Source: a virus | Length of the DNA stretch: 42,953 bases | IMG/VR virus record: IMGVR_UViG_3300005663_000095 | Location: 1-42,953 of that record | Direction: 5' to 3' (one strand) | In this document: piece after piece, positions 1 through 42,953 of the stretch | Numbering within the stretch: the first letter of the stretch is position 1 | Layout: each line of letters starts with the position of its first letter | The notes under the pieces: generated by a model | Seen by the model: the letters and a program-made list of their open reading frames with translations, nothing else | Told to the model about the DNA's origin: nothing | The model's database searches: none | Made by a program: the position numbers and the translations under genes

Positions 1-126
1 GGTCCCTGTTGAATGCTTGAGTTCGAGTGTGTGGGGGTGGGTCGGTTTATGGGGTGGGCTTGTGAGGGCGCGGGTGAGCCCCGAGTGTGTGGTCCTCGAG
101 ACTCAGTATCTATCGGGTGATGGCGG
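1..126. other. Short non-coding left edge
   Basis: No convincing ORF on either strand. The segment is GT-rich on the plus strand and lies downstream of the last gene of the leftward operon, so it may hold the 3' end of that transcript. I see no clear hairpin followed by a T-run. Confidence 0.4.
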
Positions 127-348
127 TCAGATCACGCCGAGGTCTCGCCCGCGTTGCATGTAGCAGGTGCCACAGAGTGATGAGCCGTCATCGTAATAGG
201 CCATGGTGCTGGTGCCGTGATCCGGGCATGGTACTGGTACTCCGCAATCATGCCAGCCGCGCTGGGATGACCACGCCGCACCGTGACCCTTATCTCCGTG
301 GGCCTTGACTGTGACACCGTTGATGGTGATCGTGCATTGGTGGGTCAT
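127..348 (-). CDS. Small Cys/His-rich hypothetical protein (73 aa)
   Basis: Last gene of the leftward operon. The start is the ATG at 348, which overlaps the upstream stop as ATGA and follows a GAAGGGA ribosome site; a longer frame upstream is only a shadow of the neighbour. The N-terminus (MTHQCTITINGVTVKAHGDKG) is followed by Cys-rich segments CGVPVPCPDHG and SLCGTCYMQRG, a probable zinc ribbon. No catalytic motif is recognised. Function unknown. Confidence 0.75.
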   Translation of the reverse strand: MTHQCTITINGVTVKAHGDKGHGAAWSSQRGWHDCGVPVPCPDHGTSTMAYYDDGSSLCGTCYMQRGRDLGVI

Positions 349-611
349 GATGTCCCTTCGATTGGTGTGAGTAGCCGCCACCCGCAGCCGTAGGTCTTGC
401 GGTGTCTTGAATGAGCAGAGAAGCCCAAGCACCACCCGTGAGGGTCTTTGTCGATAGCCCTTGCTCCGTACTCTCCGCACCACCACACTCGTTCGCTGGT
501 CTCGAGGAGGTCGGCGTACTCTTTGGCTGCAAATTGGACGTAACGCTCTCGTTCCGAACGAGCATCACTAGACCATTCCAATGCTTCTCGGATCTGTTGT
601 GGGTCCATCAT
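345..611 (-). CDS. Hypothetical protein (88 aa)
   Basis: Overlaps the upstream gene as ATGA and is followed by another ATGA overlap, which supports translation. It starts MMDPQQIREALEWSSDARSE; either of the two tandem ATG codons (611 or 608) could be used. The first half is predicted helical and charged, the second half contains Trp/Cys (VWWCGEYG). No family recognised. Confidence 0.75.
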   Translation of the reverse strand: MMDPQQIREALEWSSDARSERERYVQFAAKEYADLLETSERVWWCGEYGARAIDKDPHGWCLGFSAHSRHRKTYGCGWRLLTPIEGTS

Positions 612-1075
612 GCTACGTGCCTCTCGTCAATTCCCCAAGGCGCCGATTGGTAAATGTCGGATTCACTCACAATCAGGTGAATAGCCTTCTCGCGCATAGC
701 CTCTGATACCTTGTCGGCCCTCGAGCCTGACCAACCAGGGTGCTCGCAGCTCTGGTACCGATAGCACCCCACAGCCTTGAACAGCACGTAAGGGCTAAAC
801 GGTATCCCTCGCAAGCCGTGAACGGCCTTGTGGGTGTAGTCGCGGATCTCTTCGTCGGTTACACCGATGCCCGGGCGCTCTCCCGATTCATCGGCCGGAT
901 AGCGATAGGCCACGCTCTCGAGGTTGGCACTCCACAAGTCACGCCCGATGTCGTCGGCGTCTTCAGGGTGGAAGTGCTCTACCCCATCGTCGGCGTAGAT
1001 GGCGGCATGGTCACCGCGTAGGAACTCGGTCACCAGGTAGTCGATGTGCTGCTTGCTTACTATCCAAGCGCTCAC
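608..1075 (-). CDS. Hypothetical phage protein (155 aa)
   Basis: GTG start at 1075 overlaps the upstream stop (GTGA) and has a strong GGAGGAGA ribosome site six bases upstream. The soluble acidic protein starts MSAWIVSKQHIDYLVTEFLR and has a central HPEDADDIGRDLWSANLESV stretch. I have the impression that similar proteins occur in other actinophage genomes, but I cannot assign a role. Confidence 0.8.
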   Translation of the reverse strand: MSAWIVSKQHIDYLVTEFLRGDHAAIYADDGVEHFHPEDADDIGRDLWSANLESVAYRYPADESGERPGIGVTDEEIRDYTHKAVHGLRGIPFSPYVLFKAVGCYRYQSCEHPGWSGSRADKVSEAMREKAIHLIVSESDIYQSAPWGIDERHVA

Positions 1076-1269
1076 GATGTCTCCTCCAGTAGTTGATAGA
1101 TCCGGGCCCGGGTCAGGCCGGTGATTTGACGTAACTCTGCTACCGATACTCCGGCCCGGTAGCAGTCGTTCACGAGCTCACCGATCGTCTCATGTACGGC
1201 TTTGGTGAACGGCACGAACCCTTGCCGAGCCGATAGACGCTCAAGACGGTCTAGTTGACGCTCAGTCAC
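1072..1269 (-). CDS. Small helix-turn-helix protein (65 aa)
   Basis: Chosen start is GTG 1269, reading MTERQLDRLERLSARQG, which overlaps the preceding 57-aa gene by eight bases (GTGACTGA). A longer in-frame version from 1380 would run over that gene in another frame and has no ribosome site. The C-terminal half, AGVSVAELRQITGLTRARIYQLLEE (split: AGVSVAELRQITG then LTRARIYQLLEE), is a clear HTH with the recognition helix near residues 50-62. Likely a DNA-binding regulator or accessory factor of the phage. Confidence 0.75.
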   Translation of the reverse strand: MTERQLDRLERLSARQGFVPFTKAVHETIGELVNDCYRAGVSVAELRQITGLTRARIYQLLEETS

Positions 1270-1435
1270 GGTGTACCCACCAGACCATATGGATACGGCA
1301 GATGACCACCAGGGCGTCCGGGTCTTCAGTCTGTCGATCGCAGTAGTACGGATAGCCTCCGACTTCTGCCACAAGGTCACACGGCGTGGAGTGCCGTTGT
1401 TCGTGTTCCGAGTCTCGGTAGATGTCGGTAGTCAC
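1262..1435 (-). CDS. Microprotein (57 aa) in an alternative frame
   Basis: GTG start at 1435 overlaps the upstream stop as GTGA; the stop at 1262 overlaps the next start. The product, beginning MTTDIYRDSEHEQRHSTPCD and ending VVICRIHMVWWVHRD, has protein-like composition and exactly fills the gap between its neighbours. No family recognised. The tight overlaps on both sides are the main evidence. Confidence 0.65.
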   Translation of the reverse strand: MTTDIYRDSEHEQRHSTPCDLVAEVGGYPYYCDRQTEDPDALVVICRIHMVWWVHRD

Positions 1436-1620
1436 TTTCCCACTTCCCGTGAGTCAAAGCAGACCGCGCCGTGAGGCCGCTCAGAACAGCCCGGACCGCA
1501 GACCTTGAAACCGACCGCCGGGTACTCCGGGCCGAGCGGTGTTCGGTAGGGGGAGGTGATTACGGGTGTCTGGTGGTCCCAACGGCACACCGGCTCCGTC
1601 TTGATGGTCGATCTCTCCAT
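1432..1620 (-). CDS. Small Cys-containing hypothetical protein (62 aa)
   Basis: First gene of the leftward operon. Start ATG 1620 is preceded by a perfect GGAGGAGA ribosome site; an upstream in-frame ATG at 1674 lies in the promoter and is rejected. The sequence has CRWDHQTPV, CGPGCSERPHG and AVCFDSREVGK, suggesting a small zinc-binding protein. Transcription probably starts from the promoter at 1665-1693, giving a leader of about 40 bases. Confidence 0.75.
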   Translation of the reverse strand: MERSTIKTEPVCRWDHQTPVITSPYRTPLGPEYPAVGFKVCGPGCSERPHGAVCFDSREVGK

Positions 1621-1664
1621 GTCTCCTCCGATGTTCAGCTCGGGCCGTCGCTCGAGTCCTTCTG

Positions 1665-1693
1665 ATTGTCTCACGAATCCGAGAAGGTGTCAA
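1665..1693 (-). promoter_or_regulatory. Sigma70-like promoter of leftward operon
   Basis: On the minus strand: a perfect -35 TTGACA (1693-1688), a 17-base spacer and a -10 GACAAT (1670-1665). It lies about 45 bases upstream of the ATG at 1620 and points at the overlapping gene string 1620-127. Best consensus promoter in the window. Confidence 0.75.
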
Positions 1694-1821
1694 GGGGTCT
1701 ATACGGTGGAGAGGGAGAAACCGAGAAGGCGCCACCAAACGTGGTGTCTACACCCCTGGACGCGAGATCGTGGCGTTCTGAGCGGCAGAATGTGACTAGG
1801 AGCCAGGCCCGGCCCGCACAG
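1694..1821. other. Intergenic segment with small hairpins
   Basis: No ORF is supported. The plus strand carries CACCA-AACG-TGGTG near 1733-1746 and GGTGT-CT-ACACC just after it, two short perfect stems. They could form the 3' end of the 55-aa gene transcript (minus strand), but there is no T-run, so this is not called a terminator. Confidence 0.35.
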
Positions 1822-1989
1822 CTACGAGGCGTCGCGCGGTAGGCGCCCAACTCCCAACAAACTGGCCAGCGCGATCACACCGGCGCTGTGCTCCACGGTG
1901 GGCCACTCCAACATCAGATCACATCGGATGCAGGACCACACCTTGGCGTAGAGCATATGAGCCCCGCAGGAACACTTGCGTTCACTCAT
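1822..1989 (-). CDS. Zinc-ribbon microprotein (55 aa)
   Basis: Reads MSERKCSCGAHMLYAKVWSC then IRCDLMLEW, with a CxC...CxxC zinc-ribbon pattern in the first 25 residues, and ends PRDAS. Starts at ATG 1989, a few bases downstream of a good promoter (TTGACT-16-CATAAT), with little or no ribosome site, so it may be translated from a very short leader. Separate from the operon to its left, which has its own promoter. Confidence 0.65.
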   Translation of the reverse strand: MSERKCSCGAHMLYAKVWSCIRCDLMLEWPTVEHSAGVIALASLLGVGRLPRDAS

Positions 1990-2003
1990 GATTGCTGTAT
2001 TAT
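1976..2003 (+). promoter_or_regulatory. Rightward early promoter
   Basis: TTGCGT (1976-1981), 16-base spacer, TATTAT (1998-2003). The expected start of transcription is close to the ATG at 2017, giving a near-leaderless message for the first early gene. The -35 is weak (3 of 6); the -10 is good. Confidence 0.5.
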
Positions 2004-2026
2004 GACATAAGTCAACATGGAGTCAA
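1999..2026 (-). promoter_or_regulatory. Leftward promoter of the 55-aa gene
   Basis: Minus-strand TTGACT (2026-2021), 16-base spacer, CATAAT (2004-1999). The -10 is five of six to consensus. It overlaps the rightward promoter, so the two transcripts diverge from the same 50 bases. A short palindrome TGAC-ATAA-GTCA (2004-2014) sits inside and could be an operator. Confidence 0.6.
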
Positions 2027-2310
2027 GGAGTATGGACATAGAACGGGCGGCCACAGCGTGGGACAACTTCACCCGCACCGAAGGGATCGATGGCACCCGC
2101 TACGGACTGTTCCCCCATCCCGACGTCACCGACATCTACATCGTCATCTGGTCATGGGCCAAACCTCCGGTCTCGGATGACCCGTACAACGTCACCACCA
2201 TCCAGATCGCGGGACGCTTCGGAGTCCAGATCGGATCCTCCGCCTACACCCTCGACCTACGCGGTGCCTTGGCCTACACCCTCGACCGCATCAAAGGACT
2301 CACGACATGA
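2017..2310 (+). CDS. First rightward gene, hypothetical (97 aa)
   Basis: Opens the rightward operon. ATG 2017 is within about 10 bases of the predicted transcription start and lacks a normal ribosome site; an internal ATG at 2032 has AAGGAG, but only one base away. The protein has an alternating hydrophobic core (VTDIYIVIWSWAKPP, VTTIQIAGRFGVQIG) suggesting a small alpha/beta fold. Function unknown. Confidence 0.75.
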   Translation: MESRSMDIERAATAWDNFTRTEGIDGTRYGLFPHPDVTDIYIVIWSWAKPPVSDDPYNVTTIQIAGRFGVQIGSSAYTLDLRGALAYTLDRIKGLTT

Positions 2311-2546
2311 CCGTGCCCACCGTCGAGGATGAGTACTGGAACACTCAACGTGAACGAATCACGATCGAGAGAGCAGGCGTGCACCCATTCGAAGGCCAAC
2401 TGCTGCTCGTCATCCACGACGACCCACCACCACGGGGGACCTCGGCGAAGGCCATAATGCTGCTCGACTCAGGAATGATCCACTGGCTACACGAAGCGAC
2501 AGGCGACATGATCACAGATGAGGAATCCGAATTGGAGAAACAATGA
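2307..2546 (+). CDS. Hypothetical protein (79 aa)
   Basis: ATGA overlap with the gene before and after it. Acidic protein starting MTVPTVEDEYWNTQRERITI with a hydrophobic stretch GQLLLVIHDD and SAKAIMLLDSG. No recognised domain; its position suggests co-translation with the neighbours. Confidence 0.75.
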   Translation: MTVPTVEDEYWNTQRERITIERAGVHPFEGQLLLVIHDDPPPRGTSAKAIMLLDSGMIHWLHEATGDMITDEESELEKQ

Positions 2547-2770
2547 GCGACTACCGTCACCTCCACACCAACCCAGCACGCGACCACTACCACCCAGCCG
2601 AAGGCTTCGTCGGTCTAGGGATCGCCATTGGGATCTGGGCCTTCGTCATGGTTTTGGCGTTCTATGTCGGCCTCGGAGACCCTGGTCACGACACCAAGGT
2701 CATCCATGAGTTCCTCGCCCCCGACATCGCGTACCGGGCCGGGGAACTCATCGCAAGACTCGCCGGATGA
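2543..2770 (+). CDS. Small membrane protein (75 aa)
   Basis: One strong predicted transmembrane helix at about residues 23-46 (GLGIAIGIWAFVMVLAFYVG), preceded by a His-rich N-terminus (HLHTNPARDHYHPAEG) and followed by a charged tail. ATGA overlaps on both sides. Could be an inner-membrane accessory protein; it is far from the endolysin, so holin is not a preferred call. Confidence 0.75.
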   Translation: MSDYRHLHTNPARDHYHPAEGFVGLGIAIGIWAFVMVLAFYVGLGDPGHDTKVIHEFLAPDIAYRAGELIARLAG

Positions 2771-3051
2771 GCCTCCACTACGACAGAGACGGGAACGAAC
2801 TTACCCTGCTCGCCTGGGCTGAGAAATTAGAGGACGACGATTACAGAAGGGTGGAACTCACCGAACGTGACGATATCAAGGTATCGACCGTTTGGTTGGG
2901 ACTGAACCAGGATTTCACCGGAATCGGCCCGCCAGTGATCTTTGAGACAATGGTCTTCGGCGGCGACCACGATGGCAAACAGCAGAGGTACTCGACGGAA
3001 GAACAAGCGCGGGCGGGTCACGCCGAGGTTGTGACAGAGGTGTTTGAATGA
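2767..3051 (+). CDS. Conserved-looking phage protein (94 aa)
   Basis: Reads MSLHYDRDGNELTLLAWAEK, then VSTVWLGLNQDF, IFETMVFGG and RYSTEEQARAGHAEVV. This order of motifs is familiar from a small protein found in many phage genomes, but I know no established function for it. ATGA overlaps on both sides. Soluble, acidic. Confidence 0.8.
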   Translation: MSLHYDRDGNELTLLAWAEKLEDDDYRRVELTERDDIKVSTVWLGLNQDFTGIGPPVIFETMVFGGDHDGKQQRYSTEEQARAGHAEVVTEVFE

Positions 3052-3299
3052 CCACCAAAGTGATGGACAAGGCCCACCGTCTCTACACCGAAGGCCACGT
3101 CCACATCGTCCGCCAAACCGAAGACGGCACCCTCATCGCATTCGTCAAATCCGGCTCGGATCCGAAGCTCACCTACCGCGTAGAAGTAAATCCGGGGGGC
3201 TGGTCGTGTGCCTGTAAGCACGGGCAGCAACACACCGACTGTGACCATGTCTGCTCGCATGTGGAGGCGGTAGCGATGAAAGTCAGGACCGAACGATGA
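3048..3299 (+). CDS. SWIM zinc-finger protein (83 aa)
   Basis: Contains the SWIM signature CxC...CxH: Cys54, Cys56, Cys65 and His67 in WSCACKHGQQHTDCDHVCSH. SWIM fingers bind zinc and mediate DNA or protein contacts in bacterial, archaeal and eukaryotic proteins. Here it is almost the whole protein, preceded by a beta-rich segment (VHIVRQTEDGTLIAFVKSG). Likely a small DNA- or protein-binding early factor. ATGA overlaps on both sides. Confidence 0.8.
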   Translation: MTTKVMDKAHRLYTEGHVHIVRQTEDGTLIAFVKSGSDPKLTYRVEVNPGGWSCACKHGQQHTDCDHVCSHVEAVAMKVRTER

Positions 3300-3544
3300 G
3301 CAAGTATCTATCAACTATCGCAGAGGTCAGCATCCCCGAAGATATCCCGACAGGGTTCCAAATCAAAGGCGACCTTCGCATGGAAATCACCGTTCACTGG
3401 ACGGTGCGCGACGGCAAAGATGCCTCCATCGTGTCTGAATGGGATGAAACCTCCTACCTAGATGCCCGCACCGATCGCGACGTGGACGACATCAACATCA
3501 AAAGTGACAGGGTCTATTACATCCAGGCGTCGGTGGAGATGTGA
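3296..3544 (+). CDS. Hypothetical protein (82 aa)
   Basis: ATGA overlap at the start, and the stop is overlapped by the next GTG. Starts MSKYLSTIAEVSIPEDIPTG; pattern is mostly beta (LRMEITVHWTVRDG, DRVYYIQASVEM). No family recognised. Confidence 0.75.
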   Translation: MSKYLSTIAEVSIPEDIPTGFQIKGDLRMEITVHWTVRDGKDASIVSEWDETSYLDARTDRDVDDINIKSDRVYYIQASVEM

Positions 3545-3783
3545 GACCAGCAAAGCGTCCCCGTCAACAGCGCAACCAAGTCTGGCCCCACCAGGAATGG
3601 GCCGACGGGATGCGCAACAATCCCGGCGCCGACTACCAACTCACCGACGAGCCCACCAAATACGCCGCGGCGCTCGCCCACCGAATCCGTGAAGGGCTCA
3701 TCGCTGCTTACGCGCCGAAAGGGACGTTCGATGCGGTCGCTCGAGACGGCCATGTCTACGGGAAGTTCTTGGAGGAAGCATGA
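3541..3783 (+). CDS. Hypothetical basic protein (80 aa)
   Basis: GTG start overlaps the previous stop (GTGA). Basic N-terminus (MRPAKRPRQQRNQVWPHQEW) followed by a helical region, KYAAALAHRIREGLIAAYAP. Could bind nucleic acid, but there is no specific motif. The 3' end carries the junction GAGGAAGCATGA that recurs in this operon. Confidence 0.7.
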   Translation: MRPAKRPRQQRNQVWPHQEWADGMRNNPGADYQLTDEPTKYAAALAHRIREGLIAAYAPKGTFDAVARDGHVYGKFLEEA

Positions 3784-4037
3784 CGTTGAACAGAGACATC
3801 GCCAAGATCATCGGCGACGGCATGGAGGAGCTGTTCGAGGAGGTCGATTCAGTCGAGGACTGCCAGTCGTGGATCAATGAGCGGTCGGCCGAAGTGGTGG
3901 GGTTGCTCCGACAAGGACCGACCGTGACCGTTGCTGGCGACAGGTGGAGTCAGAACTTCATGCTGACCACGTTGGAGATGACCGTTAACGATGCGCGGGG
4001 CACGTATGCGTTGGTGCTGTTAGAGGAGGAAGCATGA
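3780..4037 (+). CDS. Hypothetical protein (85 aa), paralog of 8721-8957
   Basis: Shares with the gene at 8721-8957 the block VVGLLRQG-TV-V and the C-terminal Y-LVLLE, in the same order and spacing, so the two derive from a duplication. Starts MTLNRDIAKIIGDGMEELFE and is acidic. Function unknown; both copies sit at ATGA junctions in the early operon. Confidence 0.75.
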   Translation: MTLNRDIAKIIGDGMEELFEEVDSVEDCQSWINERSAEVVGLLRQGPTVTVAGDRWSQNFMLTTLEMTVNDARGTYALVLLEEEA

Positions 4038-4501
4038 CTCTAGAAGAACGACTTGTACAAGCGATGGCGTACGAATACCGCGACCTTTACAACCTCAGCG
4101 CCCGATTCAAGATGACGATCGACTTCATGGCGAAGCAGATGATTCCCATGATGGTGCGAGGCGCGGCGATTACAGCGGTGGAGGAACATTGGGAGGACGA
4201 GGAGCAACTGTACATTCTGATGAACTCGCCGCTTTCGGGTGTGTGGGTAGGCCAGGTGCCATGCGACAACTGCACTCTCGGGATGGTTCGGTCAACGACC
4301 TGCGACGACGGTTCAGTTGATGGCGGACACCCTGGCCTGGCTTGTGACGAACATTGTCCCGTTCCGTGTCCGTCGTGTGGTGGGTCAGGAACCGTGTGGC
4401 CCCGATGGGCGACGACCGTGATGATGGGCGTTGTCGTTGATATGCCCGAACCAGATCAGGCGCTCGATCGTCTGATGGAGGCACAGGAGGAGGAAGCATG
4501 A
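4034..4501 (+). CDS. Protein with DnaJ-type zinc motif (155 aa)
   Basis: The N-terminal half is helical (MTLEERLVQAMAYEYRDLYN) and contains a Met-rich stretch. Residues about 75-118 are Cys-rich: CDNC, CDDG, CDEHCPVPCPSCGGSGTV. The CPSCGGSG unit resembles DnaJ/zinc-ribbon CxxCxGxG repeats, which usually bind zinc and mediate protein interaction. Ends in EEEEA at a GGAGG-rich junction that provides the next ribosome site. Exact role unknown. Confidence 0.75.
   Translation: MTLEERLVQAMAYEYRDLYNLSARFKMTIDFMAKQMIPMMVRGAAITAVEEHWEDEEQLYILMNSPLSGVWVGQVPCDNCTLGMVRSTTCDDGSVDGGHPGLACDEHCPVPCPSCGGSGTVWPRWATTVMMGVVVDMPEPDQALDRLMEAQEEEA
4477..4489 (+). repeat. Start-associated repeat GGAGGCACAGGAG
   Basis: First of three exact copies (also 5014-5026 and 8939-8951). 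Each lies at the 3' end of one early gene, within 10 bases of the next start codon, and supplies its ribosome site. Confidence 0.75.
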
Positions 4502-4593
4502 GGTGGATCGTCCTGTACGTCAAGTGGGGGTTGCCGCTGTTCCTGTTGGCCTGGGGACTGGTGGCAGCACAGAAGGAGGGAGACAGCACATGA
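4498..4593 (+). CDS. Tiny membrane protein (31 aa)
   Basis: MRWIVLYVKWGLPLFLLAWG then LVAAQKEGDST: a single predicted transmembrane helix in a 31-residue ORF. ATGA overlaps link it to both the upstream and downstream genes, and the upstream site AGGAGGAGG is strong. A genuine phage membrane microprotein is likely; no specific role can be given. Confidence 0.65.
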   Translation: MRWIVLYVKWGLPLFLLAWGLVAAQKEGDST

Positions 4594-4850
4594 GCGACAA
4601 ACCCGTAATTACCGCTGAGATGATTCGTGAATCCCTAAAGCGCCAGCCAGAACTCGTTGCGATGATGAAGCGATTAGATGGGCGGTCGTTGGCTGATGAT
4701 CCCGCAGCCGTAGAACGAGCCGCTTATGAATGGCTTGGTCAAGAAGGACTGCACAGAGAGTCGGAGTTCGAGACGGATGCCGATTGGGAAGAGTTCTTGG
4801 TCAGCGTTCAAGCGGTGTTGAGGGCTGCTGAGACAGGAGACACCGAATGA
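4590..4850 (+). CDS. Hypothetical helical protein (86 aa)
   Basis: Start ATG 4590 (GAAGGAGGGAGAC upstream) overlaps the 31-aa gene stop. Reads MSDKPVITAEMIRESLKRQP and ends AAETGDTE; predicted mostly helical and acidic. The last 25 bases of the gene are repeated exactly at the end of 5034-5273. A longer in-frame extension exists but lies over the microprotein. Confidence 0.75.
   Translation: MSDKPVITAEMIRESLKRQPELVAMMKRLDGRSLADDPAAVERAAYEWLGQEGLHRESEFETDADWEEFLVSVQAVLRAAETGDTE
4822..4846 (+). repeat. 25-base direct repeat at a gene junction, copy 1
   Basis: Identical to 5242-5266. It encodes the C-terminal AAETGDT of one gene and contains the CAGGAGA ribosome site of the next. The copy 420 bases away is at an equivalent junction, so a coupling cassette seems to have been duplicated along with part of the coding end. 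Confidence 0.8.
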
Positions 4851-5041
4851 TTGTTTGCATCGACCAGACAGAGCAATGCTCGTACTGCTTGCGGGACTAT
4901 CCGTATCCGGTTGAGTTGCACCACTCCGATGGGGAATGTGTCGGCGGACCGTGTCTTGATCGTCAGTGTCCGTTATGGCTTGACGACTTTGAGCATTTCC
5001 ACCCTGTCGCTGCGGAGGCACAGGAGGACAATGATGCCTGA
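4847..5041 (+). CDS. Zinc-ribbon microprotein (64 aa)
   Basis: Contains CSYCLRDYPYPVELHHSDGE (CxxC plus HH) followed by CVGGPCLDRQC, a plausible two-site zinc ribbon. ATGA start overlap. The gene end carries GGAGGCACAGGAGGACA, ribosome site of the next gene. Function unknown. Confidence 0.75.
   Translation: MIVCIDQTEQCSYCLRDYPYPVELHHSDGECVGGPCLDRQCPLWLDDFEHFHPVAAEAQEDNDA
5014..5026 (+). repeat. Start-associated repeat GGAGGCACAGGAG, copy 2
   Basis: Identical 13 bases before the tandem ATGs at 5031/5034. Confidence 0.75.
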
Positions 5042-5273
5042 TTCAAGATCGGTTGGCCTTTACGAGAAGTATCGAGTGGATCGTGTTGACGGTCATCCTA
5101 TTGGGAGGTGCATCGTCCTCGAACTAGCAGACCCGAACTCTTGGAACGCGCTATTGGAGTGGGCCGATTCGGTGGCAATCGATGGGTACGAAATCTTGGC
5201 AGAAGATGTGCGGGCCTCTGTGTCGCACGAAATGGGAAAAGGGGCTGCTGAGACAGGAGACACCGATGCCTAA
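5034..5273 (+). CDS. Hypothetical protein (79 aa)
   Basis: Two tandem ATGs at 5031 and 5034. AGGAGG at 5022-5027 is six bases from the second, which is preferred; the longer open frame upstream is a shadow of the previous gene. Reads MPDSRSVGLYEKYRVDRVDG and ends with AAETGDTDA, encoded partly by the second copy of the 25-base repeat. Confidence 0.7.
   Translation: MPDSRSVGLYEKYRVDRVDGHPIGRCIVLELADPNSWNALLEWADSVAIDGYEILAEDVRASVSHEMGKGAAETGDTDA
5242..5266 (+). repeat. 25-base direct repeat at a gene junction, copy 2
   Basis: Exact copy of 4822-4846, again ending one gene and supplying the ribosome site of the next. See the entry at 4822. Confidence 0.8.
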
Positions 5274-5538
5274 GTATTCCGAAGAGGACGGATTCGACAT
5301 GGGTGAGTACCTCGGGTCCAACGAAGACGCCGCTTACGCCGAAGAAGAAGAACTACGACGCGCCGGCCCGAGAGAAGACGAACCCAACATGGTCACCGTG
5401 TCCGACAAACCTGTGCATCTGGACAAAGGGTTCCGGTTCAACGACAACGCCTGGACCTGTTTGGCGTGCGGCCGGTTGGCGAAGCGCGGGCCTTCGCGAA
5501 TGGTTTACTGCGACTGTGGAAGAAGGACACGGCTATGA
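5266..5538 (+). CDS. Acidic zinc-ribbon protein (90 aa)
   Basis: ATG 5266 overlaps the previous stop by eight bases (ATGCCTAA). Strongly acidic first half (MPKYSEEDGFDMGEYLGSNE, AEEEELRRAG), then a C-terminal zinc ribbon: WTCLACGRLAKRG with CDCGRRTRL. The acidic-plus-ribbon layout could suit a protein-protein interaction factor. Function unknown. Confidence 0.75.
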   Translation: MPKYSEEDGFDMGEYLGSNEDAAYAEEEELRRAGPREDEPNMVTVSDKPVHLDKGFRFNDNAWTCLACGRLAKRGPSRMVYCDCGRRTRL

Positions 5539-5906
5539 GCGGCGGATCTTTCAACTACGCGTTTGAGAGGCCTCCCTACGATTGGGGTAGCGCGATGGAT
5601 CACCTAGAGCTGGTCCTTCTCCGGGCGCAGGCTCGGAGATGGGTCTTCAACCATGTGTGGGATTCTGGCCGCGGGAAGTGGATGCCGTTCTTCACTCCGA
5701 CGATCTGTGCCGCGGGCCTCCGGTTCATCGACCTCTGGTTCAAAGGGCAGGGCGACCCCTATGCGAATCCGGTTAAAGCATCGGAGCCTCTACTTGCCAC
5801 GCCCGAGGCGATCGCCATCGTGAAGGCCGTCGAGTGGTGGGCGTCAGGGGATTGGGGACCGGAAGCTGTGATCGAAGCAATTGTCAAGTGGGAAGGACTC
5901 GTATGA
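5535..5906 (+). CDS. Hypothetical protein (123 aa)
   Basis: Start ATG 5535 overlaps the previous stop (ATGA); a longer frame upstream is a shadow. Trp-rich and neutral: MSGGSFNYAFERPPYDWGSA, WVFNHVWDSGRGKWMPFF, VEWWASGDWGPEAV. No family recognised. It lies just upstream of the ERF region. Confidence 0.75.
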   Translation: MSGGSFNYAFERPPYDWGSAMDHLELVLLRAQARRWVFNHVWDSGRGKWMPFFTPTICAAGLRFIDLWFKGQGDPYANPVKASEPLLATPEAIAIVKAVEWWASGDWGPEAVIEAIVKWEGLV

Positions 5907-6445
5907 GCCTCATGTCCCACATCCACCAAGTCCGCGACCTGATCATGTGGTGGACCCACTTCGAACGCAGCACCGGGACCGCACCCGAGTGGCAGCACCT
6001 CGAAGACGACGAAGCGTTCCTCGACACCCTCACAGGCGTCGAACTCGGCGACTGCCTAGCCGAAGCCGAACGAATCATCCGAGCTGGTCGAGCAGTCAAA
6101 TCACATATTGAGGACTACCTAGCAGCCGACATCACAGAGAATGGCGCCATCCGACTCGGCGCCGACGGCTACTATATTGGGCCTGCAACCACACGGAGGG
6201 TCATTGATCCCCTCGGCTTGCTCCACTTCCTCTACAACTATGGCGACCTCTACGCCATTGAAAAGGCCATCAACATCAACTCGGGTGCCCGTATCGGTGT
6301 CATCCGTGGGTATGGAGGTGAGTCGTCTGACGCCGTCGTTGATTCCTTCTTCGAGGAAACGAAACAGGAAACGAAGTTGCGGAAGGTGCCGGCTATGAAA
6401 TCGAAATGGGTAAAGAACCTAGAACATGGGGAGAGGCGGGCGTGA
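5903..6445 (+). CDS. Hypothetical protein upstream of ERF recombinase (180 aa)
   Basis: ATGA start at 5903. N-terminus MSLMSHIHQVRDLIMWWTHF, followed by helical acidic sequence, a middle segment GADGYYIGPATTRRVIDPLG, and a basic C-terminus (KSKWVKNLEHGERRA). The N-terminal IHQVRDLIMWW-STG block is echoed in the short gene 10684-10833, which looks like a truncated paralog. Adjacent to ERF, so a recombination accessory role is possible, but this rests on position only. Confidence 0.75.
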   Translation: MSLMSHIHQVRDLIMWWTHFERSTGTAPEWQHLEDDEAFLDTLTGVELGDCLAEAERIIRAGRAVKSHIEDYLAADITENGAIRLGADGYYIGPATTRRVIDPLGLLHFLYNYGDLYAIEKAININSGARIGVIRGYGGESSDAVVDSFFEETKQETKLRKVPAMKSKWVKNLEHGERRA

Positions 6446-6451
6446 AAGACA

Positions 6452-7066
6452 ATGAGTGAACAGGCGTGGGCTGAGGCGTGGGTCAAAGCATGGGCTGAGA
6501 TGCCCGACATCGGACAAGGCCACACCGTAGACGTCCGCAAGGAAGGCAAAAAGGTGTTTTCCTACACCTACGCCTCACTACACGACATCCTCAAAGCCGT
6601 GCAACCAGTCCTGACCGAACATGGGTTCGCCGTCAGCCAGTCGCCCACACCAGACGGCATCGAGACTCACATCACCCACCGCGACGGGTTCACCAAGGTC
6701 TTCGGCCCTGTGCCGATGCCCTACTCAACCGACCCCAAGGCCATCGGGTCTGGGATCACCTACGGCCGACGCTACGGACTGACTGCCGCGCTCGGGATAG
6801 CCACCGATGAGGACAACGACGCACCCGAAGCATCAGGAGCGCCTGAGGAGCCACGGTCAGAGGCAAGTAGGGCAGCCAGCCGCGCACCTAGAACAGGTGA
6901 CGCTCACGACGAACTGTGGACCTACGTCACCGAACGGTTCCCCGTTCCTGACCGGCAGACGGTGTTCTTCGACGCTCTGCAGGACGCGGGGGTGGAGGAC
7001 AAGAAGCGGGCCAACAAGACCCAGGCGACCAAGGCGAGGAAGTACCTGGAAGGGTTGAAAGCATGA
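6452..7066 (+). CDS. erf: ERF-family single-strand annealing protein
   Basis: 204 aa. Conserved ERF elements are visible: FSYTYASLHDILKAVQPVLT (about 36-55) with HGFAVSQ, and the diagnostic GSGITYGRRYGLTAALGIAT followed by DEDND (99-123). ERF proteins form rings on single-stranded DNA and anneal complementary strands in phage recombination or genome circularisation. The C-terminal 80 residues are variable, as is usual. No phage exonuclease partner is recognised nearby. Separated by six bases from the previous gene; its stop is overlapped by the next ATG. Confidence 0.93.
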   Translation: MSEQAWAEAWVKAWAEMPDIGQGHTVDVRKEGKKVFSYTYASLHDILKAVQPVLTEHGFAVSQSPTPDGIETHITHRDGFTKVFGPVPMPYSTDPKAIGSGITYGRRYGLTAALGIATDEDNDAPEASGAPEEPRSEASRAASRAPRTGDAHDELWTYVTERFPVPDRQTVFFDALQDAGVEDKKRANKTQATKARKYLEGLKA

Positions 7067-7302
7067 GTTGGAATGTGAGACAAAGCCTGATCGACGCGCT
7101 GGCAGCACCCGTCCTGATCGGTTCGATAACGACCGGCAACAACAGTGTCCGATCTATGACCCCCGAGGAACAGGCAAGCGCAGTAGCTGAGTGGCTTCGC
7201 GAGAACAACAACCAGCCCGTTCTTGCACCCGAAGATGGGGAGGACAGCCCATTCGCATTCGTAACGACCGAAGAGTTGGCCGACCTGCTGGCAGAGCAGT
7301 GA
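7063..7302 (+). CDS. Hypothetical protein (79 aa), paralog of 42215-42415
   Basis: ATGA overlap with ERF. Shares with the gene at 42215 the N-terminal RQSLID, central A--WLREN and C-terminal LADLL-E elements in the same order, so the two are duplicated copies placed in two rightward operons. Soluble and acidic; function unknown. Confidence 0.75.
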   Translation: MSWNVRQSLIDALAAPVLIGSITTGNNSVRSMTPEEQASAVAEWLRENNNQPVLAPEDGEDSPFAFVTTEELADLLAEQ

Positions 7303-7430
7303 GACACTGCAACCGGTGCCGATGTCGGCCCCTACTCTCAGCACTAGCCACCCTCTACGCAGTCGTAGCGGTGGCTGGTGGCGCGGCGGCGCTCATATAC
7401 GCATTCGCTAGGTCTGTCGGGGCTCTGTGA
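7299..7430 (+). CDS. Small membrane protein with N-terminal Cys motif (43 aa)
   Basis: GTG start overlaps the previous stop (GTGA) and the stop overlaps the next GTG. Reads MRHCNRCRCRPLLSALATLY then a hydrophobic helix AVVAVAGGAAALIYAFA. One transmembrane segment with a basic Cys-rich N-terminus. Located directly before a membrane-anchored cell-wall enzyme, so it could assist lysis or export, by position only. Confidence 0.65.
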   Translation: MRHCNRCRCRPLLSALATLYAVVAVAGGAAALIYAFARSVGAL

Positions 7431-8266
7431 GGCTCCGATGGATAGCTTTACCAGCGGTGGTCGCTCTGATCCTGGTGATGATCCCATTCGACGGAGAGGA
7501 ACAAGATGTTGGAAGCAGCGGTACTAGCGGTCCTGTTGGCGATCGGAGCGAGGGGGTGGTATCAACTAGGGGTAAGCCACGAACGACGGAGGCACAACTC
7601 GCACCCACAACGACTACCACGACGAGGGTGATTCCGCCGTTGGTGTGGGACAACGAACCGCTACTGATGCCCGACATCGCCTGCGGATACATCCGAACCC
7701 TGCCAGGGGACCGCTACCTGGACCGCGCAGTGGACTTCTGCCTCCCGATCGCCTGGGCGTTGTGGGACCTGATGTCATATCCCGGCGACAAAGTCGGAGC
7801 GCCTTCGGTCCGCGAAGGATTCGACTTCACCCTCTACTGGCGTGATGTCCTGCACGGCATTTACGTGATGAGCTTTGAGTCGGGTGCGAATCCCGACGCC
7901 AACGCCCTCAACTGGGGATGTCCTAAGATCCCCGAACTACGACCGGAGGACTCGTCGATCTGCCGTTCCTTCGGGGCCAAGGTTCCGATCTCTTGGTACT
8001 CCCACATGAGCCACCTGGTGCAAGATCGAAGCGACAGGCTGCTGGGCTATCAGATCGACCCGTATTCGCTGTATGAGTCGTCGCTGCTGGCCTTCGCGTT
8101 GGTGTACGAGATCGGTGGCAACGGCTGGTTCCACTGGTGGCACGCGAGCTGGCTATTGAACTCATACACCACAAGACATGGTATTATCCCTACGTGGTAC
8201 TGCCCTCCAGATGCCTACTGGATCAACGTCAGGGGCGGTCGGCAGCCGTGTCCGGTAGGAGGATAA
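7427..8266 (+). CDS. Membrane-anchored lytic-transglycosylase-like protein
   Basis: 279 aa, GTG start. Residues 5-21 form a signal anchor (IALPAVVALILVMIPF), followed by a Thr-rich linker (TTTTTT at 61-66). The C-terminal domain has the pattern of the lysozyme/SLT superfamily: FESGANPDANALN, with candidate catalytic Glu151, and IDPYSLYESSLLAFALVYEI followed by GGNGWFHWW, equivalent to the 'N-aA--l----GGW--W' end of such domains. Four or more Cys could form disulphides outside the cell. Probably cuts peptidoglycan; it may be a second lysis or superinfection-related enzyme besides the endolysin at 11045. A specific family is not certain. Confidence 0.7.
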   Translation: MRLRWIALPAVVALILVMIPFDGEEQDVGSSGTSGPVGDRSEGVVSTRGKPRTTEAQLAPTTTTTTRVIPPLVWDNEPLLMPDIACGYIRTLPGDRYLDRAVDFCLPIAWALWDLMSYPGDKVGAPSVREGFDFTLYWRDVLHGIYVMSFESGANPDANALNWGCPKIPELRPEDSSICRSFGAKVPISWYSHMSHLVQDRSDRLLGYQIDPYSLYESSLLAFALVYEIGGNGWFHWWHASWLLNSYTTRHGIIPTWYCPPDAYWINVRGGRQPCPVGG

Positions 8267-8268
8267 AC

Positions 8269-8724
8269 ATGTTCACCGAAGATCTAACTGTTCGATTCCG
8301 AGCCCAGGTCTCTATGGATTGTCATATATGGACCGGGGCGATAAGGACTACTGGCTATGGCAACTTCAAGGTGGGTAAAGAGACCTGGGGGGCCCATCGG
8401 TATGCGTGGATGTTGGCGAACGGCCCGATCCCCAGAGGGCTGTCTGTCTTGCATAAATGCGACGTGCGGGCCTGTGTTAATCCTTTGCATCTGTTCCTCG
8501 GAACCCAAAGGGACAACATGGAGGATGCTCAAACCAAGGGCCGCATGGCGCGGGGGGAAGAGCACGGGGCGGCGGTATTGACCGAGGCGCGAGTGCGTGA
8601 GGTGAAGAAAGCGCTCAACGTAACCAATCCGAATCGGGCCGCGATCGGTCGGGAGTTGGGTATCTCGAAAAGTCAGGTTGAGCACATCTATCGGGGTGAC
8701 TCGTGGGCGTGGCTAGAAGCATGA
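8269..8724 (+). CDS. HNH endonuclease with C-terminal HTH
   Basis: 151 aa from ATG 8269, preceded by TAGGAGGATAAAC, a near-perfect ribosome site; an upstream in-frame ATG overlaps the previous gene. Residues 18-90 are an HNH_3-type domain: CHIWTGAIRTTGYGNF, H43-R44, then VLHKCDVRACVNPLHLFLGT with His62, Cys64, Cys69, Asn71 and His74, and the usual DNMEDAQTKGR tail. Residues 104-147 form a HTH (RAAIGRELGISKSQVEHIYR). This is the arrangement of free-standing homing-type nucleases in phages. It breaks the ATGA-coupled string only slightly (2-base gap upstream). Confidence 0.9.
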   Translation: MFTEDLTVRFRAQVSMDCHIWTGAIRTTGYGNFKVGKETWGAHRYAWMLANGPIPRGLSVLHKCDVRACVNPLHLFLGTQRDNMEDAQTKGRMARGEEHGAAVLTEARVREVKKALNVTNPNRAAIGRELGISKSQVEHIYRGDSWAWLEA

Positions 8725-8957
8725 CGTTGGAAGAACAACTCGAACAAGTAATCGGTGATGCAGGCTACGCGTTCGACCCTCACGATTTTGATGTAGAACT
8801 AGCGGCCGAGGCTGTGGTGGGGCTGCTCCGACAAGGATCGACCGTGAGGGTAAAAAACGCCAAGATGCCGAACCGTTCTGAAATCCTGGCGCACACCATC
8901 CCACAAATTGACGAAGGCGTGTATGTGTTGGTGCTGTTGGAGGCACAGGAGCCGTGA
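8721..8957 (+). CDS. Hypothetical protein (78 aa), paralog of 3780-4037
   Basis: ATG 8721 overlaps the HNH gene stop (ATGA). Shares VVGLLRQGSTVRV and YVLVLLEAQE with the 85-aa protein at 3780 (see there). The gene end carries GGAGGCACAGGAG, also seen at two other gene junctions. Acidic, soluble, unknown role. Confidence 0.75.
   Translation: MTLEEQLEQVIGDAGYAFDPHDFDVELAAEAVVGLLRQGSTVRVKNAKMPNRSEILAHTIPQIDEGVYVLVLLEAQEP
8939..8951 (+). repeat. Start-associated repeat GGAGGCACAGGAG, copy 3
   Basis: Identical 13 bases just before the GTG at 8954 that starts the small HNH gene. Confidence 0.75.
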
Positions 8958-9274
8958 GTCTGCGTGCCATCGTCTTTGAGCGTGACGGCGGGCGCTGCAT
9001 CTGGCCGTCATGTGTGGAGCCAGCCCTTGAGCTGGCGCATTTCCACTCTCTCGGCTCCGGCGGATCAAACGAGCGTGACGTGGCATCCAACAGCGGAGCG
9101 ATGTGTCGGCCGCACGCTCGAGCGAGTGACGGTGAGTACGGGCCCGGAGGCAAGGACGACTATCGACGTGATCACATCAACCTGTTCGGGCCGGGTTACC
9201 AGGACATCCCTCCGCACCGCTTGGCGTGGGAGCGGGCTGAGGCGTTGACCGAACTAGTGAGGAACAGGACATGA
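8954..9274 (+). CDS. HNH nuclease-like protein (106 aa)
   Basis: GTG start, GTGA overlap. FERDGGRCIWPSCVEPALEL gives Cys15 and Cys20; AHFHSLGSGGSNERD gives His29 and His31; then Asn46 and CRPHA (Cys51, His54). This is the beta-beta-alpha-metal HNH layout with a structural zinc. The catalytic His would be His29 or His31. Small stand-alone HNH proteins occur in many phages, often helping terminase or acting as homing nucleases. The distance from terminase here does not favour a packaging role. Confidence 0.8.
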   Translation: MSLRAIVFERDGGRCIWPSCVEPALELAHFHSLGSGGSNERDVASNSGAMCRPHARASDGEYGPGGKDDYRRDHINLFGPGYQDIPPHRLAWERAEALTELVRNRT

Positions 9275-9558
9275 GACACATAACGCTGCGGCGTGGCGAA
9301 GAACTCTCCATTGAATACACCCATCTCGCGGGGGGTGGTCCGCCGTTGGTTATCGATCCTGTAGTAGAGACAGAGTGGTGCCTAAAACACAAAGCCAATC
9401 GTTATCACAACGAGATGCCTTCACTTGACGAGCCGGACTATCTCCGGGGACGAGGCCGACCACTATGCCTCATCGCATACGGCGACGGCATACAGGGACG
9501 AGGCTACGAGTGCGATATCCTCAAGGCCTTCGTGGTGTTGAGAAGAGCCGATGACTGA
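9271..9558 (+). CDS. Hypothetical protein (95 aa)
   Basis: ATGA overlap at the start and an eight-base overlap (ATGACTGA) at the end. Beta-rich N-terminus (MRHITLRRGEELSIEYTHLA) and scattered Cys/His (WCLKHKANRYHNEM, RPLCLIAYGDG). No recognised family. Confidence 0.7.
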   Translation: MRHITLRRGEELSIEYTHLAGGGPPLVIDPVVETEWCLKHKANRYHNEMPSLDEPDYLRGRGRPLCLIAYGDGIQGRGYECDILKAFVVLRRADD

Positions 9559-9919
9559 CTGCACCGTCAACGGGGTCATAGGCCACAGACGGGCCTTCAC
9601 CAACCACGCCGGTGACGACGTTTGTGCCTGTGGGGTCAAAACGGGCCGCAGAGCCCAAGGAACCCGCGACGGGGTGACCATTGAGCCGATCGACCTCAAA
9701 CCGCTCAACGCCCAGGCGCAGCGGGTGTGGGAACTGATGTGCGACGGTCAGTGGTACTCCTTGAGGACTATCGCCGATTGGACTGGGGATCCCGAGTCAT
9801 CGGTGTCTGCTCGCATCAGAGATTTCCGCAAAGAGAAGTTCGGTGGTCACACCGTTGACAAGCGACGGACACCAGCCCACAGAGGTTGGGAATACCGATT
9901 GGATCTCCCCAATGAGTAG
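9551..9919 (+). CDS. Winged-helix DNA-binding protein (122 aa)
   Basis: N-terminus with GDDVCACGVKTGRR. Residues 54-118 show a winged helix: NAQAQRVWELMCDGQWYSLR, then TIADWTGDPESSVSARIRDF as the recognition helix, and a wing ending HRGWEYRLDLP. Similar compact winged helices are common in phage early regions as regulators or replication accessories. It is the last gene before the internal promoter near 9962. Confidence 0.75.
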   Translation: MTDCTVNGVIGHRRAFTNHAGDDVCACGVKTGRRAQGTRDGVTIEPIDLKPLNAQAQRVWELMCDGQWYSLRTIADWTGDPESSVSARIRDFRKEKFGGHTVDKRRTPAHRGWEYRLDLPNE

Positions 9920-9998
9920 CAGCCCCCCGTAGGGAGCCGCCACCGTCACACCCGTCGGTGCTAATGTCGAACATGGAGTCAGACGCTAGGAGCGTAGC
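9920..9998 (+). promoter_or_regulatory. Internal control region with leaderless-type promoter
   Basis: A hairpin CACCG...CGGTG (about 9939-9958) precedes TAATGT (9962-9967), a TANNNT -10 box lying five bases before ATG 9973. ACATGGAGTCA at 9971-9981 is the same 11 bases found at the first rightward gene start (2015-2025). A ribosome site, AGGAG, lies near 9988-9992 for the gene at 9999. No clear -35. Confidence 0.5.
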
Positions 9999-10005
9999 AT
10001 GGTGA
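9973..10005 (+). CDS. Possible 10-residue leader peptide
   Basis: ATG 9973 begins MESDARSVAW followed by TGA. The stop overlaps the start of the next gene as ATGGTGA, so translation of the leader would end on the ribosome site of the 131-aa gene and could couple to it. The ATG is five bases after a TANNNT box and may be translated from a leaderless message. Tiny, so uncertain. Confidence 0.35.
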   Translation: MESDARSVAW

Positions 10006-10394
10006 GAGCCCCGGACCTTCTGTTCGAAGCGATACTCAAGGTCGCCGGATGGGAATACGCCACGCTCACCGACTCGGCCCGAGGCTGGATCAACGCCGCA
10101 AGAAAAGAACTCCACGCTGTTGGGGCCACACCCGAAGAAGTCCTCATCCGTGGCCGCCGCTACTGGGACCGCAACCCCAACCGCTCCCCGCGCCGACCGT
10201 CACCTTCGACGTTGGCGAAGCACTGGCCGAACCTCGTAGAAACCCCAGCGATGGGTGCTGCCGCGTTCGACGAAGGCCCCTGTGACCACCTGTACCAAGA
10301 GATAGAACCCGACGGCGACCGCGGCGATTACTGCGTGCGCTGCAGGACGTGGTCTGGGCTGGTGCAACTCAAACTCCTTGAAGGTGGGGCGTGA
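9999..10394 (+). CDS. Putative DNA-binding/replication-associated protein (131 aa)
   Basis: The N-terminal 80 residues (WEYATLTDSARGWINAARKE, ATPEEVLIRGRRYWDRNPN, TLAKHWPNLVE) match a layout I know from small actinophage proteins that have the tail domain of replication/HTH proteins: helices, then a basic stretch, then TLAKHW. The C-terminus is a zinc site: CDHLYQEIEP and YCVRCRTWSG. Has its own upstream promoter candidate. Its stop is overlapped by the WhiB gene. Confidence 0.65.
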   Translation: MVRAPDLLFEAILKVAGWEYATLTDSARGWINAARKELHAVGATPEEVLIRGRRYWDRNPNRSPRRPSPSTLAKHWPNLVETPAMGAAAFDEGPCDHLYQEIEPDGDRGDYCVRCRTWSGLVQLKLLEGGA

Positions 10395-10687
10395 TGCTGC
10401 TGCCCTTCGCCGAAGATGCCAACTGCCGTGGTTCCGACTCTGAACAGTTCTTTATCCATACTGGCGCATCGTCCAAACCGGCCAAGGCGATCTGTAAGGG
10501 CTGCCGGGTCAAGCAAGAATGCCTCGACTGGGCGATCGAGTATCGGATGGTCTACGGCATCTGGGGAGGCAAGACGGTGAAGGAACGCCGCAGAGCCACG
10601 AGAGAGTTGGTTGCCGTCGGGGTGCGAGAGCCAGGGGCTTCGGTCCTTGGAGTAGCGGAAGAAGCCTCGGCGGTGACCGGCACATGA
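10391..10687 (+). CDS. WhiB-family iron-sulfur regulator
   Basis: 98 aa; GTG 10391 overlaps the upstream stop, and ATG 10394 is an alternative. The four conserved cysteines are present: Cys12, then ICKGCRVKQEC giving Cys35, Cys38 and Cys44, spaced as in WhiB proteins (CxxC and CxxxxxC), followed by the G[IV]WGG turn (GIWGGKTVKERR) and a basic helix. WhiB proteins bind a [4Fe-4S] cluster and control transcription with the primary sigma factor. They are confined to actinobacteria and their phages, so this fixes the host group. It probably modulates host or late phage transcription. Confidence 0.92.
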   Translation: MMLLPFAEDANCRGSDSEQFFIHTGASSKPAKAICKGCRVKQECLDWAIEYRMVYGIWGGKTVKERRRATRELVAVGVREPGASVLGVAEEASAVTGT

Positions 10688-10833
10688 CCTACAACGACAC
10701 CCCCGCCATCTGGACGGAGGTGTCTAATACGAGCCACCAGGTCTCCGACCTGATGCCGTGGTGGGGTGAGTTATCGACCGGCGATGTCGTTGACGAGCCC
10801 GGCGCCGAATCCGATAGTGGCGGCGGTGTATAG
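10684..10833 (+). CDS. Short C-terminal-less paralog of the 180-aa protein (49 aa)
   Basis: ATGA overlap with WhiB. Reads MTYNDTPAIWTEVSNTSHQV then SDLMPWWGELSTGD; the SHQV-DLM-WW---STG block matches the N-terminus of the protein at 5903. The last 63 bases overlap the 3' end of the convergent holin-like gene. Looks like a paralog truncated where the rightward operon meets the structural block. It could still be translated. Confidence 0.5.
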   Translation: MTYNDTPAIWTEVSNTSHQVSDLMPWWGELSTGDVVDEPGAESDSGGGV

Positions 10834-11034
10834 CTTGTCCACCCAGGGCTCAGGGTTGACCCCGTAGTCACTCAACAGCACGCCATACATCTCCAACCCG
10901 AATCCGTAGGACACCCCCGCACCTGCGGCTAACGCCAATGCGGCCACCGCGTAGCCCTTCAAGTCGAACGCTTCCTTGGCGTGCTCGACGAGCTTCTGCA
11001 CCAAAGCCGCCGCGAATATCACTGCTGCAATCAT
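10771..11034 (-). CDS. Holin-like membrane protein (87 aa)
   Basis: Last gene of the leftward late operon. Hydrophobic N-terminus MIAAVIFAAALVQKLVEHAK, then two more hydrophobic stretches, AVAALALAAGAGVSYGFGLE and LYTAATIGFGAGLVNDIAG. Placed directly after the endolysin; ribosome site GGGAGAAG. Small size, two or three membrane segments and position fit a holin. The Ala/Gly-rich 'GVSYGFGLE' style resembles actinophage holins. Confidence 0.7.
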   Translation of the reverse strand: MIAAVIFAAALVQKLVEHAKEAFDLKGYAVAALALAAGAGVSYGFGLEMYGVLLSDYGVNPEPWVDKLYTAATIGFGAGLVNDIAGR

Positions 11035-11044
11035 CGTCTTCTCC

Positions 11045-11869
11045 CTATATCGCCGGTCCTGCTACTACGACCTCCGTGTGGCTGTGAGAGTTACCCCCCA
11101 CCTGAAAAAGGTTGGCGTGGTCGAAGCCGGTCAATGAGCCGGTTATGTCGAAACCACGGTCTTTCTGCCACGCCGAGGCCGCAGCCGCGGTCTTGGGGCC
11201 GTACTGCTTGTCGATCGTTCCCGGGTCAAAGCCCAACTGAGCCAGCCGGGTCTGCACTACTTCGACGTTCTCTCCGCTGTCACCGATAGTCATGGTGTCT
11301 TCATCGCTTCCCTCCATCCAATATCTCGGACCTGACCTCGAGTAGATCCACTCGGTGTCGAGGCTTTTATGACGGTACGCCGCCTGATACATCAGGTCAA
11401 CGTGTAGTTCGCAATGATCGTGGGGTCCGGCCGAAGCACCGGATGATCCGACCCACCCGATGGGTTCGCCCCGCTTGACCCACTGGCGTTCCTTGACTAA
11501 GAACTGTTTGGTCTGCCATTTCTTGTCGGGACCCATATGGAGGTGGCGTGAGTACACCTTGCGGGTCTCGCCGTAGAAGCGGACGCCAGGAATATCGATT
11601 GCAACGGGCCCGTGGTTGCAGGTGACCGCGTTGCCAGAGCCGTTGTTCTGCCAGCGAGCCAGCCTGATTTGACCGTCGTGCGGAATGTGAATTTGGGTGC
11701 GGGTGGAGGCCCAGTCGGTGCCGTTGTGTTCGCGCTTGTTGAAGTTGGGATCGTACTTGGTTGACGACGGTTGACGACCGGATCCGGGGTGGCCGCGGGA
11801 CCACACTTGGCCGTTCCATCCCGGTACGTGGGAGATGATCGGTAGGAAGTCCGACAGCAGCAGGGTCAT
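11045..11869 (-). CDS. Endolysin: M23 peptidase plus peptidoglycan-binding domain
   Basis: 274 aa from ATG 11869, which overlaps the upstream gene stop. Residues about 45-160 are an M23 (lysostaphin-type) zinc metallopeptidase: HNGTD gives His48 and Asp52, RHLH gives His109/His111, and GPHDHCELHVD gives His150-x-His152. VKRGEPIGWVGSSGAS is the usual 'V-kGq-ig-vGsTG' loop. Residues 196-245 are a PG_binding_1 domain (GDSGENVEVVQTRLAQLGFD). No signal peptide, so release needs a holin, and holin-like genes lie on both sides. It would cut peptide cross-links. Confidence 0.92.
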   Translation of the reverse strand: MTLLLSDFLPIISHVPGWNGQVWSRGHPGSGRQPSSTKYDPNFNKREHNGTDWASTRTQIHIPHDGQIRLARWQNNGSGNAVTCNHGPVAIDIPGVRFYGETRKVYSRHLHMGPDKKWQTKQFLVKERQWVKRGEPIGWVGSSGASAGPHDHCELHVDLMYQAAYRHKSLDTEWIYSRSGPRYWMEGSDEDTMTIGDSGENVEVVQTRLAQLGFDPGTIDKQYGPKTAAAASAWQKDRGFDITGSLTGFDHANLFQVGGNSHSHTEVVVAGPAI

Positions 11870-12150
11870 GGTGAGGCGGCGTTGCTCACTACCCACGTGT
11901 TGAGCAGTAGAAAGACACCGGAGCCGACGACGGTAAGGAGGGCCACGTAGACCTTGTTGCGTAGCGCCATCTTCGCGCGTGGGATGCCGCCGTTGGTGAG
12001 CAGATCATGGACCTCTTTGAGTTGGCCTTCCATGCCTTCGGCGCTCACGCGACCCGTCCCTGATGGATGTTTGCGACCCCACAGCGATGTGCGGATCGGC
12101 TCAACGGCACGTTCCACCTCTTCTCGAGCGACCTTACGAACTTCGTCCAT
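11866..12150 (-). CDS. Membrane protein of the lysis cassette (94 aa)
   Basis: Charged helical N-terminal 60 residues (MDEVRKVAREEVERAVEPIR) followed by one transmembrane helix, VYVALLTVVGSGVFLLLNTW, near the C-terminus. ATGA overlap with the endolysin. This resembles single-span holin/antiholin-like or spanin-like accessory proteins found beside actinophage endolysins. Confidence 0.65.
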   Translation of the reverse strand: MDEVRKVAREEVERAVEPIRTSLWGRKHPSGTGRVSAEGMEGQLKEVHDLLTNGGIPRAKMALRNKVYVALLTVVGSGVFLLLNTWVVSNAASP

Positions 12151-12202
12151 ACGTGTTGGTTCCTCATGTCAGGTACGCCCTGTCCGGGAAGACTAGCCAA
12201 AA

Positions 12203-12517
12203 TCATGTCACGGTGTCCCTAACCTGAAAGGTGGCTTCGGTAGTCCAGAAGATCGGTGAGGCGCCTTCGGTAACGTGGCCCTGCGCGGTCCACTCGCCAG
12301 GAGTGTCAAGGTCACCGGCGACGGTGACATAGTCGAACTGGCCTCCTGAGCCGTCGCCGACGATCACCCCGGTTTTGGTGAGGACATCACCGTGGTTCGG
12401 TTTGGTCAGATACATCAGCAACGCGGTCTGACCTGCGATGCTGCGCACGGTGCCGTCGTCGTCGATCGTCAAACGGATCGTCAACCCTACGTCACCCTTG
12501 TGCGCGATGTTTCCCAT
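12203..12517 (-). CDS. Ig-like virion protein, BppU-N-like (104 aa)
   Basis: Beta-rich: KGDVGLTIRLTIDDDGTVRS, then LLMYLTKPNHGDVLTKTG, TVAGDLDTPGEWTAQGHVT and ATFQVRDTVT. This order matches N-terminal domains of baseplate/receptor-binding proteins (BppU type) and similar phage Ig-like domains. Shares one base with the upstream stop (TAATG). Probably attached to the tail fibre complex. Confidence 0.6.
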   Translation of the reverse strand: MGNIAHKGDVGLTIRLTIDDDGTVRSIAGQTALLMYLTKPNHGDVLTKTGVIVGDGSGGQFDYVTVAGDLDTPGEWTAQGHVTEGASPIFWTTEATFQVRDTVT

Positions 12518-14295
12518 TACTCAGACTCTACTTGTAATTCGATAACGGATACGGCTCTTACTGGCAGCTCAATAACCGATTCGGCTTCTACCGAGGGTTC
12601 GATCGCTGATTCGGCTTCCACCGGTAGTTCCATCGCTGATTCGGCTTCCACCGGTAGTTCCATCACTGATTCGGCTCTTACCGCCAGATCAAGGGCGAAC
12701 GGTGTGGTGGGGCGGGGTGAGGGGAAAGTTGTGGTGGTAACAATCGAAGCCGGGGTGAGGGTGGACCCTGCGCTGACTGCCGGCGCTGTCATCGACGTGG
12801 TGGTAGTAATCGAAGCGGGGGTGAGCGTCTGGTCTTGACGAACTGTCGGCCCTGGCATCGTTGTGGTAGTGGCGATCGCGGCGGGGGTAACGGTGGCGCT
12901 TACGGCTGCTGTCTGATTGAGGAGCGAATCGTGAAGGGTGCCCGCTCCGGTGCCTACCTCACCGGCAGTTAGCTCCTGGGAGATAACAGCGTAGGACCAG
13001 ATTTCGACCTGGGCGTAGCTGCCGCCGCCGCTGATAGAGGCGAAGACCAATGCCACCGCGTTGGCCATGTCCGCTGCGACATTGTCGGCTGACGCCGAGC
13101 CTGACGCGGTGCCGTCTAGGTAGGCTTGGGTGGTGCTGCCGTCATAAACCCAGATAAGGGTGTGGGCTTTGCCGTTGGTGAGGTTGCCTGAGGTGGCGGT
13201 TTGTTCGTTGGCGCCGTCCGCCAATAACCCCTTCGATGTGGCGTCGGCGGATTCGAGGTAGCCGGCGTATCCGTCGCCGGTAGTCAGGTTCGCTTTCTTC
13301 GCCATCAGTACCGCGTCGGCAGCGGGGGAAGTATCGTAGACTCTGAAGCCGAGCCCGAATGTGAACGAGTCCGTGTGGGTGTAGTCGAGGGCCGCGTCGT
13401 CGGGGATTTCAAGCCGATCGTCGGTGTCATATTGGAAGGCGGGCCGGTCCACCATTCGCATCAACTCCGCAGTACCAGACTGATTGATCGTGACCGTTGC
13501 GGCTTGTGCTGAGTCCTCGGTGAACGTTCCAGCCTGCGTCACAGTGTCACCGACGAGCGAGGCAGGGTTGATGTCGAGAACGAGGGTGCCGTCGATACCG
13601 TCATAGGCCAAGTAGCGGTGAACTGTCATCGGGTGGATACCGCCGATGTTGGCGCAGATTTTTACCTGAGTGTCTCCATCGAAGATCGAGGTGGTAGAGC
13701 CGAGGGTCACCGTGTCACCCAACTTGGACCAGTTGGCAGCATTCTCAGGGTCGTCGGTGCCGGGATTGTTCAACGTCCAGAACTCAAGGGCGATGTCGCC
13801 TGCTCCGTCGTTAACGTCGAGGGTCACTCGGAGTCCCCGCAAGGTTCCGTCAGTGAAACCCGTCGCGACTGTTGAGGTTTTGTCGTGGAGCTTCCCGGCA
13901 GTGCTGGTGCCGTCTTCCGACCAGATAAAACGGATCTTGCCGTCGGTCGCGAGTCCCCACCGATATTCACGATTGTTGGTAGCGAAATTATATTTGTGTC
14001 CTATTGCAGGAGCAGTGGGCGGGGTGTAGTCGTCCTGTATCCCGACCCACCGATAGTCGATATCCCCAGTGATCGACAGGGCAACAGAATCGGGTGTGGT
14101 CAGATCATTGTTGCTAATCCCAGGAGCCCGGAAATGGTTGTCGCCCTGCGTCTTGTCATGGTCGAAGAAGGTGGGGTCGTTAGTGCCGCCAGGGAACGCC
14201 GCGTGATGCCCGTTGCCTGACTGGTCGTCCCACGGTGCCGACCCGTCAAACAGATCGGCGAACGACCACGCTTCACCGTCATTGATGTCAGTCAT
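12517..14295 (-). CDS. Repeat-tailed adhesin with LamG-like domains
   Basis: 592 aa. Two concanavalin/LamG-like beta-sandwich regions: about 60-235 (FRAPGISNNDLTTPDSVALS through VKICANIGG) and about 285-445 (AFQYDTDDRLEIPDDAALDY, KAHTLIWVYDGSTTQAYLDG). Then three TPA[AS]I-TTTT units (463-525) and five ten-residue units of the type VEAESAMELP (539-588). LamG domains bind glycans or proteins, so this is a likely host-binding fibre or adhesin. The repeats are a stalk or variable tail. ATGA overlap with the upstream gene. Confidence 0.7.
   Translation of the reverse strand: MTDINDGEAWSFADLFDGSAPWDDQSGNGHHAAFPGGTNDPTFFDHDKTQGDNHFRAPGISNNDLTTPDSVALSITGDIDYRWVGIQDDYTPPTAPAIGHKYNFATNNREYRWGLATDGKIRFIWSEDGTSTAGKLHDKTSTVATGFTDGTLRGLRVTLDVNDGAGDIALEFWTLNNPGTDDPENAANWSKLGDTVTLGSTTSIFDGDTQVKICANIGGIHPMTVHRYLAYDGIDGTLVLDINPASLVGDTVTQAGTFTEDSAQAATVTINQSGTAELMRMVDRPAFQYDTDDRLEIPDDAALDYTHTDSFTFGLGFRVYDTSPAADAVLMAKKANLTTGDGYAGYLESADATSKGLLADGANEQTATSGNLTNGKAHTLIWVYDGSTTQAYLDGTASGSASADNVAADMANAVALVFASISGGGSYAQVEIWSYAVISQELTAGEVGTGAGTLHDSLLNQTAAVSATVTPAAIATTTTMPGPTVRQDQTLTPASITTTTSMTAPAVSAGSTLTPASIVTTTTFPSPRPTTPFALDLAVRAESVMELPVEAESAMELPVEAESAIEPSVEAESVIELPVRAVSVIELQVESE
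12532..12681 (-). repeat. Five tandem 30-base units in the adhesin gene
   Basis: Five in-frame units encode VRAESVMELP, VEAESAMELP, VEAESAIEPS, VEAESVIELP and VRAVSVIELQ. Two central units are nearly identical in DNA over 30 bases, which points to recent slippage. Copy number could vary between relatives and change the length of the protein's end. Confidence 0.85.
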
Positions 14296-14750
14296 GGCTG
14301 CACATCGTTAGGAACGAACGGGACCATGCCTTCGGTGGTGTTGATTTGCAGCCACGGCCGAGCGAACCAATCCTCAAGTGTCAGCGCTTCCCCAAAATCA
14401 GGATGGTCCTCTGGCGGGAATGGTGGCAACCGCGACTGCGCCCACCCTCGTACCGCGTTCGCCGCCCCCACCCATGACGCCTGCGGAGGCCCAACATTCC
14501 TACGTTCTGTCACATCAGGGAAGCCCTGAGGCGGTCCGGTGTTGGGGAAGTCTCCGATGTTCTCGACTACGGCGATCAGCGTCCGCACATCATCTATGTC
14601 AATCGACGGGTCGGAGTAGACGTACCAGCGGGTTGCGCCCTCGTCGTACAACGCGGGGACGCCAAGAACCTTCTTTACGGCGAAGGCCATCAACCCACGT
14701 TTCGGCACGCTGATTGCTAGGACCGTTGACTCCAAGAGGGCAATCTGCAT
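14292..14750 (-). CDS. Hypothetical virion-region protein (152 aa)
   Basis: ATG 14750 is preceded by GGGGGTGGG; the longer frame upstream is Arg/Cys-rich shadow. Starts MQIALLESTVLAISVPKRGL. Pro-rich C-terminal half. Overlaps the adhesin start (ATGA). Likely a tail or fibre accessory from its position; no domain recognised. Confidence 0.7.
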   Translation of the reverse strand: MQIALLESTVLAISVPKRGLMAFAVKKVLGVPALYDEGATRWYVYSDPSIDIDDVRTLIAVVENIGDFPNTGPPQGFPDVTERRNVGPPQASWVGAANAVRGWAQSRLPPFPPEDHPDFGEALTLEDWFARPWLQINTTEGMVPFVPNDVQP

Positions 14751-14767
14751 TACCCACCCCCTTTTCG

Positions 14768-15199
14768 TTACGGCGTGAAATCGTGAGTGGCGATCCCGTC
14801 GGCGTGCCAGGTGATAGCGAACGTACCGGCCACAGTATTCACAGCGGTAACAAAATCGACAACCAGGATCTCCTCGTCGGCAACAGGATCCGCGTACCAG
14901 CGGTAGGCCATCACGCTGGTGAGAGTGGTGGTTGTTTCGGATACGTCGGTGGCGTCGAGCTTCCAAGTTCCCGACGAGGTGGTGATCTCAGTGCCGGTTA
15001 AGGCCACCCCGCCGGCGGCCCATCCAGTGCCGCTGACTTCGTTAGTGTTGTTCCAGGTGGCATCGGTGTCGAAGTTGGGGGTGTGGTTATCGTCAACCAG
15101 CGCACCTTTGTAGTCCTCAGCCTCGAGGTTGAGTGCGGCGGCGTTGGTCAGCATCTTCTCCAACGAGATGAACATCAGTCCCGAAGCCGTGATAGCCAT
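14768..15199 (-). CDS. Putative virion protein (143 aa)
   Basis: Starts MAITASGLMFISLEKMLTNA and contains ALVDDNHTPNFDTDATWNNT and AYRWYADPVADEEILVVDFV. The layout resembles small tail-fibre or capsid-associated beta proteins in tailed phages where a short helix is followed by a beta-rich body. Shares one base with the preceding stop. Confidence 0.7.
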   Translation of the reverse strand: MAITASGLMFISLEKMLTNAAALNLEAEDYKGALVDDNHTPNFDTDATWNNTNEVSGTGWAAGGVALTGTEITTSSGTWKLDATDVSETTTTLTSVMAYRWYADPVADEEILVVDFVTAVNTVAGTFAITWHADGIATHDFTP

Positions 15200-15423
15200 T
15201 AGCTCTCCCCAGGAATCAGGACTGTTCGGCCGGCGCGGGCCTCGACTCGGTAGGCGGCGAGAGCTTGGGAGGCGGCACGTTTCGCCGCGTAATTCTCATC
15301 GGACCGATCGGCTCTGAGTGCCTCTTTGGCGGCGACCATCACATCGATGAGTGCCTCTTCTTCGAGCGACGGTAGGTTCTGCGCGGCGCGTAAAGCGTTG
15401 ATTTCGTCGCGTTCGGCGGTCAT
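15199..15423 (-). CDS. Helical hypothetical protein (74 aa)
   Basis: MTAERDEINALRAAQNLPSL then a long Ala/Glu-rich helix (EALIDVMVAAKEALRADRSD, AAKRAASQALAAYRVEARAG). ATGA overlap upstream. Likely a coiled-coil or helical bundle; possibly a tail assembly or fibre attachment protein. Confidence 0.7.
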   Translation of the reverse strand: MTAERDEINALRAAQNLPSLEEEALIDVMVAAKEALRADRSDENYAAKRAASQALAAYRVEARAGRTVLIPGES

Positions 15424-15710
15424 TCGCTTGGGCCCGGCATCTTTGATTTGGACACGATGGGTTCGGGTCTGACGATAGCATCGACCCTCCCCGACTCATG
15501 CTCTACCTGGATGTTGCGGCCACCGTCAGGTAGCCACAGACCACGGGAATCCTTGAGCGCCTGCGTACCGGCTTTCGGAACCGAGACGGTGCCATGAACG
15601 GAGCATTCGCCGTGGTTCTCGGCACGGACATGACCGGCCAACGGGTGACCTTTACGGGCGGCGCGTGGATGGTTGGGGCAGTAGATGAGAGTGAGTTTTT
15701 TAGCTTTCAT
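15420..15710 (-). CDS. Hypothetical protein with Cys/His pairs (96 aa)
   Basis: Begins MKAKKLTLIYCPNHPRAARK with CPNH and ECSVHG (a possible CxxH...CxxH zinc site), then GLWLPDGGRN. Overlaps the 51-aa membrane gene by 11 bases upstream and the next gene by ATGA. Function unknown. Confidence 0.7.
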   Translation of the reverse strand: MKAKKLTLIYCPNHPRAARKGHPLAGHVRAENHGECSVHGTVSVPKAGTQALKDSRGLWLPDGGRNIQVEHESGRVDAIVRPEPIVSKSKMPGPSE

Positions 15711-15855
15711 CGTGATCCAGAACGTAGAGGACCGCAGCCAACAATAAGGTGAGCAGACCGGTTTGGAGCAGACGGTCTTCTAGCAGCCAACGTGCCCAGA
15801 TGGCAGCGTAGATGAATCCGAATCCGATCAGTGTGAGATAGAACCAGAGTTTCAT
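15700..15855 (-). CDS. Two-helix membrane microprotein (51 aa), holin-like
   Basis: MKLWFYLTLIGFGFIYAAIW then ARWLLEDRLLQTGLL and LLLAAVLYVLDHDES. Two transmembrane helices separated by a short charged turn, AGGAG ribosome site four bases before ATG 15855. The layout matches a very small class II holin or a tail-associated membrane protein. It is 4 kb from the endolysin in the same operon, so the holin role is only a possibility. The frame 15707-15895 over it is a shadow. Confidence 0.65.
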   Translation of the reverse strand: MKLWFYLTLIGFGFIYAAIWARWLLEDRLLQTGLLTLLLAAVLYVLDHDES

Positions 15856-15864
15856 AATGCTCCT

Positions 15865-16584
15865 TTACGATTCGTTGTCGTATATTCGCACCCATTTAGT
15901 GGTGCCATTGATCTCCACCCGCACCGCTCCGAACTTCGTCGAGTCCTCAGTCGTGTCAGATGAAATAGACCTACTGCCGTCGGCAGCCGAGGTGCCAATG
16001 AAGTTGGTGAAGGTGTCATCAATATCTAACTGCTCAAGAATCAGTACTGGTAGACCGCTGTCGGTGGTCCGCTGCGAAACCTGAGTACTACCCCCCGCAG
16101 CGACCGAGACATAGGTGTTGCCGTCATGGTGTAGGCGGAAGCCACTAGAAAAGTTGTCGGCGTGCCAATCGGTGTTGGCCGCAGCACCCTTCAGGACTAT
16201 CTCTCCACCCTCATTAGTTCCATCGAAGGCTTCGACAATAAGAGCGCCACCCCACTGGTCGTACCCGACTACGAGCTGGTTCAACGCCATGAGCAGCAGA
16301 TTTCCCAGGTTATCGAAATTAAAGTGGTACGCGCCGGTTCCGCCAATTCCGAACCAAATGTCAGATCTGCCCGTTGCGGAACTGACGGTAACGGCGGCCT
16401 CTTGTCCGTCGGTTGAACGAAGAGACCTCATCGACGCCCCGGCCTGACCGGACACTTCACCAAACACGTTGATGTGACGCAGCACGGGAGCATCGACCGG
16501 CAAGTAGTCTCGGAGTTCCTGCTGGAACGCTGGCCTCTGAGTGAGGGGACCACCAGTGTCAAGCAGAGCGGGGAAATCTGCCAT
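15865..16584 (-). CDS. Putative tail fibre protein (239 aa)
   Basis: Middle region shows the style of fibre or spike shaft/head proteins: IWFGIGGTGAYHFNFDNLGN, GGEIVLKGAAANTDWHADNF, RLHHDGNTYVSVAAGGSTQV. The C-terminus FGAVRVEINGTTKWVRIYDN resembles the short terminal beta motif 'G-i-V-i-Gttkyi-lyd' that ends many phage fibre proteins. Start shares a base with the upstream stop (TAATG). Confidence 0.65.
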   Translation of the reverse strand: MADFPALLDTGGPLTQRPAFQQELRDYLPVDAPVLRHINVFGEVSGQAGASMRSLRSTDGQEAAVTVSSATGRSDIWFGIGGTGAYHFNFDNLGNLLLMALNQLVVGYDQWGGALIVEAFDGTNEGGEIVLKGAAANTDWHADNFSSGFRLHHDGNTYVSVAAGGSTQVSQRTTDSGLPVLILEQLDIDDTFTNFIGTSAADGSRSISSDTTEDSTKFGAVRVEINGTTKWVRIYDNES

Positions 16585-18698
16585 TAGATGAGACTTGTTT
16601 CCCAGACTCGGATAGTGGCGAACTCCTGATCACGATGCCCGCCCATCAACTCCACCACCACGTCAGACACGCGAGCCTTTTCTGTGGATCCCACCTGATA
16701 AGTATCGGTGAACTTAATCACGCCACCGGAGAACTCCGACGCCGCTCGAAGCGCCGACAGCAGGGAGGTGCCTGATGCTCCTCGGCCCAACGATGAGGAC
16801 CGCAAATCTATATCCATCTCCACCCCGCGGCGTTTCTGCGCGCCTACCGCTTCACAGAATACCTCACGGATCTTAGGTGAGTTAGCCGAGTTGGTGGAGT
16901 CGGGGGCCAGTTCAATCTCGAAGTCGTACCCGACGGTCTGGGCATCGGTGCCGCCTGATCTCGACACAGTCCAAGTGTAGGTGGTGTCGTCGTCCTCGGT
17001 AAAGGAGGCGACGTTACCCGACTCCAGATTGACTGCGGTGAATGTCCCCCCGTCAGCGGCGACCTTCAACGTCATCGTGGTTGAAGCTGGAAGAGGGTCG
17101 GTGACCACGGTGACTCGCAGCAACGTTTTTTGGATGCCGCCGAGGGTGAAGTTGAACCGACCGGATTTCCAGGTGGCGTCGTCGGTGGTAAACAGGGTGG
17201 TGTCGTAGCGTTCCACCGCCGCTGAACCGTCGGTGTTCGACACGAAGACGTCTTTGCCGAGGGTGGCGGCGTCTTTGACTCCGGTCGAGGTACCTTGTGA
17301 GGCGGCCAGTTGGAAGATCGCCCCCGCCGATAGGTCGTAGGCCATCAGCGCTTTGCCGTACCAGAAGATCAGGTCGTCGCCGATAACCCCCGCGATGATG
17401 ACCGGCTGCGACGCGGTAGAAGTATCAGCGTTTCTTACCACTCCCGTGGTTCCCCACTGTCCGCCGCGCTGATAGTAAATGTGGGCAAGTCCCTTCTCGC
17501 CGTGTGCGGCGGCATAGCGGAACCCGACGAACAGGAACCCATGAACGAAATGTGTCGAGTACCCGAACACGGCTTCGACTGGCAGCTTCCCGGTGGGGAA
17601 GTCGGTGGTGGTCGCGGCGTTCCATTCCATGACTATCACGTCACCGTTTTCTTGTGGGACCAGCCAGGTGACTCCGGTGTCGGTGACACACATGCGGCGG
17701 TAGATGTTGCCTGTGGAGCCCATGTAGTCGGTGACATTGCCGCCTGGTTGGGACAGGATGGTGCGTTTGTCTATTTGTTCCGCGGTCCAGTTGCCACCGG
17801 AGTCGGCGGTGCCTGCAAGCACAGAGCCGCCTTTAGTGGTCGAAAGGGTGACTTTGGTAGTGGACTCAACGGTCTTCACCCAATATCGGGTCAAAGTGGA
17901 ATACTCCGACGGGTTGGCGTCAGAGGTGACAAACGAAATGGCATCATCAACCGACAAGCCGTGAGCAGTTGAGGTTGTCCACAGATCTTCTGGTGAGCCT
18001 CCGGTGAAGTCGAAAGTCCAGTTGGCCCCTACCAACGGGGTGGTCAACTGGTACAGGTTCGCTCCGTCCAATGCGTAGATGGTGCCACGCGAATACCGAA
18101 GTTCGGCGTTGTAGACGAACGGATCGGCGGCAGTCGCCGAATAGACCTCCAAGTTCGATCCGGTCAATACCCGACGAATAGTCTTATCGTCGTAGGCGAT
18201 TAGCAGGGCGAGGCTGTCACCCTCATCACACAACGAGGTGACTGTCTGGGTGGTGGCCCCTGTGGCCCATCCGGCCTGATCCCAGTCTCCGGTGGCGAGT
18301 TGCCACCAGTGGGCGGTGGCGTCATCAACAGCCCACAGCAGACCGTGAGCCCGACCGAACTTGACTCCCTCCGAGAACGCGGCGGAACCGTCGTGCTGCG
18401 ACACCTCACGAAAGGCCCCTAATTCCAAACGGTCGCCTTCGCGGTCCGGTTTGACATTGGATGACTCGCGGTAGCCGCCCTCTTCCCACAGACCTTTGAG
18501 TTCGCCGCGTTCCCAACGGTTCTGTGACCACCGCCGGATGAACACATCACCGGATTGGTCCTCGCCACCTCCGCCACCGGTGCCTTCGGGCCACACCATC
18601 CGTGAGATCGGCCGGTACGGATTCTTGGTGGGTGCCAGCGTAAGGCGTATGTCCTGGGTGTTGGTGGCTGAGATGCCGTAGGTGAGTTTGCCGTCCAT
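16584..18698 (-). CDS. Large beta-rich tail protein (704 aa), possible nozzle/hub
   Basis: Repeated aromatic beta motifs such as LLWAVDDATAHWWQLATGDW, SLALLIAYDDKTIRRVLTGS, VFGYSTHFVHGFLFVGFRYA and DDLIFWYGKALMAYDLSAGA suggest a propeller-like fold. An inserted ~80-residue domain at 226-305 (AHGLSVDDAISF...TLSTTKGG) is also found twice in the 479-aa protein. Size and place between the neck protein and the fibre fit the tail nozzle/tubular B role of podoviruses, but no direct family match is claimed. The C-terminus contains a KFTDTYQVGS motif. Confidence 0.6.
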   Translation of the reverse strand: MDGKLTYGISATNTQDIRLTLAPTKNPYRPISRMVWPEGTGGGGGEDQSGDVFIRRWSQNRWERGELKGLWEEGGYRESSNVKPDREGDRLELGAFREVSQHDGSAAFSEGVKFGRAHGLLWAVDDATAHWWQLATGDWDQAGWATGATTQTVTSLCDEGDSLALLIAYDDKTIRRVLTGSNLEVYSATAADPFVYNAELRYSRGTIYALDGANLYQLTTPLVGANWTFDFTGGSPEDLWTTSTAHGLSVDDAISFVTSDANPSEYSTLTRYWVKTVESTTKVTLSTTKGGSVLAGTADSGGNWTAEQIDKRTILSQPGGNVTDYMGSTGNIYRRMCVTDTGVTWLVPQENGDVIVMEWNAATTTDFPTGKLPVEAVFGYSTHFVHGFLFVGFRYAAAHGEKGLAHIYYQRGGQWGTTGVVRNADTSTASQPVIIAGVIGDDLIFWYGKALMAYDLSAGAIFQLAASQGTSTGVKDAATLGKDVFVSNTDGSAAVERYDTTLFTTDDATWKSGRFNFTLGGIQKTLLRVTVVTDPLPASTTMTLKVAADGGTFTAVNLESGNVASFTEDDDTTYTWTVSRSGGTDAQTVGYDFEIELAPDSTNSANSPKIREVFCEAVGAQKRRGVEMDIDLRSSSLGRGASGTSLLSALRAASEFSGGVIKFTDTYQVGSTEKARVSDVVVELMGGHRDQEFATIRVWETSLI
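17784..18023 (-). repeat. HGL-type beta domain, copy in the 704-aa protein
   Basis: Residues 226-305: NWTFDFTGGSPEDLWTTSTA then HGLSVDDAISF and VTLSTTKGGSVLAG. Homologous to two segments of the 479-aa protein (19348-19584 and 19828-20064). Confidence 0.75.
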
Positions 18699-18931
18699 CA
18701 GTCTTCGTCCAGATCATCGGACACGAACAGGTGCCTCATCTCCCAGATGTGCCGTTCATGTAGATATTCGATGAGCCCCAACCGGGAGGTCAGTTTCGAT
18801 GGAGACAAGGCCACAGACAGCAATTCCTCGCCGTCCTTATCGAGATAGGAAAAGCACATCACCACGTCTTGAACTATCCCGTCGATCCCGTCGTCTGCCA
18901 GGAGGTTCTGAGCGGCGTCGAGAATCCCCAT
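18698..18931 (-). CDS. Hypothetical protein (77 aa)
   Basis: ATG 18931 shares its last base with the upstream stop region (TGATG) and has AGGTGGG upstream; longer frames are shadows. MGILDAAQNLLADDGIDGIV then LDKDGEELLSVALSPSKLTS and IWEMRHLFVSDDLDED. Acidic, between neck and tail proteins, so likely a small head-tail joining or tail assembly factor. Confidence 0.7.
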   Translation of the reverse strand: MGILDAAQNLLADDGIDGIVQDVVMCFSYLDKDGEELLSVALSPSKLTSRLGLIEYLHERHIWEMRHLFVSDDLDED

Positions 18932-20370
18932 CAGCCCACCTGGGTAGGCCCGTACTCCCACCGTTTCAACAGAGGCACGTCCTCTTCGAGCTGGTTGCGG
19001 TACTGATCGACCATGTCCTCGAACTGGGTCTGGAACCAAGCAGCATCAGCGTACGCCACAGTGGAGGTCTGAGCGGCCGACTCGGCGTAACGTCCCCTCA
19101 CCGAAGTTCCTCCGGTCAGCCGCGCCACTGCGCCCCAGGGGATCAGGTTGGTGATCTCGGTCGGAAGAGAAGAGATATCCGAGGACGACGGGCGGGTGCG
19201 AGCCGAGTAATAGATGGTGTCGTTGACATCATGGTAGCCGGTCAGCAGGATCGAGTTGCCGGTGGAATCGGTAGCAGAGGCCTGGGCGTGCTTGATCTCA
19301 TACCAGCGGGTGGGGAACTCGCGGTAGTTGAAAATGACGTTCTGGATCGTCCAGGTCCCCGACGAGTTGGCGGTCCCCGCCAGTGGGGTGGTGTCCTCAT
19401 TGGCCGACAACGTGAAGGTGAGGGTGGTGGGAACGGTAGCGACGTAGTAGATCACCCCCAACGCGTATTCGGTCGGCGCGGTGCCGACTGCCGAGAACGA
19501 AACCATGTCACCCACCGACAGGCCATGGGCGGTTGAGGTGGTCCATTCGTCCTCTACTGCCGAGCCGGTGAAGATGAAGGTGGTGGTTCCGATCGAAGTG
19601 GAGGGGGTGTCGAACTGGTACATCTTTTCGATCAGGATGTCCGAGGCGTTGGCCGGATACCTTGTCCGATTTTCGGTGGGTGAGATGGTTCGTTGGGTGG
19701 AGAACCAGCAGCCGCGCATCAGGTCGGAGTCGATCGTCTCGTTGATCGCCCGCTGAATCTCGGTGTGAGTGAACGGCGGGTCCTTCAAGAACACCGCTCC
19801 AGGTGCATACGCCGGAGTAGCAGCCGCCCAGTTGCCCGAAGTGTCATCCGAACCCTGCAACGCGGCGCCGCCCTTAGTGGTTGACAGCGTGGCGGTGGTG
19901 GTGGAAGGCACAGTGACCGCGTAGTAGATGATGTCGATCGCCCACTCTGTGGCGCCGCCGCCATCGGACGTGAAAAACATCGCATCACCGACACTCAACC
20001 CATGAACCGCCGATGAAGTCCACAAGTCATCCGAGGCGCCGCCGGAGAAGTCGAAGGTCCAATCCGAACCGATCGCGGTGCGAGCCGCCGCAGAAGAACG
20101 ACGCTGCGCCCGGGTCACAGGGACGTCGGCTCCGGGGGTGTCGTGCTCGGCCATCAACTGCACCACTTCGCCGGCGGTGCCGGTCCCGTCGAAGAACTCG
20201 GCGTAGGAGCCGTACTCCCACATGATGCGGCCCGACAGGTCGAAACGGAACAGGGTGCTGGTCGATTCCAACACCGGGACGGTCAGCCGATCAACTGCGG
20301 GCCGCTCTAGCGGAGTCTGTCCAAATATCTGGTCGATTACGTCGAGCGTCAGGGTTTGTAGGGTCGCCAT
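18931..20370 (-). CDS. Putative neck/adaptor protein with two inserted domains (479 aa)
   Basis: The N-terminus (MATLQTLTLDVIDQIFGQTP, STLFRFDLSGRIMWEYGSYA), the central FTHTEIQRAINETIDSDLMR and C-terminal IPWGAVARLTGGTSVRGRYA with EDMVDQYRNQLEEDVPLLKR resemble head-tail adaptor or tubular-A-like proteins that line the neck below the portal. Two ~80-residue beta insertions (103-181 and 263-341) interrupt this body. Directly upstream of the 77-aa and 704-aa tail genes. Confidence 0.6.
   Translation of the reverse strand: MATLQTLTLDVIDQIFGQTPLERPAVDRLTVPVLESTSTLFRFDLSGRIMWEYGSYAEFFDGTGTAGEVVQLMAEHDTPGADVPVTRAQRRSSAAARTAIGSDWTFDFSGGASDDLWTSSAVHGLSVGDAMFFTSDGGGATEWAIDIIYYAVTVPSTTTATLSTTKGGAALQGSDDTSGNWAAATPAYAPGAVFLKDPPFTHTEIQRAINETIDSDLMRGCWFSTQRTISPTENRTRYPANASDILIEKMYQFDTPSTSIGTTTFIFTGSAVEDEWTTSTAHGLSVGDMVSFSAVGTAPTEYALGVIYYVATVPTTLTFTLSANEDTTPLAGTANSSGTWTIQNVIFNYREFPTRWYEIKHAQASATDSTGNSILLTGYHDVNDTIYYSARTRPSSSDISSLPTEITNLIPWGAVARLTGGTSVRGRYAESAAQTSTVAYADAAWFQTQFEDMVDQYRNQLEEDVPLLKRWEYGPTQVG
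19348..19584 (-). repeat. HGL-type beta domain, second copy in the 479-aa protein
   Basis: Residues 263-341: TTFIFTGSAVEDEWTTSTAH then GLSVGDMVSF and TLSANEDTTPLAGT. See the copies at 19828-20064 and 17784-18023. Confidence 0.75.
19828..20064 (-). repeat. HGL-type beta domain, first copy in the 479-aa protein
   Basis: Residues 103-181: DWTFDFSGGASDDLWTSSAV then HGLSVGDAMFF and TLSTTKGGAALQG. Closest to the copy in the 704-aa gene, which shares the TLSTTKGG end. Confidence 0.75.
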
Positions 20371-20371
20371 T

Positions 20372-20905
20372 TTAGACGACCAGGCTCGCCCCGACTGAGT
20401 AGGTAAAGGATTCAGCGTCGGCGACCGTTACCGACACCCGCCAGATCCTTGGGAGTGGAAGGTTGGCGACCCGGTTCGCTACCGCGATACAGCCTGGATA
20501 GACCACCAGGTCGGTAGTGATATCGACTGTGGCTAACGCGGCGGATGCCAGCAGCGTGTAATAGGAACTAGATTCGACGTCCTTGCCTTGGATGGTGAAG
20601 GTCACCGCCGCGGTCGAAGGGTCGGCGGTCACATCGACCGTCACTACCACGCCACGATGGTTGACGTTGGTGAAGTCCGAAGAGTCCACCGCCGCGGTAC
20701 GGGCAGCCGACGCCAGCACGGTGATGTCACGATTGGACTGCAACGGCTCCGGGGTCGAAGCCGCCGATTCCATGTGCAGCAACGCATGGAGGTTGCCCCA
20801 CGAATCGACCCGTAGATTGGCCTCTTCTAGATCGGTGGCCGGGGTGGCGTCCTGGCCCGACAGGGCCGAGGTCACCGAATCAACAATGGCTACTTTTTGA
20901 ACCAT
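20372..20905 (-). CDS. Putative virion beta protein (177 aa)
   Basis: ATG 20905 follows AGGAGGACTA, a strong ribosome site; the longer frame upstream covers the zinc microprotein. MVQKVAIVDSVTSALSGQDA, then beta-rich VVVTVDVTADPSTAAVTFTI and IWRVSVTVADAESFTYSVGA. Resembles small minor capsid or tail-attached beta-sandwich proteins that follow capsid genes. Coupled to the neck gene with a one-base gap. Confidence 0.65.
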   Translation of the reverse strand: MVQKVAIVDSVTSALSGQDATPATDLEEANLRVDSWGNLHALLHMESAASTPEPLQSNRDITVLASAARTAAVDSSDFTNVNHRGVVVTVDVTADPSTAAVTFTIQGKDVESSSYYTLLASAALATVDITTDLVVYPGCIAVANRVANLPLPRIWRVSVTVADAESFTYSVGASLVV

Positions 20906-21042
20906 TAGTCCTCCTGTACTTCCGCTGCTCTCAACACCGCCCCACAGTCGCATGACTTGTTCGGATACGCAGGCTCGTTATGGACCGCGCAATCAGACTG
21001 ATGCGAATAGTCGGCGCAGTTTCCACAATTACAAGTAGTCAT
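20905..21042 (-). CDS. Zinc microprotein in the structural block (45 aa)
   Basis: MTTCNCGNCADYSHQSDCAV then HNEPAYPNKSCDCGAVLRAA: CxCxxC plus CxC, a compact zinc ribbon. GGAGGTGG ribosome site upstream and TAATG overlap with the next gene. Unusual in a virion operon; could be a small assembly factor or a head accessory protein. Confidence 0.65.
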   Translation of the reverse strand: MTTCNCGNCADYSHQSDCAVHNEPAYPNKSCDCGAVLRAAEVQED

Positions 21043-21066
21043 CAGTCCACCTCCACCTTCGATGAC

Positions 21067-21510
21067 TCAGTATTTTCCGTCTAACACTGCCGATCTTAAC
21101 CGCCCAGCGTCTTGGAGTACACGCGTTGTCGCCTCACGGGTGGCGTCCTCCAGATGGTCGAACAGTTGGCGGTCGGTCATGTGCGCCACCGCATCAGGAG
21201 CCCGCCTACGTACCCACGCCAGCGCCATCTGCATCTGGCGACGGTCTGAGCGCCACAGATTCCACAGGTGGCCCATCAACGCCTTCTGGGTGTCGCGGGC
21301 ATCGAGCGGTTTGACGTGGGTCTGTTCGACTGCGGTCGAGTCAGGAACCACTTCGAGGGTCGGGTCGAACCGGTCACGCGGCGCCTGCACTTCTCCGTCG
21401 ATGCGGCTCCTGGTCACTCCTGAGATCCCCGGACGAGACGACGCGATGTTGCCTTCATTCTTGGCGCGCCAAGCGGCGAGCTCGCCGGGGGTCATCAGGT
21501 AGCTTCTCAT
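21067..21510 (-). CDS. Hypothetical virion-region protein (147 aa)
   Basis: ATG 21510 overlaps the preceding stop (ATGA); a longer reading frame is a shadow of that gene. MRSYLMTPGELAAWRAKNEG, then helical WNLWRSDRRQMQMALAWVRR and DRQLFDHLEDATREATTRVL. Mostly helical; a head or neck accessory is possible from position. Confidence 0.65.
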   Translation of the reverse strand: MRSYLMTPGELAAWRAKNEGNIASSRPGISGVTRSRIDGEVQAPRDRFDPTLEVVPDSTAVEQTHVKPLDARDTQKALMGHLWNLWRSDRRQMQMALAWVRRRAPDAVAHMTDRQLFDHLEDATREATTRVLQDAGRLRSAVLDGKY

Positions 21511-22331
21511 GCCGTAGCGAAGCTCGCAGTGGTAGTCACACCGGTGTGGACCTTGCCACGGAACGCCACTTCGAGCTGCTGATGCAACAGCGTGCAGTGG
21601 TGGTCGAACTCGGGCTTCTGCATGGCCCAGCAGTCGAGGCGGGGACACGGCTGCGGAGTGACCCGCCGAAAGCCCCTGGCCTCATGCCACCGGATGTACT
21701 CGTCGTGCTTGGAGGGATCGTAGTTGTTGATCCCCGGTTCGCACACGATCTGCTTGAGGTTGCCGGACTTGTCCAGCATCACGATCTTGCGCGGTGAAGG
21801 CCCGGTGCTGGTGGCGTACTCGGTCAGTTGATTGACCGCCTCCTGCAGCAGCCGGTCGCGTTGCTTCTGCGCCCAACCCGGTTCGATCGCTTCCATCTGG
21901 TCGATGGTGAACGGCGCCAGATGGTTCTTGGCGCGGTCCCGGTTGAACGACACCAGCATGTCCTCCACCTGAGTGGGAAGGTCAGTAGCCAGTATTCGTG
22001 CCGCCGTTTCCAGGTCCACCGGGTATTCGACTTCCACCGGCTTGAGCTGCGCCAGTTCCTCGCGCAGCCTTATCAATTCGGCTTCCATCGCGGCCTGAGA
22101 GGCGGCTTCGCCCATGTCGGCGGCGATAGTCGATACCTCAGAGTCGATCTGTTCGGGGGTGATGGAGCCCTTCGGCGCCCAACCTTCCTTGGTGCGGTGG
22201 CTGTTGAGGGTCCCCAACACGAGACCGTATTTGTCGGCGAACGCCTTGTTGGATAGGCCCGAGGCCCCTGCTTCGAACTCCGTCCGTATCTCGAGCCACT
22301 CTTGTGGTGTCTTTACTGTTTTGACTGGCAA
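21507..22331 (-). CDS. HTH protein in the head-tail region (274 aa)
   Basis: TTG start at 22331, chosen for the strong AAGGAGGGAAG ribosome site. Residues 10-50 (PQEWLEIRTEFEAGASGLSN, KAFADKYGLVLGTLNSHRTK) form a homeodomain-like HTH of the type found in small terminase subunits. Then a helical Glu/Ala region (about 70-100), and at the C-terminus a Cys/His group CPRLDCWAMQKPEFDHHCTL. It could be the small terminase displaced from the large one, or a DNA-binding head/neck protein. Confidence 0.55.
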   Translation of the reverse strand: MPVKTVKTPQEWLEIRTEFEAGASGLSNKAFADKYGLVLGTLNSHRTKEGWAPKGSITPEQIDSEVSTIAADMGEAASQAAMEAELIRLREELAQLKPVEVEYPVDLETAARILATDLPTQVEDMLVSFNRDRAKNHLAPFTIDQMEAIEPGWAQKQRDRLLQEAVNQLTEYATSTGPSPRKIVMLDKSGNLKQIVCEPGINNYDPSKHDEYIRWHEARGFRRVTPQPCPRLDCWAMQKPEFDHHCTLLHQQLEVAFRGKVHTGVTTTASFATA

Positions 22332-22378
22332 CTTCTTCCCTCCTTCGGGTGAGTACTAACGCCTGTCTTCTATGAGCA

Positions 22379-22402
22379 CCCCGGGGGTTTCCCCCCAGGG
22401 GG
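22379..22402. terminator. Strong GC hairpin after the capsid gene group
   Basis: Stem CCCC + GGGGG paired with CCCCC + GGGGG around a four-base loop (about nine pairs, one bulged A). It starts nine bases after the stop of the 253-aa gene (minus strand) and lies upstream of the TTG-started HTH gene. No T-run on the minus strand, so it may be a processing or stability hairpin. On the plus strand it is followed by CTATTTGTTT. Confidence 0.5.
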
Positions 22403-22410
22403 CTATTTGT

Positions 22411-23172
22411 TTAGACCGCAGGTGCGGTCGGGTAGTTCATGAACTGCCAATACTCGAAGTTGTGCACGTCGGATTCCAGGGTGACAGCGCCACCCGCAGA
22501 TCCCCAACACACAATGCTCGGTTCGGCGGACTCGTCGTTGTCGAGGTTGCAGAGGACCTGAGCGCAAGGCTCGTCATCTATGAAACCTTCGACGATCAGA
22601 GGACCGCCCTGGCCGTTCTCGCCGGACCATTGCGCCTCAAGTGCGTGAGGGACACCTTTGACCAGGGTGGTCCCAGACGTCAGTGAGCCTACGCCCGCTG
22701 CCGCTTGGCTGGTGTCTCCGTGGTCCGCCGAATCGCTTCTCAAGGTCATCACGCCGCTGATCGACTGCCACGAAATACCGTCGGTCGGTGCCGTTGCCGT
22801 CACCGTCGAATGGATTCCCGTCACGAAGTCGTTATCAGTCAGAGTGTTGCTGGCGATGTCGGGGATGTTGACGCGGGTCGCAAAACCCCCACCTCCCACC
22901 GATGTCGGGAACAGCGCGGAGTCTGCTCGCAGACTCACCGCGTGTCCGTCCCCGGCGGCGTTCGATCCGGTCAGGAGTCGAATACCGCCCAAAGGCGAGT
23001 CGTTGTCCAAGAGGGTCGTCAGGTACGAAACCGTTCCTGCCGTTCCAATGGTCGTCAACGTCCACATGTTCTGACCAATCAGATTGGTCGTGATGGTGCC
23101 GTTCCCGATGAAATTCTCCACCAGGTGGACACCCTCAGTGGGTGATGTTGGTCGTGCGGTTAGCAGAGCCAT
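22411..23172 (-). CDS. Virion beta-sandwich protein, paralog of 23181-23891 (253 aa)
   Basis: Shares with its upstream neighbour the order VENF..., W-L/I--I--AGT-SY, a Gly-rich AADG/AGDG--SL--DS block, I-DI/I-NI-ANT, and a final ESDV--FEYWQF/ETDVFGFEAASF motif. Beta-sandwich (concanavalin-like) fold likely. Adjacent to the major capsid gene, so a head decoration or head fibre role is the best guess. Confidence 0.65.
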   Translation of the reverse strand: MALLTARPTSPTEGVHLVENFIGNGTITTNLIGQNMWTLTTIGTAGTVSYLTTLLDNDSPLGGIRLLTGSNAAGDGHAVSLRADSALFPTSVGGGGFATRVNIPDIASNTLTDNDFVTGIHSTVTATAPTDGISWQSISGVMTLRSDSADHGDTSQAAAGVGSLTSGTTLVKGVPHALEAQWSGENGQGGPLIVEGFIDDEPCAQVLCNLDNDESAEPSIVCWGSAGGAVTLESDVHNFEYWQFMNYPTAPAV

Positions 23173-23180
23173 CTCATCAC

Positions 23181-23891
23181 CTACTTAGCCAGGAACGAAG
23201 CTGCTTCGAACCCGAACACGTCCGTCTCGAGCGTGGTTGAGCCATCTGTCCAGATAGCCATCTTCGGCTCGAACGTCTCGTCGCCGTCCAACAGCACCGT
23301 TCCAACCTGGCGTCCTGCCAGTTGGCCGTTGATGTAGCACACCAACGTGTCCGGTCCCGGAGCGGCGTTGCCGTTGTTCCCCGACCAGATCAACTCGACG
23401 TTGTTGGTCGTGCCCAGAACATGCGTCGTCGAAGACGTCAGTTTCGAGGCAGAGAACGACGTGGTCACGTCACCGTTGGCCGACATCGAGTCGAACGACA
23501 TGACGCCGTTGGTATCGAACTCGAAGTTCATGCCCACAACCGGTTCGGCGGTGGTCACAACGTCGTTGAGACCGAACCTTCCCAAGTTGTTGGCAATCGT
23601 GTTAGCCGAGATGTTCGGGATCCGATAACGGAACCGGAAGTACCCACCGTTGGGTCCCGCCGAACACGAATCGTCGGCCAGTGAAAGCACCGAACCGTCG
23701 GCTGCTCCACCGCCCGCACCAGTCGCACGCAGATAGGTCTCACCGGCTTGAGTCCCGTATGAAAGGGTCTCAGCGCCGGCCGAGATGATGTCGATTTCCC
23801 AATTCATGTCGCCGACATTGGCGTCAGCCACAGAGTCGTTGCTATTGAAGTTCTCGACAATGTGGTAGCCATAATCGAAGATGGTTTCCAT
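23181..23891 (-). CDS. Virion beta-sandwich protein, probable head decoration (236 aa)
   Basis: Starts METIFDYGYHIVENFNSNDS, with GGAGG ten bases upstream. Contains SAGPNGGYFRFRYRIPNISA and a C-terminal LLDGDETFEPKMAIWTDGST region. Paralog of the next gene (see there). Immediately follows the major capsid gene, where decoration or stabilising proteins are usual, and the strong ribosome site suits an abundant product. Confidence 0.65.
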   Translation of the reverse strand: METIFDYGYHIVENFNSNDSVADANVGDMNWEIDIISAGAETLSYGTQAGETYLRATGAGGGAADGSVLSLADDSCSAGPNGGYFRFRYRIPNISANTIANNLGRFGLNDVVTTAEPVVGMNFEFDTNGVMSFDSMSANGDVTTSFSASKLTSSTTHVLGTTNNVELIWSGNNGNAAPGPDTLVCYINGQLAGRQVGTVLLDGDETFEPKMAIWTDGSTTLETDVFGFEAASFLAK

Positions 23892-23907
23892 TTTGTTTTG
23901 TCCTCCC

Positions 23908-24783
23908 TTAGCGGTCGGTAATGAGGCCTTGGCCCGCTTCGTCCTCGATCACGGCCACGCCATCGAAGGCGGTGACAACAATCTCGGTCGCGCGGAGCGA
24001 GGCATCTCGCTGAATCTCAACCCTCGACTCGTACTTCACCCCTCGCGCGATGGCGCGGGGCGGGTTGACGAGCATGGCGTTGGAATCAGCGCCGGTGTTA
24101 GCCGTGATTACCGAAGTCGAGATGTACCAGAAGACACCGAACACGTCCCTTTGGAACCCGTCGGGCATCAGCCGGAAGTCTCGCATTTCCCCTCTCGCGC
24201 CTACACCAGTCGAAGAGGCCGGGGTGAACGTTGAGCCCACCGAAGCGATGTAATCGAACCACTGTTGGGTGTATCCCAGAGCCCTGATATCACCCATCTG
24301 CCGCCTATTCGCCAGCGCGGCCTCAGCGTCCATCACATTCAATTCAGTGAGGTTCGTCCCGGTATTCGTCGTGGTGTTGGTGAAGCTCGAAGCTACACCA
24401 GAGACGTCTGCCATCTGCTTCTCACGAACCGCCTTGGCGGCTTCGATTGCGAAGTCCTGAATGGCTACGAGCGAGGAGAGGTTGAGCGCATCCGTCGGGA
24501 CGATCATTATGCCCTGTTCCGATGCCGTCACGGTGGCCTTGGTGGACACAACCTGGGTCGGTTGCAGGTCCACACCTTCGGCTACCGCGGCGGACGCTAG
24601 GCGGGGCCACAAGCCGATGTCATGCGACTTCGACGGGACTCCGCGTAGGTCAACCATGCGTGTCAGCAGATTGACGTGGTTCAGGTCATAGAGCGCGCCG
24701 AGGATGTGTTCGTTGGCGATGGCAGCACTCAGCGTGAAGCCATCAGCGAACGTGGTGTATGTGGTTGCGTTAGCTCCCGCCAC
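23908..24783 (-). CDS. Major capsid protein (HK97-fold expected)
   Basis: 291 aa with a GTG start and a very strong AAGGAGG site eight bases upstream, as expected for an abundant protein. Starts MAGANATTYTTFADGFTLSA; contains AVREKQMADVSGVASSFTNT (spine-helix-like), YTQQWFDYIASVGSTFTPAS, DVFGVFWYISTSVITANTGA and MLVNPPRAIARGVKYESRVE, typical P-domain and A-domain patterns of HK97-like capsid proteins. It follows the scaffold gene in operon order. No N-terminal delta domain seems fused, in line with a separate scaffold. Confidence 0.85.
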   Translation of the reverse strand: MAGANATTYTTFADGFTLSAAIANEHILGALYDLNHVNLLTRMVDLRGVPSKSHDIGLWPRLASAAVAEGVDLQPTQVVSTKATVTASEQGIMIVPTDALNLSSLVAIQDFAIEAAKAVREKQMADVSGVASSFTNTTTNTGTNLTELNVMDAEAALANRRQMGDIRALGYTQQWFDYIASVGSTFTPASSTGVGARGEMRDFRLMPDGFQRDVFGVFWYISTSVITANTGADSNAMLVNPPRAIARGVKYESRVEIQRDASLRATEIVVTAFDGVAVIEDEAGQGLITDR

Positions 24784-24816
24784 GTTAGAACCTCCTTCGT
24801 ACTCAGACTTGTTTGC

Positions 24817-25389
24817 TTACAGTTGGTAAGCCGTCTCCTGAGCTTCGAGGTTCTCTTGCGAAAATTCGAACTCGCCGAGCCGGAGCGCTTGATGCATTGC
24901 CGGCATGCCGTGCTGATTGACGTACTCGGTGAACTCTTTGGAGTATTGCCCGTTCACATGGTCGTAGACCGGGAAGGGGCCTTGGTCCGGTTGGGTCCCG
25001 GGTGCGGCCGGTGTCGGGCCTGTACCCATCGGTGCTGCTGGCACGACCGGCTCGGTCGGTGTGACCGGCTCGGTCGGTGTCGCAGGGTCGGGGGGTTCGG
25101 CTGGCGCCGGTTGCAGCAATCCTGACATGTTGGCAAGCCACGCGTCTGCCGCTTCGACAGGGTTCTCCACCGCTCCGATTGAAATGGCCGCTTGCTTGGC
25201 GAGTCCGAGGTTGTCCCTCATCGGGTCCTTGCCGGCGAAATGGGCTTGGATCTCCATGATCCGTTCCAGTCCGTCCGCTCGGGTCTGCGCGTCGCCTTGG
25301 CCTTTCTTGAAGTCATCTCGTTCACGTTTGACGCGATCGAGTGCTCCGTCGGGTGGGTCCGTCGTGGGCTCAGTGGGCTTACTTGTCAC
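24817..25389 (-). CDS. Capsid scaffolding protein
   Basis: 190 aa, GTG start at 25389. Acidic and helical N-terminus (PPDGALDRVKRERDDFKKGQ), a long Pro/Ala/Thr linker (PATPTEPVTPTEPVVPAAPM) and a C-terminal helix region NQHGMPAMHQALRLGEFEFS. Size, composition and place directly before the major capsid gene are typical of scaffold proteins, which guide shell assembly and are then removed. The PTEP repeats are short and in frame. Confidence 0.75.
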   Translation of the reverse strand: MTSKPTEPTTDPPDGALDRVKRERDDFKKGQGDAQTRADGLERIMEIQAHFAGKDPMRDNLGLAKQAAISIGAVENPVEAADAWLANMSGLLQPAPAEPPDPATPTEPVTPTEPVVPAAPMGTGPTPAAPGTQPDQGPFPVYDHVNGQYSKEFTEYVNQHGMPAMHQALRLGEFEFSQENLEAQETAYQL

Positions 25390-25797
25390 CTTTTTCCCCT
25401 TTTGTGACTGTATGTCTCAGGCGCACCAGGGTCGAGGTGGGCCTATCCAACATGGTTTGCTGCGCTTTCGGTCAAGCTTCCCGTCGCGCGTTCTCGGGTC
25501 GCACAGGAAACAGCGTAGCACAGATCCCTCAAGTACAGGTGGAGGGTTGAACCTTCAAGTAGAGGTTCAGAGACACGGTGGAGTTTTTGGTGTATGTTGT
25601 TCCTATGTTCGGCTTAGCAGTCGGACTAGGGACTGGCTGAAAAACCCCTACCGCCCAGGCTGGGGGGTAAGGCAACTCAGTACCGACAACCAACCCGTGG
25701 GGCTCCCAAAAGCCTCCCCGGTGGGGCCGACAAGGGCAACTGCTTAGTTGGTTCGGGGCAATGGTCAGACTGTGACCGGCGCTGTACGGTGGCAGAC
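25390..25797. other. Untranslated region upstream of scaffold/capsid genes
   Basis: No credible minus-strand ORF. Includes the palindrome TTGAACCTTCAA near 25549-25560 and the inverted repeat TGAACCT-TCAAGTAG-AGGTTCA in the same place, two related tracts (CTCAAGTACAGGT and TTCAAGTAGAGGT), and the hairpin at 25640-25668. It is the natural place for a late promoter driving scaffold and capsid genes, but I find no convincing -35/-10 pair. Confidence 0.5.
25640..25668 (-). terminator. Terminator-like hairpin with T-run (minus strand)
   Basis: On the minus strand ACCCC (25668-25664) pairs with GGGGT (25648-25644) across a 15-base loop, and the stem is followed by TTTTT (25644-25640). It lies about 490 bases past the stop of the 484-aa gene and before the scaffold gene, so it could separate the giant-protein transcript from the capsid transcript. 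Confidence 0.5.
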
Positions 25798-25923
25798 ATG
25801 CAATCTGAGGGTCCGGTGGAAATAACGTTATCGCTAAATACGGTGACTCTGGGTCCACTGGTCGAGGTAACTAATCCTCGGTTCCACATAGTCGGTGCGC
25901 GCCGGTCGTGCGAGCCTCTCTGA
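25798..25923 (+). CDS. Possible mini-ORF ahead of the tRNA (41 aa)
   Basis: ATG 25798 is seven bases after TACGGT, a TANNNT -10 box, so it could be leaderless. Product MQSEGPVEITLSLNTVTLGP then LVEVTNPRFHIVGARRSCEP is beta-like in pattern. The last third overlaps the tRNA gene, which lowers confidence. It may instead be part of an untranslated tRNA precursor. Confidence 0.3.
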   Translation: MQSEGPVEITLSLNTVTLGPLVEVTNPRFHIVGARRSCEPL

Positions 25924-25961
25924 TAAGGAGGTGGTGGAAGGTTCAACTCCTTCACTGACTA
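25890..25961 (+). tRNA. tRNA-Ile (anticodon GAT)
   Basis: All main arms can be folded by eye. Acceptor AGTCGGT (25890-25896) pairs with ACTGACT (25954-25960), one G-U; discriminator A. Anticodon stem CCTCT/GGAGG with loop CTGATAA, anticodon GAT at 25922-25924, identical to the loop of E. coli tRNA-Ile. T arm GAAGG/CCTTC with loop TTCAACT. The D arm is weak (three pairs) and position 8 is G, not T, so it may be degenerate. CCA is not encoded. It lies on the strand opposite the structural genes. Confidence 0.8.
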
Positions 25962-25965
25962 CTAT

Positions 25966-26118
25966 ATGACCAGACAAGCACTGGGACAAGCAAGACACCC
26001 CGCAGAGGTGAAGGTTAAGCCCCTTCCGGCAGTGAGGGGCTACTCGCTCGTCATCAACGGCAAGCAGTTCTTCCTCTCTGACCAAGCCCTGAGAGACGCG
26101 CCCGAAGCGGCCAACTAG
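25966..26118 (+). CDS. Possible microprotein next to the tRNA (50 aa)
   Basis: ATG 25966, five bases past the tRNA: MTRQALGQARHPAEVKVKPL then PAVRGYSLVINGKQFFLSDQ and ALRDAPEAAN. The GYSLVINGKQFFLSDQ part has a plausible beta-hairpin pattern. No ribosome site is visible. If real it shares the plus-strand tRNA transcript. Confidence 0.4.
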   Translation: MTRQALGQARHPAEVKVKPLPAVRGYSLVINGKQFFLSDQALRDAPEAAN

Positions 26119-26153
26119 TCTCTTCTCGCAACCCTAGAGGACAGGTTGAGGGT

Positions 26154-27608
26154 CTACAGCCCGCTGGTGGAGAGGATCTGCAAACGTCCCTCACTTGACA
26201 CGAAGCCCGACGAGCCCTGACCGGCCGCTTCGATCTGACGTCTACGAGCGAACTTCGCCAGTTTCGCGTTGACCTTGGCGGAGGCGGTTCCGTCCACACC
26301 GGCACGGATGATGTCTTCCTGGGTGATGCCTTCACGTCCGGCTTCTAACTCCAACCGGAACCGGAAGATATTGGTAGCGACCTGGCTGGCGATCTGACTG
26401 GTCGCGTTCGGGTCCAGCGTCTCGAACGCCTCACCGGTCCCCAACGCGTCAGCCAACGCCGGCGACAGGTTGAGGCCCTGATTGGAAAACGCCTGCGAGC
26501 GGATAGCGTCGTTGATGAGTTCCTGTACTTCGAACGGAGTGCGGTCCGTTTCGCCGTCGAGGATCAGGTCAATCAGATTGTCGTCAGTAACCGTCAAGTC
26601 GGAACCTTGGAACTTCAAGATGTTGTTGATCTGATCTGCCATACCGGGGAGCTGTCTGAGGACGGCTTCGCCCATCAGAACATCCTCGACCTCTTCGGGG
26701 TCCCAGCCTTGGGCCATGACCTCAGAGATGGTGAGGTCCGACACGTCGGCTTCGATGCCACGGAACGCCCGGATCGAATCGCGGATCTGGTCACGGGACT
26801 CGATGTAGAAGGCGAAGGCGTCGAGCCCCGACGCGCCCGGGGTGTGGATGCCTCTGACCGCAGCGAAGTTGGGATGCTGAATTTTGAAGGCGCCGGTCTC
26901 TGCCACCAACCCGAAGGTCCGTCCGGCGGAGAACCCTTCGCGGGCCGACTCCATCAGAATGGTCATAACTTCTTTCGATTTCCGTTGCCACTCCGGTAGG
27001 TCTTCCTTGCCGAAAACCCTCAAGTCGCGGGTGACGGTTTGGGTGTAGGACTCGTCGATGCCGAACCGTTCGTCGATCAACCCAGCGTCTAGACCTTCAC
27101 GGGCACCAAAGTCGGTCTCGGAGATGGTGCTGGTCGCCGGCCAGTCCTGCGGACCCAAATCGTCGAACGCTTCCTGGTCACCGATCTCATGTCGCAGGAT
27201 CACCCCATGAACTAGGAACTCGACGTAGTAGCGGGGACCGCCAGGTTCGTTGACTTTGACCAGGGTGGAGTTTTCAAGGTTGATCGGTATTGTCGAAATG
27301 GCGCTAGGACCACCGCCGCCAGCGGCGGCGGCCGTTCCGCCTCCACCTCCACCACCACCTGTTCCGCCTCCACCACCGGTGGGTCTCTGTGGTGTGAGGA
27401 AAATGCTGGGGGGTTCTTGACCGCTGGTGGTGGGGTCACCTATGAAGTCATCGGTTCCGAACTCAAGGATGGTTGACCGTGGGGAAGGTTCACTGGGGGC
27501 CTCCTCCTGTTCGCGTTCACGGGTGGCAAGAGGCGGCGCCGGAGGTGGCGGCGGAGGTGGCGGATCCTGCTCGTCGAAAGCCCGAAAACGGTCGCCGCGG
27601 TCACTCAT
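26154..27608 (-). CDS. Pro/Gly-rich virion-region protein (484 aa)
   Basis: N-terminus with a polyproline run (eight prolines near residue 17) and Gly-rich tracts near 80-100, i.e. a long disordered arm, then a globular helical body (YYVEFLVHGVILRHEIGDQE; SKEVMTILMESAREGFSAGR; LPGMADQINNILKFQGSDLT). The body's end (VSSEGRLQILSTSGL) is unremarkable. It follows the giant and 404-aa genes by ATGA overlap and precedes the capsid cluster. Candidate internal (ejected) head protein. Confidence 0.65.
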   Translation of the reverse strand: MSDRGDRFRAFDEQDPPPPPPPPAPPLATREREQEEAPSEPSPRSTILEFGTDDFIGDPTTSGQEPPSIFLTPQRPTGGGGGTGGGGGGGGTAAAAGGGGPSAISTIPINLENSTLVKVNEPGGPRYYVEFLVHGVILRHEIGDQEAFDDLGPQDWPATSTISETDFGAREGLDAGLIDERFGIDESYTQTVTRDLRVFGKEDLPEWQRKSKEVMTILMESAREGFSAGRTFGLVAETGAFKIQHPNFAAVRGIHTPGASGLDAFAFYIESRDQIRDSIRAFRGIEADVSDLTISEVMAQGWDPEEVEDVLMGEAVLRQLPGMADQINNILKFQGSDLTVTDDNLIDLILDGETDRTPFEVQELINDAIRSQAFSNQGLNLSPALADALGTGEAFETLDPNATSQIASQVATNIFRFRLELEAGREGITQEDIIRAGVDGTASAKVNAKLAKFARRRQIEAAGQGSSGFVSSEGRLQILSTSGL

Positions 27609-28819
27609 GCGGACTGCAACGGTCCGAGCTGGTTAATCAGTCCAGCGAAGCGTCGGGAGAACGAACCCTGTCCGAGTGCTTGCACATCGCGCGAAAAGGC
27701 CACCGATTCAGCGAACGCTGCGGGCGCAGCACCGGTACTCAAACCCCGTTCGAGCTGTTCGACTTCGAGGCGCCGGTCTAGCCCGTGGGGCACTACGCCC
27801 TGGCGGAACGAGTTCATGTATTCGATTTCTGACTGTGATAAGTCTTTGCGCCCATACAGGAACCGGTAACGGGAGGTGGACCGCATCTTGTTCAGGGTCC
27901 ATACTTCGAATGAGGGGGTGGCGTTGCCTGCCCGCAGGGAATTGTTGGCCGTGTTTTCGTATTCGTTGATGAGTCCTGGGACGTTGCCGGGTTCTTCCAG
28001 CATCAGCGTCCGCCATGAGTTGCGGAGGTTCTCGGCGGCGGCAGTCTTGTCGAAGGAGATCGTTCGGGGTCCGCCACCGCCTCGAGGCTTGTTCCGGTCG
28101 GCGGCTTTGGCGATGAAGTCCTGCAACGACGCGGTAGTGGTTTGCGGCAGGTTCTCCAACTGTGAGGCATGGAAGTCTTTGTTTAGTAATCCACGGCCTA
28201 CCAGGGCGCGGAACTTGTCTTCGTCGCCGGGGATGTTGGGGTCGTCCTCGTCGTCGAAGAACCTTCCGACCGCGACGCTCATAGGTACCGGGAACACCGA
28301 CAGTTTGGGGTCATTGATGTAAGTAGTTGGGCCCTGGCCGTCGTCGATGACGAACTGCTGGGGTAGCAAATCAAGGTCGAAGGTGCGTTGCTGCGCCCGG
28401 GTCCACAGTTCGGTGGAGTCGAGCGCTTCGGCGAAGGTGGGGAACTCACGGTTGACGGCGAAGAAGGATTCGCCGAAGTCTTTGAGGACCCGGGTGAAGT
28501 CAACCTCGTTGAGAGGGAGGTCTGTTAAACGGACGTCTAGTTGGTCGGCCCATTCTTCGCGGAGTCGGTCGCGTATCCCGTAGAAGACGGTTGGGTTGAT
28601 CGTCGGCCAAGTCGGGGTCGGTTCTTGGAACGGCTTACGGCCGCCTCCGCCCAGGTTGAAAAGTAACTGCAAAAGGGCAGGGTCGCTAAGGTCGATTGTT
28701 GGTTCGTCGGGAGCATCGCTTTGATGAGCAGCAATCCACACGGCGACCCGTACCGCGTGTTCATCTACCGTCTCACCTTCAAAGGGTGGCTCTCCCTGAA
28801 TAGGACGTTCATCAGCCAT
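27605..28819 (-). CDS. Virion-region protein (404 aa)
   Basis: Helical and acidic: DEHAVRVAVWIAAHQSDAPD, then NPTVFYGIRDRLREEWADQL and RNSWRTLMLEEPGNVPGLIN, ending SFSRRFAGLINQLGPLQSA. The start overlaps the giant gene by eight bases (ATGGCTGA) and its stop overlaps the 484-aa start (ATGA), so the three are made together. Probably a partner of the giant protein in the virion interior. Confidence 0.65.
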   Translation of the reverse strand: MADERPIQGEPPFEGETVDEHAVRVAVWIAAHQSDAPDEPTIDLSDPALLQLLFNLGGGGRKPFQEPTPTWPTINPTVFYGIRDRLREEWADQLDVRLTDLPLNEVDFTRVLKDFGESFFAVNREFPTFAEALDSTELWTRAQQRTFDLDLLPQQFVIDDGQGPTTYINDPKLSVFPVPMSVAVGRFFDDEDDPNIPGDEDKFRALVGRGLLNKDFHASQLENLPQTTTASLQDFIAKAADRNKPRGGGGPRTISFDKTAAAENLRNSWRTLMLEEPGNVPGLINEYENTANNSLRAGNATPSFEVWTLNKMRSTSRYRFLYGRKDLSQSEIEYMNSFRQGVVPHGLDRRLEVEQLERGLSTGAAPAAFAESVAFSRDVQALGQGSFSRRFAGLINQLGPLQSA

Positions 28820-31800
28820 CAGTCACCCCTGTGGGGATACCGCTGCCGCCAACACCGGCGCCTGAAGGATTTCGTTCAGAGAATACAGAAGGGTCGAATT
28901 GTTGCACACCGTCAATATACAGCCACATTATCCAACGGGTGTTACCTTCGATTTTCTGATCGACCGGCAACTGAATACCGTCAATTTCGCGGACCATCAC
29001 CAGATCAATTGTCTCCGCAGTTTTGATAGCGGCCCGAAGGTTCTCGTCCTGTAACAGAAAGTTCGGTTTTACCGGTGAAGTGCCGCGGCTGCCGTCGGCC
29101 TGCCACTGTGTCAGCGCCGTCTCATATTCCCTCTGAGCGACCCGGTTCTTTTCCTCAGCGTTTATGCCCATCAGCCGTACCCGTTGCACCGCCTCAGGTT
29201 CCAACTGTTCGGGGTTGACGTCGGCGTTGGCGAACGACACCAGTTGGTCGGGTCGGAAGAACTCCACCGCCAAAGTGTCACCATCCACAATTTCGACGAA
29301 CGCCGGGTCCACCGTGATCCGCAACGTGTTGTCAGTGGCACCCTGCGGAACTTCGCTCAAGTTGAGTGGCTGGATAGCTTCCCAGAACGGGTCGCCCCAG
29401 TCATCCTGTAATAGTTGGCGGTACTGGGTAATGGACATGTCTTTGCTGATGAGAAGCGGCAGGATTATTTCGTTACGGAACATACGGCGATACACCTCCG
29501 GCAGCGACCTAGGATCTGTGAAGTCTTCCTCCGCTACGGACACCACTTTACGCAGAACATCCAACCGGATTTTGGCCTCGGTGGTCATCAGGTCGGTTAC
29601 TGCCTGACCGACGGCCGGGGCGCTGAACGTATTGGAATCGATGTCGAGCTGGTCGAGCAACTGACCTAACTCAAACCGGTTGTACTCCAGGGTGGGATCA
29701 ATACCGAACATCGGTAGCACCTCAGCTCCTAGAACACCTATCGGAGCAGCAAGGGCGTTAGTGGAGTTGAAAATGGTCGGTCGGCTCCACGAGATGCCGT
29801 CCTCATCCTTGAGTGTTTTGGTGGATTCGCGCCATACCTGTTCACGTAGATGTCGTGCGGCTTTGGACAGGCGGACCAGCATCCCCTCGGCCAGTCCACT
29901 CAGGTCGCCGTGGTCGAACGGGTCGCGGCGTATCAACCAGCCGTTGTCTTTGCCTTGCTGACGTTGCTCGGGGTTGCCGCGGGTGACATAGCGGTCGCCG
30001 TCACATGCTCCCTGCGGGGCCAGGTGCGCTTCGCATTTCCACTGCGACACCATGTTACCCACCATCTCAGGGTGACGCATCAACAGCACCGCCTGTTCGG
30101 TATCGGTCAACTCTTCGAACAGGATGTCCGATAGGCGGTCACCTAACAGGTCGGCTTGTTCGAAGTTGATCGACCCGTCCAAGTATTTGGCGTAGTTGGC
30201 GGTGATGGTGTCGAAGGCTTCTGAGCCGATGCGGCCCTGCTGATGCAACAGGTCGATGGCACCCGACTTGATCCACTCCTCATACAACTGCACATACTGG
30301 CCGTCATCGGCGTCATACAGGAACCCGCCTCCGACCAGGTTCAGACCGAGTTTCTTCATTTCGCCGGCGGTGGCGTTCTGATAGGTTTGGAAGGTGATTC
30401 CTTCTACCCAGTCGCGCCATTCGGGGTCGTTGGGGTCGATCACTCGGAACATGTTTTCGGCGATGGCGGTGGCGAGGTCTACTCGGATGGCGGTGTTGAA
30501 TCCGGCGGGGTTCCCGAAGAAGGTGTTGACTCCTTTTGCGATGTCGCCCAGCACCGACCCCGGGGCCGCGCTCGCGGCGGTGTTGGCGCCGTACTGCAAA
30601 GTGGTCCCTAGTCCGTGGGTGGCGCTTCGTTGCGATTCGGTAGCAGTGAAATCAACGAACCCTTTCATAAATCCCATCGGGTCTTCCCACGGCAACGGGA
30701 CCTGCTGATCGGAGAACGCAAACGACGGATTGAGATACTCGATAATGTCACGCGCCGCCACGAACGGTCCTTCGCCTTCGTCGGGCATCATGTGCAAGAA
30801 CGTGTTGAAGATCGGCGACGCCGAGACGGAGAACTGCATCGCCCAATCCTCGAACTCGGTGCTGGAAGGCAGGAAGGTGGCGGTGTCGAGGACCTTGTGG
30901 AAGATGTCTGTGTACCCGGCGTCTCGAGGATCCTCGCTGTCGAACGTCACATGGAGCCCGCCGTAGAGGTCCATCGCCCGGGTCGTCAACCGCAGATTGA
31001 GCGGGATGGCAGTTTCGAACACCTTTCCTTCCAACGCTCTGAGGCCGGGGATTTTGGCGGCGAGCGGATTCAGACCGAGGGCGGTGCCGTTGGTCAACTC
31101 TCGGCCGTAGAAGCCCATGAAGTCCAACTGCGCTTTCAAAAAGACTGCGAGTTGCTGGCCGCGTTTACCTGCCAGCGAAGTGGCGCCCATCATATAGGCC
31201 ATGTGATCGGCATGAGCTTTGGCGACCCTCGAGGCGGAGACTCCGATCATGCGGTCGGTGCGGTAGCCGCCGCGACGTACGATGTTGTCGATGATCGGTG
31301 ACGACTGGTTGAGCATCCGGTTCGCTTCGAGGATCTGGGCGTCGGTCACAGTGTCAGATTTGGCGAGGATCCGAGCCACCTGGTCGCCGTCGAGATATCT
31401 CCCCCGGTTCTGGTGGCGGGCCTTGAGCGCGGAGAATGTCTGTTCGTAATAGGAACTAAAAATCAGTCCGCCGTGAATGTCGGCGGGGCGTCCGTACATG
31501 ATGTCGAACGCGGCGTTGAACACCCCTTTGGACTGGCCGCGGGTGGCAGGCATGAACGTAAACCGGCGTAGTACCGCGTCGGGTATTTCTTTGCCTTCGG
31601 CCCATGCGGTTTGAATCAGGGTGCGGGTCTCGACGCGGAGTGCCGGATCGGCGATTTGTGACAGGATTACGTTGAGGGATTCGTCGGCGGCTTCCATCGT
31701 TTCGAGCCAGGTCATCTCCCCGGCCTTGGTGGAGTTCAGCGGCGACGTTTTAGGTCCGACCAGTAGCCGGCCGTTCTCGTTGAACCACCAGTCCTCGAAA

Positions 31801-34800
31801 ATCAGGTCGTCTCCGGCGGCGCGGGCCTCAGCCCATTTCTTCCACAGGGGACGGTTTCGTAGGACGCCGTTGAGGAACTGGTTGGCGGCTTCGATGAACT
31901 CCGATTGTGAGTACAGCATGTCGGAGTTCTGATTTGCGATCGCTTTGGAACGGGTCACCAGCCCGCTCACCGCCTGGTCTTTGCCTTGGATGACGGTTCC
32001 CATCCGAGACGAAAAGAAAGCGGACATGTCGGGAACCTCACGTCCGCCGACCAATCTGCGTACACCGGGCAGGTTACGCAACGTGGTTCCGAGTCGTGCT
32101 TGTCCGCGTGATAGGGCGCCGGGGACACGGCCCTCGGTCCCCTCTTTTAGAACTTTGGCGGATACACCGGTTCCGGGGACGTCGGTGGGACGTCCGAAGA
32201 AACCGTTCTTTACGAAGTCACGGAAAATCTCGTCCAGGTTGGAACGGAACCATGTGACCGGGTTCGACAGGACGTTGTACGCCAGAAAACGGTTGGTGCC
32301 GTCCACCAGCGACGCGATCTTATGCTGGGCGATCGGTCCTGCTTTGCGGGCGGGGTCGATGTAGAGGAACTTCTTGTACCAGTCGGTCGGCCCCCAGTTC
32401 TTGGGGCGGTTGGCGTAGGCAATCAGCATCTGCGGTGACACCGGCAAATTGACCGAAGTCTGGTCCTGCACGGTGGTTAGGCGGTTCCACTGAGCGAACG
32501 CTTCGGTGTCGATTATCCGGTCACCGTTGGCGTCTAGCAGCGGCAGCCCGGTCTCGGGGTCGATCTTGGTAGACATCTCGCGGCCTAACGAGATGCGACG
32601 TGCTTCGTCGGGACGGGGTCCGGTGACCTGTTCCCAATCCAACTGGTGGCGAGGTTCCAGCACCCCATCGGCGTTTTTGCGCCACGGCAGATCATCAACA
32701 ACGATAGGTAGGCCGTCGTCACCCAGCTTGAAACCGATACCTGGAATCCGTTCGCCCCAGTCCTGCATGGTGCCGAGGATGAACAGTCGCAAACGTTCGT
32801 TCGACTGCGGCTGACCTAAGCGAGCTGCGATGCCGACCAGATCGGAAACCTCGTTGGCGTTCTCCTTGCGGCGCGCCACCCAATCAGCGGACGCTTCGGC
32901 CAGGTCATCGAACTGCTGGGTGCCGGGGGGGCCGTGGCGGTAACGGGGGCCGAGCGCCGCCAGTTCAGACTGGACTCCGGGCGCTGACGGTCCCGACACA
33001 GACAACAGGGCTTCGTCTGTTAAGGCCACCGTTTCTGATAATTGTGGGGTGACATTGTCGATCAGTCGAATAGCATCGAATCCTGCATCTTTGGCTAGTT
33101 GTGCGCCGTAGATGCTCAACAGATCAAGAGTGTCAGTGAAGTCGTCTGGTCCGACTACGACACCAAATCGCTGTTTAATGAGTTGTGTCAGTTCGTCGGG
33201 CAACATCTCAGCAAGGCGCGCCAACTCATCTGGGCCTTCGATAGAAGCTATCGCCGAGACGCCTGCGTCGGTGTTGCCCGTACCCATTCCACCGAATCTC
33301 GGGTGGTCTGGCAGTAAGGCTTCTTCAACATCAAGGACATTGGCGTCGTCTGCGAGTCTGTGGGTTGACTGCACGGTCTTGCCCTTAACGGCGTGCGGAC
33401 TGGGGGTATCTATGTCGCTCAGATATACACCCCGAGGCGTCTCGGAGGGGAGTCGAGTCCTACCGGGTATGTCGTGACGCTGCAGGGTGGCCCGCTCACC
33501 AGCAGAGGCGGCGTCGGCTTGACGGGCTTCGACCAGCAGACGGTCGCCGTCACGTAACAGTTCCAACTCGCGAGCATCGGCGGTCCGTTGCACGTCCAGC
33601 GGGTCACCGGCACGCGCCAGATCGCGGGCGGCGTCGTCATAAGCCCGTTTCGTCTCAGGAGTCGGATTGCGTATCCAGTCGGCGCGGTTCGCTTCGAAGA
33701 TCCCCTGAACCTCGTCCGATGCCACCGGTTTGGCCTGACGAGCCTCCAACTCTGCGACGCGAGCATCGACGTAGCGGTACTCGTCTGCTTGTCGTGCCAC
33801 GAAGTCGCGGTAGCCGTGCTCGGTGGATTCCGAAGCGAGTTCACGTCTGACTCCTCGCGCGGCCTGTAGTTGTAGGGCGTTGTTCGACAGGGCATAGGAG
33901 TTGTCGAACATGACCATCTCGTTGAGGAACAGCTTGGCCTGGGTACGCCACACTTCGGGGGTGGTGACCCCATCGACGCTCATCGCTGTCAGCAGATCTA
34001 TGCCGTCGGTCATAAAGCGGTCCGGTGACAGCGACCACGTTTTGTTCGATGACAGTTGACCCAGCAGCCGTTTGAGTCCTTGACGTGCTTCGGCATCACC
34101 CAGTTTGGACATGTTGGCGATCCACATCGAGGTATTGCGGAGTTTGAGGGTGCCGGTCATGGCGGGGATCATGTCGCCTGACACCATTTCACGCAGGATG
34201 ATTTCTCCTACCACGTCGTCGGAGGTGGCGAACAGCAGTTCGGTCATGCCTTTGGGGCTGATCCCGGTGTGGCCCAGCAGTCCCATCAGCGCCGGGGCGT
34301 TCCCGAAGAACTCGTGTGACTCGGCGAGGAACCCGCCGGCATACGAGTTGACCTGCGGCATCCATAGCCGTTGCGCTCTGGCCGAGTTCAGCCATCGGGT
34401 GGCGCCTTTCTCGGTGGACATCAGGTGTTTCATCCATGAGGCCCGCGCCGGGCCTGAGGCGAATATCCAGGTGCCGAGGTCGCCGACTATTGATCCGTAG
34501 ACGTTGAACGCCCCTTTCCATTCGTCGGGGACATCGGCGTATTCGCCGAAGGTCAGGTGTTCTCCTCGACCGCCGACCCACTCCGGGTAAGCCGCGGCAG
34601 CGTTGAACTCGAACACCGAGACGAACGCCTTGGCCATCTCCGCGATGTTGAAATCTGAGTCGGAGGCAGCCGCCAACACTGCGGCGGGGGCTTGGCTGAG
34701 GTCACCCAGGAAGTCGTGCATGGCGATGGCGTTGCCCTGAGCGAACTCTTCCCACCCTTCAATCACAGTCATCGCCGCTGGCATGATGCGGTCTTCGGTG

Positions 34801-36341
34801 AACTTCTGCAATGAGGTGCGTTCGTCATAGAAGTTCGCCACATCATCACCGAAAGCTTCGTGCGAGTCTTGTAGGTGGTTGATGAGACGGTCACGGGTTT
34901 CAGGGTCCTCTACCGCGTCGAGCGCGCCGCGGGCCGCAGCCAGCAGGTCGGGTTGCTCCAACGACATTATCCCCATTGCTAGGACAATCATGTCGGCGTC
35001 AGACGCGGCGAACTGGGCGTTCCATTCCGACTGACGTGAAACCGCCTCGTCGTGTTTCTCTTGTGTGGAGTTGACCCAGGCCCGCGATCCGACTTCTGAT
35101 ACCAGCCAGTTGACCGGGGCGTTGGCTTCGTCCCACAGCCGACCGGCGGGGTGGAACAGTCCGGCGCCGAAGAACTCGGCGGCGCCTCCCAGGAGGTTCT
35201 GCTGACCGGGCAGACCCGGGTCGGAGACCAGTTGGTGTTTGGTGCCGTACAGCGCTTCGATGAAGGCGGCGATGACATGCTTGGGGTCGTCTTTGATCGG
35301 TCCGTCGAGCCGGATATCGAACGTGTACCCGCCTTCCCTTTCGAATGTGCCGTCTACTTCGAAGGTGCCGAGCATCCGGTCACCGGACTTTATGTAGGTG
35401 AACGGTCGGCCCACCATGTTGTTGAAGATGCGTCCCACCTCATAGACGTCTTCGGGGTCCCGTCCGCCGAATGCGGCTATGAACTCTTCATCGTCACGTC
35501 CCAGAGTGTTATTGGGATCTAACGCTTCGAGTGTTTTCGCCGCGTCGGATATCGGTAGGTCGGTGATGCTGACGTTCTGGCGGAGCATTGCTTCCTGTTC
35601 GAAGATCAGTCCGAACTCACCGGCGAACAATTTCGCGTCTATCTCGGAGATGTCGAGTCCTTCCATCAGTTCATCGAGGTTGACCCCCTGATTGGCGATC
35701 ATCTCAGTGGACCGCATGTACCATTCGAAGTCTTCGATCTGGTCTGAGGACGCTTCTAACATTCTGTTGACAGCGAGGTTGGCGAAGGGGAGTTCCCCGA
35801 GGGTCTGTGTCATTACGGCAGCGACGAGGCTCTTTCCCGTGAGTTCCTCAAGGGCAGGTGTTTCGTCAATCCATTGTCCCATCAGGATCGCCTGCGCCGA
35901 GAACCGTTCCCAAATCCCCGCGGCGGACAGTTCCAATCCGCTGGCAGGGTGACGAGTCATATAGTCCTGGTAGAAAACCAACGCATACGTCTGTTCACGG
36001 GCCGACAGTCCGGCGCGTGGTGATGCTGCTACTTTCGCGGCGCGGTCGCCGGGGACCCGCGCTGAGGTACGAGCGGTTCCGGTCAGCAACGCCGGGTCGT
36101 GGGTTTCGAAAAGCCGGGTGGCTACTTGATCTGCCAACGTGTCTGCGGCCCGTCCGGTTGCGAGCGCGGCGCGTCCGGCTGCCAGCAGCAGCGGTTTAGG
36201 AGCGGCGAGGAAATCGAGCACTTGATCGCCGAGTCCTGGTTCCTCTGGTTCTTCCTCGTCAGGATGCCGTTCGTTGGGTCCGGCCGCGGTCGGCTTGGCG
36301 ATCCTGGCGCTGATCCTTGCCAGTTCTTCGCGGGCGGTCAT
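28812..36341 (-). CDS. Giant virion-associated protein with SNase-like C-terminus (2509 aa)
   Basis: A 7.5-kb ORF between portal and capsid genes. Long helical N-terminal two thirds. A segment around 955-1115 (TPRGVYLSDIDTP with Tyr973, then a Gly-rich FGGMGTGNTD and GFDAIRLIDN at about 1087-1096) has the layout of ADP-ribosyltransferase-like polyvalent domains, a tentative call. Another characteristic stretch is NVLSNPVTWFRSNLDEIFRD. The last 160 residues form a staphylococcal-nuclease-like domain: DGDT at 2353-2356, VRLMGINAEE with Arg2389 and Glu2397, and TRWIMWLYIDG with Arg2469, aligning with SNase Arg35, Glu43 and Arg87; the Asp40 equivalent is Asn2394. Such size and gene order fit a protein ejected with the DNA, or a multidomain polyvalent protein. 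Overlaps its neighbours by 4 and 8 bases. Confidence 0.8.
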   Translation of the reverse strand: MTAREELARISARIAKPTAAGPNERHPDEEEPEEPGLGDQVLDFLAAPKPLLLAAGRAALATGRAADTLADQVATRLFETHDPALLTGTARTSARVPGDRAAKVAASPRAGLSAREQTYALVFYQDYMTRHPASGLELSAAGIWERFSAQAILMGQWIDETPALEELTGKSLVAAVMTQTLGELPFANLAVNRMLEASSDQIEDFEWYMRSTEMIANQGVNLDELMEGLDISEIDAKLFAGEFGLIFEQEAMLRQNVSITDLPISDAAKTLEALDPNNTLGRDDEEFIAAFGGRDPEDVYEVGRIFNNMVGRPFTYIKSGDRMLGTFEVDGTFEREGGYTFDIRLDGPIKDDPKHVIAAFIEALYGTKHQLVSDPGLPGQQNLLGGAAEFFGAGLFHPAGRLWDEANAPVNWLVSEVGSRAWVNSTQEKHDEAVSRQSEWNAQFAASDADMIVLAMGIMSLEQPDLLAAARGALDAVEDPETRDRLINHLQDSHEAFGDDVANFYDERTSLQKFTEDRIMPAAMTVIEGWEEFAQGNAIAMHDFLGDLSQAPAAVLAAASDSDFNIAEMAKAFVSVFEFNAAAAYPEWVGGRGEHLTFGEYADVPDEWKGAFNVYGSIVGDLGTWIFASGPARASWMKHLMSTEKGATRWLNSARAQRLWMPQVNSYAGGFLAESHEFFGNAPALMGLLGHTGISPKGMTELLFATSDDVVGEIILREMVSGDMIPAMTGTLKLRNTSMWIANMSKLGDAEARQGLKRLLGQLSSNKTWSLSPDRFMTDGIDLLTAMSVDGVTTPEVWRTQAKLFLNEMVMFDNSYALSNNALQLQAARGVRRELASESTEHGYRDFVARQADEYRYVDARVAELEARQAKPVASDEVQGIFEANRADWIRNPTPETKRAYDDAARDLARAGDPLDVQRTADARELELLRDGDRLLVEARQADAASAGERATLQRHDIPGRTRLPSETPRGVYLSDIDTPSPHAVKGKTVQSTHRLADDANVLDVEEALLPDHPRFGGMGTGNTDAGVSAIASIEGPDELARLAEMLPDELTQLIKQRFGVVVGPDDFTDTLDLLSIYGAQLAKDAGFDAIRLIDNVTPQLSETVALTDEALLSVSGPSAPGVQSELAALGPRYRHGPPGTQQFDDLAEASADWVARRKENANEVSDLVGIAARLGQPQSNERLRLFILGTMQDWGERIPGIGFKLGDDGLPIVVDDLPWRKNADGVLEPRHQLDWEQVTGPRPDEARRISLGREMSTKIDPETGLPLLDANGDRIIDTEAFAQWNRLTTVQDQTSVNLPVSPQMLIAYANRPKNWGPTDWYKKFLYIDPARKAGPIAQHKIASLVDGTNRFLAYNVLSNPVTWFRSNLDEIFRDFVKNGFFGRPTDVPGTGVSAKVLKEGTEGRVPGALSRGQARLGTTLRNLPGVRRLVGGREVPDMSAFFSSRMGTVIQGKDQAVSGLVTRSKAIANQNSDMLYSQSEFIEAANQFLNGVLRNRPLWKKWAEARAAGDDLIFEDWWFNENGRLLVGPKTSPLNSTKAGEMTWLETMEAADESLNVILSQIADPALRVETRTLIQTAWAEGKEIPDAVLRRFTFMPATRGQSKGVFNAAFDIMYGRPADIHGGLIFSSYYEQTFSALKARHQNRGRYLDGDQVARILAKSDTVTDAQILEANRMLNQSSPIIDNIVRRGGYRTDRMIGVSASRVAKAHADHMAYMMGATSLAGKRGQQLAVFLKAQLDFMGFYGRELTNGTALGLNPLAAKIPGLRALEGKVFETAIPLNLRLTTRAMDLYGGLHVTFDSEDPRDAGYTDIFHKVLDTATFLPSSTEFEDWAMQFSVSASPIFNTFLHMMPDEGEGPFVAARDIIEYLNPSFAFSDQQVPLPWEDPMGFMKGFVDFTATESQRSATHGLGTTLQYGANTAASAAPGSVLGDIAKGVNTFFGNPAGFNTAIRVDLATAIAENMFRVIDPNDPEWRDWVEGITFQTYQNATAGEMKKLGLNLVGGGFLYDADDGQYVQLYEEWIKSGAIDLLHQQGRIGSEAFDTITANYAKYLDGSINFEQADLLGDRLSDILFEELTDTEQAVLLMRHPEMVGNMVSQWKCEAHLAPQGACDGDRYVTRGNPEQRQQGKDNGWLIRRDPFDHGDLSGLAEGMLVRLSKAARHLREQVWRESTKTLKDEDGISWSRPTIFNSTNALAAPIGVLGAEVLPMFGIDPTLEYNRFELGQLLDQLDIDSNTFSAPAVGQAVTDLMTTEAKIRLDVLRKVVSVAEEDFTDPRSLPEVYRRMFRNEIILPLLISKDMSITQYRQLLQDDWGDPFWEAIQPLNLSEVPQGATDNTLRITVDPAFVEIVDGDTLAVEFFRPDQLVSFANADVNPEQLEPEAVQRVRLMGINAEEKNRVAQREYETALTQWQADGSRGTSPVKPNFLLQDENLRAAIKTAETIDLVMVREIDGIQLPVDQKIEGNTRWIMWLYIDGVQQFDPSVFSERNPSGAGVGGSGIPTGVTDG

Positions 36342-36625
36342 GTCCGCAGACGTGAAGCCAGGTCCCGCAGAATCGGGTTCTGTGACAGCTCAACTTCGTC
36401 GAGGATGCGGGCGTCGTCGTTCTGACGTAGCTGTCCGAACCCTTCGGGTGTGCGTGACTCGAGAGCATCAAACTCGCCTTGCTGACGCGGTGTCGCCTGA
36501 CGCAGCGGCGCTTGCGGTGCTTGTTGCCCGACAGACTGCGGTAGCCCTACTTCGGCGGTCTGCGCTTCGATCTGTTGGGTGGGCGGTCCGCCTGGTTCCT
36601 TGTTGGGGACAAGCGAAATGGTCAT
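36338..36625 (-). CDS. Gln/Pro-rich hypothetical protein (95 aa)
   Basis: MTISLVPNKEPGGPPTQQIE, Gln/Pro-rich middle (QSVGQQAPQAPLRQATPRQQ), helical end LDEVELSQNPILRDLASRLR. ATGA overlap with the 56-aa gene and with the giant gene. Low-complexity character suggests a flexible virion linker or assembly factor. Confidence 0.65.
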   Translation of the reverse strand: MTISLVPNKEPGGPPTQQIEAQTAEVGLPQSVGQQAPQAPLRQATPRQQGEFDALESRTPEGFGQLRQNDDARILDEVELSQNPILRDLASRLRT

Positions 36626-36792
36626 GGTCTAAACCTCAACCAAGCCCACAGACGGCGATACCAGGAAACCCCGAGTGGAACCAATATGTAGTCGCCCTCG
36701 TCGGGTGTGACGCCAGCCTCCGATGACGACAGTCCATCTATCTTTGGCCAACCGTACTCGTCGCGTTCTACATGGACCGTGAAGATGTTCAT
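36622..36792 (-). CDS. Microprotein after the portal gene (56 aa)
   Basis: MNIFTVHVERDEYGWPKIDG then LSSSEAGVTPDEGDYILVPL and GVSWYRRLWAWLRFRP. Beta-like first half and a basic Trp/Arg-rich end. ATG overlaps the portal stop and the stop overlaps the next ATG. Both ATGA overlaps argue for a real gene. No family recognised. Confidence 0.7.
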   Translation of the reverse strand: MNIFTVHVERDEYGWPKIDGLSSSEAGVTPDEGDYILVPLGVSWYRRLWAWLRFRP

Positions 36793-38519
36793 TGCACCAG
36801 ACTCAGTAGTTCGGGGGTGACCTGCGGCGGCGGGGCCTCAGCCGACTGGGCGGCTTGCTCCTCCGTGCCTTTGAGGATCTTCTGCATCGCGGTGCGGGTG
36901 GTTTCTTTGTCACCGTCGAGCATCTCCACATATTCCAACAGTTGCGCAGTGGAACCCTGGGCGACCATTGCGGGGAGGACGCCGTCTTCGAACAGACGGA
37001 CCGCTTTGTCCAACGACATTTCGCGTTCGGCCGCGATGGCGTTGGGGACCATGCCGGAGCGTTGCATCGCCATCCGTTTCGGCAACCATTCCAACCGATG
37101 CGCCGCACCCAGGTTCAGTAAGTTGGTGTGGGAATCTACTCCGAGGGCGGGGTAGGAGACCAGGACGCGGTAGTCGCCTTTCCAGAACTCCGCGGGGGTG
37201 TAATCGTCGGTGTAGGCCTCACCGGCGTCGAAGCCGTCGATCTTGCGTTCCACCGGCCTCAGCTTATTGACGGGATCTTCATACGACCACTGCTCATCCA
37301 ATGATGCCAGACGTCCGAAGGCATCGGTGTAGAAGCGGGCCATGTCGGTCTGCGCCCAGGACTGCTGGGCGTTGTATCCGCCCTGCAGGAGCTGGACTGC
37401 TTCACCGGAGGCGATCGAAGCGCCAGGTTCGCCGCCGCGTTGCTGCGGGAAGTGACCGGCGTTGCGTGCCGCTCGGAGCTGTTCGTCGATGTGGGTGAAG
37501 GCAGCGAAGTCGGTCGGCGGTCTCGGGTAATCAATGACTGCCTTTTCAGGGCCGCGCACACCGCGCATCACCACGTCGGGGCCGAACTTCTGCCAGTTCT
37601 CGATGTTCTGCACCACCGGGGGAGCGTGCATCGACCGTCGCAGGTTGAGCATCAATTCGATCTGCAAACCGTGAGCGATCTTGAGCGGCGGCAGCATCGC
37701 GTCCAGCTTGCCTCTGATCTCACCGTCAGCCGACACCGCTTTGGACACCAGGATCGGACAGCCGTTCATCCTGTGCTCCGAAGGCGGTTTGAGCCATGCC
37801 ACCGCCACGTTGGTCTGGCCGATCTCGGACGGCCGGATGTAGTCGGCGTCACCAGACGTGACCAGCTCTTCGTGCGCCAGGGCGATCGACCAATGAGTTT
37901 CGTTGGCCCACCAGATCACCTCGTACTGCGGTTCGATTCTGCCCTTCATCGTCGTCGCCACTTGCTGCAGTCCCGGGTTACCGGCACCGAACTCACGCAC
38001 GATGTCGGCGAAGCGCTGCTTACGGATCAAAAGACCTTCGGCCAGTTGACCTTTGGAGTTCCACGACACCGGAAACACATGACGCGGAGCAAGGCGTTCC
38101 AGGTACGGCATCCCTTGGGGGTCGTCCCAGTCCTTCCATGCCATCGCGGCGGGCATCCCGTACACGAACCAGTCCAGATAGAACCCGACATGATGCGCGT
38201 CGAGGCGGGAGTTCTGGGCGAGGGTGGTGAAGACTCTCGAGGCCTGTTCGCCGGAGCGTTCGGCGCGGTCCAACCGTGTTCCTCGTCGGGGGGGTACGTC
38301 GAAGATGGGCAGAATGGAGGCGGCGGTGGCGGATTTGTCTTCGGCAGCTTCGAGGTAGACGTTTTCGACTGCGGGTTCTGATTGGGTGACGGAGAGGTCG
38401 GGCCACACCTTGTTCCATTCGCCACGCAGTATCCGGTCGGAGCGGGTCATGCGCCATTTGGAGTTGCGGTTGATGTCGAGAGCTACCCGACGGGTCTCAC
38501 GCAGTTCACCGAGGTTCAC
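36789..38519 (-). CDS. Portal protein
   Basis: 576 aa with GTG start overlapping the upstream stop. It follows the terminase and has portal-type features: helical N-terminus (MNLGELRETRRVALDINRNS), SATAASILPIFDVPPRRGTR, LDWFVYGMPAAMAWKDWDDP, the stem-region-like DAMLPPLKIAHGLQIELMLN and SGEAVQLLQGGYNAQQSWAQ, and a helical C-terminus (EQAAQSAEAPPPQ). Forms the dodecameric ring at one capsid vertex through which DNA is packaged and ejected. Confidence 0.85.
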   Translation of the reverse strand: MNLGELRETRRVALDINRNSKWRMTRSDRILRGEWNKVWPDLSVTQSEPAVENVYLEAAEDKSATAASILPIFDVPPRRGTRLDRAERSGEQASRVFTTLAQNSRLDAHHVGFYLDWFVYGMPAAMAWKDWDDPQGMPYLERLAPRHVFPVSWNSKGQLAEGLLIRKQRFADIVREFGAGNPGLQQVATTMKGRIEPQYEVIWWANETHWSIALAHEELVTSGDADYIRPSEIGQTNVAVAWLKPPSEHRMNGCPILVSKAVSADGEIRGKLDAMLPPLKIAHGLQIELMLNLRRSMHAPPVVQNIENWQKFGPDVVMRGVRGPEKAVIDYPRPPTDFAAFTHIDEQLRAARNAGHFPQQRGGEPGASIASGEAVQLLQGGYNAQQSWAQTDMARFYTDAFGRLASLDEQWSYEDPVNKLRPVERKIDGFDAGEAYTDDYTPAEFWKGDYRVLVSYPALGVDSHTNLLNLGAAHRLEWLPKRMAMQRSGMVPNAIAAEREMSLDKAVRLFEDGVLPAMVAQGSTAQLLEYVEMLDGDKETTRTAMQKILKGTEEQAAQSAEAPPPQVTPELLSLVQ

Positions 38520-38728
38520 GTCTTCACTACCGCGTCAGGTTCCATACGGCACAGAAACGACCCGTTGAACCAGAGCATCTGGTTTCCGGTGAAGGCGTGG
38601 AAGTCAATAACCTGCGCCGACTCAAACCGCATACCCAGACAGGGGGATTGCCCCGCGACCAGCACCACCTGATCGGAGTCAACAACCATCGGCCTCTGGT
38701 CATACTTACGAACGACGATTGCTCTCAT
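38516..38728 (-). CDS. Hypothetical protein (70 aa)
   Basis: MRAIVVRKYDQRPMVVDSDQ then VVLVAGQSPCLGMRFESAQV and GSFLCRMEPDAVVKT. Beta pattern. ATGA and GTGA overlaps with the 58-aa and portal genes. Possibly a small packaging or head-joining factor; unknown. Confidence 0.7.
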   Translation of the reverse strand: MRAIVVRKYDQRPMVVDSDQVVLVAGQSPCLGMRFESAQVIDFHAFTGNQMLWFNGSFLCRMEPDAVVKT

Positions 38729-38901
38729 AAGTGGCGTTCCCTCAGCACCTTCGCGATGTTCTTGGCCCAGATATGGGTTGCCAACCGATCTGTCTCGTCT
38801 ATGTAGGACCTAGGGTCGTCCTCGGGTTCATTGCCGAGCAGGTAGGAAGCGACCAGTCTCCCATCTCGTCGCCCGACCTCAAACATATTCCCAAGACTCA
38901 T
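38725..38901 (-). CDS. Hypothetical protein after terminase (58 aa)
   Basis: ATG 38901 overlaps the terminase stop (ATGA); a longer reading frame upstream is a shadow of the terminase C-terminus. MSLGNMFEVGRRDGRLVASY then LLGNEPEDDPRSYIDETDRL and THIWAKNIAKVLRERHL, mostly helical and charged. Unknown role. Confidence 0.7.
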   Translation of the reverse strand: MSLGNMFEVGRRDGRLVASYLLGNEPEDDPRSYIDETDRLATHIWAKNIAKVLRERHL

Positions 38902-40868
38902 AGTTTGTACGCTCCGAAGGCGTCGTTGACTGCCGGTGCCTGACGAACAGTACTCCGTTCCCGATGAGACTTCCGATCTTGAATCAGTTGACTGCCGTGC
39001 GCCCATCCCATCCAGAACGCCAAACAGGCATCGTCGGGGACACGGCCTGACCCGACGGTTTTGCGGCGTTCGGTGTAACCGACTGCTTCGAAGTTCTGGA
39101 AGTGGTCCTTGACATCGGCCACCTTGAGCTTATCGGCAGTGGTTTTGGCGGGGAAACGGATCTTGCCGACCCGCATATCGTCGAGCATCGCCATCACCTG
39201 ATACTCACCTTGGCCCCGGTTGTATTGGGTACGCCACGGTTCGATATTGACATGATATTTGCGGGTGATCTCCAGCACCTCGGGATGCTCAAGGGTTTCG
39301 CCTTCGAAGTTGATCTCCCACACCAAATCTCTGGGCCGATACAACTGGATGGGTTCTCGGATCAGTTTGAGTCGCATCCCGGAGAACCCCAGGTCGTCAC
39401 CGATGAAGTGATCGATCAGGGTACAGACCTCAGTGGTCTCGTTGAAACCCAGCAACGTCCAAGCGGCGCCGCCCTTTCTTGCCGGGTCCACCGAAAGGAT
39501 CAGCAGCTCATTCGGCTCGCTTACTCCGAGGGTGCGGCCGGGGTCGTCGCAGGCGTCCAGGATCTCGGTGGTGAAGTCCCCGTACCCCGACGCTTTGGGG
39601 TTCTGCTGATACAGCAGTTCGAACAGGTCGGGGTTCTTTTTCTGCCGCTCCTCGAGTCCCCTCACCCGTCTGGCCCCGCGGGCCGATAGCGAAGCGTGCT
39701 GGTCGTCGGTCAGGTCGTCGGCGATGTGGACCTCGTCGCCGATCAGTAGTTGGCCCCGAACTGGGAACTTCTCCGGCCAATAAGACACCACGATCCCTTC
39801 GTCTGAGACCCACAGCGCCGGGGTGATGATGGTGGCGACCCCGTTGGCGTACTTGGTGTAATCCCCGCTGCGGTACACCACCCGGGCGGTCCCGATGTGG
39901 TTGTCCATCAACTTGACCAGATTGGATTGCCCTCGGCGTCGGACGTGGTGGTTGATGAAGATCATCCGTCCTCCCTCATCGAGACGCGAATCGATGGTGC
40001 CGTCGATCAGGTTGTACTGCTCGGCACGGAAGGTGGCCGAACGCTGGTTCTCCACCGTGAACAGGTCCGATCCCACCAGTCGCTTGACCCTGGATCCGGC
40101 GATGGCGGCTTCCAGGCCGAGGGCCCACAGGTTGGGGTCGGCCTGGGGGGTGTTGCGGGCGACGAACCACTTGTTGTGGGCGTCCCATTTGACCGTGGCC
40201 GGACGTGACCCGTCGGGCAGACGTAGTTTCCCGTCGAACTTGAACGGTCCGTATTCTTCGATGAAGTTGACCACCGGCATGGTGCCGCCGGGGATGTCGG
40301 GGATACGGGTGAACAGTCCGGGGTCGGTGAAATACGGGTCCAGGTAGGCGTCGATGCGTTTCTTGGCCTGGTCTTTGGACTCCATGATGCAGCCCATCAC
40401 TTCTACCCCGTCGGCTGCGTCTTTGGCTAGGGCCTGCATGGTGGTGACGTCCTTGCCGGCGCCGGCCGGGGCGTTCCAGAAGATCGTCAGGTTGGATTGG
40501 TCGTCGTATGCCTCGGCGAAGGCGGTCTGGGTGGGGGTGGAGGGATGGCCGAATACGTCTCGGCGCCACTCGACCAGAGTTCCGGTGGGACGCATCTCGC
40601 GCCACGGGTCAAAGGTGATCGTTTTGTTGTCGATCCCTTTGTGTCGTAGGAACTTGGCGTGGGCTTCCTTGTATCCTTTCTCGAACTTGGGGTCGTTTCG
40701 CCAATTTTGTAGGGTGGAGCGCGACATTCCCATCAATTCGATGACCTGACGCTGCGAGTCGGCGGTGGTGTAGTGGCGCAGGAACTCCATTTGGCGGTCC
40801 TGTTGGGCGATCTTGGTGGCCGAAACCGGTGTGATCCCGATGTCGGAGACGTGGGTGAGGTCTGTCAC
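38898..40868 (-). CDS. terL: Terminase large subunit with N-terminal HTH
   Basis: 656 aa from the GTG at 40868; a longer frame from ATG 40961 runs over the divergent 83-aa gene. Residues about 36-60 (ADSQRQVIELMGMSRSTLQN, WRND) form a HTH. The Walker A-like loop APAGAGKD ends at Lys139-Asp140 (Asp in place of the usual Ser/Thr). VKRLVGSDL is a probable Walker B, with MIFINHHVRR following as the coupling motif. The nuclease half has LSVDPARKGGAAWT (Asp461), VWEINFEGE (Glu518) and PDDACLAFW (Asp612/613). It cuts and pumps the concatemer into the capsid at the portal. No separate small subunit lies beside it. Confidence 0.9.
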   Translation of the reverse strand: MTDLTHVSDIGITPVSATKIAQQDRQMEFLRHYTTADSQRQVIELMGMSRSTLQNWRNDPKFEKGYKEAHAKFLRHKGIDNKTITFDPWREMRPTGTLVEWRRDVFGHPSTPTQTAFAEAYDDQSNLTIFWNAPAGAGKDVTTMQALAKDAADGVEVMGCIMESKDQAKKRIDAYLDPYFTDPGLFTRIPDIPGGTMPVVNFIEEYGPFKFDGKLRLPDGSRPATVKWDAHNKWFVARNTPQADPNLWALGLEAAIAGSRVKRLVGSDLFTVENQRSATFRAEQYNLIDGTIDSRLDEGGRMIFINHHVRRRGQSNLVKLMDNHIGTARVVYRSGDYTKYANGVATIITPALWVSDEGIVVSYWPEKFPVRGQLLIGDEVHIADDLTDDQHASLSARGARRVRGLEERQKKNPDLFELLYQQNPKASGYGDFTTEILDACDDPGRTLGVSEPNELLILSVDPARKGGAAWTLLGFNETTEVCTLIDHFIGDDLGFSGMRLKLIREPIQLYRPRDLVWEINFEGETLEHPEVLEITRKYHVNIEPWRTQYNRGQGEYQVMAMLDDMRVGKIRFPAKTTADKLKVADVKDHFQNFEAVGYTERRKTVGSGRVPDDACLAFWMGWAHGSQLIQDRKSHRERSTVRQAPAVNDAFGAYKL

Positions 40869-40898
40869 AGCGCCAGAGTACCCTGCTACCCTTGCCAA
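40869..40898. promoter_or_regulatory. Back-to-back leaderless promoter pair
   Basis: Plus strand: TACCCT (40887-40892), six bases, ATG 40899. Minus strand: TACTCT (40880-40875), six bases, GTG 40868. Both are TANNNT -10 boxes at the spacing used by leaderless genes in actinobacteria. Neither gene has a ribosome site and there is no obvious -35. The two boxes are only six bases apart, so the transcripts may compete. Confidence 0.6.
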
Positions 40899-41150
40899 AT
40901 GGGTGTCTGCCCTTATCATGGTCTTCCGGTATGTCGGGAATGTTCCCAAGCGTTGGCCCACACCCAGCCGCCCACCAAAGCGCAGATGGATGAGCTGCTG
41001 CGCCTGGTCAACAAGTCACACCGCCCGATGCCGAAGATCCGCTCGAGGTTCGAAGCCGACAGGGCGATTCGGGCTCATAAGCATGTGGGCCGTTTACAGG
41101 CGTGGTCGGAGCGTGACGTTTTCAACTACAACCCGAGGCACAGCGAATGA
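40899..41150 (+). CDS. 83-aa zinc-finger-like protein, left partner of Fic
   Basis: MGVCPYHGLPVCRECSQALA then PTKAQMDELLRLVNKSHRPM and ERDVFNYNPRHSE. Starts with a CxxHGLPxCxxC zinc site. Paralogous over its full length to the gene at 41595 (CxxHGLP-C--C, E-LRL-N--H-P, RD---Y-NPRH), and both are exactly 83 aa. Starts at a leaderless-type promoter; its stop overlaps the Fic gene (ATGA). Confidence 0.8.
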   Translation: MGVCPYHGLPVCRECSQALAHTQPPTKAQMDELLRLVNKSHRPMPKIRSRFEADRAIRAHKHVGRLQAWSERDVFNYNPRHSE

Positions 41151-41602
41151 GTGGCTACACCGTCGAGGACGTTCACTGGTTCGCCGAGAACGCTCATAGA
41201 CAACGCTCCGGCCCGCTGTCGGTGTGGTGGATTGCGATGGCCCACGAATGGCTCTCTGACAATCGGTGGCACGACCCGCCCACCGAAGAAATCGTCCTCG
41301 GGGTAGCGGGACTGGTTGAGCCCTTCTTCAACCGTGGCGGCTTCCGAGAGATGGCGAGCGCGATCGGGAACCACGTCCCGCCTGACTGGCAGGAGGTCCC
41401 CCGGCTGGTCTCCCAACTCTGCGCCGCTGGGGATTCGCTTTCTCCCGACGAGTGGTATCGCGAGTTTGAGATGATTCACCCCTTCCGTGACGGCAACGGC
41501 CGTACCGGGGCTCTGCTCTGGAACGCTCATCGCTGGCGCCTCGGTGAACGTGACCTGGTCCACCCACCGGATTTCTTCGACCCCGGTTGGTTCGATGCCT
41601 AA
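41147..41602 (+). CDS. Fic-domain protein
   Basis: 151 aa. Core motif IHPFRDGNGRTGALLWN (catalytic His111), close to the Fic HPFx[DE]GNGRxxR consensus, with Ala where the final Arg is usual. Predicted helices precede the motif (FREMASAIGNHVPPDWQEVP, SLSPDEWYREFE). Fic enzymes usually transfer AMP or another nucleotide moiety to a target protein; phage members can modify host proteins or act as toxins. No inhibitory helix motif is obvious in it. Between two 83-aa paralogs and overlapping both. Confidence 0.85.
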   Translation: MSGYTVEDVHWFAENAHRQRSGPLSVWWIAMAHEWLSDNRWHDPPTEEIVLGVAGLVEPFFNRGGFREMASAIGNHVPPDWQEVPRLVSQLCAAGDSLSPDEWYREFEMIHPFRDGNGRTGALLWNAHRWRLGERDLVHPPDFFDPGWFDA

Positions 41603-41846
41603 TCTCTGTGTTCATGGCCTCCCCCAGTGCTACCCCTGCGAGACGGTCATCGCCCAATCCCGAATGCCGACCCGTGAGCAACTCGTCGAAGTCCTCCGCC
41701 TGGCGAACCTGCTGCACAAGCCGGTCCGACGACCGAAAACGCAGTACGAGGCTTTGGACATGATCCGTGTTTTCAACATCGCGTTGCGGGTCACTCACCG
41801 TGACGCCGCCGACCTCTACTACGCCAATCCACGTCACACCGGCTGA
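41595..41846 (+). CDS. 83-aa zinc-finger-like protein, right partner of Fic
   Basis: ATG 41595 overlaps the Fic stop by eight bases (ATGCCTAA). MPNLCVHGLPQCYPCETVIA then PTREQLVEVLRLANLLHKPV and THRDAADLYYANPRHTG. Full-length paralog of the protein at 40899; the CxxHGLPxCxxC site is conserved. A longer in-frame extension (from 41487) overlaps Fic and is rejected. Confidence 0.8.
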   Translation: MPNLCVHGLPQCYPCETVIAQSRMPTREQLVEVLRLANLLHKPVRRPKTQYEALDMIRVFNIALRVTHRDAADLYYANPRHTG

Positions 41847-41891
41847 GTCTGCTACAGTCCTAGCAGCGACTCATCCTCACTGGTAGGTTGC

Positions 41892-42218
41892 ATGAACCCC
41901 TCCGGGAGTTCCGGCGGCGGCTGCGTAGTAGCCACCGCCGGCACCATGGCTACTACAACACACGCCCGACCCACCTTGTTCTACGAAGACTTCGTGCGCG
42001 ACCCGACACCCGTTCCGTTCGGTGCGGTGTCCGCGGTGGCGCGGATTCTGCCTCGTCGCTGCCCCTGCCAACTCCCCGAACCCGTCGAAGAGGGCGAACG
42101 TGATGAGGATTGCGGCGGCCGCGGCTGGTTGTACCCCGACCCTCCCGACTTCCGCTACGAGTTTGAGTGGGGGACCTTCTGTAAATACATGTGGCGAGCG
42201 ATGGGGATTCTCGAATGA
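41892..42218 (+). CDS. Hypothetical protein (108 aa)
   Basis: Begins MNPSGSSGGGCVVATAGTMA; an internal ATG at 41946 is a less supported start. Body: ARPTLFYEDFVRDPTPVPFG, RRCPCQLPEPVEEGERDEDC, WLYPDPPDFRYEFEWGTFCK. Several Cys (CPC, DC, FC) may bind metal. A weak AGGT-type ribosome site precedes 41892. The stop overlaps the next ATG. Confidence 0.65.
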   Translation: MNPSGSSGGGCVVATAGTMATTTHARPTLFYEDFVRDPTPVPFGAVSAVARILPRRCPCQLPEPVEEGERDEDCGGRGWLYPDPPDFRYEFEWGTFCKYMWRAMGILE

Positions 42219-42415
42219 GACAATCCCTGATCGATCACCTGACTGAAAACGCGTTGAGTGGGTCACTGGACGATCGCCGAGACGAGGCCGACATCGTGAT
42301 GGATGCTTTAGTTGAATGGCTCCGAGAGAACCAGGACACATTGATGATTAATGGCGTCTTCTCAGGAGAGCCGTCCCGCGTGACTTGGTTGGCGGATTTG
42401 TTGGAGTCGGAATGA
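42215..42415 (+). CDS. Hypothetical protein (66 aa), paralog of 7063-7302
   Basis: MRQSLIDHLTENALSGSLDD then ALVEWLRENQDTLMINGVFS and RVTWLADLLESE. ATG 42215 overlaps the previous stop; earlier in-frame ATGs are shadows. Matches the 79-aa protein at 7063 in RQSLID, WLREN and LADLLE. Confidence 0.75.
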   Translation: MRQSLIDHLTENALSGSLDDRRDEADIVMDALVEWLRENQDTLMINGVFSGEPSRVTWLADLLESE

Positions 42416-42627
42416 ACCACCAAGAAGCACTTGACGCAGCAGATGAAAAGCTATTCAGACACCACGTCTTCTGTGATGAGACCGCCGAAATGGCAGTGCG
42501 AGCGTATCTGGAAGCCCGCGCCGATGAACCGGGCAAGATCCGCTACATCGACGACCCGTATGAACAGATGTCGCCGTCAGCAGCGAAACATCTCTTGCAA
42601 GATTTTGAGGTAAGATCAGAAAAATGA
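42412..42627 (+). CDS. Hypothetical protein (71 aa)
   Basis: MNHQEALDAADEKLFRHHVF then CDETAEMAVRAYLEARADEP and KIRYIDDPYEQMSPSAAKHL. Helical and acidic. ATG overlaps the previous stop (ATGA). Last gene visible before the non-coding end. Confidence 0.7.
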   Translation: MNHQEALDAADEKLFRHHVFCDETAEMAVRAYLEARADEPGKIRYIDDPYEQMSPSAAKHLLQDFEVRSEK

Positions 42628-42953
42628 GGTAGGGCGACGAGAAGCAGTTTGGACCGGAACGGAACGGCCACCATGAGGGAACCCGCCGCCGTAGCGGGAG
42701 TAGCCTGGGACACCGGTCAACGCTTCCAGCCAGAAGCCCCACTCTGTTAGCACTAAACAACCCGTCAATGAAGACGGGAGGGGATCTCTTACGTCTCGGA
42801 CCACCCCAGCTTTAAGTATCTGAGGTCTGAAGAGGCTCCCGAAACGGAAGCATTCTCCCCCTAGACCAGCAACGACAACAGCACACCTCAACAGGACACA
42901 AACCGACACAAACCGAGGCTACCCTCACCTCTATAGACGAGAAGAGATTTCAA
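42628..42953 (+). ncRNA. Structured non-coding RNA candidate
   Basis: No ORF over 325 bases in an otherwise packed genome. Perfect or near-perfect stems: CCCGC/GCGGG (42682-42698), CCCGTC-AATGAA-GACGGG (42761-42778), CCCC 42737-42740 with GGGG 42780-42783 enclosing the last, TCGGACC/GGTCTGA (42796-42830), and short CCG-GAA-CGG and CCG-AAA-CGG loops. A 2 x 10-base tandem repeat (GACACAAACC, 42895-42914) and GCTACCCT, as at the Fic promoter, sit near the edge. It may be an RNA or an untranslated leader for a gene beyond the window. Confidence 0.45.

Follow-up and report, generated by a model that had tools for sequence, protein, structure and literature searches.

A divergent staphylococcal nuclease-like domain at the C-terminus of a giant portal-side phage protein

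The 2509-aa giant protein encoded next to the portal gene of the phage IMGVR_UViG_3300005663_000095 ends in what is, by profile comparison, almost certainly a divergent domain of the staphylococcal nuclease (SNase) family, spanning residues 2341-2480. The window analysed here is the whole IMG/VR record of 42,953 nucleotides, which belongs to a phage with large terminase (TerL), portal, giant, major capsid protein (MCP) and M23/peptidoglycan-binding lysin genes. The giant gene is a single open frame on the minus strand (28812 to 36341), and its SNase-like part, placed by HMM, hhalign and phrog_452 at residues about 2341-2480, lies at 28902 to 29321 on the same strand. Giant portal-side proteins of podophages have no known function, and the domain offers a concrete test of their purpose across a large, mostly uncultured portal family.

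The three motifs on which the original prediction relied were all located in the translation (minus strand throughout): DGDT at residues 2353-2356 (29274 to 29285), with the equivalents of Asp19, Asp21 and Thr22; VRLMGINAEE at 2388-2397 (29151 to 29180), with those of Arg35, Asp40 (changed to Asn) and Glu43; and TRWIMWLYIDG at 2468-2478 (28908 to 28940), in which R2469 corresponds to Arg87 on strand 5. The residues it had numbered, R2389, N2394, E2397 and R2469, are all correct, and the R-x4-N-x2-E and R...DG spacings are the same as in SNase, as had been claimed. Alignment and profile both make R2389, E2397 and R2469 the equivalents of Arg35, Glu43 and Arg87, to which we add D2355, absent from that list, as the equivalent of the Ca ligand Asp21. 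The Asp40 equivalent had been taken as the only one changed; Asn2394 does stand there, but Thr41 is replaced by Ala, Pro42 by Glu, and the Lys84/Tyr85 pair is changed too. The Asp40 site is occupied by Asn in 14 of the 54 bacterial SNases, in 13 of 14 proteins from a scan allowing Asp or Asn (near-duplicates and the second phage described below included), and in 98 phage SNases with an upstream DGDT from a scan that itself required Asn. As judged from these sequences, Asn2394 is no peculiar defect of this phage but a residue common in phage SNases, and since it is also found in some bacterial SNases, Asn alone is no argument for lost activity. DGDT and [VIL][RK]LxG[IV][DN]xxE occurred together in none of 20000 shuffles of the giant.

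The Pfam SNase model (PF00565) gave no match to the domain, even at E 10, the domain staying below the gathering score, and Pfam, NCBIfam and PDB sequence searches with it returned nothing relevant. Since curated models miss the domain, we assembled a reference set of 76 SNases, gathered independently of the window from the R100 plasmid thermonuclease, relatives in species genomes, and PF00565 matches in about 100 genomes. The best place in the giant for an HMM of this set was residues 2349-2400. Comparison of the domain with the 76 bacterial SNases by hhalign gave a score of 37.2 (P 4.7e-6, probability 86%), which none of 300 shuffles reached, the best of them scoring 25.3. Along the giant, the sole other high-scoring window overlapped the SNase domain, and among the giants of related phages none of 85 C-termini came near the domain's score. 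The isolated domain had a single match in PHROG, to phrog_452 (endonuclease), at E 0.01. Weak matches of the domain to jumbo phages in tblastn, with E above 1, were disregarded.

Viral contigs were scanned for V[RK]LxGINAxE, which recovered mainly phage SNases of the small, free-standing type; the single giant among the finds belongs to a second phage, L311. The gene order of L311 (portal, 132 aa, 2272-aa giant, 289 aa, 476 aa, 200 aa, MCP) is that of the window, at identities of 25% for the portal and 35% for the MCP. Its giant ends with DGDT, a 32-aa stretch, VRLLGINAAE and then FYGRELAWLFIG (in outline DGDT...VRLLGINAAE...YGRELAWLFIG), and the domain matches phrog_452 at E 1.4e-5. A profile of the two phage domains aligned to the independently gathered bacterial SNases at P 6.8e-9 (hhalign) and put R2469 on Arg87. 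The equivalents of Asp21, Arg35, Glu43 and Arg87 are kept in both phages. By far the best-conserved stretch of the two giants is their SNase part (29% over 128 positions); the remaining approximately 2000 residues match weakly, which argues for selection on the domain. Because a very distant phage has an equivalent arrangement, we consider the SNase tail real and likely to benefit the phage; profile comparison and the second phage thus both back the homology claimed for the giant's C-terminus. A profile search with the MCP led back to the L311 contig (recovered as L340) and otherwise gave just an unrelated siphovirus, and viral contigs contained no close relative of either the giant or TerL. 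A second motif scan yielded a phage protein of an unrelated kind, 1289 aa long (L351, 1827 to 5693, plus strand), with a canonical SNase in mid-protein at residues 987-1095 (Pfam E 7e-22) and an exonuclease-like N-terminus (VILDIETT), and unlike any annotated phage protein outside its SNase part.

In an alignment with phage SNases, a long insertion separates strands 2 and 3 in both the window and L311 domains, and both end shortly after strand 5, leaving no sequence counterpart of the C-terminal SNase helices 2 and 3 in either. The window domain has two insertions, one lying between DGDT and VRL (about 31 aa) and the other following Glu2397 (about 35 aa). The best reading of these sequences is a minimal SNase, with the predicted OB barrel and the Asp21/Arg35/Glu43/Arg87 set but without the terminal helices. 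Instability is common in shortened SNases, and a stable fold of the domain would therefore need the insertions to complete it. A single-sequence AlphaFold model was poor (pLDDT 47), and Foldseek with that model gave no SNase among the matches listed, which included hotdog folds at E above 0.3. A second model, built from an alignment of 37 phage SNase rows including L311, had a mean pLDDT of 58.6 (70-85 in the core) and the order strand-strand-strand-helix-strand-strand. With SNases in its input alignment, SNases filled all of its best 50 Foldseek places (prob up to 0.99, E 0.017) and VIA-align gave a Z of about 7 over ~98 residues; since SNases were inside that alignment, we use this weak three-dimensional model as a compatibility check and not as independent proof.

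The giant gene lies in an operon-like run of head genes, all on the minus strand. TerL (687 aa, 38898 to 40961) carries at its N-terminus, residues ~41-107, a small-terminase-like HTH (phrog_4044, HTH_Tnp_1_2), and may thus be a fusion of small and large terminase; a 274-aa protein of the late region (21507 to 22331, minus strand) weakly matches phrog_51 (E 2e-4), a family of small terminases. The portal protein (576 aa, 36789 to 38519), identified by tblastn to Beephvirinae portals and with relatives in viral contigs, is encoded upstream of the giant in the same direction. Downstream, the stop of the giant gene and the start of the next gene, encoding a 404-aa protein (27605 to 28819), overlap by 8 nt, and these are followed by genes for a 484-aa protein (26154 to 27608), homologous at E 3e-12 to the 476-aa protein at the equivalent place in L311, and the MCP (291 aa, 23908 to 24783). 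A tRNA-Ile(gat) at 25890 to 25962 (plus strand, opposite to the late genes) occupies the site where Beephvirinae carry an array of ~20 tRNAs. The head genes are a mosaic, the MCP matching Pelagibacter and lake phages with tape measure genes (HTVC112P, DSL-LC06) and the portal matching Streptomyces podophages. Elsewhere, a protein at 4851 to 5273 (plus strand) resembles the sulfatase-modifying factor (formylglycine-generating) family (phrog_9572), and no integrase or lysogeny gene was found among the ORFs scanned in the window, a record that may be a fragment. Within the giant, residues ~960-1110 (GVYLSD...GFDAIRL) show a by-eye likeness to ADP-ribosyltransferase motifs, as do residues ~680-780 (FHGT...) of the L311 giant; Pfam gave no match for the stretch in the window giant.

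The portal family of the window, to which the Streptomyces Beephvirinae belong, is large: one scan gave 58 loci and a different one over 560. A portal profile gave no match in species genomes. The Beephvirinae have a giant of ~1640 aa at the equivalent place, and their particles are podoviral (Abafar, PMC11536984). There is no detectable sequence homology between the window giant and the Beephvirinae giants, so a role in the virion rests on synteny. The original prediction called the giant a virion protein that is probably ejected, and what speaks for this is gene order (TerL, portal, giant, ..., MCP), common to the window and the podoviral Beephvirinae. By that order the giant is likely a virion protein beside the portal, and by analogy with the internal proteins of podophages it probably leaves the head with the DNA. 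The SNase motif pair occurred in none of 9343 ORFs of portal-bearing loci, and the ~85 giants from the wider portal family lack the domain; it is thus an addition specific to this lineage, placed at the end of a giant from the virion operon.

As to function, we tentatively favor an active SNase-type nuclease delivered at entry as the most likely reading. On entry, the giant would bring the putative nuclease domain into the host cell, and there the domain would cut host or competing nucleic acid, and inside the particle it would be held off the phage genome by the lack of free metal ion or by its position. Going by the SNase family, the putative activity would be that of a metal-dependent, non-specific phosphodiesterase. 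That the giant of a podophage virion delivers such a nuclease with the DNA as a new entry weapon, destroying host DNA or RNA or the nucleic acid of rival phages before phage gene expression, is a more doubtful proposal; if the domain is both active and delivered, SNase would join the enzymes carried into cells in phage particles. Against the delivered-nuclease reading stand the risk of packing a non-specific nuclease with the phage's own DNA and the missing Pfam match, helices 2 and 3 and Lys84/Tyr85 pair.

The same losses, with divergence below Pfam detection and no Lys/Tyr before Arg87, would suit an OB module with lost or reduced catalysis that binds nucleic acid and holds the DNA near the portal or leads it out, and binding without cutting would be of advantage to a virion protein that touches the genome. 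This reading ranks next after the delivered nuclease and is possible but rather unlikely, as pure binding would have no need for Glu43 and both Arg residues, whereas the four catalytic equivalents, Asp21 among them, persist in the window and L311 despite extreme divergence elsewhere. Adjacency to the portal gene in both phages would also suit a nuclease with an assembly role, one that trims or cuts DNA at the portal while packaging proceeds or once it is over. However, terminases themselves cut packaged DNA, and the many wider-family giants that lack the domain indicate that packaging in this portal family does not need it, so that we regard an assembly role as improbable.

Slightly less probable still is translation from an internal start, Met2287, which would yield the SNase part also, or only, as a small protein of its own. 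The ATG there has GGAGG upstream and lies 66 codons before DGDT, a Shine-Dalgarno-like stretch precedes only 7 internal start codons of the giant, and most phage SNases are small free-standing proteins; but chance can produce a single such site, and none is present in residues 2000-2160 of the L311 giant. The poor single-sequence model and the matches it drew would fit motifs that resemble SNase by chance in an unrelated fold, a reading we consider very improbable, being strongly disfavored by the shuffle controls, the conservation in two phages, phrog_452 and the profile scores.

In comparison with known systems, the domain shares with the SNase family (PF00565; staphylococcal nuclease, R100 plasmid thermonuclease and the small phage SNases of phrog_452) DGDT, RLxGI[DN]xxE and the strand 5 Arg in like order and spacing, and the same predicted order of strands and helix; it differs in being below Pfam detection, in its two insertions, in lacking the terminal helices, and in being attached at the end of a ~2300-aa phage protein. 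The phage nuclease GBSV1-NSN was rejected as an analogue, its authors reporting no homology to known nucleases. In the Streptomyces podophages WRightOn and Stella, Beephvirinae gp10 is a giant downstream of the portal and upstream of tRNAs and the MCP, as in the window, but is shorter, is without an SNase domain and has no detectable sequence similarity. The window and L311 giants had no tblastn match among annotated phages, and in that collection the original statement that no described phage has this arrangement holds; portal-adjacent proteins with C-terminal nucleases are nevertheless known as the MuF toxins (PMC5576092). The window giant resembles the polyvalent proteins (PMC5512222), phage proteins of very large size and several domains that are presumed to be packaged and to enter with the DNA; Pfam detected none of the polyvalent domains listed in PMC5512222 in the giant, and no mention of SNase was found with that paper. 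MuF polymorphic toxins, which belong to temperate phages, are head proteins encoded beside the portal and often have a C-terminal nuclease, over half of the putative toxins carrying one (PMC5576092), and that paper does not name SNase in its text. No segment of the window giant matched the MuF domain in Pfam. A small immunity ORF downstream is a further mark of MuF toxins; the next gene in the window encodes 404 aa. By gene order and domain search, MuF toxins and the window giant are alike in lying beside the portal and ending in a toxin-type domain, and as an analogy the MuF nuclease fusions, together with the polyvalent proteins, are the closest in logic to the arrangement described here.
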